Shown: piece by piece, positions 1 through 34,159 of the stretch
Position numbering within the stretch: position 1 is the first letter of the stretch
Layout of the letters: each line of letters starts with the position of its first letter
Origin: a virus
Length of the DNA: 34,159 nt
Direction: 5' to 3' (one strand)
IMG/VR virus record: IMGVR_UViG_3300030107_001586
Span: 1 to 34,159 of that record
Program-made: the position numbers and the translations under genes
Notes under the pieces: generated by a model
Seen by the model: only the letters and a program-made list of their open reading frames with translations
Told to the model about the DNA's origin: nothing
Databases searched by the model: none

Positions 1-114
1 GAAATTACTGGGTTTTAAATGACATCTGAAATTATAACATTAGTACAAGAATTAGGATTTCCAGTTGCTCTTAGCGTTGGATTAGCTTTTGCTTTGTATA
101 GCGTAGTAAGATTT
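1..114. repeat. Terminal direct repeat, left copy (circular overlap)
   Basis: These 114 bases are identical to positions 34046-34159. The first 18 bases are the last five codons and stop of the gene complete at 33806-34063; the rest starts the 88-residue membrane protein. A perfect repeat of this size that joins two reading frames seamlessly is what an assembler leaves when it closes a circular or circularly permuted genome. A real short terminal repeat cannot be excluded from sequence alone. Confidence 0.9.
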
Positions 115-285
115 ATTTTAAAAGAAAAAGTAGAAGATACTTTAAAAAGATTTGATGAAAAACATGAAAACCTACAACATCGTATGGATATTATTATGAA
201 TGAATTAGGTAAGATAAAAAAATGGAACGCAGAAATTAAATCTGACTTGAAAGTTTATATTGATATGACAATGAGGAAAAAATAA
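19..285 (+). CDS. Small holin-like membrane protein, YvrJ-like N-terminus
   Basis: This 88-residue protein has one hydrophobic segment at about residues 12-34, opened by a LGFPVALS stretch. That pattern is seen in YvrJ/BhlA-type small membrane proteins that sit beside phage endolysins. The remainder is charged and heptad-like, so probably coiled coil. It starts one base after the stop of the preceding gene (complete copy at 33806-34063) and has no strong ribosome binding site, so translational coupling is likely. Its place just upstream of a run of similar membrane proteins and an M15 endopeptidase suggests a role in lysis. Family membership is inferred from pattern; holin activity is not shown. 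Confidence 0.6.
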   Translation: MTSEIITLVQELGFPVALSVGLAFALYSVVRFILKEKVEDTLKRFDEKHENLQHRMDIIMNELGKIKKWNAEIKSDLKVYIDMTMRKK

Positions 286-422
286 TGCCAATGCCATTTC
301 AATGTATTTATTGCGCTAAACCAGTTCGCCAAGCAATGAATGGTATTTGTGATAAATGTAAAAACAAAGATTTTATAGAGTACAGAGACCCAGGAGACGA
401 GCATCACGAGGTAAAAAAATGA
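285..422 (+). CDS. 45-residue zinc-ribbon microprotein
   Basis: A short open frame fills the space between two membrane-protein genes. It starts with an ATG overlapping the previous stop (TAATG) and ends with a TGA overlapping the next ATG. It encodes two CxxC knuckles (CIYC at 7-10 and CDKC at 22-25), which would form one small zinc site, followed by an acidic, His-containing tail. The tight overlaps at both ends and the paired cysteines argue that it is a real gene. Function unknown; it resembles the small zinc-ribbon products common in phage operons. Confidence 0.6.
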   Translation: MPMPFQCIYCAKPVRQAMNGICDKCKNKDFIEYRDPGDEHHEVKK

Positions 423-712
423 ATGAATTAGCAGATTTATATTTACAATTAGGCAGCGCAGGTTTTATTGCACTTTTATTTGGATTTATGATATTCAATC
501 TTATACAATCACAAAAAGAACAGAGCGAGGATTTAGAAGCGATAAAACAAAGCATTAGGAAAATGGAATCCGTTTTGGATAACAGTCAGAATATATCAGT
601 TAAATTAATTGATAGGATTAATAAATCAGATGAAAAAAGAGAAGAATTTTGGAGACAACTTTCGGATGACTTAGCTTATTTAAAAGGGCGTATTAACGGA
701 AATGCAAAATGA
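419..712 (+). CDS. Single-TM coiled-coil protein of lysis region
   Basis: The 97-residue product has one transmembrane segment near residues 13-31 (GSAGFIALLFGFMIFNLI) and a long charged coiled-coil tail. This XhlA/spanin-like architecture is common for small proteins near phage lysis enzymes. It overlaps its neighbours by 4 bases on each side, so the cluster is probably translated as a coupled unit. It could be a holin, an accessory lysis factor or a superinfection-exclusion protein. No catalytic or lipoprotein motif is visible. Confidence 0.55.
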   Translation: MNELADLYLQLGSAGFIALLFGFMIFNLIQSQKEQSEDLEAIKQSIRKMESVLDNSQNISVKLIDRINKSDEKREEFWRQLSDDLAYLKGRINGNAK

Positions 713-945
713 AACTTAATACAAATATATCACTAGAAAATATAGTGGCAATAGCAACCATAATATGCTCCATAATCTTAGCTTTTGGGTTTATGCAATA
801 TGACATAGATGTAATGAGAGAAACGCTTGATTTAAAGGCAAATAAGCGCGATTTAGTAGCCGACAGAAATCTAATTGCTTATAAATTGGATGTTATAATG
901 GAAGATATTAATGAAATTAAACAAACACTAAAGGAGAGTAAATAA
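709..945 (+). CDS. Single-TM coiled-coil protein, XhlA-like
   Basis: A 78-residue protein with a hydrophobic helix around residues 10-29 (NIVAIATIICSIILAFGF) and then a heptad-patterned, highly charged C-terminal half. This order matches the hemolysin XhlA-type helper proteins that partner with holins in some phages. It starts inside the end of the previous gene (ATGA overlap) and shares one base with the start of the next. It is one of several similarly built proteins in a row, so a lysis or membrane role is likely, but which protein does what cannot be told. Confidence 0.55.
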   Translation: MKLNTNISLENIVAIATIICSIILAFGFMQYDIDVMRETLDLKANKRDLVADRNLIAYKLDVIMEDINEIKQTLKESK

Positions 946-1178
946 TGGAGTGGATGAATTGGACAAATTTTGCATATTTAATGATAATAATTTTGGGAGC
1001 AGTAGGAACAATGGTTGCTACTAAATACAGAATGGTTGTAAAAGAATTAAAAGAGGTTGCTGAAGAATATCATAAAGCAATGGCTGATGGTAAATTAAGT
1101 AAAGAAGAGCAACAAAAAATAGCAAAGCAGTCAATGGATGTATTAATGGCAATCGTTAAAATGCTTTGGAAATTCTAA
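945..1178 (+). CDS. Candidate holin next to endopeptidase
   Basis: A 77-residue protein with an N-terminal transmembrane helix (about residues 8-26, rich in Ile, Leu, Gly and Ala) followed by an amphipathic helical domain with the segment DGKLSKEEQQKIAKQ and a short aromatic C-terminus. Small holins encoded directly before an endolysin often look like this. It lies one base upstream of the M15 peptidase start, the classical holin-endolysin order. It is the best holin candidate by position; the activity is inferred. Confidence 0.55.
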   Translation: MEWMNWTNFAYLMIIILGAVGTMVATKYRMVVKELKEVAEEYHKAMADGKLSKEEQQKIAKQSMDVLMAIVKMLWKF

Positions 1179-1179
1179 A

Positions 1180-1614
1180 ATGCCCAAACTTGGTAAAAGA
1201 AGTATGACGAGGCTGAAGGGTGTTGACCCTAGACTTGTAGCTGTATTGCAAAAAGTAGTTAAATACTTTGACATTACAGTTGTCGAAGGAATGCGCTCTC
1301 AGGAAAGGCAAAATGAACTTGTAGAGATTGGCAAATCAAAGACCAAGTTTGGGAAACATTGTCGTGGGATGGCGGTGGACATTGCTCCATATAACTATCA
1401 GACACGCAAAATAGACTGGGAGAATAGAGATGATTGGCACTATCTAGGTGGATTTGTTTTAGGCATATCTGCAATGATGGGCGTTAATGTTCGTTGGGGT
1501 GGTGACTGGTCATCTCCGAGTCTTGATAAAAAAGTAATGATGGGTAAAGAAGTTCGCACAACAAAAGATAATGGGTTTGATGACCTTTTGCACTTTGAGT
1601 TGATGGATGATTAA
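1180..1614 (+). CDS. M15 family endolysin (peptidoglycan endopeptidase)
   Basis: The 144-residue protein matches the M15 (VanY / L-alanyl-D-glutamate endopeptidase) fold, which cuts peptide stems of peptidoglycan. The zinc ligands are visible in order: His60 and Asp67 in KHCRGMAVDI and His138 in LLHFEL, with Asp135 placed as the usual catalytic acid three residues before the last His. The VEGMRSQERQ segment (residues 35-44) is the substrate-side arginine motif of the family. There is no signal peptide, so export should depend on a holin, and small membrane proteins precede it. Length is normal for single-domain phage M15 lysins such as that of T5. Confidence 0.85.
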   Translation: MPKLGKRSMTRLKGVDPRLVAVLQKVVKYFDITVVEGMRSQERQNELVEIGKSKTKFGKHCRGMAVDIAPYNYQTRKIDWENRDDWHYLGGFVLGISAMMGVNVRWGGDWSSPSLDKKVMMGKEVRTTKDNGFDDLLHFELMDD

Positions 1615-1630
1615 AAATGAGGAGTTATAA

Positions 1631-2710
1631 ATGCCAAAGCAACCTAACGGAGTCACTAAAAAAAGAGCGCAAGATGCTGAAGGAAATTTTGTTGGTTGCC
1701 CAAAATGTAACACAGAAAACATTAGGAAAGATGGTTGGCAATATTGGAAAAATAATAGGAAGCGTCAGCGATGGATGTGTTCAGAAAAAAGTTGTGGTCA
1801 TAAAACATTGAATCCGTATATCATAGAAAAAAACGAGTTTTCAGTTCAAGACCTACCAATAGAGGAAATGAACATTGATGATATTATTGAATATAGGAAA
1901 AAAAGATATGTTCAAAAATATGACGCTTATAAACAAAGACAATTAATTGATGTTAAAATACACACAAGGGGTATTGTTGGTATTTGTCATTTTGGAGACC
2001 CTCATGTTGATGATGATGGAACTAATCTAGCTGAAATATACACTTTATGTAATTTGATTCGTGAAACAGAAGGAATGTTTGCTGGTAATTTAGGAGATGT
2101 TCAAAATAATTGGGTCGGGAGATTGAAGGCTCTACATGGTCAACAATCGACAACCGCTAAAGAATCATGGATGATTTCAGAACATTTTTTAAATAGCGTT
2201 GATTGGTTGTATTTAATAGCAGGAAACCATGATGTTTGGTCAGGCGATGGAGACCCTTTAGATTTTATTATGCGCGATAAAAAAGCTATATATAAACAAC
2301 ATGGTGCAAGGATGAATCTTAGGTTTCCAAATGGTAAGTGTGTTCGGGTAAATGCTAGACATCAATTTAAAGGGAATAGTATGTGGAATACTGCTCATGC
2401 AATTAGTAGGGCGGTGCAAACTGGATGGAGAGACCATATATTGACTGCAGGTCATACTCATGTAAGTGGCTATCAAGTATTAAAAGACCCAGCAAGTGGA
2501 TTAATTAGTCACGCAATTCAAGTAGCCTCATTTAAAAATATGGATGAATACGCTAATAAATTAGGATTAGATGATAAGAATATATTTAATGCTCCAGTCA
2601 CAATTATTAATCCAAAATACGATGATGATGACAATAGATTAATTACTCTATTTTTTAATCCATATGAAGCTGCAGATTATTTAAAATTTAAAAGGAAAAG
2701 TAAATCATGA
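1631..2710 (+). CDS. Zinc-ribbon metallophosphoesterase
   Basis: This 359-residue protein has an N-terminal four-cysteine zinc ribbon (Cys23, Cys26, Cys50, Cys55), like those in transposase-type DNA-binding proteins. A calcineurin-type metallophosphoesterase domain follows. All usual metal motifs are present: DPH at 123-125, GD at 155-156, GNHD at 198-201, His244, and GHTH at 274-277. It should hydrolyse a phosphoester or phosphodiester; whether the substrate is nucleic acid is unknown, though the ribbon suggests it. A GAGGAG site sits about 8 bases before the ATG. It lies between the endolysin and the head-tail connector, where similar enzymes occur in other phages, so a late role in DNA handling is possible. 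Confidence 0.75.
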   Translation: MPKQPNGVTKKRAQDAEGNFVGCPKCNTENIRKDGWQYWKNNRKRQRWMCSEKSCGHKTLNPYIIEKNEFSVQDLPIEEMNIDDIIEYRKKRYVQKYDAYKQRQLIDVKIHTRGIVGICHFGDPHVDDDGTNLAEIYTLCNLIRETEGMFAGNLGDVQNNWVGRLKALHGQQSTTAKESWMISEHFLNSVDWLYLIAGNHDVWSGDGDPLDFIMRDKKAIYKQHGARMNLRFPNGKCVRVNARHQFKGNSMWNTAHAISRAVQTGWRDHILTAGHTHVSGYQVLKDPASGLISHAIQVASFKNMDEYANKLGLDDKNIFNAPVTIINPKYDDDDNRLITLFFNPYEAADYLKFKRKSKS

Positions 2711-3693
2711 GTACACTTGAAAAAAGCTATTGCAATACAACTACAGATTTATTATTTATTGAGCCAAATATAGGTCAATACGATGGGAAAAGAGTTTTGG
2801 CTAGTAATTTTACTACTACAGATACAACCAACCTTTACCAACTTAATAATAGTGGTTATGTTGACCAATTATATAGAGATGGAATTGAGATGACCGCTGT
2901 AACTGATAGCCCAAACGCTGACAATGAATATAATTATTCTAGCAGTACAGATTCGTTTCAGTTTTTCTTAGCATCTAGCTCAGTATCCGCTTTAAATAGT
3001 TCTTTATTTGAAGCAAGTAGTGATTGGGCAACCTTAAAAAGTGATGCAGTTAAAAGGTCTAGTGATTTTATACGCAGTTATCTTCCGTTTCCTATTTATC
3101 CTAACAAGGGAATTAACACGCAAGATGCAACTGGCTCGGATTTCCCTGAAATAATTGTCAGGAGTTGTGCCGTTTTAACTTGTGAATCTTTAATTAGACC
3201 TTACGATTTAGAAAAAGCTGACCAAATTAAAAGCCAAGCAATGAATGATGAAGGTACTGGTTGGTTAGATATGCTTAGAACTGGTCAGATTCATTTATAC
3301 TCAAGCGAAAGCGAATATAAAAAGCGTGGAATACTAAGGGAAATATCTATAAATGCAAATACAACAGGTGGAATTGTAGATATTAAAGGAACACCAAGTA
3401 CGAATTGGGATAAAATAAAAATTATTATTAGTAATGGAGGTACGATAACAGAAGGAAGCTCAAATACGAGTGTAAAATATAGCACTTATGTTAGAAACGA
3501 TAATGGTCTAAAATTGCAATCTAAAATAAGCTCAGAAAATATTGACTGCTATTGGCAAGATATTGGGCATGGGATGGATTGCAGGTTCTCCGCAGGACTA
3601 TATACAACAAACGATGAGTGGGAAGTGGAGGTAAGCGGAGTATTAGACCAAAGAATGACACCAATTAAAAGAATGCATATGAGTCGAAAATAA
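2707..3693 (+). CDS. Head-tail connector-like protein (DUF1320/gp36-type core)
   Basis: The 328-residue product has a central segment, about residues 100-195, with the helical pattern of head-tail adaptor proteins. It contains the YLPFPIYP motif followed by a helix whose core residues line up with DUF1320/gp6-type connectors, and TGWLDMLRTGQIHL ending the core. N-terminal and C-terminal beta-rich extensions make it longer than the usual connector of about 140 residues. It overlaps the preceding gene by 4 bases and is followed by a tail-terminator-like gene, which supports the assignment. Similarity is by pattern only. Confidence 0.55.
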   Translation: MSTLEKSYCNTTTDLLFIEPNIGQYDGKRVLASNFTTTDTTNLYQLNNSGYVDQLYRDGIEMTAVTDSPNADNEYNYSSSTDSFQFFLASSSVSALNSSLFEASSDWATLKSDAVKRSSDFIRSYLPFPIYPNKGINTQDATGSDFPEIIVRSCAVLTCESLIRPYDLEKADQIKSQAMNDEGTGWLDMLRTGQIHLYSSESEYKKRGILREISINANTTGGIVDIKGTPSTNWDKIKIIISNGGTITEGSSNTSVKYSTYVRNDNGLKLQSKISSENIDCYWQDIGHGMDCRFSAGLYTTNDEWEVEVSGVLDQRMTPIKRMHMSRK

Positions 3694-4121
3694 TGCCTAT
3701 AACTTTTGAAAATATTATTTATGATAGAATAGTAGATGCTTTAAATGGGTTATTAGCGAATGAGTTTAATATCCCTATTTATTTAGATGAGCATAAGGGG
3801 AATCAATCTTTTTTATTAACGCCATCAGCAGATGATATAAATGAATATGGAAATAATTTTCAATCTAGGGATTATACTATTGAAATTACTTATCAAATTA
3901 AAATAGGTGGAGCATATACAAAGAACTCAATAAAACAAGTTTCTAACATTGCCGAAAGGACTAAAAGGTTAATATATAATAATGCCTCTTATTCCCCATC
4001 AAGTAGTTATAAATGGCATGATGGAAGAATTGAATCAATCGAGTATGTAAGGGAAGATGAAAGCCCTGATTTAATCACCGCAGTTATTATTTTTAACTGC
4101 ACATCAACGGAGGTTACATGA
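3693..4121 (+). CDS. Tail terminator / tail completion-like protein
   Basis: A 142-residue protein starting on the last base of the connector stop. The layout is an N-terminal helix that includes DALNGLLANEF, then alternating beta strands and one helix around TKRLIYNN. This resembles tail-completion proteins of siphoviruses (lambda gpU/HK97 gp10 neighbourhood), which cap the tail tube at the head side. Its position between connector and tail tube fits this role well. No sequence motif is decisive. Confidence 0.5.
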   Translation: MPITFENIIYDRIVDALNGLLANEFNIPIYLDEHKGNQSFLLTPSADDINEYGNNFQSRDYTIEITYQIKIGGAYTKNSIKQVSNIAERTKRLIYNNASYSPSSSYKWHDGRIESIEYVREDESPDLITAVIIFNCTSTEVT

Positions 4122-4300
4122 AATATGTAATTGGAAAAAACATCCAATCTTTTTCAGCCTTAAATGATTGGCAGGGGCTTGGTCAGAAAAACGCTGAAGC
4201 TCTTGAAAATGGAGAGGCTATTGAACTAAAAAAACCGCCTAAACATTTAGTTGAAGGAAACTATATTGTAAAGGCAGAAAACAAAAAAGGAGCTAAATAA
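4118..4300 (+). CDS. Small tail-region protein of unknown function
   Basis: A 60-residue, Lys-rich protein in tight overlap with both neighbours (4 bases upstream; last base shared with the tail tube start). It contains NDWQGLGQKNAEALENGE and looks like a short peptide-binding or head-tail adaptor domain, but I do not recognise the family. Conserved overlaps and location between tail terminator and tail tube make a structural or assembly role likely. Confidence 0.5.
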   Translation: MKYVIGKNIQSFSALNDWQGLGQKNAEALENGEAIELKKPPKHLVEGNYIVKAENKKGAK

Positions 4301-5292
4301 TGGCTGGTTTAGATAAAACAGTATATAGTGGGAAGCAATTTGAAGCCTATATCTCTATTCAATCGGATGCGTTAAGCACAAATGATGTTAGTGGAACACT
4401 TTATAAAATGAGATTAACAGAAGTTAATGATATTGATTGGTCGGCAGGATTTCAAACTGCTGATGTTGAAAGAACAGGGCAAAGGGTTTTAAGACCAACT
4501 GACCATATTAAAGTATATAAAGGTGGAACATTTACTTGGTCTTTTGATGGTTTGGTAATTGAAAATGAAGCATTACTTCAGACCTTATTGCAATTAGTAA
4601 GCGAAGATGACAACCCATCAGGAGGATTTGCTATGGCAGGAAATCAAGCAACAGTTGCTTATGAGCAAGGAGCTAGTACAGGAGAATATGCTTGTATAGT
4701 AATAAGTAGCCCTGATGCGGATAAGGATAGATTGATGCATAGCGCGATACTTCAAGAGCTTACTTTAAGTATGAATCCAGCTGATAATGGAGGTCGTTTA
4801 ACTGCTAGTGGAACTTTTTGGAGTGGCTACCAACCAGTAATTGGGGCTGAATCAACTTCACCTGATGCAACTGCGGTTAATTGGACTAAAGGGTTTTTTG
4901 ATTGCACAACCTCAAGTATTGGGGGAGACGATGTTGTTATGAATAATTTTGAATTAACAATATCTAATCCAGCAACTAGAGTAGGTTATGAAACTGTAAA
5001 TAGTATTGATGCCGAGCCTTGCGCTTATATGCGCGGTGGTTTAATATCTGTTACTGGTAGCATGAGCGTAAAATTAGATGACAATGTAGCTCAAATACTT
5101 ACCGAAGATTTTCTTGTAGGAACTTCTGCTAATGTAAGTATCGGTGATGGCTCATCAATAGATTTTGATATACCAACTGCTAAATACACAGGTCACACAA
5201 ATGCATCAACAGAAAATGGCGTGTTTGTTGACTTACCATTTACGGCAACGGCTGATGATTCAGGGGCGTTGGTAACAATAATAGCAACTTAA
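4300..5292 (+). CDS. Major tail (tube) protein
   Basis: The 330-residue protein is beta-rich, with few lysines and many Gly, Ser, Thr and Asp residues. It carries tube-protein phrases such as NDIDWSAGFQTADVERTG near the N-terminus and two similar halves of roughly 150 residues (compare LQELTLSMNPADNGGRLTAS with MNNFELTISNPATRVGYE). It directly precedes the paired tail assembly chaperone genes and the tape measure gene, the diagnostic position of the siphovirus tail tube. The apparent internal duplication suggests two stacked tube-fold domains, or a tube fold plus an Ig-like domain. Confidence 0.75.
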   Translation: MAGLDKTVYSGKQFEAYISIQSDALSTNDVSGTLYKMRLTEVNDIDWSAGFQTADVERTGQRVLRPTDHIKVYKGGTFTWSFDGLVIENEALLQTLLQLVSEDDNPSGGFAMAGNQATVAYEQGASTGEYACIVISSPDADKDRLMHSAILQELTLSMNPADNGGRLTASGTFWSGYQPVIGAESTSPDATAVNWTKGFFDCTTSSIGGDDVVMNNFELTISNPATRVGYETVNSIDAEPCAYMRGGLISVTGSMSVKLDDNVAQILTEDFLVGTSANVSIGDGSSIDFDIPTAKYTGHTNASTENGVFVDLPFTATADDSGALVTIIAT

Positions 5293-5311
5293 TAATAATC
5301 GGGAGGTAAAA

Positions 5312-5587
5312 ATGATAGTTGATACTAAATATGGACAATATGAATGCAAAAACATAAGTAGGAAAGAACGCAGAATCTTATATAAGAAAGTAAAAGAAAT
5401 AAGCGCAAGTAATGATGTTGCAAAACTTCATGACTTAGCAGATGAGTTTGCCGTTATAGCTTTTGGGGATGAAAAAAAGGCTGAAGAGAAACTTGGTAAA
5501 CTATCAGCAGTGCAAGAAGATGAGGTGTTAAACCAAATCATTGGCTCTTATATGGGATTTGAATTGGGAAAAGATATTGGCGATTGA
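5312..5587 (+). CDS. Tail assembly chaperone (lambda gpG-like)
   Basis: A 91-residue, charged, helical protein between the tail tube and tape measure genes, behind a strong GGGAGG ribosome binding site. It matches lambda gpG in position and size: a chaperone that coats the tape measure protein during tail assembly. Near its end the mRNA carries the heptamer GGGAAAA in the correct phase for -1 slippage, so a fraction of ribosomes should continue into the next frame and make a longer gpGT-like product. Primary sequence of this family is poorly conserved; the call rests on order and the slip site. Confidence 0.7.
   Translation: MIVDTKYGQYECKNISRKERRILYKKVKEISASNDVAKLHDLADEFAVIAFGDEKKAEEKLGKLSAVQEDEVLNQIIGSYMGFELGKDIGD
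5566..5572 (+). promoter_or_regulatory. Programmed -1 ribosomal frameshift site
   Basis: The heptamer G GGA AAA is phased exactly as X XXY YYZ in the chaperone frame (codons GGA and AAA), five codons before the stop. Slipping back one base places the ribosome in the frame of the next gene with no intervening stop, giving a fusion of about 222 residues. The site differs from the classical lambda G/GT signal (GGGAAAG) only at the last base. A possible weak stem, TTTGGT at 5597-5602 with ACCAAA at 5619-5624, lies downstream but farther away than usual stimulators. Confidence 0.8.
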
Positions 5588-5979
5588 GAACTGCACTTTG
5601 GTTTTCTGTTTTAGGATTACCAAATACTGGTCTACTCCTCCCATATACCGCTCAGTCGCCAACCCTTTTCAAGCGGATAGAGTTTAAAAATGAAGAGGAT
5701 ATAAACGATGAGATTGAAAGAATTTTATTTGACCCAGCCACAGAAAAACATGGATTTGGTCAGAGCTTTTTTTTTCAATTACCGCTTTTTTGTAATCCTG
5801 AAGAACAGATTCCTGGGTGGTGTTATGATATGATAGATGATTATTATATAATAAAAGAATATAATATTCCATTAGCAAAAAATATAGATAAAGCCAATGC
5901 ATGGGTTTTAGATTGTTTTAGCGTTATTAGAGATGAAATAAATAAAATTAATATATATAGGTCAAAAAATGGCAATTAA
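5584..5979 (+). CDS. Tail assembly chaperone T-like part, made by frameshift
   Basis: This open frame would need a TTG start overlapping the previous stop and has no well-placed ribosome binding site. It is better read as the downstream part of a -1 frameshift fusion beginning at 5312: 87 residues of the upstream protein, then 135 residues in this frame. The T-like domain holds Leu/Phe-rich segments (LPNTGLLLPYT; SFFFQLPLFCNPEEQIPGW) and a helical C-terminus. It ends inside the start of the tape measure gene. In lambda the equivalent gpGT links tape measure and tube subunits. Independent initiation at 5584 cannot be fully excluded. Confidence 0.7.
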   Translation: MRTALWFSVLGLPNTGLLLPYTAQSPTLFKRIEFKNEEDINDEIERILFDPATEKHGFGQSFFFQLPLFCNPEEQIPGWCYDMIDDYYIIKEYNIPLAKNIDKANAWVLDCFSVIRDEINKINIYRSKNGN

Positions 5980-7876
5980 AGATTTATTAATAAGATTAGG
6001 TGTTAAAGGCGATAAAAAAGCAAAGACCAAAATAAAAGGTGTCGAAAATGGATTAGGCAATCTTGGAAAATCTGCTATGAAGGCTGGAGCTGCTTTCTTT
6101 GGAGCTAGGGCTTTAATAGATGGAATGAAGCAAAGCATTAATTTGGCAGGTATTCAAGAACAAGCAGAAAAAAGGTTAGAAGTTGCTTTGGGTAAGCGTT
6201 CAAAGGCTTTATTAGACCAAGCATCTGCTCTTCAACAACAAACAACTTTTGGGGATGAGGCTATAATTGGGGTACAAGCATCTATTGGGGCTTTTGTTAA
6301 ATCAGAAGAACAAATTAAAAAAGCAACATCAGCAACCTTAGATATGGCAGTTGCTATGGGAATGGATTTAAAAGCATCAGGAGATTTAATTGCTAAAACG
6401 CTAGGGTCATCTACAAATGCTTTATCTAGGTATGGAATAGAAGTAAGTGGGGCAGTCGGAAGCACAGAGAGATTAGAGTCACTTACAAATAATATTGCTA
6501 AACTTTTTGGTGGTCAGGCATCGGCTCAAGCGCAAACATTTGCTGGGTCTATTGACCAAATGAAAAATGCTATTGGAGACACAGGAGAACAACTTGGTAT
6601 GTTGTTTCAACCAGCAGTTGAATCATCCGCTAAAGCATTAAAAACATTTTCTGAAGATTTTGGTAAAACAATTAAAGCGATACGAGGAGTGGACTTACAA
6701 AAAACTGGGCAAAACTTTTTAAAAAGTACGGATGCATTAATGAAAGCAATTAAAGCAACTTTTAAAGTATATGTTGATTTATACCCTGATATGTTTAAAA
6801 AAGCATTATCAAATTTTGGAACTATTGCAAAAAATGTTTTTTTTGGATTCTTAGCATTGGTAAAAGAGGTGGCACTTACTTGCTGGGAGCCTCTATTTGT
6901 TTCAGTAGTTCATATAGGGGAAAGAATAAAAGAAGCATTCGCAAATATAATTAATAAAGGAATACTAACACCCTTACAGTTTTTAACAGAAAAAATTAAT
7001 GAGGTTGGTTCGTTTTTAGGTTTTGAAGATATAAAACCATTTAATTTATTAAAGGTTGTTGAGGTTGACCCATTATTAGACAAATTAAAAGAAACTAAAA
7101 TCGGCGAATGGATTACTCCAGGAGAAGATGATGTGGACACACTTTCAGAAGCATTAGAAAAATCAGGAGAAATATGGACAGAATACCTTGAAGAAATTTC
7201 CGTATTAAAAGACGAGGAAAAAGCAACTGATTTAGAAGCCCACATTAAAAATGAACAAGACAAAGCAAATGAGACTAAAAAAAGCATGATGCAATTAACT
7301 AAAGACGAAAAAGCTAAAATAGCGACATTTAAACAAACTTTTGATGCTGCCGTTGGATTTGCAAAGTCACTTGATGCCTATAGGAAACAACTAAGAGATA
7401 ATGAAATGAATGCTGAAATTCAAGCAATTTTAAAATCTCAAATGACCGAAGAACAAAAAGAATCGGCAATTGCAAATATTAAAGAAAGGTTTAGACAAAA
7501 AGACATTCAAGCTGCAAGAAAAATGAAAAGTGTTAAAAAAGCTGAAGCAATTATTAATACAGCAGTTGAGGTAACTAAGCATTTAAGTAATCCAGTTGCT
7601 GCTGGATTGATTGCTGCTAAAGGAGCTGCTGAAGTTGCCATTATTGAAGCGCAACAATTCGCAAAAGGTGGTATTGTTCAAGGTTATGGAGACCAAGACA
7701 CAGTTCCAGCAATGCTTACTCCTGGAGAATTAATATTGAATCAAGCCCAACAAGATAATTTGGCAAACAATATGGGCGGTGTCACAGTCAATATAGGCGG
7801 TAATATTATTGGCGAAGAATCTTTTGTTAGAGATACTTTAATTCCTGAAATAGAAAAAGCTAGGATTCTTGCATGA
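5969..7876 (+). CDS. Tail tape measure protein
   Basis: The 635-residue protein is mostly helical, Ala/Lys/Glu-rich, with a hydrophobic stretch around residues 280-315 that may insert into the host membrane. Its C-terminus carries the typical tape-measure ending: FAKGGIVQGYGDQDTVPAML, then TPGELILNQAQQ. It sits directly after the chaperone pair and overlaps its T-like part by 11 bases. Using the usual relation of about 0.15 nm per residue, tail length would be roughly 95 nm, a siphovirus-sized tail. No peptidase or transglycosylase domain is evident. Confidence 0.85.
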   Translation: MAIKDLLIRLGVKGDKKAKTKIKGVENGLGNLGKSAMKAGAAFFGARALIDGMKQSINLAGIQEQAEKRLEVALGKRSKALLDQASALQQQTTFGDEAIIGVQASIGAFVKSEEQIKKATSATLDMAVAMGMDLKASGDLIAKTLGSSTNALSRYGIEVSGAVGSTERLESLTNNIAKLFGGQASAQAQTFAGSIDQMKNAIGDTGEQLGMLFQPAVESSAKALKTFSEDFGKTIKAIRGVDLQKTGQNFLKSTDALMKAIKATFKVYVDLYPDMFKKALSNFGTIAKNVFFGFLALVKEVALTCWEPLFVSVVHIGERIKEAFANIINKGILTPLQFLTEKINEVGSFLGFEDIKPFNLLKVVEVDPLLDKLKETKIGEWITPGEDDVDTLSEALEKSGEIWTEYLEEISVLKDEEKATDLEAHIKNEQDKANETKKSMMQLTKDEKAKIATFKQTFDAAVGFAKSLDAYRKQLRDNEMNAEIQAILKSQMTEEQKESAIANIKERFRQKDIQAARKMKSVKKAEAIINTAVEVTKHLSNPVAAGLIAAKGAAEVAIIEAQQFAKGGIVQGYGDQDTVPAMLTPGELILNQAQQDNLANNMGGVTVNIGGNIIGEESFVRDTLIPEIEKARILA

Positions 7877-10860
7877 GTTTAAGCCCATCAGCTAATTATA
7901 CTGGAGCATCTTATTTAAGCAACATAAAAGAAAATTGGTTATTTCAATTATATAATCAAGACTCATATTTACAATTTGATGGAACAGATGATTTTATAGA
8001 CTGTGGAACAACTAGCTCTGCTATAAGTGGAATAACCTCAAACATTACAATAGCATTTTGGATAAACTTTCCATCAAGCGTTATAGGTGAAAGCATTCCT
8101 GATTACATTTTTATGAGCAATTCTATCGCTGATTATTTTACTGGATTTAACATATATAAAGACCAAGATGATAAGATTTCAATATTGGTAAGTGATGGCG
8201 GTAATGACAATGATTATAAAAGAATTAGAGGCGATGTGGTATCTGCCGACACTTGGTATTTTGTGGCTATTACAAGCGATTTAGATGGCTCATTTGACAC
8301 ATTAGCTAACACTACAATATTGTATAACAATAGTGGAACAACAGAATCGGCAGCCGACAGTTCATGGAGTGCTAGTAAATCAGTAGGGTATTCAGGTAGT
8401 GGTAAAACTTTATTTGGTAAATTTTTAAAACCCGACCCTGATGGATTTGCAGAATTTAAATTAAAAAATTTTGCAATATGGAATGTACAATTAGACTCTA
8501 ACAATCTAACTGCTATTTATAATAGTGGAAATTTTTTAAGCCTTGAAGAAGATTCAGGAAACTATAATCAATCTTCAAATTTAAAAGCATATTGGGAGTT
8601 TAATAATGGAGAAAACTTTGCTCAAGATTTAACAGGGAATATAGCAACTGGAACAATTAGCGGTGCAAAATATAAAGGGTTTTTACCAATAGCTTTTAGA
8701 GACACAACAGTCGATGATATATTTTATCATGGAGTAGTCAAATCTAATCCTAGCATAAGAGATAGCATTGATGTTTTAAAATCTAAATCTAAAGTTGGAA
8801 ACCTATCGCTAAAAATAATTAATTCTAAATATCAAGGGAGTGATATATCTAAAGAGCTATTTGGAGGTTCTAATAATTATTATAATAGAACTGTGAAAGT
8901 CTATTCTCAATTAAATGAATTAAACAACATTACAGATTGTTTGCAATTATATCATGGTAGATTAACGAATATATCTCATGATGATGCAAGTATTAATTTA
9001 TCAATCGTTCAAAAATCGCCCTGGGATAATAAAGTTGTTCCTGATATTCAGTCAGAAACTGGAAGGAAATTTCCCATTATTTATGGTGCTTATACTCCAA
9101 ATTCTAGTGGCTACACTTCAGAAGCCTATGCGGAGGCTATGGGGCAATTAGTCTTTCCAGTAGAAGTTGATATTTGGGGTTATAACTATGAATGTTTATT
9201 ACATAAAGACATTGGTTCTACTGATACAACCTTACATTATTATGAAGAATCCGTAGATGCTTTTTTACCCCTTGCTAATTCAAATGATGCCGTAGCTTAT
9301 GGGGATGGGTATGTAGCTAGAACTAAATGGGATTTAACAAGGCATTTTAAATTTAAGCCTATAGATACAGTTGTTAGGGCATCAGGCTGGGATAGTTCAT
9401 ATCAAATTGGGAATGCTTTTGATGGAATAGCCGACCAAGATAGCACCACAACTCCGTCAACCTATGCTCAATTTGATTATGAATACCCAACCGCAGACAC
9501 TCAATCTCAAAACACAGTTAACCAATGGGATGTTGACACTCATTTTAATATTCCAGGTTTTGATGATTTTTTTTATTCTTCAGGAAGCGGTTCAAACAAC
9601 CTTACTTGCGAAGTGCGATGGACAATGACTAATTTTTATGCGGTTCAAAATAGCGACACATCAGGCGCTGGTGGTTTTTCAGCTAATACTTTTAAAATTA
9701 CTGACAATGGTAGGCATGGAGGAAGCGTAATTAAGGCTACCGCAGCAGGAATTAGTAATGGCGCAACTTTTACTAACGGAAGTTATTCTGATTTAAACGC
9801 TTTTAGTTCAGGAACAAAAGTAACAATATCGGAACGAACCGCTAGTCGCGATATGTTAGACGATTTAATTCAATATAAATATGACGATGGTTTTTGGATA
9901 AGGTTTGAAAGGTCTGCAACGAGACATGGGGATGTTACTGGTGGAACGAATGTTGGAATTTATGGAGTTTTAAAAGTTTATGATATACGATTTTTAACCA
10001 CTTTAAAAGTTCCTACTTTTAATACAACAGCGGAAGGAATGAAGCGATTAAAAGATGTTAAAAAATTATATAGTGGAGCAGATGGATTAACTGCCAGTTG
10101 GGATAATTCAGCAATTACATTAGGTCATCAAGCCCATAGGGATTTATTAATAAGATATGCTGGTATGCCTACAATAGAACCTGAGAATTGGAACTACTTA
10201 ATTTATGACAGAGCATCTTGGGGCATTAGGCATTGGCAACACGAAGAAATCTCATTAATTAAATATCTTGAAAAACTCCAATATGAATTTGGGTTTATTC
10301 ATAAAGTTTCAGCAACTGGAGTTTCTAAATATATATGGATTCATGGAACCGATACAAACAATGTATTAAGAGCCGAAGATGTTGTTGCTACGCTTAAAAA
10401 AGAAGATATTAGCTCATTAAATATAAGCACTACATCAATAAATGAAATAGTCACTAAGGCGGTAATTAATACAAATAGACACCCTGCAAAAGAAAATTAT
10501 TTAACACAAACAACCGCAGTTAATTCAACGCCTAGAACAAAATATAATATTAAATCAAAAGAAAATGTATCAACAATTAATTTAGACGCATTAACACTAG
10601 CTCCAGCTACAACCCCAGCGAATGATAAACAATCGGATTTTTATTCATATTATAGCCAAGCAAATGGAGACACTAAAAAAATAATAAGTTGTAATGTTGT
10701 AAATATGCAAAAAGGGTATTTATTAGAGGTTGGTGATGTGATTAAATTTGACAATATGCCCGTAGAACCTTTCGCAAGTGATTGGAGCAACTATTATATG
10801 GTTGTTGAATTAGTGAGGTCTGCGGGTAAAATAAAAATTAAGGCAAGGGAAATAGGTTAA
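7873..10860 (+). CDS. Tail hub/baseplate protein with inserted LamG domain
   Basis: A 995-residue protein starting 4 bases inside the tape measure gene. Residues about 1-28 (including ENWLFQLYN) and from about 270 on (PIAFRDTTVDDIFYHGVV) read like one continuous tail domain. Between them, residues about 31-265 form a concanavalin/laminin G-like domain (YLQFDGTDDFIDCG; ITIAFWINF; FKLKNFAIWNVQL), a carbohydrate-binding fold used in receptor recognition. The C-terminal 150 residues, with YLLEVGDVIKFDNMP, resemble tail-hub segments of other siphoviruses. Position right after the tape measure supports a Dit/Tal-type tip role. Whether it is the adhesin or only the hub is unknown. Confidence 0.65.
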   Translation: MSLSPSANYTGASYLSNIKENWLFQLYNQDSYLQFDGTDDFIDCGTTSSAISGITSNITIAFWINFPSSVIGESIPDYIFMSNSIADYFTGFNIYKDQDDKISILVSDGGNDNDYKRIRGDVVSADTWYFVAITSDLDGSFDTLANTTILYNNSGTTESAADSSWSASKSVGYSGSGKTLFGKFLKPDPDGFAEFKLKNFAIWNVQLDSNNLTAIYNSGNFLSLEEDSGNYNQSSNLKAYWEFNNGENFAQDLTGNIATGTISGAKYKGFLPIAFRDTTVDDIFYHGVVKSNPSIRDSIDVLKSKSKVGNLSLKIINSKYQGSDISKELFGGSNNYYNRTVKVYSQLNELNNITDCLQLYHGRLTNISHDDASINLSIVQKSPWDNKVVPDIQSETGRKFPIIYGAYTPNSSGYTSEAYAEAMGQLVFPVEVDIWGYNYECLLHKDIGSTDTTLHYYEESVDAFLPLANSNDAVAYGDGYVARTKWDLTRHFKFKPIDTVVRASGWDSSYQIGNAFDGIADQDSTTTPSTYAQFDYEYPTADTQSQNTVNQWDVDTHFNIPGFDDFFYSSGSGSNNLTCEVRWTMTNFYAVQNSDTSGAGGFSANTFKITDNGRHGGSVIKATAAGISNGATFTNGSYSDLNAFSSGTKVTISERTASRDMLDDLIQYKYDDGFWIRFERSATRHGDVTGGTNVGIYGVLKVYDIRFLTTLKVPTFNTTAEGMKRLKDVKKLYSGADGLTASWDNSAITLGHQAHRDLLIRYAGMPTIEPENWNYLIYDRASWGIRHWQHEEISLIKYLEKLQYEFGFIHKVSATGVSKYIWIHGTDTNNVLRAEDVVATLKKEDISSLNISTTSINEIVTKAVINTNRHPAKENYLTQTTAVNSTPRTKYNIKSKENVSTINLDALTLAPATTPANDKQSDFYSYYSQANGDTKKIISCNVVNMQKGYLLEVGDVIKFDNMPVEPFASDWSNYYMVVELVRSAGKIKIKAREIG

Positions 10861-10863
10861 TTT

Positions 10864-11859
10864 ATGGCTTACCAAAGAATAGCAAGACCAAAAATATATG
10901 TAGATATGATAAATCCATTATTAGAAAATGGAACAATTACAGGAACAGACCAAATAACAGGAAGCGGTATATTAACAACTGCTTCCTCAATTATTCAATT
11001 GTTTGATAATAAGCCAAATAACGCAATAACTATTGGCGGTAATGGGGGAACAACAGCACAAAATATTATAGTAGATACTAATATAGACACAAATAATGAT
11101 TTATTAGGAGAAACTATGTTTATTGCGATTTTAGGTCATAATTTAAAATCTGCCGATGCTCAACTTAAAATTCAAACAGATGATGCATCAGATTTTGGCT
11201 CTCCTGAATCTCCAGGAATGACTGAGGTCTATAATTCTGAAACGACCACCTCAAGCGGTAATTATGCAAGACCAGCTTCTGACGGGTGGAGCTTGTTTAC
11301 TTATACTCAAAATAGTGATAATCGGTATCAAAAATTAATTATTGATGATGTTAGTACATTTGATACTGATATAAAAATTGGGTGCATATTGTGGGGCGTT
11401 GCATATACTTTCCCAAGTTCTCCTGATATGAATATTAAAAGAAGTTTTAGCTATGATGGATTAAAAATTAATGAGTCATTAGGTGGTCAAAAATACGCTC
11501 ACGCAACTCATTTAACCAATAGCTCTTGGACAGCAACTGGAGCTTTTGACCAAACATCTGAAAAAGCATTTAAAACTGGTAGGCAACAAATAGATATGAG
11601 CTTTAGCTATTTAACAGATACCGATGCTTTCCCTAGCAATTTATACGATATGGGTGTTTCAAGAACTGATGAATCAATATTAAATAGATTAATATTTATG
11701 ACCAATGGCGGAATGTTTCCTTTATTATTGCAATTAGATAATACTGAAAATAGTGGAGACGATGGTTGGCTTTATTGTAGATTAAAAAATGAGCCATCTT
11801 TTACTCAGGTAGCTAATAGATATTGGTCAACTAATTTATCATTTATTGAAGAATTATAG
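10864..11859 (+). CDS. Minor tail / tail tip protein
   Basis: The 331-residue product is beta-rich and acidic, with Asn/Asp/Thr-rich loops. It is the last gene of the tail operon and begins 3 bases after the hub gene stop. Phrases such as TMFIAILGHNLKSADAQLKI and the C-terminal GWLYCRLKNEPSFTQV suggest two beta-sandwich domains of the kind found at tail tips. It is followed by a gene-free stretch, so transcription of the late operon probably ends soon after it. I do not recognise a named family. Confidence 0.55.
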   Translation: MAYQRIARPKIYVDMINPLLENGTITGTDQITGSGILTTASSIIQLFDNKPNNAITIGGNGGTTAQNIIVDTNIDTNNDLLGETMFIAILGHNLKSADAQLKIQTDDASDFGSPESPGMTEVYNSETTTSSGNYARPASDGWSLFTYTQNSDNRYQKLIIDDVSTFDTDIKIGCILWGVAYTFPSSPDMNIKRSFSYDGLKINESLGGQKYAHATHLTNSSWTATGAFDQTSEKAFKTGRQQIDMSFSYLTDTDAFPSNLYDMGVSRTDESILNRLIFMTNGGMFPLLLQLDNTENSGDDGWLYCRLKNEPSFTQVANRYWSTNLSFIEEL

Positions 11860-11919
11860 TTTTTTATATTAAAAAATGATTATATTAAGCATTATGGTTT
11901 ATTAAAAATTCCTTATATT

Positions 11920-11986
11920 GAGGGGTGGTCTATCTGCTACATTCCTGTAGTACCTTCTTGTTTAGATAATCACACTTCCGCCCCTC
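11920..11986 (+). ncRNA. Foldable intergenic RNA element after tail operon
   Basis: A 9-bp outer stem pairs GAGGGGTGG (11920-11928) with CCGCCCCTC (11978-11986), with one G-T wobble. Inside lie a 5-bp stem, TATCT (11931-11935) with AGATA (11964-11968), and a hairpin CTACA-TTCC-TGTAG (11937-11950). It is far more GC-rich than its surroundings. There is no T-run after it, so it is not a standard intrinsic terminator. It may be a processing site, an unusual terminator or a small structured RNA between late and early genes. The rest of 11860-12032 shows nothing else I can support. Confidence 0.45.
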
Positions 11987-12032
11987 TACTATTTAACCCT
12001 TTACATACCCTTTAAAAAAAATAATAAAGTTC

Positions 12033-12061
12033 TTGCACCCTATTGTTAATGTCGGTACATT
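12033..12061 (+). promoter_or_regulatory. Early promoter copy 1
   Basis: TTGCAC (-35, 12033-12038) and TACATT (-10, 12056-12061) are separated by exactly 17 bp and preceded by an A-rich tract that could act as an UP element. Seven bases after the -10 comes a conserved box, TGATTATTA (12068-12076), then an AACAAGGAG ribosome binding site and the ATG at 12100. The same arrangement recurs at 13270 and 19450. This is a sigma70-type layout, probably the main early promoter. Confidence 0.75.
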
Positions 12062-12099
12062 ACATTGTGATTATTAAGAAAAACAACAAGGAGTTAAAA

Positions 12100-12357
12100 A
12101 TGACAAAATTAGAAAAGAAAATGTATAAAAGAGTTGGCGATGCTATGTCAGACGGCATTGATGCTGGGTTTTCAATGTTTTTAGACCAAGACCTATCATC
12201 ACAAGAAAAAGGTGTTTTAGGTTCTTTAGCTAAAAAGAATTTGGTTTATAGTGTGGCTTGGGGTGAGCATAGTGTTAATTCAAACGCTTCAAAAGTTTGG
12301 TATGTAACAACTGATAGTTATGATGAATATAATAAGCTACTTGAAGGGGGTAAGTAG
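12100..12357 (+). CDS. Early protein of unknown function, 85 residues
   Basis: I chose the ATG behind ACAAGGAG. A longer in-frame version from a TTG at 12043 would begin upstream of the predicted transcription start and is unlikely. The protein has a basic N-terminal helix (MTKLEKKMYKRVGDAM), then a small alpha/beta domain with WGEHSVNSNASKVWYVTTDS. No family recognised. It is the first gene after promoter copy 1. Its end (EGGK, stop) and the following TAGGATG junction are repeated by the next three early genes that end the same way. Confidence 0.65.
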   Translation: MTKLEKKMYKRVGDAMSDGIDAGFSMFLDQDLSSQEKGVLGSLAKKNLVYSVAWGEHSVNSNASKVWYVTTDSYDEYNKLLEGGK

Positions 12358-12358
12358 G

Positions 12359-12571
12359 ATGAAACATATAATAGAAGATTATAATGGTATTGTAATAAAT
12401 GACAAGCCTATCAAACCTGAAGATATTATGGTTACAATTAGTGTTAAATATGAGGGTAAACATGGTGTATCTGAATACCAACTCCACGATGAATCTTTAG
12501 CCGATGATGGTCGTGACCTTGATGAAATAGTTAAAGAATATGTTGATATTGATTACGAAGGAGGCAAGTAG
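12359..12571 (+). CDS. Early protein of unknown function, 70 residues
   Basis: A small acidic protein starting at the ATG in the TAGGATG junction, one base after the upstream stop; the ribosome binding site AAGGGGG lies in the last codons of the upstream gene. A longer in-frame start at 12320 would lie deep inside that gene and is not preferred. Content is a beta-rich N-half (IIEDYNGIVINDKPI) and an acidic tail ending EGGK. Function unknown. Confidence 0.6.
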   Translation: MKHIIEDYNGIVINDKPIKPEDIMVTISVKYEGKHGVSEYQLHDESLADDGRDLDEIVKEYVDIDYEGGK

Positions 12572-12572
12572 G

Positions 12573-12734
12573 ATGAAATATAAATACAAAAACAAATTAG
12601 TTGATTTAGAAAAACATTTTAAAGGCGAAATTTGGATAACCACAAAAAAATCAGTTGTTCTATTATTAGATAACTATAGGGGTAAAAAATATATCCCTTT
12701 AAATAAGGTTGTTTTTAGCGAAGGGAGTAAGTAG
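12573..12734 (+). CDS. Early protein of unknown function, 53 residues
   Basis: A short basic protein that uses the same GAAGGAGG ribosome binding site and TAGGATG junction as its neighbours. The sequence alternates charged and hydrophobic residues (EIWITTKKSVVLLLDNYRGK), suggesting a small beta barrel or SH3-like fold. It ends EGSK, echoing the upstream products. No family recognised. Confidence 0.55.
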   Translation: MKYKYKNKLVDLEKHFKGEIWITTKKSVVLLLDNYRGKKYIPLNKVVFSEGSK

Positions 12735-12735
12735 A

Positions 12736-13242
12736 ATGAGAAGTATAAAAAAAGATACCACTAGAAAAAATACAGTCATATTTGACCTAGACGGAACGAT
12801 TGCTAAAATAGACAAAAGACGAGAGTTGGCGACTGTTCCTAGCCCTAGTCACTTAACAAAATCAAAAGGCAAAATTGATTGGGATGTTTTCTTTGACCCT
12901 TTAAATATTGACTTAGACTGGTCAAACAAACCAGTTGTTGAATCTCTTAAATTGTTTTATAACGATGGATATGAAATAATTATTTTATCAGGTAGATTAG
13001 ACACAACTAAGATTGAAACAGAAAAATGGTTAAAAAAACACCACATTCCTTACGATGAACTTTATATGCGACCTGAAGATTGTCGTTATATTCCTGATGA
13101 TATATTAAAATGGGAAATGCTTAAATGGCACGATATTGATAAAAAAGATATTTTTTGTATCTTTGACGATAGAAAAAGAGTTGTAGATATGTGGCGAACA
13201 GAAGGATTAACCTGTTTTCAAGTAGCTGAAGGAAACTTTTAA
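12736..13242 (+). CDS. HAD phosphatase, polynucleotide kinase 3'-phosphatase-like
   Basis: The 168-residue protein shows all four HAD motifs: DLDGT at 17-21 (nucleophile Asp17, acid Asp19), SGR at 85-87, Lys125, and DDR at 144-146. The arrangement, plus PYDELYMRP and the ending TCFQVAEGNF, closely resembles the C-terminal phosphatase domain of T4 polynucleotide kinase/phosphatase. That domain removes 3' phosphates or 2',3'-cyclic phosphates from nucleic acid ends. No kinase P-loop domain is attached and no RNA ligase is seen in the window. It is the last gene before promoter copy 2. Start chosen at the ATG of the repeated junction. Confidence 0.8.
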   Translation: MRSIKKDTTRKNTVIFDLDGTIAKIDKRRELATVPSPSHLTKSKGKIDWDVFFDPLNIDLDWSNKPVVESLKLFYNDGYEIIILSGRLDTTKIETEKWLKKHHIPYDELYMRPEDCRYIPDDILKWEMLKWHDIDKKDIFCIFDDRKRVVDMWRTEGLTCFQVAEGNF

Positions 13243-13269
13243 CTCTTAGTAAACTCTTTAAAATAATAC

Positions 13270-13298
13270 TTGCATCTTAATTTTAGGGGTTATAGATT
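13270..13298 (+). promoter_or_regulatory. Early promoter copy 2 with downstream dyad box
   Basis: TTGCAT (13270-13275), 17-bp spacer, TAGATT (13293-13298). Seven bases later TGATTATCA (13305-13313) has dyad symmetry around its central T and could bind a regulator over the transcription start. The leader continues to AACAAGGAG and the ATG at 13337, almost identical to that of promoter copy 1, which implies duplication of the whole promoter-leader unit. Upstream, AACTCTTTAAAATAATA is A/T-rich and partly shared with the copy at 19450. Confidence 0.75.
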
Positions 13299-13336
13299 AC
13301 ATCGTGATTATCAATAAAAATAACAAGGAGTTAAAT

Positions 13337-13537
13337 ATGAGAAATAAAAACGGCAAACTTATTACTACTATAAAAAAAGGTAATGATGTGTTTGAATTAT
13401 ATAAAGCTATTAGGTGGGGTGGATATTCAACTCCTATTATTGTTAAGAATGGTAAAGAAATAAAACAATATGGAGTAAATCTTTATACTGAATATGCCAT
13501 AAAGAAGTTTGAAGAGGAATTTGGAAGGGGTAAATAG
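13337..13537 (+). CDS. Early protein of unknown function, 66 residues
   Basis: First gene after promoter copy 2, starting at the ATG behind ACAAGGAG; an upstream in-frame start lies at the transcription start and is rejected. The small basic alpha/beta protein contains ITTIKKGNDVFELYKAIRWG and ends GRGK, with its stop in the repeated TAGGATG junction. No recognised family. Confidence 0.6.
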   Translation: MRNKNGKLITTIKKGNDVFELYKAIRWGGYSTPIIVKNGKEIKQYGVNLYTEYAIKKFEEEFGRGK

Positions 13538-13538
13538 G

Positions 13539-13847
13539 ATGTTACTTAAAAAAAGCGAAATCAAAAAGCTCATAAAAAACGAAGGGTATAGAATCAGCCC
13601 TGAATCTTATGAGGGTATAAATAGGGCGGTAGAAAGCACGATAAAGCAAATGCTAGTGCAAGTAGCCAATGACAATATGAAAACCTTAATGATGCAACAT
13701 ACTGGGGCAAAAACAACTAAAATAGATTCTAGTTCTTGCTCAAGATGTGCCAACATTGAAAACACATATATTAGGTGGGCAAAAAATGTCCAACAATTTT
13801 GTGCAGATGAGGCAACTATAATGTTTAACAGATTAAGGAGTAGATAA
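13539..13847 (+). CDS. Histone-fold-like protein with cysteine tail (candidate)
   Basis: This 102-residue early protein has an N-terminal half with the helix-loop-long helix-loop-helix pattern of a histone fold. Helix 1 is SEIKKLIKNEG (6-16), then the YRIS turn; the long helix runs from about 21 to 46 (PESYEGINRAVESTIKQ onward); MKTLMMQH (47-54) sits where archaeal histones have RKTI plus the third helix. The C-terminal half has a CSRC knuckle (67-70) and a further Cys. If real, it may bind DNA or act as a transcription-factor-like dimer. The match is read by eye and lacks structural proof. Confidence 0.5.
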   Translation: MLLKKSEIKKLIKNEGYRISPESYEGINRAVESTIKQMLVQVANDNMKTLMMQHTGAKTTKIDSSSCSRCANIENTYIRWAKNVQQFCADEATIMFNRLRSR

Positions 13848-14290
13848 TGAGACTTGCTAAAAGAAGTTGTACAGAATGTTTATCAGTTTTACCCATAACA
13901 GATTTTCCTAAGTCGGGTGGCGGTGGCGGTAGAAATGGATTAGATGCTAGTGGAAATCCATATCGCAGACACCAATGCAAACCATGTCATTGGGAAAGGA
14001 AGAAAAAACTTCCTAGTGGTAGATATGGGAAAGCAAAACTACTTAGAGAATATAAGGAAAAATGTTCTTGTGTGGTTTGTGGATATTCTAAAAAATCAAG
14101 GGGTAAGAAGTTTAGCACTTGGGTTTTGAATTTCCATCATCACGATTCTAATAAATTTGCTAATGTTGGAAATATGATTAAGCAATATGGTTGGAAACGA
14201 ATATTAAAAGAAATAAATAAGTGCATTGTAATTTGTTTTAATTGCCACATGGAGTTACATGGTCACTCCGTACATGAAATTGAGGTGTAA
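13847..14290 (+). CDS. HNH endonuclease-like zinc protein
   Basis: The 147-residue product begins with a zinc finger (Cys8/Cys11 with Cys44/Cys47), then a basic linker. An HNH-like core follows: CVVCGY at 75-80, the HHHD cluster at 97-100, and CFNCHMELH at 130-138. This matches small phage HNH nucleases that use a structural zinc around a beta-beta-alpha-metal active site. It may be a free-standing homing nuclease in the early operon. The start overlaps the upstream stop by one base. Confidence 0.7.
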   Translation: MRLAKRSCTECLSVLPITDFPKSGGGGGRNGLDASGNPYRRHQCKPCHWERKKKLPSGRYGKAKLLREYKEKCSCVVCGYSKKSRGKKFSTWVLNFHHHDSNKFANVGNMIKQYGWKRILKEINKCIVICFNCHMELHGHSVHEIEV

Positions 14291-14506
14291 ATGATAGCAT
14301 TACCACACATAATTGAATATCAAGAACTAAAAGAACAATATCTTAAATTAAGCAGTTTTATTAGAACCTTACATCAACATACAGACTTTGATAAAAATAG
14401 CGATACAGATGAAATAGTTGGTAATTTAGGTATTCTAGCAGATAGGTTAGATGCAATAATAATAACAATGGATGCTTTTGAACAAAACGATTTGGGGATG
14501 AAATAA
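14291..14506 (+). CDS. Small helical protein of unknown function
   Basis: A 71-residue acidic, helical protein immediately after the HNH gene, with a GAGGTG ribosome binding site overlapping the upstream end. It has a leucine-rich heptad character (EYQELKEQYLKLSSFIRTL) and probably forms a helical hairpin. No family recognised. Its last base overlaps the start of the next small gene. Confidence 0.55.
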   Translation: MIALPHIIEYQELKEQYLKLSSFIRTLHQHTDFDKNSDTDEIVGNLGILADRLDAIIITMDAFEQNDLGMK

Positions 14507-14670
14507 TGATAGGGGAAATGAAACCAATGGTAACTGATGATGATTTCACACCATTTTTAAGATGGTTGGTTCGGAAATATAATTATAATGAAGAACAAAT
14601 AATTCATGTGGTAGAAAAACCATATAAATATCAACTGCAATATGAGGAGTTTTTTAATGAAGAAATCTAA
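14506..14670 (+). CDS. Small protein of unknown function, 54 residues
   Basis: The ATG overlaps the previous stop (TAATG), and the frame overlaps the next gene by 14 bases. The peptide is acidic with aromatic residues (FTPFLRWLVRKYNYNEEQ) and predicted helical. Its only support is operon position and continuous frame; the start region lacks a clear ribosome binding site beyond coupling. Confidence 0.45.
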   Translation: MIGEMKPMVTDDDFTPFLRWLVRKYNYNEEQIIHVVEKPYKYQLQYEEFFNEEI

Positions 14671-14974
14671 ACATCAAAAAATAAAAGAGCATTTAGAATC
14701 GGGAAAATCAATTACAAGTTGGGAAGCGATTCAAGAATATAATGTAACTAGGTTGGCTGCGATAATCTTTAATCTTAAAAAAGAAGGGATGCGGATTGAA
14801 TCAAAAGACTATGTGGGAAAAAATAATAATGGGGATAATATTAGATATACTAAATATAGATGCTTAGATATTATAAAAGATGAAAGCCAATTAGCTATGT
14901 TTACAGATAAGCCTAGAGAATTTAAAAGGTGGTTAGATACACCGCCTAAATTGAAAAAAGGAGATATTAGATAA
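14657..14974 (+). CDS. Winged helix-turn-helix protein
   Basis: I start this 105-residue protein at the ATG 8 bases after GAGGAG. Residues about 8-50 have the phage winged-helix pattern ESGKSITSWEAIQEY, then NVTRLAAIIFNLKKEGMRIE: two helices with Arg-Leu-Ala in the recognition helix, followed by the wing. Comparable proteins bind DNA in early or replication regions of many siphoviruses. The remainder is basic with no known motif. It is the last gene before the structured non-coding region, so it might act there. Confidence 0.6.
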   Translation: MKKSKHQKIKEHLESGKSITSWEAIQEYNVTRLAAIIFNLKKEGMRIESKDYVGKNNNGDNIRYTKYRCLDIIKDESQLAMFTDKPREFKRWLDTPPKLKKGDIR

Positions 14975-14978
14975 TTAT

Positions 14979-15037
14979 GTGGGGCAAGGGGTTTTCCTGC
15001 AAACGTCATGTTGGATTTCGCTTTCCTCTTGCCTCAC
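14979..15037 (+). other. Long hairpin in the replication-region intergenic gap
   Basis: GTGGGGCAAGGGG (14979-14991) pairs with CCTCTTGCCTCAC (15025-15037) over 13 bp with two G-T wobbles and a 33-base loop. The loop can form a further small stem (TCC 14995-14997 with GGA 15013-15015). The element is GC-rich in an AT-rich genome and lies in a gene-free 215-bp stretch upstream of replication genes. The following sequence is A-rich rather than T-rich, so it is not an ordinary intrinsic terminator for the + strand. Replication origin, terminator variant or RNA element are all possible. Confidence 0.5.
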
Positions 15038-15049
15038 TATAAAATAAAA

Positions 15050-15147
15050 CTTAAAAAGGTAGTTACGGCTAAAACCACCATCCGTTAATATGCAAATTGA
15101 GATTGTTTACAACGAATTTGTCAAGCGTGGTCTACCTTTTATTTAAG
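15050..15147 (+). ncRNA. Structured RNA-like element with possible pseudoknot
   Basis: AAAAGGTAG (15054-15062) pairs with CTACCTTTT (15132-15140), extended by CTTA (15050-15053) with TAAG (15144-15147) across a 3-base bulge. Stacked inside are ACCAC (15074-15078) with GTGGT (15127-15131), and CAAATT (15093-15098) with AATTTG (15115-15120), capped by TTG/CAA. ACGG (15065-15068) can also pair with CCGT (15082-15085), across the ACCAC strand, which would make a pseudoknot. The outer stem covers part of the TAAGGAG ribosome binding site (15144-15150). Riboswitch-like control or a phage non-coding RNA are both plausible; no known class was recognised. Confidence 0.5.
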
Positions 15148-15189
15148 GAGTAAAAAATTAGTGGAAATTGAAGAAGGAGTTAAAATATC

Positions 15190-15300
15190 ATGGAAAAATG
15201 GTTAGATAAGTTTGAAAGATTTGTAGAAGTTTATTTAATAATAGCATCTACAATGTTAATAATTAGCTTTATTTATAATATAATAAAAAGGAGTATGTAG
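15190..15300 (+). CDS. 36-residue single-TM microprotein
   Basis: An ATG 7 bases after GGAGTTAAA opens a frame coding for MEKWLDKFERFVEVY and a hydrophobic helix (about residues 15-31) with a basic end. Its stop overlaps the GTG of the next gene, and the AAGGAG for that gene lies within its last codons, suggesting coupling. An alternative 14-codon frame from a GTG at 15161 behind TAAGGAG overlaps it and could be a leader peptide. Function unknown. Confidence 0.45.
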   Translation: MEKWLDKFERFVEVYLIIASTMLIISFIYNIIKRSM

Positions 15301-15815
15301 TGGAAAATAATAAAAAACCTAAGATTGAATTTCAACCAGGAAAAAAATATAAAATTCAATTAATCTTTGATGAGTGTAAATCGGGTAAGACAACAAAACC
15401 TGATGGTAAATCTTATAACTGGTATTTATACCAATGCAAATATGATTCAAATGAATATACATTTTTCGCAGATTATGATTTACATGATGAATTAAAAAAA
15501 TATGGTCGTGGAGATATTTTAGAAATTCAAGATAATTATGAGGGAGAGAATCCCTATGGACATGATTGGAATGTTATTTCAGTTGGGTTAGGTGGTTCAT
15601 TAGATAAAATTATGAAAGATGGCAAGAATAAGACTGAGATTAAAATTGAATTATTTGCCTGTATGAAAGTGGCATCATCATTTAGTAAATCATTAGACGA
15701 GTTAAAAGCTAATACTTATGTAGTGCAACAATTGCATAAAGAAATGGTTGATGAAGTAATTAATGAATCATCACAAGCGCAGGAAGTTGTAGATAAAGTA
15801 GAGGAATTGTTCTAA
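15300..15815 (+). CDS. OB-fold-like, possible ssDNA-binding protein
   Basis: This 171-residue protein uses a GTG start 7 bases after AAGGAG. Residues about 8-90 alternate beta strands in an OB-like pattern with several aromatic residues (KSYNWYLYQCKYDSNEYTFF), as in single-strand DNA-binding proteins. An alpha-helical, acidic C-terminus follows, ending VVDKVEELF. Acidic tips are common in SSBs that recruit partners. It directly precedes an HNH/NinG-like nuclease and a replication initiator-like gene, consistent with a replication or recombination role. The assignment is inference. Confidence 0.45.
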   Translation: MENNKKPKIEFQPGKKYKIQLIFDECKSGKTTKPDGKSYNWYLYQCKYDSNEYTFFADYDLHDELKKYGRGDILEIQDNYEGENPYGHDWNVISVGLGGSLDKIMKDGKNKTEIKIELFACMKVASSFSKSLDELKANTYVVQQLHKEMVDEVINESSQAQEVVDKVEELF

Positions 15816-15816
15816 A

Positions 15817-16194
15817 ATGAAACGGAGTAAGTGGGATAAAGTATTTTCAGATGCAGTTAGAACGCGAGATAAATGGACTTGTCAAAGATGCAGTAAATTT
15901 TATCCCGAAGGTAAGCGTCAGGGTTTACATTGCTCCCACTTTTATGGCAGAGCAAAATATTCAACTAGGTTTGATTTTGAAAATGCAGAGGCTCTTTGTT
16001 ATGGTTGCCATCAATATTTAGGTAGCCATCCCGAAGAACATAGAAAGCATAAAATAAAAAAAATAGGTAAATCCAATTTTGGAAAATTGACTTTAAGGTC
16101 AAATAATAGAGCTAGTAAAAAAGATTTATTATCAAATTGGCATTATGACTATTTAAAAAATGAATTGCGGAAATATGAAAAAATCAATGATTGA
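15817..16194 (+). CDS. HNH / NinG-like recombination endonuclease
   Basis: The 125-residue protein starts MKRSKWDKVFSDAVRTRDKW, a typical HNH lead-in. The core follows: CQRC at 22-25, HCSHF at 38-42, Asn56 in the FENAEALC segment, and CYGCH at 61-65. This layout matches phage NinG/Rap-type and other HNH nucleases of recombination regions, which cut branched DNA or act during packaging. It lies in the replication block, far from the terminase. Which branch of the HNH superfamily it belongs to is uncertain. Confidence 0.7.
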   Translation: MKRSKWDKVFSDAVRTRDKWTCQRCSKFYPEGKRQGLHCSHFYGRAKYSTRFDFENAEALCYGCHQYLGSHPEEHRKHKIKKIGKSNFGKLTLRSNNRASKKDLLSNWHYDYLKNELRKYEKIND

Positions 16195-16441
16195 ATGGAT
16201 ATTGGAGATAACAGAAGATAAAGCAGTTAATAATAGAATGCATATTCAGAAAAAAGCGAATATGTATGAAAGACTACACCATAAAATTGATGATGTTTTA
16301 AAATATTGTAAATCTTGTGGTAAGGTTTGGCAAAAAAATAGAAAAATGATGACTAGAGAATGGGAGTATTATCCAAAAGACTACATACCAATAATAGGAA
16401 AAAAACGAGAACTATGTCCAAATTGTAAGGAGAACAAATAA
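16175..16441 (+). CDS. Zinc-ribbon protein of unknown function
   Basis: The product (88 residues from the start chosen here; a start 15 bases earlier or 12 later is also possible) has a basic helical N-half and a C-terminal zinc ribbon made of CKSC and CPNC pairs separated by about 34 residues. It overlaps the HNH gene end and abuts the replication initiator-like gene. The ribbon suggests DNA or RNA binding, or a replication accessory role. Confidence 0.5.
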   Translation: MKKSMIEWILEITEDKAVNNRMHIQKKANMYERLHHKIDDVLKYCKSCGKVWQKNRKMMTREWEYYPKDYIPIIGKKRELCPNCKENK

Positions 16442-17085
16442 TGGCAAAACGATTTATAGATACTAAAATATGGGATAAGGCTTGGTTTAGAAAATTAAGC
16501 GTTAATGGGAAATTATTATGGGTTTATATTTTAACTAAATGTGACCACGCAGGAATTTTAGATGCTGATTGGGAGGCAGCTTCGTTTTTTATTGGTTATA
16601 ATATTAGTGAATATGAAGAAATCCCCGACCAAATTAAACACAAAATGATATCAATAGAAGATGACCAGTTTTTTATACCATCATTTATTGAGTATCAATA
16701 TGGTGCTTTAAGAATTAACTCTAAACCACATTTATCTGTTATTAAAAGATTAGAGGAAAAAGGGTTAAATAACTATTTACAAAAGAGTTTGGTAAGTCTT
16801 AAAGATAAAGATAAAGAAAAAGATATAGATAAAAGAGAGGATAAATTTATAGAAAAAGTGAATAGTATTATTAAAGAAAAAAAATATTCCAATGAAGAAA
16901 CAGATAATTTTGTAGGGTTTTGGACAGAGCGCAATACATCTAATACTAAAATGAGGTTTGAATTACAACAAACATTTGATATAGGTAGGAGATTATCTAC
17001 TTGGGTAAAGAATAATAAAGATTGGAAAATAAAAGACAAGAAGGTTAAAAATGAGCGAAAAGAAATGCAGTTCACAGGACGCTAG
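16441..17085 (+). CDS. Replication initiator / replisome organizer-like protein
   Basis: The 214-residue protein opens with MAKRFIDTKIWDKAWFRKLS, then LLWVYILTKCDHAGILDADW and FIPSFIEYQYG, a conserved N-terminal winged-helix block found in phage replication proteins. A Lys/Asp/Glu-rich linker follows (about 120-150). The C-terminal domain carries FELQQTFDIGRRLSTWVKNN, resembling helicase-loading segments. With no DNA polymerase or helicase in the window, such a protein would recruit host machinery. It is preceded by GGAGAAC and overlaps the next gene by 35 bases. Confidence 0.65.
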   Translation: MAKRFIDTKIWDKAWFRKLSVNGKLLWVYILTKCDHAGILDADWEAASFFIGYNISEYEEIPDQIKHKMISIEDDQFFIPSFIEYQYGALRINSKPHLSVIKRLEEKGLNNYLQKSLVSLKDKDKEKDIDKREDKFIEKVNSIIKEKKYSNEETDNFVGFWTERNTSNTKMRFELQQTFDIGRRLSTWVKNNKDWKIKDKKVKNERKEMQFTGR

Positions 17086-17449
17086 TTTTTTTGTTAATGA
17101 TTTATTTGACACATTAGATATAAAAGGGAATAATCAATTATTATTTAATCAATTTTGTAGCTTATTAATGAAATTTAGTAAGGAAACAATTAGGAAAGCG
17201 TGGAAAGATGTTGTCTATAGTTGTGAACCTCCTAATGGACAAATGGCAGGTCGACTGCCTAAGATGTTCATTATAGAAAAAATATTAATGAGCAATAGGA
17301 TTGAAAAATGGAATACAGAACATCAAATAAATAAAAAAAAAGAAGTAGAGTCAGGAACAATATCAAAATTATGGGAGTGGGGAATTGATTATCGAGATGG
17401 AAAACTAACTAAACAAGAACTAGAAAAAAAGATAGAGGAAAATTTATGA
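17051..17449 (+). CDS. Putative replication accessory protein
   Basis: A 132-residue mostly helical protein that begins inside the initiator-like gene. The section KFSKETIRKAWKDVVYSCEP followed by AGRLPKMFII is reminiscent of DnaC-loader or replisome organizer companions, but I could not assign it to a family. Overlap with the initiator-like gene suggests coupled expression and a shared role. Confidence 0.45.
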   Translation: MSEKKCSSQDASFFVNDLFDTLDIKGNNQLLFNQFCSLLMKFSKETIRKAWKDVVYSCEPPNGQMAGRLPKMFIIEKILMSNRIEKWNTEHQINKKKEVESGTISKLWEWGIDYRDGKLTKQELEKKIEENL

Positions 17450-17709
17450 GCAAAAACCAAGAATCTTTATTTGGAGATTTAGATGAATATTCATGGTGGA
17501 ATAAAGAATGGCAAGATATGCCTGAATATAAAATGTTAGACGAATCCCCATTTCAATCAATAAATATTCATTTTAAAACCGAAGAAGATAGAAATGAATT
17601 TGCTAAATTAGTAAATCAAACCATCACTCAACAAACTAAATATATTTGGTTTCCTAAAAAAGATGAGCTACCACCAAGATATTTTTTATATGTGGATGAA
17701 GAAGAATGA
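17446..17709 (+). CDS. Small protein preceding DNA glycosyltransferase gene
   Basis: This 87-residue acidic protein has a W-rich start (EYSWWNKEWQDMPEY), then FQSINIHFKTEEDRNEFAKL and the ending KYIWFPKKDE. From memory, similar modules occur beside or fused to ParB-like, methylase or base-modification proteins in phages. It overlaps both neighbours by 4 bases, which ties it to the glycosyltransferase gene downstream. A role in DNA modification or recognition is therefore suspected but not demonstrated. Confidence 0.5.
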   Translation: MSKNQESLFGDLDEYSWWNKEWQDMPEYKMLDESPFQSINIHFKTEEDRNEFAKLVNQTITQQTKYIWFPKKDELPPRYFLYVDEEE

Positions 17710-18566
17710 ATCCTAAATATCCAATATATATAATATCAAAAAATAGGTGGAAATATTGTGATGGTAATTTATCAACCTCACACGCTTTAGATTTAATAAA
17801 TGTTCCATATAGGATTGTAGTAGAACCTCATGAGTATAATGATTATAAAAAATATATTCATCCGAATAAAATATTAAAATTACCTTTTTCTAATTTAAAT
17901 AAAGGGAGTATTCCAGCTAGAAATTGGGTTTGGGAGCATTCAATAAAAGAGGGTCATAAAAGACATTGGATTATGGATGATAATATTCAGCATTTTTATA
18001 GATTAAATAGAAATAGGAGATTGCATATTAATAGTGGTACTATATTTAAATGTGCAGAAGATTTTGTAGATAGATATATAAATGTACCGATGGCAGGATT
18101 TAATTATAATACATTTGCTATTCCTAGAAAAAATCTTGCACCATTCTATCTTAATACTCGCGTTTATTCTTGTATATTATTATCAAATAATTTAAAGCAT
18201 AGGTGGCGAGGGAGATATAACGAAGATACAGATTTAAGTTTAAGAGTATTAAAAGATGGTAATTGTACTATCTTATTTAATGCATTTTTATGTGATAAAG
18301 TAAACACGATGAGAATGACTGGCGGTAATACAGATAAATTATATCAACAAAATGAATATCAAGACGGAAGAAAAAAGATGGCAGAATCGCTAGTTAAACA
18401 ACATCCCGATGTTGTTAGGATGGCTTGGAAGTGGGATAGGTGGACTCATTTCGTAGATTATAAGCAGTTCAAACTTAATAATAAGTTAATTAAAAAAGAT
18501 GGGGTAACTATTAAACAAGGCATTAATAATTATGGAATGAAATTAATACAACTGGAGAATATATGA
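17706..18566 (+). CDS. TET-associated (TAGT-type) glycosyltransferase
   Basis: The 286-residue protein has a GT-A-like layout: N-terminal IYIISKNRWKYC, PARNWVWEHS at 70-79, HWIMDDNI at 87-94 (Asp91-Asp92 in the place of the metal-binding DxD), a YNEDTDLSLR block at 171-180, and MTGGNT around 205-209. These are the signatures I recall for TAGT enzymes, predicted to transfer sugars onto hydroxymethylated or otherwise modified bases in phage DNA. The next gene encodes a sugar-nucleotide epimerase that could provide the donor. No TET/JBP oxygenase, hydroxymethylase or methylase is visible, so the acceptor is unknown. Confidence 0.7.
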   Translation: MNPKYPIYIISKNRWKYCDGNLSTSHALDLINVPYRIVVEPHEYNDYKKYIHPNKILKLPFSNLNKGSIPARNWVWEHSIKEGHKRHWIMDDNIQHFYRLNRNRRLHINSGTIFKCAEDFVDRYINVPMAGFNYNTFAIPRKNLAPFYLNTRVYSCILLSNNLKHRWRGRYNEDTDLSLRVLKDGNCTILFNAFLCDKVNTMRMTGGNTDKLYQQNEYQDGRKKMAESLVKQHPDVVRMAWKWDRWTHFVDYKQFKLNNKLIKKDGVTIKQGINNYGMKLIQLENI

Positions 18567-19420
18567 TTTTAGTAACAGGAGGAGCGGGATTTATTGGAAC
18601 TAATTTAATTGATAGACTGGTAAAAGATAAAGAAGGTGTAATATTGTTTGACAAAAAAATATCTAAAAGAACAGATGTAAATATTTTTAAAGGAGATTTG
18701 TCTAATGAAAAAGATATAAGTTTTTTTATTAAAAATTTTGGTCAGGTTGATACAATAATTCATTTAGGGGCGATAGCAAGGATTCACACATCTATGAAAG
18801 AGCCAAAAAAAGTATTATTAAATAATATAGTAAGTACAATTAATATTCTTGATTATGCAAAGGATTTTAATATCCCAGTTATATATGCTGGGTCTAGCTC
18901 AAAATTTGCAGGAGTAAATAAAAGCCCATATGCGTTTTCAAAGCACAAAGGCGAAGAATTATGCAAATTGTATAATAAAAACTATAATCTTAAAACTTAC
19001 ATTTGCAGATTTTATAATGTTTATGGTAAGCATCAAATTGAAAAAGGCAAATATTCAACTGTAATTGGAATATTTGAAAAACAATTTAGGGAAAATAAAC
19101 CATTAACAATTGTGGGAGATGGAACACAAATAAGAGATTTTACGCATATTGATGATATTGTAGATGGAATAATAAAAGCAAAAAATATGATTATAAATTC
19201 AAAAAAAACATATTTAGAATTTGATTTTGGAACTGGTGTTGAATATTCTATAAATGATATTGCTAATATGTTTGGTGCAGATTATCCTAAAAAATACTTA
19301 AAAAATAGAAAAGGCGAGTATGATTATTCATTAGCCGACAATAATTATACAAAAAATATTTTAAACTGGTCACCGAGGAAAAAACTAACAAATTATATAA
19401 AAAATACAATAAACCCTTAA
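18563..19420 (+). CDS. NAD-dependent sugar-nucleotide epimerase/dehydratase (extended SDR)
   Basis: The 285-residue enzyme starts with the Rossmann motif VTGGAGFIG (4-12) and has acidic residues for NAD ribose binding (Asp30). Ser112/Ser113 in AGSSSKFAG and the catalytic pair Tyr123/Lys127 in SPYAFSK follow, and RDFTHIDDIVDGII is the usual C-terminal substrate segment. It belongs to the GalE/WbpP-like family that interconverts or modifies UDP- or dTDP-sugars. It overlaps the glycosyltransferase gene by 4 bases, so it probably supplies its donor sugar; specificity cannot be read. It is the last gene before promoter copy 3. Confidence 0.8.
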   Translation: MILVTGGAGFIGTNLIDRLVKDKEGVILFDKKISKRTDVNIFKGDLSNEKDISFFIKNFGQVDTIIHLGAIARIHTSMKEPKKVLLNNIVSTINILDYAKDFNIPVIYAGSSSKFAGVNKSPYAFSKHKGEELCKLYNKNYNLKTYICRFYNVYGKHQIEKGKYSTVIGIFEKQFRENKPLTIVGDGTQIRDFTHIDDIVDGIIKAKNMIINSKKTYLEFDFGTGVEYSINDIANMFGADYPKKYLKNRKGEYDYSLADNNYTKNILNWSPRKKLTNYIKNTINP

Positions 19421-19449
19421 ATAACTCTTAAAATAAATTAATAAAAGAC

Positions 19450-19478
19450 TTGCCTCGTATTGATTTATTCCATATTTT
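19450..19478 (+). promoter_or_regulatory. Early promoter copy 3 with dyad box
   Basis: TTGCCT (19450-19455), 17-bp spacer, TATTTT (19473-19478). The GTGATTATCAATAA string that follows is identical in copy 2; its TGATTATCA dyad occupies 19486-19494, one base farther from the -10 than in the other two copies. Upstream ACTCTTAAAATAAA resembles copy 2. It drives the amidoligase gene, with AAGTGAGG as ribosome binding site before the ATG at 19521. Confidence 0.7.
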
Positions 19479-19520
19479 CTTGTTGTGATTATCAATAACA
19501 ACATAACAAGTGAGGAAAAA

Positions 19521-20540
19521 ATGCAAAAAGGTAAATTTAATAATAGTAGGGGTTTTGGAGTAGAAATTGAGTATATAAGACCAACAAGTGTTTCTAAGCA
19601 AGAGATATGTAATGCTCTAACATCAGTAACTTGTAGGGTTGAGGGATATAACCATAATACTGTTTCTTATTGGAAAATAGTTACAGATGCTTCTGTAAAA
19701 GCTAATCCATCATGCACATATGCTTCTGATTCTTATAATGGATATGTTGGAGATAATGAAATAGTATCTCCAATTCTTTATGGAGAAAATGGTTTTGAAC
19801 AATTAAAAGAAATATTAGATGTTCTTAATAACAAGGGATGTAAGGTTAATTATAGTTGTGGTATTCATGTTCATCACGATGTGACTAATAAGATGATTGA
19901 AGGTAAAGAGAAAAGCCAAAAGTTTTTAACTAATCTTATAAAGTTTGTTGCTAAGTATGAGCATTTAATTTATAAGTTGGTTTCTCCATCAAGATTGGAC
20001 AGTAGAAAATATAGCACACCTGTAAGAAGAGATTATTTTGATAGATATTGTAATATGAATAAAAGACAGATTAAGGAAATGATGACTAAGGTTAAAAGAG
20101 ATTGTACTAGAAAATATCGCAATGGTAGTGATATCGATAGAGGTCAAATATCTCCTCGCGTTCAATCTAATAGAGGTTGCGGTCTTAATCTTCGTAATGT
20201 TTGGACAAGAGGCTCAGTTGAGTTTAGGTATCATAATGGTTCTTTAAATTTTGATAAGATTGTTTCCTGGATTGTTTTTACTCAAGCGATTGTTAATACT
20301 GTTGAAGAAGCAAATAGTGTTCAAATGAACTATGTTCCAAGTGATGTTGATGGTCTTTTTTATCTAAGGAAAGCAATTGGTTTTGTTGGTAGCACAACTA
20401 GAGATGCTGTAACAGATATGGCTACTAATTATATTGTTAAAAGATATAAAGAGCTAAGTGCTAGAGAAAATGATTATCGCAGACAAGGCGATTATACTTA
20501 TGTAGATAGTGGTTTAACTTTAAATCAAGAAGGAGTTTAA
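19521..20540 (+). CDS. Amidoligase family protein (COOH-NH2 ligase)
   Basis: The 339-residue protein matches the phage/bacterial amidoligase family related to glutamine synthetase, predicted to join a carboxyl and an amine with ATP. Visible motifs are FGVEIEY (12-18, Glu15/Glu17), WKIVTDASV (51-59), NEIVSPIL (79-86), CGIHVHHD (113-120), GLNLRN (221-226) and SVEFRYHNG (232-240). The Glu and His residues would bind metal and ATP. I start at the ATG behind AAGTGAGG; a longer in-frame start at 19485 falls at the transcription start. The next two enzyme genes (GATase II and a cyclotransferase-like protein) match the gene company predicted for this family. Confidence 0.8.
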   Translation: MQKGKFNNSRGFGVEIEYIRPTSVSKQEICNALTSVTCRVEGYNHNTVSYWKIVTDASVKANPSCTYASDSYNGYVGDNEIVSPILYGENGFEQLKEILDVLNNKGCKVNYSCGIHVHHDVTNKMIEGKEKSQKFLTNLIKFVAKYEHLIYKLVSPSRLDSRKYSTPVRRDYFDRYCNMNKRQIKEMMTKVKRDCTRKYRNGSDIDRGQISPRVQSNRGCGLNLRNVWTRGSVEFRYHNGSLNFDKIVSWIVFTQAIVNTVEEANSVQMNYVPSDVDGLFYLRKAIGFVGSTTRDAVTDMATNYIVKRYKELSARENDYRRQGDYTYVDSGLTLNQEGV

Positions 20541-20541
20541 T

Positions 20542-21432
20542 ATGTGTGGATTAGCAGGAGTTATTTTAAAGCAAAAAGATAGAGACAACGAGACCCTTAA
20601 TCGGGTCTCAAAGTCTTTTACTGGGATGTTAAAAGAGGCGGATATGCGAGGTGGTCACGCTACTGGTTTTGCCTTAATAGATAAGCATGGAGATTATGCA
20701 ATCTGCAAAAAACCAAAAGATGCTTATGAGTTTTTTAATGATGAAGATGTTAAAGATAATATTGGTTTAGTTTATGATGGTATTACTACAATGATGGGTC
20801 ATACTAGATATGCGACACTAGGCTCACCATCTATTAATAAAAATAATCATCCCATTAGAACTGGTCAAACCATAGGAACTCATAATGGTTCAATATCTAA
20901 TCACAAAGAATTGTTCCATAAGTATGATATGGACAGATTCGCGCAAGTGGATAGTGAGGCAATATTTAGATTATATGAAACATCTAATAATGTTGATGAT
21001 TTCCTAAATAATAGATTGCCAAAAGTTCAGGGTCGTGTTGCGATTGTTTGGGCGGATTTAGAACGACCTGATTATGTCTATATGGTTAAGGCTAATAATC
21101 CAATTCAAATGGTTTATGTTCCTGAATATGATTGCTATGCTTATGGAAGTACAGATTCTATTATAAACGCAGGTTTTTGGGGAGATTATAAGCGTATTAC
21201 TATAGAGCCTAATACGATGGTTAGAATAAATACAAAGACTCTTAAAATGGATACTCAAAAAATAAGAATATCAAAACCTAAGATTAAAAAGTTCTCATTT
21301 TATGATGAAAAAATTGGAGCATATAAAGATAAACCTCAAACAGTTGATAGATTTGTTCCGAGGTTTTCATATAGTGACCAATTAAAAATGTTTAAGACAA
21401 GTGATGGTTCAACAATAAGGAAGGTAAAATAA
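20542..21432 (+). CDS. Class II glutamine amidotransferase
   Basis: The 296-residue Ntn-hydrolase begins MCGLAG, exposing Cys2 as the N-terminal nucleophile once Met is removed. Further GATase II motifs are present: GHTRYAT at 86-92, NNHP at 101-104, HNG at 114-116 and DSE at 137-139. It should release ammonia from glutamine. No synthetase domain (such as sugar isomerase or asparagine synthase) follows; the last 80 residues are a short basic tail. It starts one base after the amidoligase stop and may supply ammonia to that enzyme or act on a gamma-glutamyl substrate. Confidence 0.85.
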   Translation: MCGLAGVILKQKDRDNETLNRVSKSFTGMLKEADMRGGHATGFALIDKHGDYAICKKPKDAYEFFNDEDVKDNIGLVYDGITTMMGHTRYATLGSPSINKNNHPIRTGQTIGTHNGSISNHKELFHKYDMDRFAQVDSEAIFRLYETSNNVDDFLNNRLPKVQGRVAIVWADLERPDYVYMVKANNPIQMVYVPEYDCYAYGSTDSIINAGFWGDYKRITIEPNTMVRINTKTLKMDTQKIRISKPKIKKFSFYDEKIGAYKDKPQTVDRFVPRFSYSDQLKMFKTSDGSTIRKVK

Positions 21433-21554
21433 TGCCAAACAAAGATGCTAAAAATAGAAAAAGAAAAAGAATCTTAAAAAACGAGCAATTAAAAAAAGAG
21501 GGAAGAACACCAAATCAAATTGCTAGAAAAAAAAGGAGGAGAAATAATGTTTGA
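21432..21554 (+). CDS. 40-residue Arg/Lys-rich basic microprotein
   Basis: A short frame starts in a TAATG overlap with the amidotransferase gene and ends 8 bases inside the cyclotransferase-like gene. The peptide starts MPNKDAKNRKRKRIL and ends with an ARKKRRR run; more than a third of residues are Lys or Arg. Small basic proteins beginning this way recur in aquatic phages as I recall them. It may bind nucleic acid. The AGGAGG for the next gene lies inside its last codons, so its translation may affect that gene. Confidence 0.6.
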   Translation: MPNKDAKNRKRKRILKNEQLKKEGRTPNQIARKKRRRNNV

Positions 21555-22155
21555 TTTATTTGTATATGGTACATTAAAAAAAGGTGGCTCAAATCATAGC
21601 TTTATAAAAGGCTCTGAGTTTTTAAGGCATGATATATTAAAAGACCACGCTATTTATAAGCCAAACCATTTTAGTTTTCCAATAATGACGCTTAATAAAA
21701 ATAGCAAAGTATATGGAGAAGTTTATAGAGTAGATAGTGAGACATTAAATAGATTAGATATGCTAGAGCAAGAGGGTACATTTTATAATCGAATAGATGA
21801 TAGTAAATTAGGGTGTCAATATTACCTATGGAGAGAACAAGATGGTTTATTTGTTCGCGAAGAAGATAAAATAAAAAATGGATATTGGGAAGTAAAAGGA
21901 GAAGTTGATTTAAGTCTTGTTATTGATAATAGAAAATACACAGACAAGGCAGATAAGTTAGTTTTTCACATGAGGTTTTTTGATGGAAAACGCGCACCAA
22001 CGAATAAGATATATATGGACTTAGTTAATAAAAGAAGTCATTTAAATCTAAATACAGAAAATGAAGAAATATTTTTAAGAGATTGTATAATGAAGGGAGT
22101 CGTAAGTGAGTGGAAAGAACCAGAGCACTCATTCAATATCTTGCGAGATATGTGA
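21547..22155 (+). CDS. Gamma-glutamyl cyclotransferase-like (GGCT/AIG2) protein
   Basis: I start at the ATG 7 bases after AGGAGGAG. The 202-residue protein has the GGCT signature LFVYGTLKKGGSNH (4-17), the strand VYGEVYRV (55-62) and LDMLEQEG (70-77) with Glu74 in the place of the catalytic acid. Family members (GGCT, BtrG, AIG2) release gamma-glutamyl groups as 5-oxoproline. The C-terminal 100 residues extend beyond the core fold and are unassigned. Following amidoligase and GATase II genes, it may remove a gamma-glutamyl protecting group or process a glutamyl product. Confidence 0.75.
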   Translation: MFDLFVYGTLKKGGSNHSFIKGSEFLRHDILKDHAIYKPNHFSFPIMTLNKNSKVYGEVYRVDSETLNRLDMLEQEGTFYNRIDDSKLGCQYYLWREQDGLFVREEDKIKNGYWEVKGEVDLSLVIDNRKYTDKADKLVFHMRFFDGKRAPTNKIYMDLVNKRSHLNLNTENEEIFLRDCIMKGVVSEWKEPEHSFNILRDM

Positions 22156-22240
22156 GGATTTAGTGACAGTTTTAAATAAAAGAAATAATATCTTTATTTG
22201 TAAGAAGTGCGAAGATAATTATCCGATTTATAAAAAATGA
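22106..22240 (+). CDS. 44-residue zinc-ribbon microprotein
   Basis: A GTG start 6 bases after AGGGAG opens a frame overlapping the end of the cyclotransferase-like gene. It encodes CEIC (13-16) and CKKC (32-35), a compact four-cysteine zinc ribbon, within otherwise polar sequence. The TGA stop overlaps the next ATG. Good ribosome binding site, paired cysteines and tight overlaps support a real gene of unknown function. Confidence 0.6.
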   Translation: MSGKNQSTHSISCEICEDLVTVLNKRNNIFICKKCEDNYPIYKK

Positions 22241-22401
22241 CCGAATTAGAAAACATAGTAACAATAGTGTCTTATGAAGAGTTTAGTGAGTTAGTTGTAA
22301 AGATTGGTAGTGATGAGCTAACTGTAATGGAATTAATAGATGCTATCGCTCAAATAAATGGAGTAATATATGAACAAACAAACTCATTTGGAGCAACATA
22401 A
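22237..22401 (+). CDS. Small acidic protein of unknown function, 54 residues
   Basis: The start (ATGA) overlaps the zinc-ribbon gene stop and the frame overlaps the next gene by 32 bases. The peptide is acidic and helical (YEEFSELVVKIGSDELTVME), a pattern also seen in small phage early proteins. No clear ribosome binding site; coupling is assumed. Support is moderate. Confidence 0.45.
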   Translation: MTELENIVTIVSYEEFSELVVKIGSDELTVMELIDAIAQINGVIYEQTNSFGAT

Positions 22402-22657
22402 AGTAAACCATGATTTTTTATATCATGCAGAAATTATGTTTGAAACAAAAGATGCGTTTGATTATAAAAGCGCAGTCGGAAACAATCTAAAAGAATTATT
22501 AATTGATATCGATGTAAGGTTAAAAGAACTATCTAACCGAAATCCCCAAATTGTACAAGCCTTATATAAACCCCAAAACGAATCAATTAACATAACACCA
22601 AAGATAATATCACTATTAAAGTTTAAGCCTTATTATAGTAGTAATAAGACCCAATAA
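22370..22657 (+). CDS. Early-region protein of unknown function, 95 residues
   Basis: Helical, mixed-charge protein with HDFLYHAEIMFETKDAFDYK and a helix DIDVRLKELSNRNPQIVQAL. It starts after GGAGTAAT inside the previous small gene. It is the last gene before the gap that precedes the structural operon. No family recognised. Confidence 0.5.
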   Translation: MNKQTHLEQHKVNHDFLYHAEIMFETKDAFDYKSAVGNNLKELLIDIDVRLKELSNRNPQIVQALYKPQNESINITPKIISLLKFKPYYSSNKTQ

Positions 22658-22693
22658 ACTATATTCTAGCTTAATATATTTATTTAAAATAAT

Positions 22694-22737
22694 CACTTTC
22701 ATTAGTTTTAAAAGATATTTTAAATTTTAATACTTAA
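22694..22737 (+). promoter_or_regulatory. Candidate late promoter upstream of structural genes
   Basis: CACTTTCA (22694-22701), a 16-base spacer, then TTTTAAATTTTAATACTTAA (22718-22737) lies in the gap before the DUF5681/terminase genes. The same arrangement, with one base missing, occurs at 28795-28837 before the fibre operon. Both differ from the TTGC-type early promoters, so a second promoter class for late genes is a reasonable reading. AT-rich chance similarity cannot be excluded. The remainder of the 96-base gap shows no gene. Confidence 0.35.
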
Positions 22738-22753
22738 AAAGTAAGAATTATTA

Positions 22754-22939
22754 TTGTCTAAAAAATCTGAAAACAATGCTGCATTAAATGTTGAGTTAGT
22801 CGGCATTAAGAATTTAAAAATGACTCATTCCTGGAGAATTGAATTTGATGTCTTTGAGATTGACAATGATAAAGTAAAGATTTTAATGGATATGTTAAAC
22901 AAGCCTCTTTCAATGGGATTAGTACAATTAGATGACTAA
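22754..22939 (+). CDS. Small protein before terminase genes (TTG start)
   Basis: A 61-residue product with a non-standard TTG start; the best available ribosome binding site is a weak AAGTAAG. The sequence (VELVGIKNLKMTHSWRIEFD onward) reads as a strand-helix fold, and its last 8 bases overlap the next gene. Its position at the head of the packaging operon suggests a structural or packaging accessory. Start uncertain. Confidence 0.5.
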   Translation: MSKKSENNAALNVELVGIKNLKMTHSWRIEFDVFEIDNDKVKILMDMLNKPLSMGLVQLDD

Positions 22940-23267
22940 ACAAACGTCAAACAAACGCTCTAATCATAAAAAGAATGGAGACTTTGCAAAAGGTAATAAG
23001 CTAGGTAATAGATGGAAAAAAGGTCAATCAGGAAATCCTAATGGTAGGCGAAATGCTTATACTGACTTAATAAAAGAGTTTAGTTTTCAAGAAGTAGATG
23101 GTAGAGAACGCAGAGAAGTTATATTAAATAAATTATTTCAACTGGCGGAGCGTGGAGATTTAAGAGCAATACAATTTATTGTAGAAAGACTAGAAGGAAA
23201 GGCAGTCGAAAGACAAGAGCGAACAACTAAAAATGAACCGATACAAGTAATGGTTATAAATGATTGA
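22932..23267 (+). CDS. DUF5681 protein, probable small terminase role
   Basis: The 111-residue basic protein carries the DUF5681 signature WKKGQSGNPNGRR (33-45), followed by a helical C-terminal half (LFQLAERGDLRAIQFIVERL). Proteins with this domain sit immediately upstream of large terminase genes in many phages and are presumed to recognise DNA. The gene overlaps the large terminase gene by 8 bases. Its role as small terminase is inferred from position. Confidence 0.65.
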   Translation: MTKQTSNKRSNHKKNGDFAKGNKLGNRWKKGQSGNPNGRRNAYTDLIKEFSFQEVDGRERREVILNKLFQLAERGDLRAIQFIVERLEGKAVERQERTTKNEPIQVMVIND

Positions 23268-24462
23268 ATGGACACTAGACGCTACAAGAAGAGATATATT
23301 AAACGACCCAAGCAGGTTCAAAGTGTTAGTATGTGGGAGAAGATGGGGCAAAACTATTTTATCGCTTATGTATTTACTGAAAGACCCATTTCAAGCAAAC
23401 GAAAGAAGATGGTTCATTACGCCAACCTATCGAATGGGCAGGAATATAGTGTTTCCTACTCTTCGCCAAATGTTTACAGGGTTTGTTGGGGCTAAATTAA
23501 ATGAGACTGAAATGTCAGTAAGATTTGAGAATGGAGCAGAGTTTGCAGTTAAGGGTGCAGATAATGAACACGCATTAAGGGGAGTAGAATTAACTAAATG
23601 CGTAATGGATGAGATGGCATATATTAAGCCTCATGTTTGGGAAGAGATTGTATATCCTATGTTAGCAACAACCGAAGGAAGCGTTTTATTTATTGGCACT
23701 CCAAGCGGTTATGATGTGATGTATGATTTATATTCAAGGGGTCAAAGCGATAAGAATTGGCGTTCATGGCAATTTAAAACAATAGATGGTGGCTTTGTAT
23801 CTGCGGATGAAATAGCTAACGCAAAAAAGACAATGGATGCTAGTGTGTTTAGGCAGGAATTTGAAGCATCGTTTGAAACAACTGGTAATAGAGCTGCATG
23901 GAACTTTGATAGAGATATTCATGTTAAAAAAGCAAAGGAACTATCTAGTTATAAATGGTGGGGCTGTGACTTTAATGTTGACTGGATGTCGGCAGTATTA
24001 TGTACTCAATTTACTGATGGAACAATTCATTATTATGATGAGATAAGATTAAAGAATAGTAACACCGAACAAATGGCTAGGAAGATGAAAGCGATTGAGC
24101 CTAATGTGGAAGTTTATCCTGACCCAGCTGGTTCGGCTCGTTCCACGACCAGTAATCGTTCAGACCACGCAATTTTAAGAGATTATGGTTTTTTAATTCG
24201 TGCTAAAAAATCGCATCCAAGTCATATAGATAGATTGAACGCATTAAATAGAAAGCTACTAGATGCAGATGGTAAGGTAACAATGACCATTGACCCTAAA
24301 TGCAAATATTTAATAAAAGATTTAGAACAGGTGCAGAGAGATAAAAAGGGAGGCATAGATAAATCTAACATAGAGCTTACTCACGCTTTAGATGCTTGTA
24401 GCTATGCCATTAGTTATAAGTTTCCAGTCATAAGTAGAGTCAGCACAACAATGGAATGGTAA
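23260..24462 (+). CDS. terL: Terminase large subunit (TerL)
   Basis: The 400-residue packaging motor has an N-terminal ATPase with Walker A CGRRWGKT (25-32), Walker B VMDE (115-118) and coupling motif FIGTPSG (144-150). The C-terminal RNase H-like nuclease has acidic residues Asp237 (GCDFNVDW), Asp288 (VYPDPAGS) and Asp378 (THALDACSYA). The length is slightly short but all motifs are intact. It couples ATP use to DNA translocation and cuts concatemers. The packaging type (cos or pac) cannot be read from the sequence. Confidence 0.93.
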   Translation: MIEWTLDATRRDILNDPSRFKVLVCGRRWGKTILSLMYLLKDPFQANERRWFITPTYRMGRNIVFPTLRQMFTGFVGAKLNETEMSVRFENGAEFAVKGADNEHALRGVELTKCVMDEMAYIKPHVWEEIVYPMLATTEGSVLFIGTPSGYDVMYDLYSRGQSDKNWRSWQFKTIDGGFVSADEIANAKKTMDASVFRQEFEASFETTGNRAAWNFDRDIHVKKAKELSSYKWWGCDFNVDWMSAVLCTQFTDGTIHYYDEIRLKNSNTEQMARKMKAIEPNVEVYPDPAGSARSTTSNRSDHAILRDYGFLIRAKKSHPSHIDRLNALNRKLLDADGKVTMTIDPKCKYLIKDLEQVQRDKKGGIDKSNIELTHALDACSYAISYKFPVISRVSTTMEW

Positions 24463-24466
24463 TAAT

Positions 24467-25843
24467 ATGATAAATTTTGGCAGAACAGTTAATCAAGTAG
24501 TAATCCCTGAATTATCCGAACAAATAATATTAAACACAGTTGCAAAGGCAGAGCAAAATTTTAAAGAGCAACAAAACGCTGAAAGAAAAACGGCTTTAGA
24601 TTTTTATTATAATATCAATATGGATAAGCACTTAGAACAATGGTTTGGTAGTGACTCATTAAGTCAAATCCCAACCTATCCTCAAAAGATTGTTCCAAGA
24701 TTTGCAAGGGCTAGAATGATGCTATATAAAAGTCAGGTTTCTAGGTTAATTGGTGGCGAAGAAAATAGCGATTATAAAGAATTAACTCATATGTTAGATA
24801 GCCAAACAAAACAATTTAGCGAATTAGCATGGCTTTTAGGTAGTTGCTATTTTAAGACTAGGTTTAGTGAGCGTCATCAAAGACTTGAATATGAAATACT
24901 TCCTTTTGTAAAGGAATATTATATGGGTGGAGAATCAGAGCCTTATGGATATAGTTATGAAATAGATAAGGGTAATAATAAAGATAGGATGTTTGTTTTT
25001 TGGTCTGAAGATAGAGATGGCATTCCTGGGATGCATTTTAAATTTAATCAAAAGGGTAAGCGATTTGCAGTCAATGGTAATAGCGATATGATTAATCCAT
25101 ATGGTGTAAATCCAATTAGCCGAGTTATTTATCCATCATCAAGTTTTGATGTTGTAAGAAGTGCAGTTCAGATTGGCATTGCTATGACTGAAATTGCTTT
25201 AAGTGTTCGCTCAAGATTAGGACAACCAGTATTTACTGGGATAGACGAAGGTCAATCAGTTATAAAATCGGGAATAGATTCAGCGATTATCCTGCCTGAA
25301 GGAGCAACATTTCAATATGTATCTCCTAGCGGAGGAATTAATGAGATGATTGAAAGCGTAAAAACTTTTGCTAATCAAACCGCAGAGAACAACCATCTAA
25401 GAATAAGATGGGGCGAATCATCAGGTAATAGCCCAAGTGGAGAAGCATTAAGAATATTAGAGATTGAAAATCTTGAGTCTAGGGAAAGTGACATTGCTTA
25501 TTTTAAAGAATGGGAGCATGAAAGATATGATATTGATAGAATTATATTAGACACTCATGGAGTAATTTCTTTAAGTGAGGATTTATCTATTGATTTTGGA
25601 GAAGTGTCTTATCCAATGTCAGTTGACCAAGAATTAAAGATGCTTGATTGGAAATTGTCTAAAGGTATTATGACCAAGAAAGAACTGCTATTATATTTTA
25701 ATCCTGATATGAGTAATGAAGAATTAGATATAAAAATGGGCGAGGTTCAAGAAGAAAAAACACAAGCAATTCAAGCGGAAAAACAAGCAAACCAACCAGC
25801 TATATTTCAATCATTAAGAGAAGAAGCTAATGATAGTCAATAA
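24467..25843 (+). CDS. Portal protein
   Basis: The 458-residue protein directly after TerL has portal characteristics: QKIVPRFARARMMLYKSQVS near the N-terminus, and a long helical stem region with IRWGESSGNSPSGEALRILE, a phrase typical of portal proteins. The C-terminus is rich in Gln and Glu (EEKTQAIQAEKQ). It forms the dodecameric gate at the capsid vertex. Starts 4 bases after the TerL stop and overlaps the next gene by 14 bases. Confidence 0.85.
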   Translation: MINFGRTVNQVVIPELSEQIILNTVAKAEQNFKEQQNAERKTALDFYYNINMDKHLEQWFGSDSLSQIPTYPQKIVPRFARARMMLYKSQVSRLIGGEENSDYKELTHMLDSQTKQFSELAWLLGSCYFKTRFSERHQRLEYEILPFVKEYYMGGESEPYGYSYEIDKGNNKDRMFVFWSEDRDGIPGMHFKFNQKGKRFAVNGNSDMINPYGVNPISRVIYPSSSFDVVRSAVQIGIAMTEIALSVRSRLGQPVFTGIDEGQSVIKSGIDSAIILPEGATFQYVSPSGGINEMIESVKTFANQTAENNHLRIRWGESSGNSPSGEALRILEIENLESRESDIAYFKEWEHERYDIDRIILDTHGVISLSEDLSIDFGEVSYPMSVDQELKMLDWKLSKGIMTKKELLLYFNPDMSNEELDIKMGEVQEEKTQAIQAEKQANQPAIFQSLREEANDSQ

Positions 25844-26054
25844 ATTTTTAGATAAAATAGATATTTTAAAATTAAAAATAAAACAAGATGCTGATAATAT
25901 TTTAAAAGCTATTGATATGGATGAACTATTAAAAGACCCTGAATCATATTTAACTGCATTAGGTGAGCAATTTATGGAGCAACATGATAAGGAAATAAAG
26001 CAAGGGTATAAAGAGGGTAAAAAGTTTGCTAATAAAATCATAGAAAAATCATGA
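25830..26054 (+). CDS. Small helical head-region protein
   Basis: A 74-residue highly helical, charged protein between portal and the gpG-like gene (DILKLKIKQDADNILKAIDM; EQHDKEIKQGYKEGKKFANK). The heptad spacing suggests coiled coil. It overlaps both neighbours, by 14 and 4 bases. A head morphogenesis helper or part of a split MuF-like region is possible; no family recognised. Confidence 0.5.
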   Translation: MIVNKFLDKIDILKLKIKQDADNILKAIDMDELLKDPESYLTALGEQFMEQHDKEIKQGYKEGKKFANKIIEKS

Positions 26055-26506
26055 GAACCACTATAGATATATCAAAAGCATTTAATTTAAATAAGATAAA
26101 GTTTGACTTATCTAAAGAAATAAATGAGTCAGCAAAGGCAATTGTTAAAGACCATGATAATAGATTGAATTATGGGCAAGGTGTTGATGGAAAGATGATG
26201 ACTAAGTTGCAACCATCTACAATAAAAAGTAAGCGTTTAAAGGGTTATAAGAAACCTAGAACGCCATTATATGCTACTGGTACAATGAAAAATATTAGAA
26301 TAGATAAAAAAGCAACAAGGATGAGCCAAGAAGCAAGACTAACGCCCCCTTTAAGTAGAATTAAACCTGATGAAATTGGAGCATTCCACCAAGCAGGTGT
26401 TGGTCATTTACCAAAAAGAGAATGGTTTGGAGTTACTAAAAAAGTGGAAAAAAAATTACTTAAATTTATGGAATTAAAAATAAATAGGATTTTAAAAAAT
26501 GCCTAA
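26051..26506 (+). CDS. Virion morphogenesis / tail completion protein (gpG/gpS-like)
   Basis: The 151-residue protein has the phage virion morphogenesis pattern: LYATGTMKN around residues 74-82, then GAFHQAGVGHLPKREWFG near 113-130, which resembles the HQ-G-(x)-LPxR-(F/W)-(L/F)G signature of Mu gpG/P2 gpS-like proteins. Such proteins act in head-tail joining. It overlaps the MuF-like gene by 8 bases. Located before the scaffold and capsid genes, as in Mu-like head blocks. Confidence 0.65.
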   Translation: MRTTIDISKAFNLNKIKFDLSKEINESAKAIVKDHDNRLNYGQGVDGKMMTKLQPSTIKSKRLKGYKKPRTPLYATGTMKNIRIDKKATRMSQEARLTPPLSRIKPDEIGAFHQAGVGHLPKREWFGVTKKVEKKLLKFMELKINRILKNA

Positions 26507-27068
26507 AGAAAATATTCCACTAGAAGAAGCGCAAAGATTAAAGCAGATTCAAACTGCTACTAGGGCAATACAAGAATTAGAAATAATTATAACATCCTCA
26601 ATGTCAACTGCTACATCAAAAACTATTTTAGATTTACAACAAACAATTACAACTCTAAGGGCTACTGGCGCAAGTAATGAAACAATAAAAAATACATTAC
26701 TACAAGATTTAGATGATGGTGGGATAATATTTGGCACTTATAGAAATAATATTAAAAATGCTACTGGTAATGCGGTTCAATTAATGAGTGAAGCTGCCAT
26801 AAGAGAACAATATGGTGATAAAGGAATAAGGACATTTAAATGGATTACGGCTGGTGGTAATGTTTGTGCAGATTGTGAGCCTAGACATGGAGACATTGCA
26901 ACATGGGAAGAATGGAATACAATTGGAATGCCTAGAAGCGGTTTTAGTGTGTGTAAGCATAATTGTCAATGCCAACTAGTACCATCAACATATAACAATA
27001 AAGAAATACAAGGTGTGGTTAGAAGGAAAGAACGAAGGAAAGAACTTGAAGAAAAATTTAGAGCTTAA
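26499..27068 (+). CDS. MuF-like minor head protein
   Basis: The 189-residue product is helical over about the first 110 residues. The C-terminal MuF signature follows: CADC at 123-126, WEEWNTIGMPRSGFSVC at 136-152, and NCQCQLVP at 155-162, in which Cys and Arg residues are strongly conserved in the family. In Mu-like and many siphoviral heads this protein sits near the portal. It is shorter than Mu gpF, keeping mainly the C-terminal domain. Confidence 0.75.
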   Translation: MPKENIPLEEAQRLKQIQTATRAIQELEIIITSSMSTATSKTILDLQQTITTLRATGASNETIKNTLLQDLDDGGIIFGTYRNNIKNATGNAVQLMSEAAIREQYGDKGIRTFKWITAGGNVCADCEPRHGDIATWEEWNTIGMPRSGFSVCKHNCQCQLVPSTYNNKEIQGVVRRKERRKELEEKFRA

Positions 27069-27097
27069 AGATTTTAATAACAATCAAAGGAGACAGA

Positions 27098-27670
27098 ATG
27101 TCACAAGATAACACGCAGGATGCGACTGGTTATAAAGAGCAACCACCAGTAGAAAAAGCTATTGCTCAAGAGGTGGTTACTGACAACCAAAAAGAACAAC
27201 CAACAGAGCCTGAAGTTGGTAGTTTAATTGCAGAAAGCAAAAAGTATAGAAATAGGGCGCAAGAAGCTGAAAACAAACTTGCTAAGATGGAAAAAAAATT
27301 AGCCTTAGATAGAGAAAATACGATGGCTGAACAAAACAAATGGCAAGAACTCGCGGAAGAAAGAAGGGTTAAACTGCAAGAGCAAGAACCTATTATTGAA
27401 GCTGCTATGAATGAAATGTCTGCATTTCGTGAGGAAATTTTGGCTGATTTTAGTGAAGAGGATAGAGAAGCATTTGGTGAGTTAAATCTAACTCAGCTTA
27501 GAACTCTTCATAAGAAACTAATTAACAATTCTAATGCGGTAACACCTACAGATGGAACACCAGCTAGGACATCCAATCCTGACAATAAAAATTGGTTGGA
27601 TATGCCTCAAAATGAAAGGCGTGACAACTGGCAAAATATCTTAGATGGCTACCGACTTAGAAAAAAATAA
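27098..27670 (+). CDS. Capsid scaffolding protein
   Basis: The 190-residue acidic protein starts with a disordered Gln/Glu/Pro-rich segment. A long coiled coil follows (LIAESKKYRNRAQEAENKL and KKLALDRENTMAEQNKWQEL), and it ends with a short basic tail. This is the typical build of scaffolding proteins that guide capsid assembly and are released later. It sits immediately before the capsid gene behind an AAAGGAG site. Sequence identity to a named family was not tested. Confidence 0.7.
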   Translation: MSQDNTQDATGYKEQPPVEKAIAQEVVTDNQKEQPTEPEVGSLIAESKKYRNRAQEAENKLAKMEKKLALDRENTMAEQNKWQELAEERRVKLQEQEPIIEAAMNEMSAFREEILADFSEEDREAFGELNLTQLRTLHKKLINNSNAVTPTDGTPARTSNPDNKNWLDMPQNERRDNWQNILDGYRLRKK

Positions 27671-27683
27671 GGAGAGCTATTAA

Positions 27684-28568
27684 ATGGCTAACTATTATGG
27701 ATTTACAGGAGATGTAACTCAAAAATCTGATGTAGATGTATTCGTTCCTGAGCTTTGGGGCGATTCAGTTTATAGATATTTTGAGAAGAGTCTTATTTTT
27801 AAACCTTTTTTCGATGATTATTCTAGTCTTGTTCAAGGGCGTGGAGATGTTCTCCATATTCCAACAGTTCAAGAAGTAGCAAGTGCTGATAAAAGTGCTA
27901 ATACTGCTGTAGAATATACCGCTAATGTTGAAACTGATATTGACTTGGCAATTGACCAACATAAATATGCTGCGAAGCTATTTGAGGACATTGCTATGAT
28001 ACAATCTAATGAGCAACTGTTTTCTAAGTATTCTCAATCAATGGGATATGCTTTGGCGAAAGCGGTTGATACTAAGATTGAGGCATTGCTTAGAACTATC
28101 GGTACTACTCAATCATTAGCAGCTGATAACGGATTAACAAATGCGGATGTTGAAACTGCATTAGGTACATTGATGGCTAATGACATCCCTCAAGATGAAT
28201 GTGCTTTCTTTGTTAATTCACTTATCTATGCTGACTTACTAAACTCTAAAGCCTTTGTAACAAATAACTCAGGTGCTGGAGTTGGTTTTGGTAATGATAA
28301 TGCGGTAATGCAGACTGGACAAGTTGGAAACCTTTTTGGTATTCCAGTTTTTACATCTAGTTTGATTGGAACTGGCACAAGCACAGGAGACCATGCTGGT
28401 TATTTAGTTCATAAATCTGCTATTGCAGTTGCCGTTCAACAGGATATTAGAGTGCAATCAGAATACGATGTTTCTTACTTAGGAACAAAAGTTGTTGCTG
28501 ACTGCATTTATGGTGCTGTGATTACTACATCTAACCATGTTAAGGGAATCGAGTTATTGAATCCGTAA
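27684..28568 (+). CDS. Major capsid protein (HK97-fold)
   Basis: The 294-residue protein begins with a strong ATAAGGAG site. It contains an E-loop-like region (GRGDVLHIPTVQEVASADKS), a long spine helix segment (LFSKYSQSMGYALAKAVDTK), and domain sections such as FVNSLIYADLLNSKAFV and VGNLFGIPVFTSSL. These are typical of P22/N4 gp56-like coat proteins of HK97 fold. Codon use looks adapted to high expression, with relatively even sequence composition. A stem-loop follows the stop closely. Confidence 0.82.
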   Translation: MANYYGFTGDVTQKSDVDVFVPELWGDSVYRYFEKSLIFKPFFDDYSSLVQGRGDVLHIPTVQEVASADKSANTAVEYTANVETDIDLAIDQHKYAAKLFEDIAMIQSNEQLFSKYSQSMGYALAKAVDTKIEALLRTIGTTQSLAADNGLTNADVETALGTLMANDIPQDECAFFVNSLIYADLLNSKAFVTNNSGAGVGFGNDNAVMQTGQVGNLFGIPVFTSSLIGTGTSTGDHAGYLVHKSAIAVAVQQDIRVQSEYDVSYLGTKVVADCIYGAVITTSNHVKGIELLNP

Positions 28569-28589
28569 AATAACAATGGTTGTTAATAA

Positions 28590-28615
28590 GTGGGGTACGA
28601 TTCGCTCTGCCCCAC
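28590..28615 (+). promoter_or_regulatory. Stem-loop directly after the capsid gene
   Basis: GTGGGG (28590-28595) pairs with CCCCAC (28610-28615) over 6 GC-rich bp around a 14-base loop. No T-run follows, so it is at best a partial terminator or an RNA-stability element, as often placed after capsid genes to set expression ratios. Its GTGGGG arm and GATTCGCT loop resemble the larger hairpin at 14979-15037 (GTGGGG, GATTTCGCT, CTCAC). Confidence 0.45.
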
Positions 28616-28638
28616 ATCTTAAAAAGGAAAAATACATT

Positions 28639-28794
28639 ATGATTATATTAGAAAAAGACAATAATAAAAAAATTGCTTTCACAATAGAGGATGCTCAAAA
28701 AGAAGTCAATAATGGGTATAAAGTAATTAAAAATAAATTAAGCAATGATAAAATTGTTCCTACAAAAACTAAAAAGAAAAAGAAAAAAAAGTAA
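28639..28794 (+). CDS. Small basic protein after capsid gene, 51 residues
   Basis: I start at the ATG after AAAAAGGAAA; a longer frame from 28576 would translate across the stem-loop. The protein has a small alpha/beta domain (LEKDNNKKIAFTIEDAQKEV) and ends in a poly-lysine tail. Location after the capsid suggests a head-associated role, for example DNA or capsid interior contact. Function unknown. Confidence 0.5.
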   Translation: MIILEKDNNKKIAFTIEDAQKEVNNGYKVIKNKLSNDKIVPTKTKKKKKKK

Positions 28795-28837
28795 CACTTT
28801 CAAAAACTTTATAACTCTTTTTAATTTCAATAGTTAA
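28795..28837 (+). promoter_or_regulatory. Candidate late promoter upstream of fibre operon
   Basis: CACTTTCA (28795-28802), 16-base spacer, then TTTTAATTTCAATAGTTAA (28819-28837). This repeats the arrangement found before the terminase operon (22694-22737) with minor differences. It lies in the 87-base gap between the capsid block and the two paralogous small genes, which are preceded by GAGGGGA at 28868. No other feature is seen in the gap. Confidence 0.35.
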
Positions 28838-28881
28838 TTATAACTCATTCACGCTAACCATAGCTTAGAGGGGAAGAAAAA

Positions 28882-29175
28882 ATGGCAAAATCCAACCTAC
28901 ATAAATACTCATCTCAAGAAGCATTAAACGTAATTACCGCAGGTGGCGGATATGATTATGTGACAAATGCAACAATTAATTCTCATGTTTATTGCGCTAT
29001 AACCGCTTTGTCTGTTGATTGCGTTGTATCTGCTACAAGTGTAGATACTGACATATGGGATTCTTTATCATCTGTTACAATTTTAGCAGGTCAAACAATA
29101 TACGGACAATGGTCAGCGGTAACTGTGGCAAATGGAGATTTTGCAATAGTTCATAGAATTTGGTCAACTGATTAG
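28882..29175 (+). CDS. Small beta-rich virion protein, paralog 1
   Basis: The 97-residue protein starts MAKSNLHKYSSQEALNVITA and continues as alternating strands rich in Val, Thr, Ser and Ala. The motif NLHKxSxQEALN is repeated by the next gene, which shows tandem duplication of one fold. Compact all-beta proteins between capsid and fibre genes are often head decorations or fibre attachment proteins. No family recognised. Confidence 0.55.
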   Translation: MAKSNLHKYSSQEALNVITAGGGYDYVTNATINSHVYCAITALSVDCVVSATSVDTDIWDSLSSVTILAGQTIYGQWSAVTVANGDFAIVHRIWSTD

Positions 29176-29186
29176 GAGACAATAAC

Positions 29187-29531
29187 ATGGCAGATTTACA
29201 TAAGCGTTCAGTACAAGAGGCTTTAAATGCTACAGTTGGGGCAGAGTGGACTGTATCAAGCGCAGGAACGGCAGGAAGTTCAGCTAGTACGGGTAACACA
29301 ACCCATAAATCATTAGCAACGATGACGGCTAATATAGGCGTTTATTCAGCGGTGGAAATTTATTTTAATTTCTCGGCTACCACGACAGATGTAAACGCAT
29401 CAAATGATTTACTAATTCCTAAAAACACCCTTACTTTTTTAACAGTTCCAAGAGGGCTAGGGAATACAGTTTACTTTAATTATAATTCGACTTCATCAAC
29501 AACTGGAGCGGTTAGGATTGTAGAATGTTAA
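29187..29531 (+). CDS. Small beta-rich virion protein, paralog 2
   Basis: A 114-residue protein starting MADLHKRSVQEALNATVGAE, clearly related to the preceding gene at its N-terminus, with a longer Thr/Ser-rich beta domain. It starts behind AGGAGACAAT and overlaps the fibre gene by 7 bases. The shared N-terminal motif suggests that both bind the same virion partner. Decoration or fibre-base roles are plausible. Confidence 0.55.
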   Translation: MADLHKRSVQEALNATVGAEWTVSSAGTAGSSASTGNTTHKSLATMTANIGVYSAVEIYFNFSATTTDVNASNDLLIPKNTLTFLTVPRGLGNTVYFNYNSTSSTTGAVRIVEC

Positions 29532-32500
29532 AAAGTATGATTAGTAGTATAGCAACAGGGATGGCTAGTGGTGGAACAATAGATGGCGATATTACAATTA
29601 CTGGTGATTTAAAAGTAGAGGGTAATGCTGGTGTTACATATTCAGAAATTGTTGAATCATCTCAAGAATCAGTTGCAAATTTTGTAGGCTCTAATGCTAA
29701 TAGAGCTTGGATTGGTATTGACTCAACTGCAACTGGCGGAGACCAATGGTTATTAATGTCATCTGCCAATAGTGGAACTTCTACTGGTGGAGCAGGTGCT
29801 TTTGCAATAGTTAATAATGATACTTCAGTAGTTCCTTTAACAATTTCTTCAGCTGGTGCAGTTTCTATTTCATCAAGTTCTATAGCATCAATTGAAAGAA
29901 CATCATCTGAAACTAACACAGTTAGAGGTTCTTTATATATAAAACACACAACTGATGGCAATATGGCTGATAATTTTGGAAGTGCTGTGAGCTTTCAAAT
30001 AAAAGATTCTGCTGGAACAGATAATGACATAGCTCATATCTTTGCTCAAAGAGATGGTGCTGATAATTCAGGAGCATTACTATTTAAAACAATTTCAAGT
30101 GGAACTGCTAATTCAGCTATGAAAATATCAGCTAATGGATTGGTTACTATCACTAACGGAGCAGCTGGATTAAACATTGTTAATACTGGCAACCTTACGG
30201 CTTTCCATATCCCATCTTCTAGTAATTATCAAATTGGTACACAAACCAATGATAAGATGTCATTTTGGACAAATAACAGTCATGTAATGACAATGGCTGC
30301 TGATGGGGATGTTATGATTGGAACAACCACTTCAAGTGGTGGAAAATTAACTGTATATGAGGCTGGTGGTGCTTATCTTTACTTGCAAAATAGCACGACT
30401 GGAACTGGTAGTGAAGGTATATCAATACAAGCGTATGAAGATGATGGTTATATAGCTAATTATTCAGGTTCAGCTGGTAAATTAATTTTTACTGTTAATA
30501 ATGCAAGTACCACAACTATGGTTCTTGATAACAACTCTAAAATTAGTTTAGCTAATAATGATGGCGGAACTGGTAATACTATTTTTGGATATGGAACTGG
30601 TGGAACTGTTCAATCAGGCTCAAATTATAATGTTTTAATGGGTTGGGATGTAGCCAATCAAGGATTAAATGGTGGTACTTTTAATGTTAGTATAGGAACT
30701 AACTCTTCAAGAGGACTTACTTCAGGAGACTATAATACTGCAGTAGGTTCTAATGCTTTATATGCTATTACAACTGGCTCTGATAATGTGGCTATTGGAC
30801 GTAGTGCTGGAGCTTCAATAACTGAAGGTCTTTATAATGTTGCTATTGGTGGATATGCTTTAGATGCTATTACAGTTCAAAGTAATAATGTTGCGATAGG
30901 GTATCAAGCTGGAACTGCTTTAAATCATACAGATTCAAATGGTTCTGTTTTAATTGGTTTACAAGCTGGAAAAGACCAAACTACCGCAGTTTCAACATTT
31001 ATTGGATGCAGAGCTGGGGCAGAAGCTGATGCAACAACTACAAATGCAGTTTACAATACTTATGTAGGTTATGAATCGGGAAGGTTTTTAGATGATGGAA
31101 CTTATAATACAGCTTTAGGACATCAAGCAATGAGGTCAGCTGATGCTGATGGTCAAGCTGGAGATAGAAATGTTGCGGTTGGATATAACGCTCTTCAAGG
31201 ACTTACAGATGGTGGACACAATACCGCTCTCGGCTCTCATGCTGGAGATGCTCTTACTACTGGAAATTATAATGTAGCAATAGGCAATGATGCTTTATCA
31301 GCTTCTCAAACTGGCAGTTCAAATATCGCTATTGGGTGGCAAGCCATGTATGGGTCTAATCACACAGATGCTGACGGAACAATAGCTATAGGTACAAGAG
31401 CATTGGAAGCATTGTCAAGTGGTCAATATAATACTGTTATTGGTCATGTAGCTGGGGTGGCTATATCTACAGGAGATAAAAATACATTACTCGGATATCA
31501 AGCTCTTTATCAAGCAACTGGAACAAGTGATACTACTTGTGTTGGTTATCAATCTGGTTATTATGCAACTGGAAGTTATAATACATACATAGGTAACATG
31601 GCTGGTAAGTCAGCTAATGGAGCAAATGGAAGTTGGAATGTAGCAGTAGGAGACAACGCATTATTGTCTCTCACAACTGGTAATAAAAATATAGCTATTG
31701 GGTATCAAGCAGCTGATGCAATGACTACTGGTGTTCAGAATGTAGCAATAGGGTATCAAGCAATGACTACAAATACAACTGGATATGGTAATGTAGGTAT
31801 TGGAGAAAGAAGTTTAAATAGTCTTAACTCAAGCGATGATACTACTACTGAGGCAACTTATAATACAGCGGTAGGAAGAACATCAGGTTTTGCACTAACT
31901 ACTGGAGAAAGAAATACTTTACTTGGAGCTGGTAGTGGTCAAGGCATTAATGAAGGGGATATGAATACATTTATTGGAGCATATGCTGGGGAGAATATTA
32001 CTACTGGAAGTAATAATATTGCTTTAGGACATCATATTAATATGTCCGCAGTTAATGTTACTAATGAAATTGTTATTGGAAGTGGAGCTGGGATAAATGA
32101 TGATTTTGAAGGTGGTGGTACTGATACAATTAGAATCGGTAGGGCAGCTGAATACATGCAAGGAGATTTAACAAGTAATACTTGGGCTCATGGTTCAGAT
32201 AAAAGAATTAAGAAAGATATAAAAGATTCTGACCTAGGCTTATCATTTATTAAAGATTTAAGACCAGTAACATATAAGAAAAAAGCACCAAGTGAATATC
32301 CAAAAGAATTTAAAGGTTATAATAAAAACGATACCAAGGCTTCTAATAAAAAGCACTATGGCTTTATTGCTCAAGAAGTTAAAGAAGCTATGGACAAAGC
32401 TGAACACTCTGATTTTACAATGTGGAGTGAGGCTAGTGATGGTATGCAAGAATTATCAGAGGCTACTTTAGTAGTGCCATTGATTAAAGCAGTTCAAGAG

Positions 32501-32548
32501 TTATCTGCTAAAGTAAAACAACTCAAAGAACAATTAGAGGACAAGTAA
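29525..32548 (+). CDS. Tail fibre with YadA-head-like repeats and S74 chaperone
   Basis: The 1007-residue protein has four parts: a short N-terminal region, a beta-rich region with fibre-like phrases (GDITITGDLKVEGNAG), about 30 short repeats from roughly residue 360 to 850 (for example NVAIGYQAG, NTALGSHAG, NTVIGHVAG), and a C-terminal Peptidase_S74 domain. The repeats resemble trimeric-autotransporter head repeats that form a left-handed beta roll in a trimer. The S74 domain begins at Ser891 in SDKRIKKDI, where self-cleavage would release the chaperone; RPVTYKKK and YGFIAQEV are family phrases. Likely the receptor-binding fibre. Confidence 0.85.
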   Translation: MLKSMISSIATGMASGGTIDGDITITGDLKVEGNAGVTYSEIVESSQESVANFVGSNANRAWIGIDSTATGGDQWLLMSSANSGTSTGGAGAFAIVNNDTSVVPLTISSAGAVSISSSSIASIERTSSETNTVRGSLYIKHTTDGNMADNFGSAVSFQIKDSAGTDNDIAHIFAQRDGADNSGALLFKTISSGTANSAMKISANGLVTITNGAAGLNIVNTGNLTAFHIPSSSNYQIGTQTNDKMSFWTNNSHVMTMAADGDVMIGTTTSSGGKLTVYEAGGAYLYLQNSTTGTGSEGISIQAYEDDGYIANYSGSAGKLIFTVNNASTTTMVLDNNSKISLANNDGGTGNTIFGYGTGGTVQSGSNYNVLMGWDVANQGLNGGTFNVSIGTNSSRGLTSGDYNTAVGSNALYAITTGSDNVAIGRSAGASITEGLYNVAIGGYALDAITVQSNNVAIGYQAGTALNHTDSNGSVLIGLQAGKDQTTAVSTFIGCRAGAEADATTTNAVYNTYVGYESGRFLDDGTYNTALGHQAMRSADADGQAGDRNVAVGYNALQGLTDGGHNTALGSHAGDALTTGNYNVAIGNDALSASQTGSSNIAIGWQAMYGSNHTDADGTIAIGTRALEALSSGQYNTVIGHVAGVAISTGDKNTLLGYQALYQATGTSDTTCVGYQSGYYATGSYNTYIGNMAGKSANGANGSWNVAVGDNALLSLTTGNKNIAIGYQAADAMTTGVQNVAIGYQAMTTNTTGYGNVGIGERSLNSLNSSDDTTTEATYNTAVGRTSGFALTTGERNTLLGAGSGQGINEGDMNTFIGAYAGENITTGSNNIALGHHINMSAVNVTNEIVIGSGAGINDDFEGGGTDTIRIGRAAEYMQGDLTSNTWAHGSDKRIKKDIKDSDLGLSFIKDLRPVTYKKKAPSEYPKEFKGYNKNDTKASNKKHYGFIAQEVKEAMDKAEHSDFTMWSEASDGMQELSEATLVVPLIKAVQELSAKVKQLKEQLEDK

Positions 32549-32872
32549 ATGAAAAACTATAAAGCAATGAAAACTGCTAAAAGTTGGTCTGTGAAAAAAA
32601 TTAAAGTTGTTGATTCTCCAGCTGTTAAAGAAGTTAAAGATGATGATGGGAAAATAGTGAGAGCAGCTGAGGCTGAACAATCACATGACGAACTTCAGTT
32701 AGTTAGGAAGCAATTTGACTCAGCTACTGGTAAAGCATTAGATGATTTAGTTCAATCTTATGATTTAAGTGATGTTGCTAATGATATTACTCGCATAAAA
32801 GCTGATATTAAATCACTACAAGATGAACAGGCTGATTTAGAAGAGCTTGAAAAAGATTTAAAAGCACTTTAA
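32549..32872 (+). CDS. Coiled-coil protein after fibre gene
   Basis: The 107-residue charged protein has a central acidic linker and a heptad-rich C-terminal third (ADIKSLQDEQADLEELEKDL). It starts on the base after the fibre stop, so translation is coupled. A fibre chaperone or attachment role is possible but unproven. No family recognised. Confidence 0.5.
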   Translation: MKNYKAMKTAKSWSVKKIKVVDSPAVKEVKDDDGKIVRAAEAEQSHDELQLVRKQFDSATGKALDDLVQSYDLSDVANDITRIKADIKSLQDEQADLEELEKDLKAL

Positions 32873-32894
32873 ACAATAAAAAAAGGAGTACATA

Positions 32895-33125
32895 GTGGCT
32901 AAAAAACAAAAAGAAAAGCCTCAAAAGTTGACTTTATTTGATAAAGAATATCTAATAGATGACCTAACGGATGAGCAAAAAGTTATGTTAAATCATATTT
33001 CTGATTTAGAAAACAAGATAAATAGCATGGCATTTAATTTAGACCAATTAACAGTTGGGAAAGAGTCTTTTATTAGTAAACTAAAAGATTCACTAGAAGC
33101 TGAAGAGGTCGAAAAAGAAAAATAA
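32895..33125 (+). CDS. Small helical protein, GTG start
   Basis: A 76-residue basic-then-acidic protein with a GTG start 9 bases after AAAGGAG. It begins MAKKQKEKPQKLTLFDKEY and has a helical hairpin (ISDLENKINSMAFNLDQL), like the small coiled-coil proteins often found after tail-fibre genes. Function unknown; it shares one base with the next gene. Confidence 0.5.
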   Translation: MAKKQKEKPQKLTLFDKEYLIDDLTDEQKVMLNHISDLENKINSMAFNLDQLTVGKESFISKLKDSLEAEEVEKEK

Positions 33126-33397
33126 TGCTTATTCGTAGATGTGCAAAGGGTGGTAAGGTTTATATTTTTAAACCAAGAACAAAAGAAAATTCAACTTACA
33201 AATTTAGTGAAGATGAAATAGTTTCTTTTGATGCACAGAATAAGAGTTATATTGTTACAAGTGATGGGGTAGTAGTTAAAAGAACCGATTCATTTATTAC
33301 TGCCCAATCATCTTTTTTTGATGAATCTGAAGATGATATAAAACATATTGAAGTCGGTAAGCATAAAATAATTAATGGAATAGCAACCGAGGTCTAA
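33125..33397 (+). CDS. Protein of unknown function, 90 residues
   Basis: Beta-rich N-terminal half (CAKGGKVYIFKPRTKENSTY), followed by alternating strands and an acidic section (FFDESEDDIKHIEVGKH). It lies in a coupled string of small genes after the fibre gene, sharing single-base overlaps at both ends. No family recognised. Confidence 0.45.
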   Translation: MLIRRCAKGGKVYIFKPRTKENSTYKFSEDEIVSFDAQNKSYIVTSDGVVVKRTDSFITAQSSFFDESEDDIKHIEVGKHKIINGIATEV

Positions 33398-33714
33398 TGA
33401 GTGAGAAACCAAAGACATATAGGTCGTATGGGATGGCAAAAATTGATGATAATTTTCGTATTAGCCTTAACATTAAGTGGCTTGGGCAAATTATCGTTGC
33501 AGTTGCTTTTATTGTGTTGGGCTACTTACGAATTGAAAATCGCCTTGCAGAGCTTGAGCGAAGAATGGAACTTGCTGATAATAGGATATTAGAACTTGTG
33601 GAAAAGAATCAAATAGAAGAACAAAAGACTAGGGAAGCAATGGAAGAACGCATCTCTTTTTTTGAGCGAGAACTTAATTTAAATCCATTTAGTTGGAGGA
33701 AGAAAAAGAAATAA
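33397..33714 (+). CDS. Single-TM coiled-coil protein
   Basis: The 105-residue protein has one transmembrane helix at about residues 27-44 (WLGQIIVAVAFIVLGYL), a long charged coiled coil (residues 45-95) and a Lys-rich end. The build resembles the four other membrane proteins of the lysis region, which start just across the circular junction. It may be a spanin-like or accessory lysis factor. No signal or lipobox is seen. Confidence 0.55.
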   Translation: MSEKPKTYRSYGMAKIDDNFRISLNIKWLGQIIVAVAFIVLGYLRIENRLAELERRMELADNRILELVEKNQIEEQKTREAMEERISFFERELNLNPFSWRKKKK

Positions 33715-33809
33715 TGCCAAAAGGAAAAGGAACATATGGTTCAAAGCGTGGAAGACCAAAGAAAAAAAATAATAAAATAAAATCTAAAAGAGCATATAAA
33801 AAGAAATGA
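33714..33809 (+). CDS. 31-residue basic protein with AT-hook-like core
   Basis: The ATG overlaps the previous stop (TAATG) and the TGA overlaps the next ATG. The peptide starts MPKGKGTYGSKRGRPKKK; its RGRP core is the classical AT-hook that binds the minor groove of AT-rich DNA. From memory, similar peptides starting M-P-x-G-K-G-T-Y-G recur in aquatic phages. DNA binding is inference; the frame and overlaps are clear. Confidence 0.6.
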   Translation: MPKGKGTYGSKRGRPKKKNNKIKSKRAYKKK

Positions 33810-34063
33810 AAAGAGTTACTATAAAAGATAATGTTAAATATTTAGGTGGAACTCAAAATGGTAGGCTCGTAAAACCATCAATAGCTAATGCCTGTATAAG
33901 TTCTAATATGCCTGTTTGCTTTACAAAACCTCTTTTATTTGAGGACTATCCAATGGCTCTTGATGAGCATTATGAGCATAAAATAATTAAAACAGATAAT
34001 GGTGATGAAAAAATTGTTTTTAGATTAGTAAAAAGTGAAAAAAGAGAAATTACTGGGTTTTAA
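33806..34063 (+). CDS. Protein of unknown function, 85 residues
   Basis: Small alpha/beta protein beginning MKRVTIKDNVKYLGGTQNGR with a C-terminal charged strand region. It overlaps the AT-hook gene by 4 bases and its stop is followed directly by the ATG of the 88-residue membrane protein. The last 18 bases are repeated as the first 18 of the window, because the map is circular. No family recognised. Confidence 0.5.
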   Translation: MKRVTIKDNVKYLGGTQNGRLVKPSIANACISSNMPVCFTKPLLFEDYPMALDEHYEHKIIKTDNGDEKIVFRLVKSEKREITGF

Positions 34064-34159
34064 ATGACATCTGAAATTATAACATTAGTACAAGAATTAG
34101 GATTTCCAGTTGCTCTTAGCGTTGGATTAGCTTTTGCTTTGTATAGCGTAGTAAGATTT
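34046..34159. repeat. Terminal direct repeat, right copy
   Basis: Identical to bases 1-114. It closes the map: the gene ending at 34063 and the gene beginning at 34064 continue at the left end without a break. A real virion end with a 114-bp repeat is an alternative to an assembly overlap. Confidence 0.9.
34064..34159 (+). CDS. Start of the 88-residue membrane protein (duplicate, cut by window end)
   Basis: The first 32 codons of the holin-like YvrJ-type protein that is complete at the left end of the window. It is cut by the end of the sequence, not broken by mutation, and should not be counted as a second gene. Confidence 0.85.
   Translation, partial: MTSEIITLVQELGFPVALSVGLAFALYSVVRF

What the first reader, a model, noticed from the sequence alone, without database searches (positions are those of the whole stretch)
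15050..15147. Pseudoknot-capable RNA element sequestering a ribosome binding site
Nested pairing covers nearly the whole 98-base segment: a 13-bp outer stem with one bulge, an ACCAC/GTGGT stem stacked on it, and a CAAATT/AATTTG hairpin inside. ACGG can pair with CCGT across the ACCAC strand. The outer stem includes part of the TAAGGAG for the following frames. This is the architecture of a riboswitch or phage regulatory RNA, and no known class was recognised.
Basis: partly seen in the sequence, partly recalled or inferred. Interest (0 to 1): 0.72.

Follow-up and report, generated by a model that had tools for sequence, protein, structure and literature searches.

The report
New pseudoknotted RNA in uncultured phages
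A short, tightly folded RNA of about 50-100 bases, matching no catalogued RNA family, sits once per genome between genes in many uncultured phages; the folding suspected in this one sequence is real and is conserved by matched mutations, but what it does is still unknown.

Summary
The fold described is real and is not a one-off. A pattern search for its core found more than 70 copies in uncultured viral contigs, in 49 distinct genomic settings. All share P1 - UU - P2a - CUAAA - P3a - CAU - P2b - UAA(variable P4 hairpin)AGC - P3b - P1'. P2 (ACGG/CCGU) and P3 (ACCAC/GUGGU) form an H-type pseudoknot inside P1. On 25 distinct cores, 98% of pair cells are paired and 11 of 16 pairs show double-sided changes; the covariation score is 0.54, against 0.19 shuffled and at most 0.14 in slid controls. 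Homologous loci show direct compensatory swaps. The smallest natural form is about 50 nt.

No Rfam match was found, nor any in 85,000 prokaryote genomes (exact core) or cultured phages (blastn). It occurs once per record, between co-directional genes. In one group of 12 phages it always lies on the primase-helicase strand. The window's nearest relatives lack it.

Ribosome-site sequestration is not supported: P1 overlaps a Shine-Dalgarno site in 0 of 22 settings. Stop-codon readthrough is unlikely.

Best reading: a new class of cis-acting phage RNA, single-copy in early mRNAs. Self-cleavage is the likeliest single chemistry (about 0.33) but untested.

The parts
15054..15140 (+). Whole conserved element (P1 to P1')
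   Evidence: Covariance model R1 matches 15056-15138, 56.5 bits, E 1e-11; 73 descriptor-scan copies
15054..15062 (+). P1 5' strand AAAAGGTAG
   Evidence: Pairs with 15132-15140; 5 of 7 modelled P1 pairs change on both sides
15132..15140 (+). P1 3' strand CTACCTTTT
   Evidence: As above
15063..15064 (+). J1/2, UU, conserved
   Evidence: UU in all 30 distinct cores; not fixed by the pattern
15065..15068 (+). P2 5' strand ACGG
   Evidence: Variants CCGG, CTGG, GCGG, GTGG with matching partners
15082..15085 (+). P2 3' strand CCGT
   Evidence: As above
15069..15073 (+). L1 CUAAA
   Evidence: Present in all copies, but fixed by the search patterns, so its conservation is not measured
15074..15078 (+). 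P3 5' strand ACCAC (pseudoknot)
   Evidence: 4 of 5 pairs change on both sides, 100% of cells paired
15127..15131 (+). P3 3' strand GTGGT (pseudoknot)
   Evidence: As above
15079..15081 (+). L2 CAU
   Evidence: About 95% conserved
15086..15126 (+). L3: UAA ... variable P4 hairpin ... AGC
   Evidence: P4 stem 15092-15098/15115-15121 in the window; absent in L139, L166-L169, L178 and others
15050..15053 (+). Window extension of the outer stem (CTTA), pairing with TAAG 15144-15147
15143..15149 (+). TAAGGAG, a Shine-Dalgarno site partly in the window extension
   Evidence: Sequence; relatives keep TAGGAG here without the element
15190..15300 (+). 36-aa membrane-type ORF downstream, with its own SD AAGAAGGAG 15171-15178
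   Evidence: Sequence; homologous ORF in relatives

Best explanation
Window 15054-15140 is one member of a previously uncatalogued class of compact RNA (natural minimum about 50 nt): a closing stem P1 around an H-type pseudoknot (P2/P3), with an optional variable hairpin P4. It is transcribed within early, replication-side operons of uncultured phages and acts in cis on that mRNA. The mechanism judged most likely is self-cleavage, i.e. a small ribozyme that cuts the polycistronic early mRNA between two genes. Shown: the fold, its conservation, single copy per record, strand and location. Inferred: transcription, cis action. Not shown: cleavage and any cleavage site. The class claim alone stands at about 0.9; the score below is for the full statement with self-cleavage.
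For: Strong covariation in P1, P2 and pseudoknot P3, with compensatory swaps between homologous loci. Conserved bases cluster at the P1/P2/P3 junction, as in an active or binding site. Natural size near 50 nt with a dispensable hairpin. One copy per record, nearly always on the gene strand, between genes of unrelated function. In 12 of 12 related phages it is on the primase-helicase strand. Clean presence or absence at one locus. One carrier contig also has a pistol ribozyme. Size and covariation fit published expectations for ribozyme candidates (PMC10085705).
Against: No cleavage data. Pistol co-occurrence is 1 of 50 against 0 of 50, not an association. Ten motifs chosen on similar grounds did not cleave in vitro (PMC10085705). 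Placement near a start codon, and restriction to early operons, fit a regulator at least as well.
Confidence: 0.33

Rival explanations
1. A protein-binding RNA operator or transcription-control signal: the pseudoknot is read by a phage or host protein, or by RNA polymerase (as in HK022 put RNA), to time early and replication gene expression.
For: Single copy in the early, replication-side operon, upstream of the primase-helicase in 11 of 12 phages; an SSB gene directly upstream in the L178 family; often just before an RBS.
Against: No common adjacent gene or protein partner in all carriers; P1 never covers the SD (0 of 22); some copies lie next to non-coding DNA or a terminator-like hairpin (L166).
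Confidence: 0.3
2. An mRNA stabiliser or processing barrier: the P1-P3 helix blocks exonucleases or is a ribonuclease site, so that the genes on either side are expressed at different levels.
For: Sits between genes in operons; P1 of 6-17 bp predicted to stack on the 5-bp P3.
Against: A simple hairpin would do; it does not explain invariant loop bases or the conserved pseudoknot.
Confidence: 0.17
3. A riboswitch that senses a small molecule to control the next gene.
For: Compact pseudoknot with conserved junction bases; often 16-40 nt before a start codon.
Against: Neighbouring genes share no pathway; no SD capture; no terminator switch seen; one copy per genome in varied settings.
Confidence: 0.12
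4. A stop-codon readthrough or frameshift pseudoknot for the upstream gene.
For: The stop codon is often only a few nt upstream of P1.
Against: No phase preference between that stop and the element (16, 12, 11); conserved UAA triplets block two frames.
Confidence: 0.02

Closest known systems
Pistol ribozyme (Rfam RF02679)
   Same: Small phage-associated RNA with a pseudoknot from a hairpin loop, found between genes
   Different: Pistol has P1-P2-P3 with its knot between the P1 loop and the P2/P3 junction; here the knotted hairpin lies inside a closing stem and the variable hairpin falls between the knot strands; no Rfam match, and cleavage untested
Twister ribozyme (topology only, from memory)
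   Same: A hairpin loop pairs with the strand next to the closing stem P1
   Different: Twister needs nested P2/P4, a second pseudoknot and a conserved CCC/GGG contact; here one knot of variable sequence; no Rfam match
T4 gene 32 mRNA pseudoknot (from memory)
   Same: Phage mRNA pseudoknot in replication gene territory; an SSB gene lies next to it in one family here
   Different: Not tied to SSB genes across carriers; one class-wide consensus with a closing stem
HK022 put RNA (from memory)
   Same: Cis-acting structured RNA of phage early transcripts
   Different: put is two stem-loops without this pseudoknot; effect on termination untested here
preQ1 and SAM-II type pseudoknot riboswitches (from memory)
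   Same: Compact H-type pseudoknot close to start codons
   Different: No shared consensus (no Rfam match), no pathway association, no SD capture

Membership tests
Any Rfam 15 family (known ribozymes, riboswitches, phage RNAs) | Score above the family's gathering cut-off | tested here: not met
   No relevant match for the window, L028 or L139, even at E up to 5-10; the same library finds pistol in L016, a positive control
Self-cleaving ribozyme (function) | Site-specific cleavage of the isolated RNA | not testable with these tools
   No wet experiment or transcript-end data available
Self-cleaving ribozyme (function) | Compact, covarying structure with conserved unpaired bases, without a fixed gene partner | tested here: met
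Pistol ribozyme | Match to RF02679 and its helix order | tested here: not met
   Searches give no hit; in motif-bearing records RF02679 rings only at a separate locus, 9 kb away, in one record
Metabolite riboswitch | Consistent association with genes of one pathway | tested here: not met
   Diverse neighbours
Metabolite riboswitch | Ligand binding | not testable with these tools
   Needs probing experiments
   0 of 22 settings
Readthrough or frameshift pseudoknot | Fixed phase and spacing after the recoded stop or slippery site, with an open frame through | tested here: not met
   Phases 16/12/11

The most novel reading that the evidence does not exclude
A new structural class of natural self-cleaving ribozyme, built as one H-type pseudoknot inside a closing stem (about 50 nt), that processes the early or replication mRNA of uncultured phages once per genome.
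Probability: 0.3. Interest if true: 0.88.

Novelty: new variant of a known kind. Interest (0 to 1): 0.7.

Why it matters
A structured RNA class with strong covariation, single-copy early-gene placement and no entry in Rfam is a ready target. If it cleaves itself it adds to the few known natural ribozyme classes. If it binds a protein or ligand it exposes a control point of early gene expression in phages that nobody has yet grown. Either way the natural 50-nt minimal forms found here (L139, L167, L178) can be made and tested directly.

Tried and rejected
Thermodynamic significance of the single sequence: weak, z = -1.03. Rfam at strict and lax thresholds: nothing relevant. Two viral scans used mis-spaced patterns: one search gave nothing and one search gave almost only chance hits (L066 is the one real copy); the chance hits then served as negative-control contigs (no strong match). 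Host genomes: none with the core in 84,980 species, two patterns. Cultured phages: none by blastn with the window region and three other element regions, nor with the covariance model in four phage records related to carriers by one protein. HDV-like and twister permutations were considered by topology and dropped because the order of strands does not fit. Readthrough or frameshifting unlikely by phase. Ribosome-site capture rejected. Pistol co-occurrence is not a statistical association. Literature searches found no description of this motif; preprints and most subscription papers were not searchable.

Full report
The pairings it listed are all there. On folding energy alone they are ordinary: z = -1.03 for the 98-base segment, with 30 of 200 shuffles doing as well. 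One sequence could therefore not settle the question, and comparison was needed.

Relatives of the next large gene (15300-15815) were fetched: nine viral contigs, best-segment identity 75-90%. Aligning their upstream regions shows that none has the element. The sequence runs from the conserved hairpin 14979-15037 to the small ORF (four contigs carry other sequence there), and the window differs by what looks like a clean insertion at AAAACTT|TAAGGAG. A covariance model of the element, described below, finds nothing elsewhere in those nine records either. The element is thus a separable module, gained in this lineage or lost by its sisters.

An exact search of 2.9 million viral contigs for ACGGCTAAAACCACNNNCCGT returned 19 contigs. 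Eighteen of them carry, outside the searched stretch, the same surroundings: an AG-ending purine-rich stem strand, UU, then UAA or UAG, a variable hairpin, AAGC, GUGGU and a complementary stem strand; in one, L017, the contig ends inside the hairpin. The nineteenth (L014) is a chance match. Further patterns with the stems left free gave many more. A descriptor scan lists 73 copies, in 49 distinct settings by flanking sequence. The general form is P1 - UU(N) - P2a - CUAAA - P3a - CAU - P2b - UAA..AGC - P3b - P1'. P4 inside the last loop ranges from absent (UAAYCAGC, total about 50 nt; L139, L166-L169, L178) to about 100 nt (L012).

Covariation is strong and includes the pseudoknot. On 25 distinct 48-column cores (A2) with the knotted structure, 98.0% of cells pair and 11 of 16 pairs change on both sides. 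The covariation score is 0.540, against 0.186 +/- 0.019 for shuffles (0 of 500) and at most 0.144 for slid structures. By helix, P1 has 5 of 7 pairs with double changes, P2 2 of 4 and P3 4 of 5. Related sequences can inflate such counts, so homologous loci were checked. L016 and L030 share a 79% identical upstream protein and differ as ACCAC/GUGGU versus AUCUC/GAGAU. L178 and L177 share a 57% identical downstream exonuclease and differ as CCGG/CCGG with ACCUC/GAGGU versus CUGG/ACAG with ACCAA/UUGGU. These are changes at the same locus that keep the stems. Caution: most later patterns fixed AGTT and all fixed CTAAA, so conservation of L1 is not measured; AGUU, the UA after P2 and AGC were not fixed and still hold in nearly all its hits.

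Copy number and placement. The covariance model R1, scored over 50 whole viral records, finds one strong copy in each of 46 records; the four others, with long P4 loops, score weakly or fall below threshold. It finds none in 50 control records beyond a weak 26-base hit. The element nearly always lies on the strand of the neighbouring genes, often with the upstream stop a few nt before P1 and the next start codon 16-40 nt after P3. In twelve records of one phage group it is on the same strand as the primase-helicase in 12 of 12 and upstream of it in 11 of 12; it is on the strand opposite the portal/terminase block wherever that block is present. Neighbours in other carriers are DUF932, a gp2.5-like SSB with a Cas4-type exonuclease, a MoxR ATPase with a CobT-like protein, and a replication initiator. 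This is an early or replication-side placement with no single partner gene; that these genes are expressed early is inferred from their functions.

What it is not. No Rfam family matches the window, L028 or L139 extracts even at E of 5-10 beyond chance hits, while the same library finds a true pistol ribozyme in the carrier contig L016, which is a positive control. No exact core occurs in 84,980 prokaryote genomes, and blastn finds none in cultured phages. Ribosome-site sequestration fails as a class property: P1 overlaps a Shine-Dalgarno site in 0 of 22 settings, and the window's apparent overlap comes from a local 4-bp extension beyond a bulge. Readthrough or frameshifting is unlikely, as the upstream stop and the element show no phase preference (16, 12, 11).

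How it may work. The pairing predicts P3 stacked on P1 as one helix of 11 bp or more, with P2 and its two crossing loops packed at the junction where most invariant bases sit (A6-U43, G7-C42, U8, U9, A19-U41; numbering of A2). Such a junction can be a cleavage centre, a ligand site or a protein site. A size near 50 nt, a dispensable hairpin, a distribution seen only in viral contigs, no gene partner and clean gain or loss resemble the small phage ribozymes. Eckert, Weinberg and colleagues (PMC10085705) describe similar expectations of size and covariation for ribozyme candidates, but also report ten such candidates that did not cleave. I therefore put self-cleavage at about one in three, a protein-read operator or antitermination-type signal close behind, and a stabiliser or riboswitch lower. 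The claim that this is a real, new structured RNA class is much firmer (about 0.9) than any one mechanism.

Verdict. Observation confirmed. Interpretation partly supported: a regulatory-type phage RNA, yes; a ribosome-site-sequestering riboswitch, no. New class, function open, and directly testable with the natural 50-nt minimal forms.

Noticed in passing
window 14979-15037: Another hairpin directly after the HTH_39 stop, conserved in most of the window's relatives (for example L002, L006, L007, L008, L010), whose long stem changes sequence while staying paired; no Rfam match. A second candidate RNA.
   Followed up: partly
L016 3979-4043: A pistol ribozyme (62.5 bits) on the same strand as, and about 9 kb upstream of, the new element in the same contig.
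   Followed up: partly
L237 875-4779, L027 1524-5127, L023 9951-13167: ThiS-like, JAB-like and ThiF-like genes clustered beside the element in a group of roughly 50-kb viral records: a possible ubiquitin-like conjugation set in phages.
   Followed up: no
window 17706-20540: TET-associated glycosyltransferase, sugar epimerase and amidoligase genes in a row: possible DNA hypermodification or capsule-related set.
   Followed up: no
window 15145-15167 and 15174-15196: A 23-nt duplication (78% identical) giving two Shine-Dalgarno sites, the first leading to a 14-codon GTG frame, the second to the 36-aa ORF.
   Followed up: partly
L182 7688-7768 (- strand): A compact tmRNA match (60.5 bits) with a tRNA-Met near it in a phage contig.
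   Followed up: no

Follow-up and report, generated by a model that had tools for sequence, protein, structure and literature searches.

Gene content of the locus

The window analysed here is 34,159 bp long with 32.7% GC. A 114-bp direct repeat at its ends marks it as a complete phage genome, in which PHROG scans identified genes for TerL, the major capsid protein, the tape measure, a spike and lysis. Upstream of the terminase genes, three open reading frames on the same strand encode a small W-rich protein that we call W87, a TAGT glycosyltransferase (a family name reportedly originating with Iyer et al. in 2013) and a sugar-nucleotide epimerase (Table 1). All three are real genes, translationally coupled by a 4-bp ATGA overlap at each of the two junctions.

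Table 1. Features of the window and the evidence for them.
Feature	Position	Strand	Evidence or remark
Direct terminal repeat, 114 bp	1-114 and 34046-34159		Circularly assembled complete phage genome
Variable slot upstream of terminase genes	17446-22752	+	Other DNA-modification cassettes there in sister phages
W87, 87-aa W-rich partner protein	17446-17709	+	HMM built here; motif W..MPEF...F...F...Q..T..T..W.P
TAGT, GT-A-fold glycosyltransferase, 286 aa	17706-18566	+	PF20691 2e-44; AlphaFold2 pLDDT 92.3, pTM 0.91
D91-D92-N93 codons, DXD-type metal/donor motif	17976-17984	+	Sequence; W87-type row alignment
E173-D174 codons	18222-18227	+	Kept in every aligned TAGT, including T6
NAD-dependent sugar-nucleotide epimerase/dehydratase (SDR), 285 aa	18563-19420	+	PF01370 1.7e-46
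Amidoligase_2	19485-20540	+	PF12224 4.6e-34
Class-II glutamine amidotransferase (GATase_6)	20542-21432	+	PF13522 6.7e-15
Gamma-glutamyl cyclotransferase-like (GGACT)	21520-22155	+	PF06094 2.4e-20

The glycosyltransferase matches PF20691 over the entire model (positions 1-205 of 205; 152.5 bits against a Pfam gathering cut-off of 27.5) and PHROG 842 (1e-40). A sequence search against solved structures returned nothing useful. An AlphaFold2 model run with 54 relatives is confident, and its closest structural matches are GT-A enzymes (GalNAc-T2, BcsA and hyaluronan synthase among them; Z 12.4-14.5). Candidate catalytic residues are all retained in 55 aligned TAGTs: D91-D92-N93 and E173-D174 are invariant across 63 W87-type rows, with DDD instead of DDN in T6 and TET-linked TAGTs. 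These results bear out an earlier assignment of the gene, made from the sequence-only reading of this DNA, to the TAGT type. That reading had also proposed structure prediction as a check, with a polysaccharide-glycosyltransferase match counting against a DNA target. The prediction gave the GT-A fold of TAGTs, but such a match does not discriminate between acceptors, since TAGTs such as that of T6 are themselves GT-A, GT2-like enzymes (PMC13216743).

W87 is the conserved partner of TAGT

W87 has no match in Pfam, PHROG or NCBIfam, and the HMM built here scores it at 8.4e-33 in the window, whose row is part of the HMM seed. Across 115 related TAGT loci, W87 adjoins or is fused to TAGT at 108, comprising 75 of 80 viral loci by HMM (72 of 80 by BLAST) and 33 of 35 loci in bacterial genomes by HMM. 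The gap between the two is below 150 bp in 95 of the 108 positive loci, and in at least four of the seven negative ones the TAGT gene stands at a contig start. A search in the other direction, with a ParB-W87 protein as the query, found TAGT at 27 of 27 W87-positive loci. This frequency, together with the retention of the catalytic residues, makes the W87-TAGT unit more than a chance neighbourhood. In a tree of TAGTs the W87 label clusters (none of 500 shuffles gave a value as low), within the limits set by very long branches of the T6/TET-linked outgroup.

The protein occurs in three forms: as a small separate gene, as an N-terminal fusion to TAGT, and often at the C-terminus of ParB-like proteins (PF02195). 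Fusions to TAGT are found in the isolated Aeromonas phages phiAS5 and 65, Tenacibaculum phage PTm1, Pectobacterium phage POP12 and Vibrio phages 1.076.O and 1.124.O and in both Kuja copies, and the predicted model of a natural fusion (L049) is confident (pLDDT 92.8, pTM 0.91). One locus (L014) carries ParB, W87 and TAGT within a single 528-aa frame. We define the W87-TAGT group by W87 lying adjacent or fused to TAGT; the window, where the two genes overlap, belongs to it, whereas the W87 HMM finds no match in T6 ggt or with the TET-linked TAGT of phage P12024L. Two cultured bacteria, Chryseobacterium gambrini DSM 18014 (L273) and C. daeguense DSM 19388 (L272), also have W87-TAGT, with W87 proteins of ParB size.

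The epimerase, which the earlier reading had placed with the other two genes in one tight unit, is not a fixed member. The overlaps that suggested the unit are genuine, but among the sister phages of the window (its closest relatives by capsid protein) only the window phage carries the epimerase, and its absence from the nearest three TAGT-bearing sisters rules it out as an invariant partner. The conserved partner of TAGT is W87 rather than the epimerase. The third gene varies among TAGT sisters. In G063 it is a SAM methyltransferase, of which a 42%-identical homolog adjoins W87-TAGT at another locus (L254); in G072 it is a divergent TAGT, the second in that cassette.

W87-TAGT occupies a slot for DNA-modification cassettes

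The region before TerL was read in 12 sister phages. The slot is bounded on the left near the gene at 16441-17085 and on the right by a conserved small gene (22754-22939) and DUF5681/TerL, and in 10 of the 12 sisters it holds a clear DNA-modification cassette. W87-TAGT fills it in G057, G063 and G072; TET/JBP with a PLP-fold enzyme, an ADDT-type (amino acid:DNA) transferase or a kinase in G050, G054 and G073; TET beside two glycosyltransferases, one TAGT-like and one with DXD, in G058; a C5-methyltransferase (C5-MTase) in G052; and an SPPC-motif C5-MTase with CmoA in G061 (CmoA 7.6e-22 against solved CmoA; TIGR00740 3e-40). The slot of G062 contains thymidylate-synthase-like, dCMP deaminase, C5-methylase-like and asparagine-synthase-like genes, and that of G060 contains dUTPase, ThyX and dCMP deaminase. 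No sister combines TET with W87-TAGT, and W87 and TAGT are the only genes exclusive to the TAGT type, in a lineage sample of four TAGT-bearing genomes.

Several of these cassettes can be described further. The loci of G050, G054 and G073 (L177, L196 and L190) each combine TET/JBP, an ADDT-type transferase and a P-loop kinase, with a PLP-fold enzyme beside them in G050 and G054 and a glutamine amidotransferase in G073; they are probably cassettes for amino-acid DNA hypermodification. In G061 (L183, 6369-8185), CmoA and the SPPC-motif C5-MTase are followed by an amidoligase, a glutamine amidotransferase and GGACT, a set that looks like a 5-carboxymethylcytosine pathway with an amide ligase different from the published CmoY. 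The row in G062 (L209, 3618-8121), which also includes a dUTPase, is a candidate for a novel base-modification pathway. Two ParB-like proteins surround a PAPS-reductase/DUF3440 protein in the slot of G056 (L179, 8088-11723), possibly for sulfur-based nucleic-acid modification, and the tie of the G056 and G060 slot genes to DNA modification is uncertain.

Outside the slot, the window encodes a HAD phosphatase of the PNKP type (12709-13242; PF25109 1.9e-31) that has no counterpart in any of the 15 sisters compared, and a 112-aa protein (13509-13847) that lacks a family match and is found among sisters only in G057, G061, G063 and G072, all of which also have the amidoligase trio of Table 1.

Recognised base-forming enzymes are lacking across the group

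The sequence-only reading had noted that no enzyme preparing the base is visible in this genome. The lack is confirmed: no gene in the complete window genome matches PF12851 (TET/JBP), PF00145 (C5-MTase) or PF00303 (thymidylate synthase/hydroxymethylase), and PHROG scans of nearly all window genes revealed neither a base-forming enzyme nor another glycosyltransferase. The negative for TET is meaningful because the same PF12851 search, used as a positive control, detects P12024L and four sister phages. The lack is not local, however, but extends across the W87-TAGT group, given that TET is present in 0 of 50 records (49 larger TAGT records plus the window) and near 2 of 115 TAGT loci (L002 and L278). 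These two loci corrected a stricter statement, that TET never accompanies W87-TAGT. C5-MTase occurs in 3 of the 50 records, and PF00303 has no match in 33 viral records. Isolated W87-TAGT phages encode ordinary-looking thymidylate synthases, with no second, gene-42-like match except possibly in PTm1. There is no report of gene 42 in Aeh1 or 65, and Petrov et al. 2010 (PMC2993671) suggest that T4 relatives without this gene probably carry no major dCMP modification.

Where a phage enzyme might hide was also considered. W87 is implausible as an oxygenase or methylase and unlikely to be the missing base-forming enzyme, since it is too small at 87 aa and its alignment shows no conserved His or Cys. 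A base-forming enzyme concealed in the phage backbone is likewise unlikely, because the conserved backbone genes are common to sisters with other chemistries.

Two kinds of acceptor are thus left: a canonical base, or one that the host or an unrecognised activity has prepared. Under the latter, TAGT would be a finishing enzyme acting on a hydroxylated base supplied by the host or by an unrecognised phage protein, much as T6 TAGT requires glucosyl-hmC and TET-linked TAGTs probably require oxidised bases. This agrees with what is known of the family's chemistry (PMC13216743, PMC13390438) and with the TET-TAGT-methyltransferase operon of P12024L. Moreover, in the locus with the closest TAGT (L002, 69% identity), a gene row at 225-3979 runs TET, ADDT-like, kinase, W87 and TAGT, so that W87-TAGT stands behind a TET cassette and is able to coexist with a base oxidiser; a hydroxylated acceptor may therefore apply. 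The rarity or absence of TET, C5-MTase and PF00303 in the records counted above, with positive controls working, weighs against it, as do the size and composition of W87 and the finding that the TAGT type has no other gene of its own among the sisters, on a backbone common to sisters with other chemistries. We regard a finishing role as a reasonable but less probable account. That W87-TAGT glycosylates a canonical base directly (on an exocyclic amine, for example), with no prior hydroxylation and sequence-guided like ParB-linked methyltransferases, is the boldest reading and a somewhat more doubtful one.

Donor sugar and downstream genes

The epimerase is GalE-like, yet it scores far below all NCBIfam cut-offs, with no equivalog-level assignment as UDP-glucuronate 4-epimerase, GalE or UXS (best GalE, 109 bits versus 262). 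The solved chains nearest to it are 6zl6 and 4zrm, which are UDP-sugar epimerases, and UDP-glucuronate decarboxylases; with no equivalog support for any of these, the attempt to predict the donor from the epimerase was unsuccessful. No close relative was found in viral_contigs. Sugar-nucleotide SDR genes lie near 10 of 80 TAGT loci (about 8 independent) versus 309 of 50,697 whole phage records, an approximate enrichment, since the searches ran against databases of different sizes. The SDR gene is contiguous with W87-TAGT at two loci (L028 and L046), another encodes a clear UDP-glucuronate decarboxylase (L010, 5e-110), and a further one a sugar-nucleotide dehydrogenase with a nucleotidyltransferase (L065). 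Since such genes occur near W87-TAGT loci more often than expected, a donor-making or donor-tailoring role for the epimerase is plausible. To that extent the earlier proposal of a donor-making enzyme paired with a transferase survives, though not with the epimerase at the core of the unit.

Downstream lies a trio of amidoligase, glutamine amidotransferase and GGACT, found in 4 of 4 TAGT-bearing and 2 of 11 other sister genomes (Fisher p 0.011, small sample). The trio could amidate a uronic acid, a carboxylated sugar, attached to DNA, in the manner of 5-carboxymethylcytosine amide ligases, which we consider improbable. Its presence in all TAGT sisters and in G061, where the slot holds CmoA and the SPPC C5-MTase, favours the idea, as does the closest solved relative of the epimerase, 6zl6, which we take to be a UDP-glucuronate 4-epimerase. 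The position of what is presumably the carboxylate-binding Arg of UDP-GlcA epimerase, however, aligns with Ile in the window epimerase, no amidoligase was found at the 80 wider TAGT loci, outside the window lineage, and in G056 the trio lies outside the slot. The published CmoX pathway offers a parallel in CmoY-type ligases with glutaminase domains (PMC12783734).

DNA is the likely substrate

Three ParB relatives lacking W87 (L217, L218 and L228) carry instead a DPPY-type DNA methyltransferase domain, with PPY motifs read from sequence, and these too lie upstream of terminase; fusions of ParB and DNA methyltransferase are known (PMC12783734). Because W87-TAGT is interchangeable in its slot with DNA-modification cassettes, and ParB-methyltransferase exchanges with ParB-W87-TAGT, DNA is likely its substrate. 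In two loci, W87-TAGT bears a C-terminal uracil-DNA-glycosylase-like domain (L032, 7728-9284; L038, 7761-9293), detected in L032 at 9.5e-5 with PF03167, just below cut-off, and judged by eye in the L038 tail. The L002 row strengthens the case for DNA as target, and DNA as the likely target in the earlier reading is supported. A non-DNA target, whether a polysaccharide on the host surface (for seroconversion or superinfection exclusion) or a protein of the virion or the host, is very unlikely: fold matches do extend to synthases of cellulose, hyaluronan and chondroitin and to protein GalNAc-transferases, and the epimerase resembles cellular sugar-nucleotide epimerases, but the slot shared with DNA-modification cassettes, the ParB exchange, the UDG-like fusion and the L002 operon with TET and ADDT-like genes all speak against it, and no membrane or glycan-export gene adjoins.

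Discussion

The reading we prefer, and hold to be probable, is that W87 and TAGT form a two-component DNA glycosyltransferase module in a swap slot, with the epimerase tailoring the donor and an acceptor that does not come from a recognised phage enzyme. TAGT would be the catalytic GT-A subunit, drawing its sugar from a nucleotide-sugar that the epimerase may tailor. W87 would serve as a dedicated accessory domain that keeps the enzyme on DNA or shapes the active site, and that elsewhere appears to join TAGT to a ParB-like domain of the kind fused to DNA methyltransferases. Phage DNA would then receive the sugar during or after replication, and host nucleases would be blocked. Weighing against this reading are the requirement of T6 TAGT, the one characterised family member, for preformed glucosyl-hmC, the TET genes near L002 and L278, and the suggestion of Petrov et al. 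on T4 relatives without gene 42.

Such a module differs from known glycosylation systems. The T2/T6 beta-glucosyl-HMC alpha-glucosyltransferase shares PF20691, the GT-A fold, an aspartate-rich donor motif and the ED pair with the window TAGT, although BLASTP detects no similarity between the T6 and window proteins. The T6 enzyme is without W87 and works with dCMP hydroxymethylase and an alpha-glucosyltransferase (alpha-GT) on preformed glucosyl-hmC, its PF20691 member acting on glucosylated hmC DNA (PMC13216743); the window has no match to PF00303, the model for dCMP hydroxymethylase, and no alpha- or beta-GT in the PHROG scans. The TAGT of Nonlabens phage P12024L (26% identity) sits in a similar-size phage at a similar position upstream of terminase, but there TET/JBP and a methyltransferase are present and W87 is absent, the opposite of the window, whose complete genome has no TET/JBP with its TAGT. 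In phage DNA pentosylation (RB69/NP arabinosyl-dC and Thanatos pentose-dC), a glycosyltransferase likewise accompanies donor-making genes, but the acceptor, 5-hydroxy-dC or a proposed equivalent, comes from a thymidylate-synthase-family enzyme (PMC13390438, PMC12838424) that the window lacks. Phage ParB-DNA methyltransferase fusions share the ParB-like domain and the place upstream of terminase, with W87-TAGT replacing the methyltransferase. The CmoA/CmoX/CmoY system (PMC12783734) is related by position, CmoA and an SPPC C5-MTase filling the same slot in G061, and by ParB, which occurs with both, but its chemistry is different and involves no glycosyltransferase.

The TAGT family and solitary TAGTs are already published: a 2026 report counts solitary phage TAGTs in 288 of 753 genomes, and its authors predict new transferases (PMC13216743). 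Like the window TAGT, these are not accompanied by an alpha-GT or beta-GT. Searching that report's text gave no mention of the W87 partner, the ParB link or the swap slot, and our literature searches returned no W87 partner, ParB-W87-TAGT architecture or swap slot, though an earlier mention of W87 in Iyer et al. 2013 is possible.

Solitary phage TAGTs are common, and W87 gives them a defining partner and a link to ParB-type DNA modification. The slot and its DNA-modification occupants amount to a ready-made inventory of cassettes exchanged within a single small phage lineage. Furthermore, isolated phages and cultured lysogens with W87-TAGT have been identified, in which the base is measurable. 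If the acceptor is indeed a canonical base, W87-TAGT would represent DNA chemistry of a new and widespread kind, with a bearing on how phages evade restriction and on DNA-labelling enzymes.

Follow-up and report, generated by a model that had tools for sequence, protein, structure and literature searches.

A set of phage genes comprising an amidoligase, a class II glutamine amidotransferase and a gamma-glutamyl cyclotransferase-like (GGCT) protein has been published as part of a putative 'peptidoglycan modification cassette' (PMC5498523; PMC11945000), which is carried by UFV-P2 (ORFs 21-29), Pseudomonas phage Bjorn (gp20-26) and Pseudoalteromonas HP1 (PMC5498523; PMC11945000; PMC3890496). The cell wall was proposed as its target by inference (PMC5498523; PMC11945000). 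In the accessible text of the literature on these cassettes, we found no demonstration of their biochemistry or of an altered host peptidoglycan, in agreement with an earlier sequence-only reading of the locus described here, which knew of no biochemically explained phage example. The marine OM43 phages MEP401 and MEP402 encode an amidoligase (PF12224) and a GATase (PF13522); their authors left the function open, and the text available to us reports neither a GGCT nor the C-terminal domain discussed below (PMC10580990). Phage ZRK32 of a deep-sea planctomycete carries an amidoligase, a glutamine amidotransferase, a gamma-glutamylcyclotransferase and also a glutathione synthase, and these genes were read as nitrogen auxiliary metabolic genes (PMC10945688).

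In the cassettes of LUZ24-like phages and of RIO-1/Zobellviridae, the amidoligase, the class II amidotransferase and the GGCT/AIG2-like protein are encoded on one strand, as here, but they are accompanied by an extra COOH-NH2 ligase and an ATP-grasp protein, neither of which was found in this genome or in six relatives. A prediction for these enzymes was reportedly made from comparative genomics by Iyer et al. in 2009; to judge from the accessible literature, their target has been a guess ever since, and phages with widely differing bacterial hosts have the same enzymes.

Gene content of the locus

The features discussed here (Table 1) lie in a 34,159-nt stretch of viral DNA, hereafter called the window. 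No DNA relatives among GenBank phages were found by blastn, Rfam and tRNA scans of the window returned no match, and neither did the PADLOC defence library.

Table 1. Features of the cassette and its surroundings (positions in the window).
Feature	Position	Strand	Basis
Swap slot beside the trio (87-aa protein, glycosyltransferase, epimerase)	17446..19420	+	Pfam, comparison of relatives
TAGT-family glycosyltransferase	17706-18566	+	PF20691, 2e-44
Nucleotide-sugar epimerase	18563-19420	+	PF01370, 1.7e-46
Conserved leader: repeated CCCTTAAAT / CTCTTAAAA, then candidate promoter	19414..19485	+	Conservation, ten relatives
Amidoligase (Amidoligase_2), glutamine-synthetase-fold ATP-dependent carboxylate-amine ligase, 339 aa	19521..20540	+	PF12224, AF2 model, alignment
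Class II glutamine amidotransferase (Ntn hydrolase, GlmS glutaminase-like), 296 aa, without fused synthase domain	20542..21432	+	PF13522, GlmS alignment
RNA hairpin within amidotransferase coding sequence; 7 bp, 6-nt loop, then AAAGTCTTTT	20590..20609	+	Covariation, 11 close relatives
Basic microprotein ORF, 40 aa	21432..21554	+	Position between amidotransferase and GGCT genes
Gamma-glutamyl cyclotransferase-like enzyme (GGACT/YtfP type), 202 aa, with C-terminal domain	21547..22155	+	PF06094, AF2, alignment
C-terminal domain of the GGCT, ~66 residues (~124-195), beta-beta-alpha-alpha-alpha-beta	21916..22131	+	Iterated profile, AF2 model
Zinc-ribbon-like protein gene	22106-22240	+	Small downstream gene
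54-aa protein gene	22237-22401	+	Small downstream gene
95-aa protein gene	22370-22657	+	Small downstream gene

The three enzyme genes are where the sequence-only reading had placed them, and its family assignments held, with each protein above the cut-off of its Pfam family: PF12224 for the amidoligase (E 4.6e-34, 118.8 bits, cut-off 22, residues 22-270), GATase_6 PF13522 for the amidotransferase (E 6.7e-15, 55.7 bits, cut-off 27) and GGACT PF06094 for the GGCT (E 2.1e-20, 73.9 bits, cut-off 22.8). All three match the expected folds or families and keep their catalytic residues across diverse relatives. The motifs that had been pointed out are all present, and in alignments of 56 amidoligases, 49 amidotransferases and 37 GGCTs their key residues vary little or not at all. 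Each of the three active sites, all suited to reactions on gamma-glutamyl amides, is complete, and dN/dS values well below 1 in comparisons with close relatives indicate purifying selection. HMM matches to other families, loss of active-site residues and absence of the trio from related phages, which had been named beforehand as outcomes that would speak against the reading, were not encountered.

In the amidoligase, the motifs are E15 (19563-19565) and E17 (19569-19571), counted from ATG 19521, and CGIHVHHD; the residues invariant in the 56 sequences are E13-x-E15, E78, G112-x-H-x-H and E232-x-R234 in the numbering of alignment A5. ATG 19521, preceded by a GAGG ribosome-binding site, is a better start than GTG 19485. 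The AF2 model (pLDDT 92.8) shows a glutamine-synthetase fold (Z 11-13.5) with the acidic and histidine residues of the metal/ATP site, and matches YbdK-type ligases (Z 13.5 and 13.2), glutamine synthetase (about 12), Dop (11.8), GmaS (11.3) and, weakly, PafA. Fold and a matching conserved set of acidic, histidine and arginine residues are thus shared with the YbdK/GshA-type, GmaS and Dop/PafA ligases, but identity is 8-15% over aligned residues and the phage enzyme belongs to the separate Amidoligase_2 family, for which no solved structure was found by sequence. The group of ligases closest in fold includes glutamine synthetase, glutamate-cysteine ligase, GmaS and Dop, whose known members activate the gamma-carboxyl of glutamate.

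The amidotransferase has the motifs Cys2, HTRYAT, HNG and VDSE, and with them the features of class II enzymes, i.e. a cysteine nucleophile after the methionine, glutamine-binding Arg and Asp, and an Asn-Gly oxyanion hole (C2, R89, N115, G116 and D137 are invariant in the 49 sequences). It aligned with the GlmS glutaminase domain at E 2e-15 and matched EgtC weakly (E 1.7e-4). Relatives of class II amidotransferases can also act as gamma-glutamyl hydrolases, an activity that would reverse the role proposed below.

The GGCT carries YGTLKKG and Glu74, that is, the Y-G-x-L motif and catalytic Glu of the GGCT/GGACT superfamily, with Y7, G8, L10, E74 and Y80 invariant in the 37 sequences. Its AF2 model (pLDDT 92.5) matched PH0828 at Z 15.0 and human GGACT, along residues 1-117, with the same score; its nearest neighbours in fold are gamma-glutamylamine cyclotransferase and related proteins. 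GGACT-type enzymes act on gamma-glutamylamines, and GGCTs usually on small ones.

An amidoligase, a class II amidotransferase and a GGCT that are linked, as they are here, are one mark of a LUZ24/RIO-1-type cassette; protein identity to those cassettes is about 25-35%. In a search for the extra enzymes of such cassettes, PF14395 (COOH-NH2 ligase), PF08443 and PF14243 gave no match in the window or in six relatives; in phage Bjorn, used as a control, PF14395 scored above its cut-off, PF08443 fell below it (E 1.1e-4) and PF14243 was silent as well. The Bjorn GGCT, at 131 aa, differs in having no C-terminal domain. Genes 97-99 of Arthrobacter phage Salgado encode exactly these three enzymes contiguously and have no annotated ATP-grasp neighbour, but the GGCT comes first, is 150 aa long and has no C-terminal domain, and identity to this phage is about 22-35%. 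Judged by gene content, the present cassette is a reduced version of a gene set already known from phages, and not a new kind of system.

The C-terminal domain of the GGCT

On the evidence of profile searches, this domain is a previously undescribed component of such cassettes, and part of what is new here. It has no family in Pfam or PHROGs. Matches were found in 62 of 14,295 ORFs, 52 of them fused to a GGCT and 10 directly 3' of an amidoligase gene, and none occurred outside such cassettes in the loci searched. The standalone homologues are proteins of about 80 aa encoded directly downstream of amidoligases in other phages. A first profile, built from seven fused domains, did not reach them significantly (best E 0.06); they were reached by iteration via divergent fused forms in two loci (L042 and L046). 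A Porphyromonas phage protein matched at E 2.4e-7 before its inclusion in the profile, and a bacterial MAG (L165) at 8.9e-10. A tblastn search of GenBank phages with three standalone proteins gave no match, and small ORFs beside amidoligases in L061, L079, L150, L151 and L152 are similar by eye and below significance.

The domain is mostly more constrained than the GGCT domain to which it is fused. Its fold matches, in a search that barely probes this region, are weak (Z 2.5 or less) and are to acetohydroxyacid synthase regulatory subunits. Bjorn gp24 (DUF7195), which in LUZ24-like phages lies between the amidotransferase and the ATP-grasp genes, was considered as a counterpart and rejected, having no detectable homology to the domain.

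Linkage, inheritance and the neighbouring slot

An amidoligase gene lies immediately upstream of the amidotransferase gene in all 59 homologues that could be tested. Some amidoligases have no amidotransferase and are paired instead with a GGCT and/or the small C-terminal domain; the ligase therefore appears to be the hub, and the amidotransferase an optional source of ammonia. Among 31 relatives chosen by terminase alone, 13 have the whole set, 18 have neither amidoligase nor GGCT, and none has only one of the two. The trio is thus a real cassette, inherited all-or-none, and the expectation that a functional set would be conserved among phages was borne out. Cultured carriers of all or part of it infect Pseudomonas, Vibrio, Pseudoalteromonas, Arthrobacter, Bacillus and Porphyromonas; Bacillus subtilis phage 055SW001 is one of them.

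Upstream of the trio lies a slot which in most relatives holds DNA-modification genes, with C5 or N6/N4 DNA methylases, or a dUTPase and thymidylate-synthase-like genes, in place of the genes that occupy it here. This adjacency is a new observation. TAGT, C5 methylase and thymidylate-synthase-like genes were each seen with and without the trio, which assorts independently of most slot genes. The TAGT and epimerase genes were rejected as members of the trio; other genes replace them in relatives that retain it, and TAGT also occurs without it. The sequence-only reading had mentioned neither the slot nor the C-terminal domain, nor that the gene set has repeatedly been described in phages.

Proposed function and alternatives

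As the best explanation of the whole, we tentatively propose a glutamine-fed system for gamma-glutamyl ligation and editing that acts on a wall precursor. Its enzymatic logic, a glutamine-fed ligase with a gamma-glutamyl remover, is slightly favoured; the cell-wall precursor as target, taken alone, is rather doubtful. For the partnership of the enzymes and the direction of catalysis we infer the following scheme. Using ATP, the amidoligase would activate a carboxylate as acyl phosphate; the likeliest candidate is a glutamyl gamma-carboxyl group. The amidotransferase would split host glutamine and pass the ammonia to the amidoligase, so that the pair would act as a two-subunit amidotransferase. 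The GGCT, possibly tethered to this pair through its C-terminal domain, would strip gamma-glutamyl groups from amines as 5-oxoproline, and the product would thereby be edited or unmasked. The products would presumably be made in the cytoplasm, as no export signal was apparent by eye.

The target is the part of this scheme to be read most conditionally. The likeliest would be a cytoplasmic wall precursor, at the D-glutamyl/iso-glutamine region of the stem peptide, whose change during infection could exclude superinfecting phages or tune lysis. The broad span of hosts is in keeping with a substrate that is universal, for instance a peptidoglycan precursor. Against a wall target, there is no wall-synthesis gene in the neighbourhood, and the variable genes closest to the trio serve DNA modification; moreover, as the ATP-grasp protein and the second COOH-NH2 ligase were not found here, the published argument for wall modification does not transfer whole.

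Alternatively, the trio might make a small soluble metabolite. Gamma-glutamyl would serve as carrier or protecting group on an amine and, once the molecule had been processed, would be removed by the GGCT as 5-oxoproline; such a compound could act by binding a host enzyme or by neutralising a defence signal. Such use of gamma-glutamyl is known from butirosin synthesis and the gamma-glutamyl-putrescine pathway, and a ligase paired with a gamma-glutamyl cyclotransferase is the logic of BtrJ/BtrG; the resemblance of the GGCT to enzymes with gamma-glutamylamine substrates and the lack of a dedicated macromolecular partner gene in the cassette point the same way. However, no biosynthetic enzyme for the intermediate steps is conserved with the trio, and a class II amidotransferase fits less well unless it is a hydrolase; we regard this alternative as unlikely.

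Marginally less likely still is the modification of a host or phage protein, in which acidic side chains would be amidated or isopeptide-linked and the C-terminal domain would serve as substrate adaptor or carrier. The fold matches to Dop and PafA, which act on protein glutamates, and a small domain that was never found apart from the ligase and is under such constraint would suit this. Pup and LysW, however, have a modifiable C-terminal tail of the Glu/Gln type, whereas in alignment A7 the domain ends in neither a conserved Glu/Gln nor any other conserved tail open to modification, and the usual GGCT substrates are small molecules.

The adjoining slot suggests that the trio might act on phage DNA, amidating or aminoacylating a modified base and evading restriction together with the slot. 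Trio-less relatives carry Tet/JBP, a nucleotide kinase and an amino acid:DNA transferase, and some a GATase_6-like amidotransferase; Tet/JBP is found in 8 of the 18 trio-less and in 0 of the 13 trio-bearing relatives (Fisher p = 0.0096, uncorrected for relatedness). Yet the independence from most slot genes noted above, the distance of the cassette from recognised modification genes in other phages, and the lack of any base-hydroxylating enzyme among the window ORFs scanned make this improbable. The Pfam scan of these ORFs revealed no TET/ADDT cluster (Tet/JBP oxygenase, nucleotide kinase, base transferase), and a Tet_JBP search of the whole record, in which nothing scored at all, was uninformative. 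A broader speculation, which we likewise consider unlikely, is that the C-terminal domain is an unnamed fourth component of amidoligase systems (an adaptor, carrier or channel-forming subunit), that the complete set serves as a compact machine for gamma-glutamyl conjugation and yields a new product, and that in this lineage it replaces, or defends the same step as, Tet/ADDT DNA hypermodification.

Auxiliary nitrogen metabolism, boosting host use of ammonia and glutamate and glutathione turnover as proposed for ZRK32, is very unlikely, since that claim, in the text accessible to us, rests on growth effects of added phage rather than on enzyme assays (PMC10945688), and conserved cassettes that are present whole or not at all and have an extra domain of their own point to a defined product.

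With no ATP-grasp protein or second ligase found, the three-enzyme set occurs in this lineage in its smallest natural version, and the new domain can be used as a specific handle on the system. A minimal set, a specific domain and close relatives with and without the block together make the target of this phage directly testable.

Leader, transcript and internal hairpin

The leader contains a promoter-like TTGCCT (19450-19455) and TATTTT (19473-19478) separated by a 17-nt spacer, and its repeat occurs nowhere else in the window. Because it is kept in most of ten relatives despite differing, unrelated upstream genes, a promoter belonging to the cassette itself is plausible; a generic promoter scan found the candidate at 19450-19478 too weak to be called. 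No terminator-like site was found 3' of 22155, so the transcript probably continues towards the terminase genes.

Of the unit originally described, three enzymes with a microprotein between them, the enzyme trio stands; the microprotein is probably not part of the system, since most relatives lack it and have an amidotransferase gene that abuts or overlaps the GGCT gene. The small downstream genes keep their order in trio-bearing relatives and are probably co-transcribed with the trio. The trio-less L206 retains homologues of the 54-aa and 95-aa genes, and the trio-less L205 of the 95-aa gene, and these two are therefore not cassette-specific.

The covarying, terminator-like RNA hairpin inside the amidotransferase gene is also a new observation. 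Across the 11 close relatives, 98.7% of cells are paired, with two-sided changes at 3 pairs, and the covariation score is 0.345; shuffling gave 0.135 (0/500), and sliding no more than 0.094.

Results

The amidoligase, class II amidotransferase and GGCT recognised in the sequence-only reading are real genes and were correctly named: their products matched the Pfam profiles Amidoligase_2 (118.8 bits), GATase_6 (55.7) and GGACT (73.9), all above the curated cut-offs, their starts (see table) have good ribosome-binding sites, and pairwise dN/dS against close relatives was well below 1 for all three. The active-site residues listed in that reading are present, and alignments of 56 amidoligases, 49 amidotransferases and 37 GGCTs, with identities down to 20-30%, show little or no variation at these positions; Arg89 and Asp137, which bind glutamine, are likewise kept in the amidotransferase. 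A sequence search for solved structures found none for the amidoligase. Its AlphaFold2 model (pLDDT 92.8) matched glutamine-synthetase-fold ligases, namely YbdK-type enzymes (Z 13.5 and 13.2, rmsd 4.4-4.5 A, 233 residues), glutamine synthetases (Z around 12), Dop (11.8) and GmaS (11.3), and Foldseek agreed. The amidotransferase profile matched the glutaminase domain of GlmS (2e-15), and the GGCT model (pLDDT 92.5) gave Z 15.0 both to PH0828 and to human gamma-glutamylamine cyclotransferase.

Features of the viral genome and of the comparison loci (L205 and L232, relatives; L158, Armatimonadetes MAG)
Sequence	Positions	Strand	Feature
Window	1-114		direct terminal repeat, first copy
Window	17446-19420		slot upstream of the trio
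Window	17706-18566		TAGT-family glycosyltransferase
Window	18563-19420		nucleotide-sugar epimerase
Window	19414-19485		leader
Window	19521-20540	+	amidoligase
Window	20542-21432	+	amidotransferase
Window	20590-20609		hairpin
Window	21432-21554		microprotein, 40 aa, basic
Window	21547-22155	+	GGCT
Window	21916-22131	+	C-terminal domain of GGCT
Window	22106-22240		44-aa CxxC protein
Window	34046-34159		direct terminal repeat, second copy
L205	4264-5726		slot
L232	2853-5832		slot
L232	3761-4477		short GATase_6-like amidotransferase
L158	4330-6853		contiguous trio

The three genes form a cassette. An amidoligase immediately precedes the amidotransferase, on the same strand, in 59 of 59 loci that had enough upstream sequence; these loci were chosen by their amidotransferase rather than by the amidoligase. 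Starting from the amidoligase, an amidotransferase was found within 1 kb in 16 of 22 internal distinct loci and a GGCT within 5 kb in 17, again on the same strand; some amidoligases lack the amidotransferase and are partnered by a GGCT and/or by the small C-terminal domain described below. Of the 31 relatives that were selected by terminase alone and had 8 kb of upstream sequence, 13 contain the full trio and the small domain, and amidoligase and GGCT are both absent from the other 18, a useful natural presence/absence contrast; three of the 18 carry a different amidotransferase, inside a DNA-modification cluster. Bacterial assemblies also contain the amidoligase-amidotransferase pair (e.g. 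Ruminococcus flavefaciens), a few of them the whole trio. In L158 the trio is surrounded by genes of chromosomal appearance, and the set is therefore not confined to phages.

In the lineage of the window, the GGCT bears a C-terminal domain of about 66 residues, which appears from sequence comparison to be an undescribed domain and a fourth part of the cassette. It has no entry in Pfam or PHROGs, and its predicted model is beta-beta-alpha-alpha-alpha-beta. It is mostly better conserved than the catalytic domain (77-82% vs 58-79% identity in four close relatives, 70% vs 43% in a fifth). Iterated profiles matched it in 62 of 14,295 ORFs, and in nothing else among them at E 0.01; because these loci had been picked around amidoligases and amidotransferases, the counts hold within them, and the domain may also occur elsewhere in nature. 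Fusion to GGCT accounts for 52 matches, while the other ten are proteins of about 80 residues whose genes directly follow a same-strand amidoligase gene. A Porphyromonas phage supplies one of these ten, which scored 2.4e-7 before its inclusion in the profile; a protein beside an amidoligase in a bacterial contig scored 8.9e-10. Comparison of the standalone and fused profiles gave 77% probability (E 2e-5), a link that depends on intermediates, the single-step profile not being significant.

The window spans an entire IMG/VR virus record (34,159 bases). Its first and last 114 bases are identical, which makes it, in all likelihood, a complete genome of about 34,045 bp; its genes include terminase, major head, tail-tape-measure and endolysin.

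Discussion

Judging from the enzyme families, the amidoligase would spend ATP on activating a gamma-type carboxylate, the amidotransferase would supply ammonia from glutamine, the GGCT would take off gamma-glutamyl groups as 5-oxoproline, and the C-terminal domain would tie the GGCT to the amidoligase, the probable hub since the other parts are not always found with it.

Related sets are known from UFV-P2 and other LUZ24-like phages (COOH-NH2 ligase, amidoligase, amidotransferase, ATP-grasp and AIG2-like genes; PMC3890496), and phage Bjorn has the same set. For RIO-1-like phages these genes have been termed a 'peptidoglycan modification cassette', with prevention of superinfection as the supposed purpose (PMC5498523), and P. 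aeruginosa phages are viewed likewise (PMC11945000). For marine OM43 phages, a role in the wall or in secondary metabolites is cited (PMC10580990); the genes of phage ZRK32 have been interpreted as nitrogen metabolism (PMC10945688). In the papers searched, neither an enzyme assay nor an identified product was found. Unlike the LUZ24-like phages, the window genome and six relatives gave no match to COOH-NH2 ligase, RimK-type ATP-grasp or R2K_3 ATP-grasp, in searches where the control Bjorn matched the first two (RimK only below cut-off) and not R2K_3; in Arthrobacter phage Salgado the set consists of exactly the trio. The phage cassette is confirmed, in reduced form, and is biochemically unexplained.

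A cell-wall precursor is our tentative first choice of target, because the carriers infect very different bacteria and the published inference agrees; the other candidates are small metabolites, proteins and DNA bases. The slot upstream of the trio bears on the last. Its genes differ from relative to relative: a TAGT-family glycosyltransferase with or without epimerase, C5 or N6/N4 methylases, dUTPase with a thymidylate-synthase-like protein, or Tet/JBP with kinase and amino acid:DNA transferase. Trio-bearing and trio-less relatives alike include carriers of TAGT, of C5 methylase and of thymidylate-synthase-like genes, and we therefore reject the trio as a fixed step of those pathways. The Tet/JBP oxygenase, often accompanied by the kinase and the transferase, is present in 8 of 18 trio-less and none of 13 trio-bearing relatives (Fisher p = 0.0096, ignoring kinship); this pattern may be a chance of lineage, or both blocks may serve the same end.

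In the window, the slot glycosyltransferase and epimerase are accompanied by no recognised base-hydroxylating enzyme. The GATase_6-like gene of L232, slightly below the Pfam cut-off, lies in a Tet/JBP-ADDT-kinase cluster and suggests that DNA hypermodification involves chemistry of ammonia or amides.

The leader is conserved among relatives despite differing upstream genes and holds a promoter-like TTGCCT-17-TATTTT, which is not among the sites listed by a generic promoter scan; a generic scan 3' of the GGCT gave no terminator-like site. The microprotein between amidotransferase and GGCT is not conserved among relatives. About 50 nt past the amidotransferase start, within its coding sequence, a hairpin with compensatory changes, followed by a T-rich stretch and confined to close relatives, is possibly an attenuator. 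Immediately 3' of the GGCT, a protein with two CxxC pairs (zinc-ribbon-like) is conserved in trio-bearing relatives.
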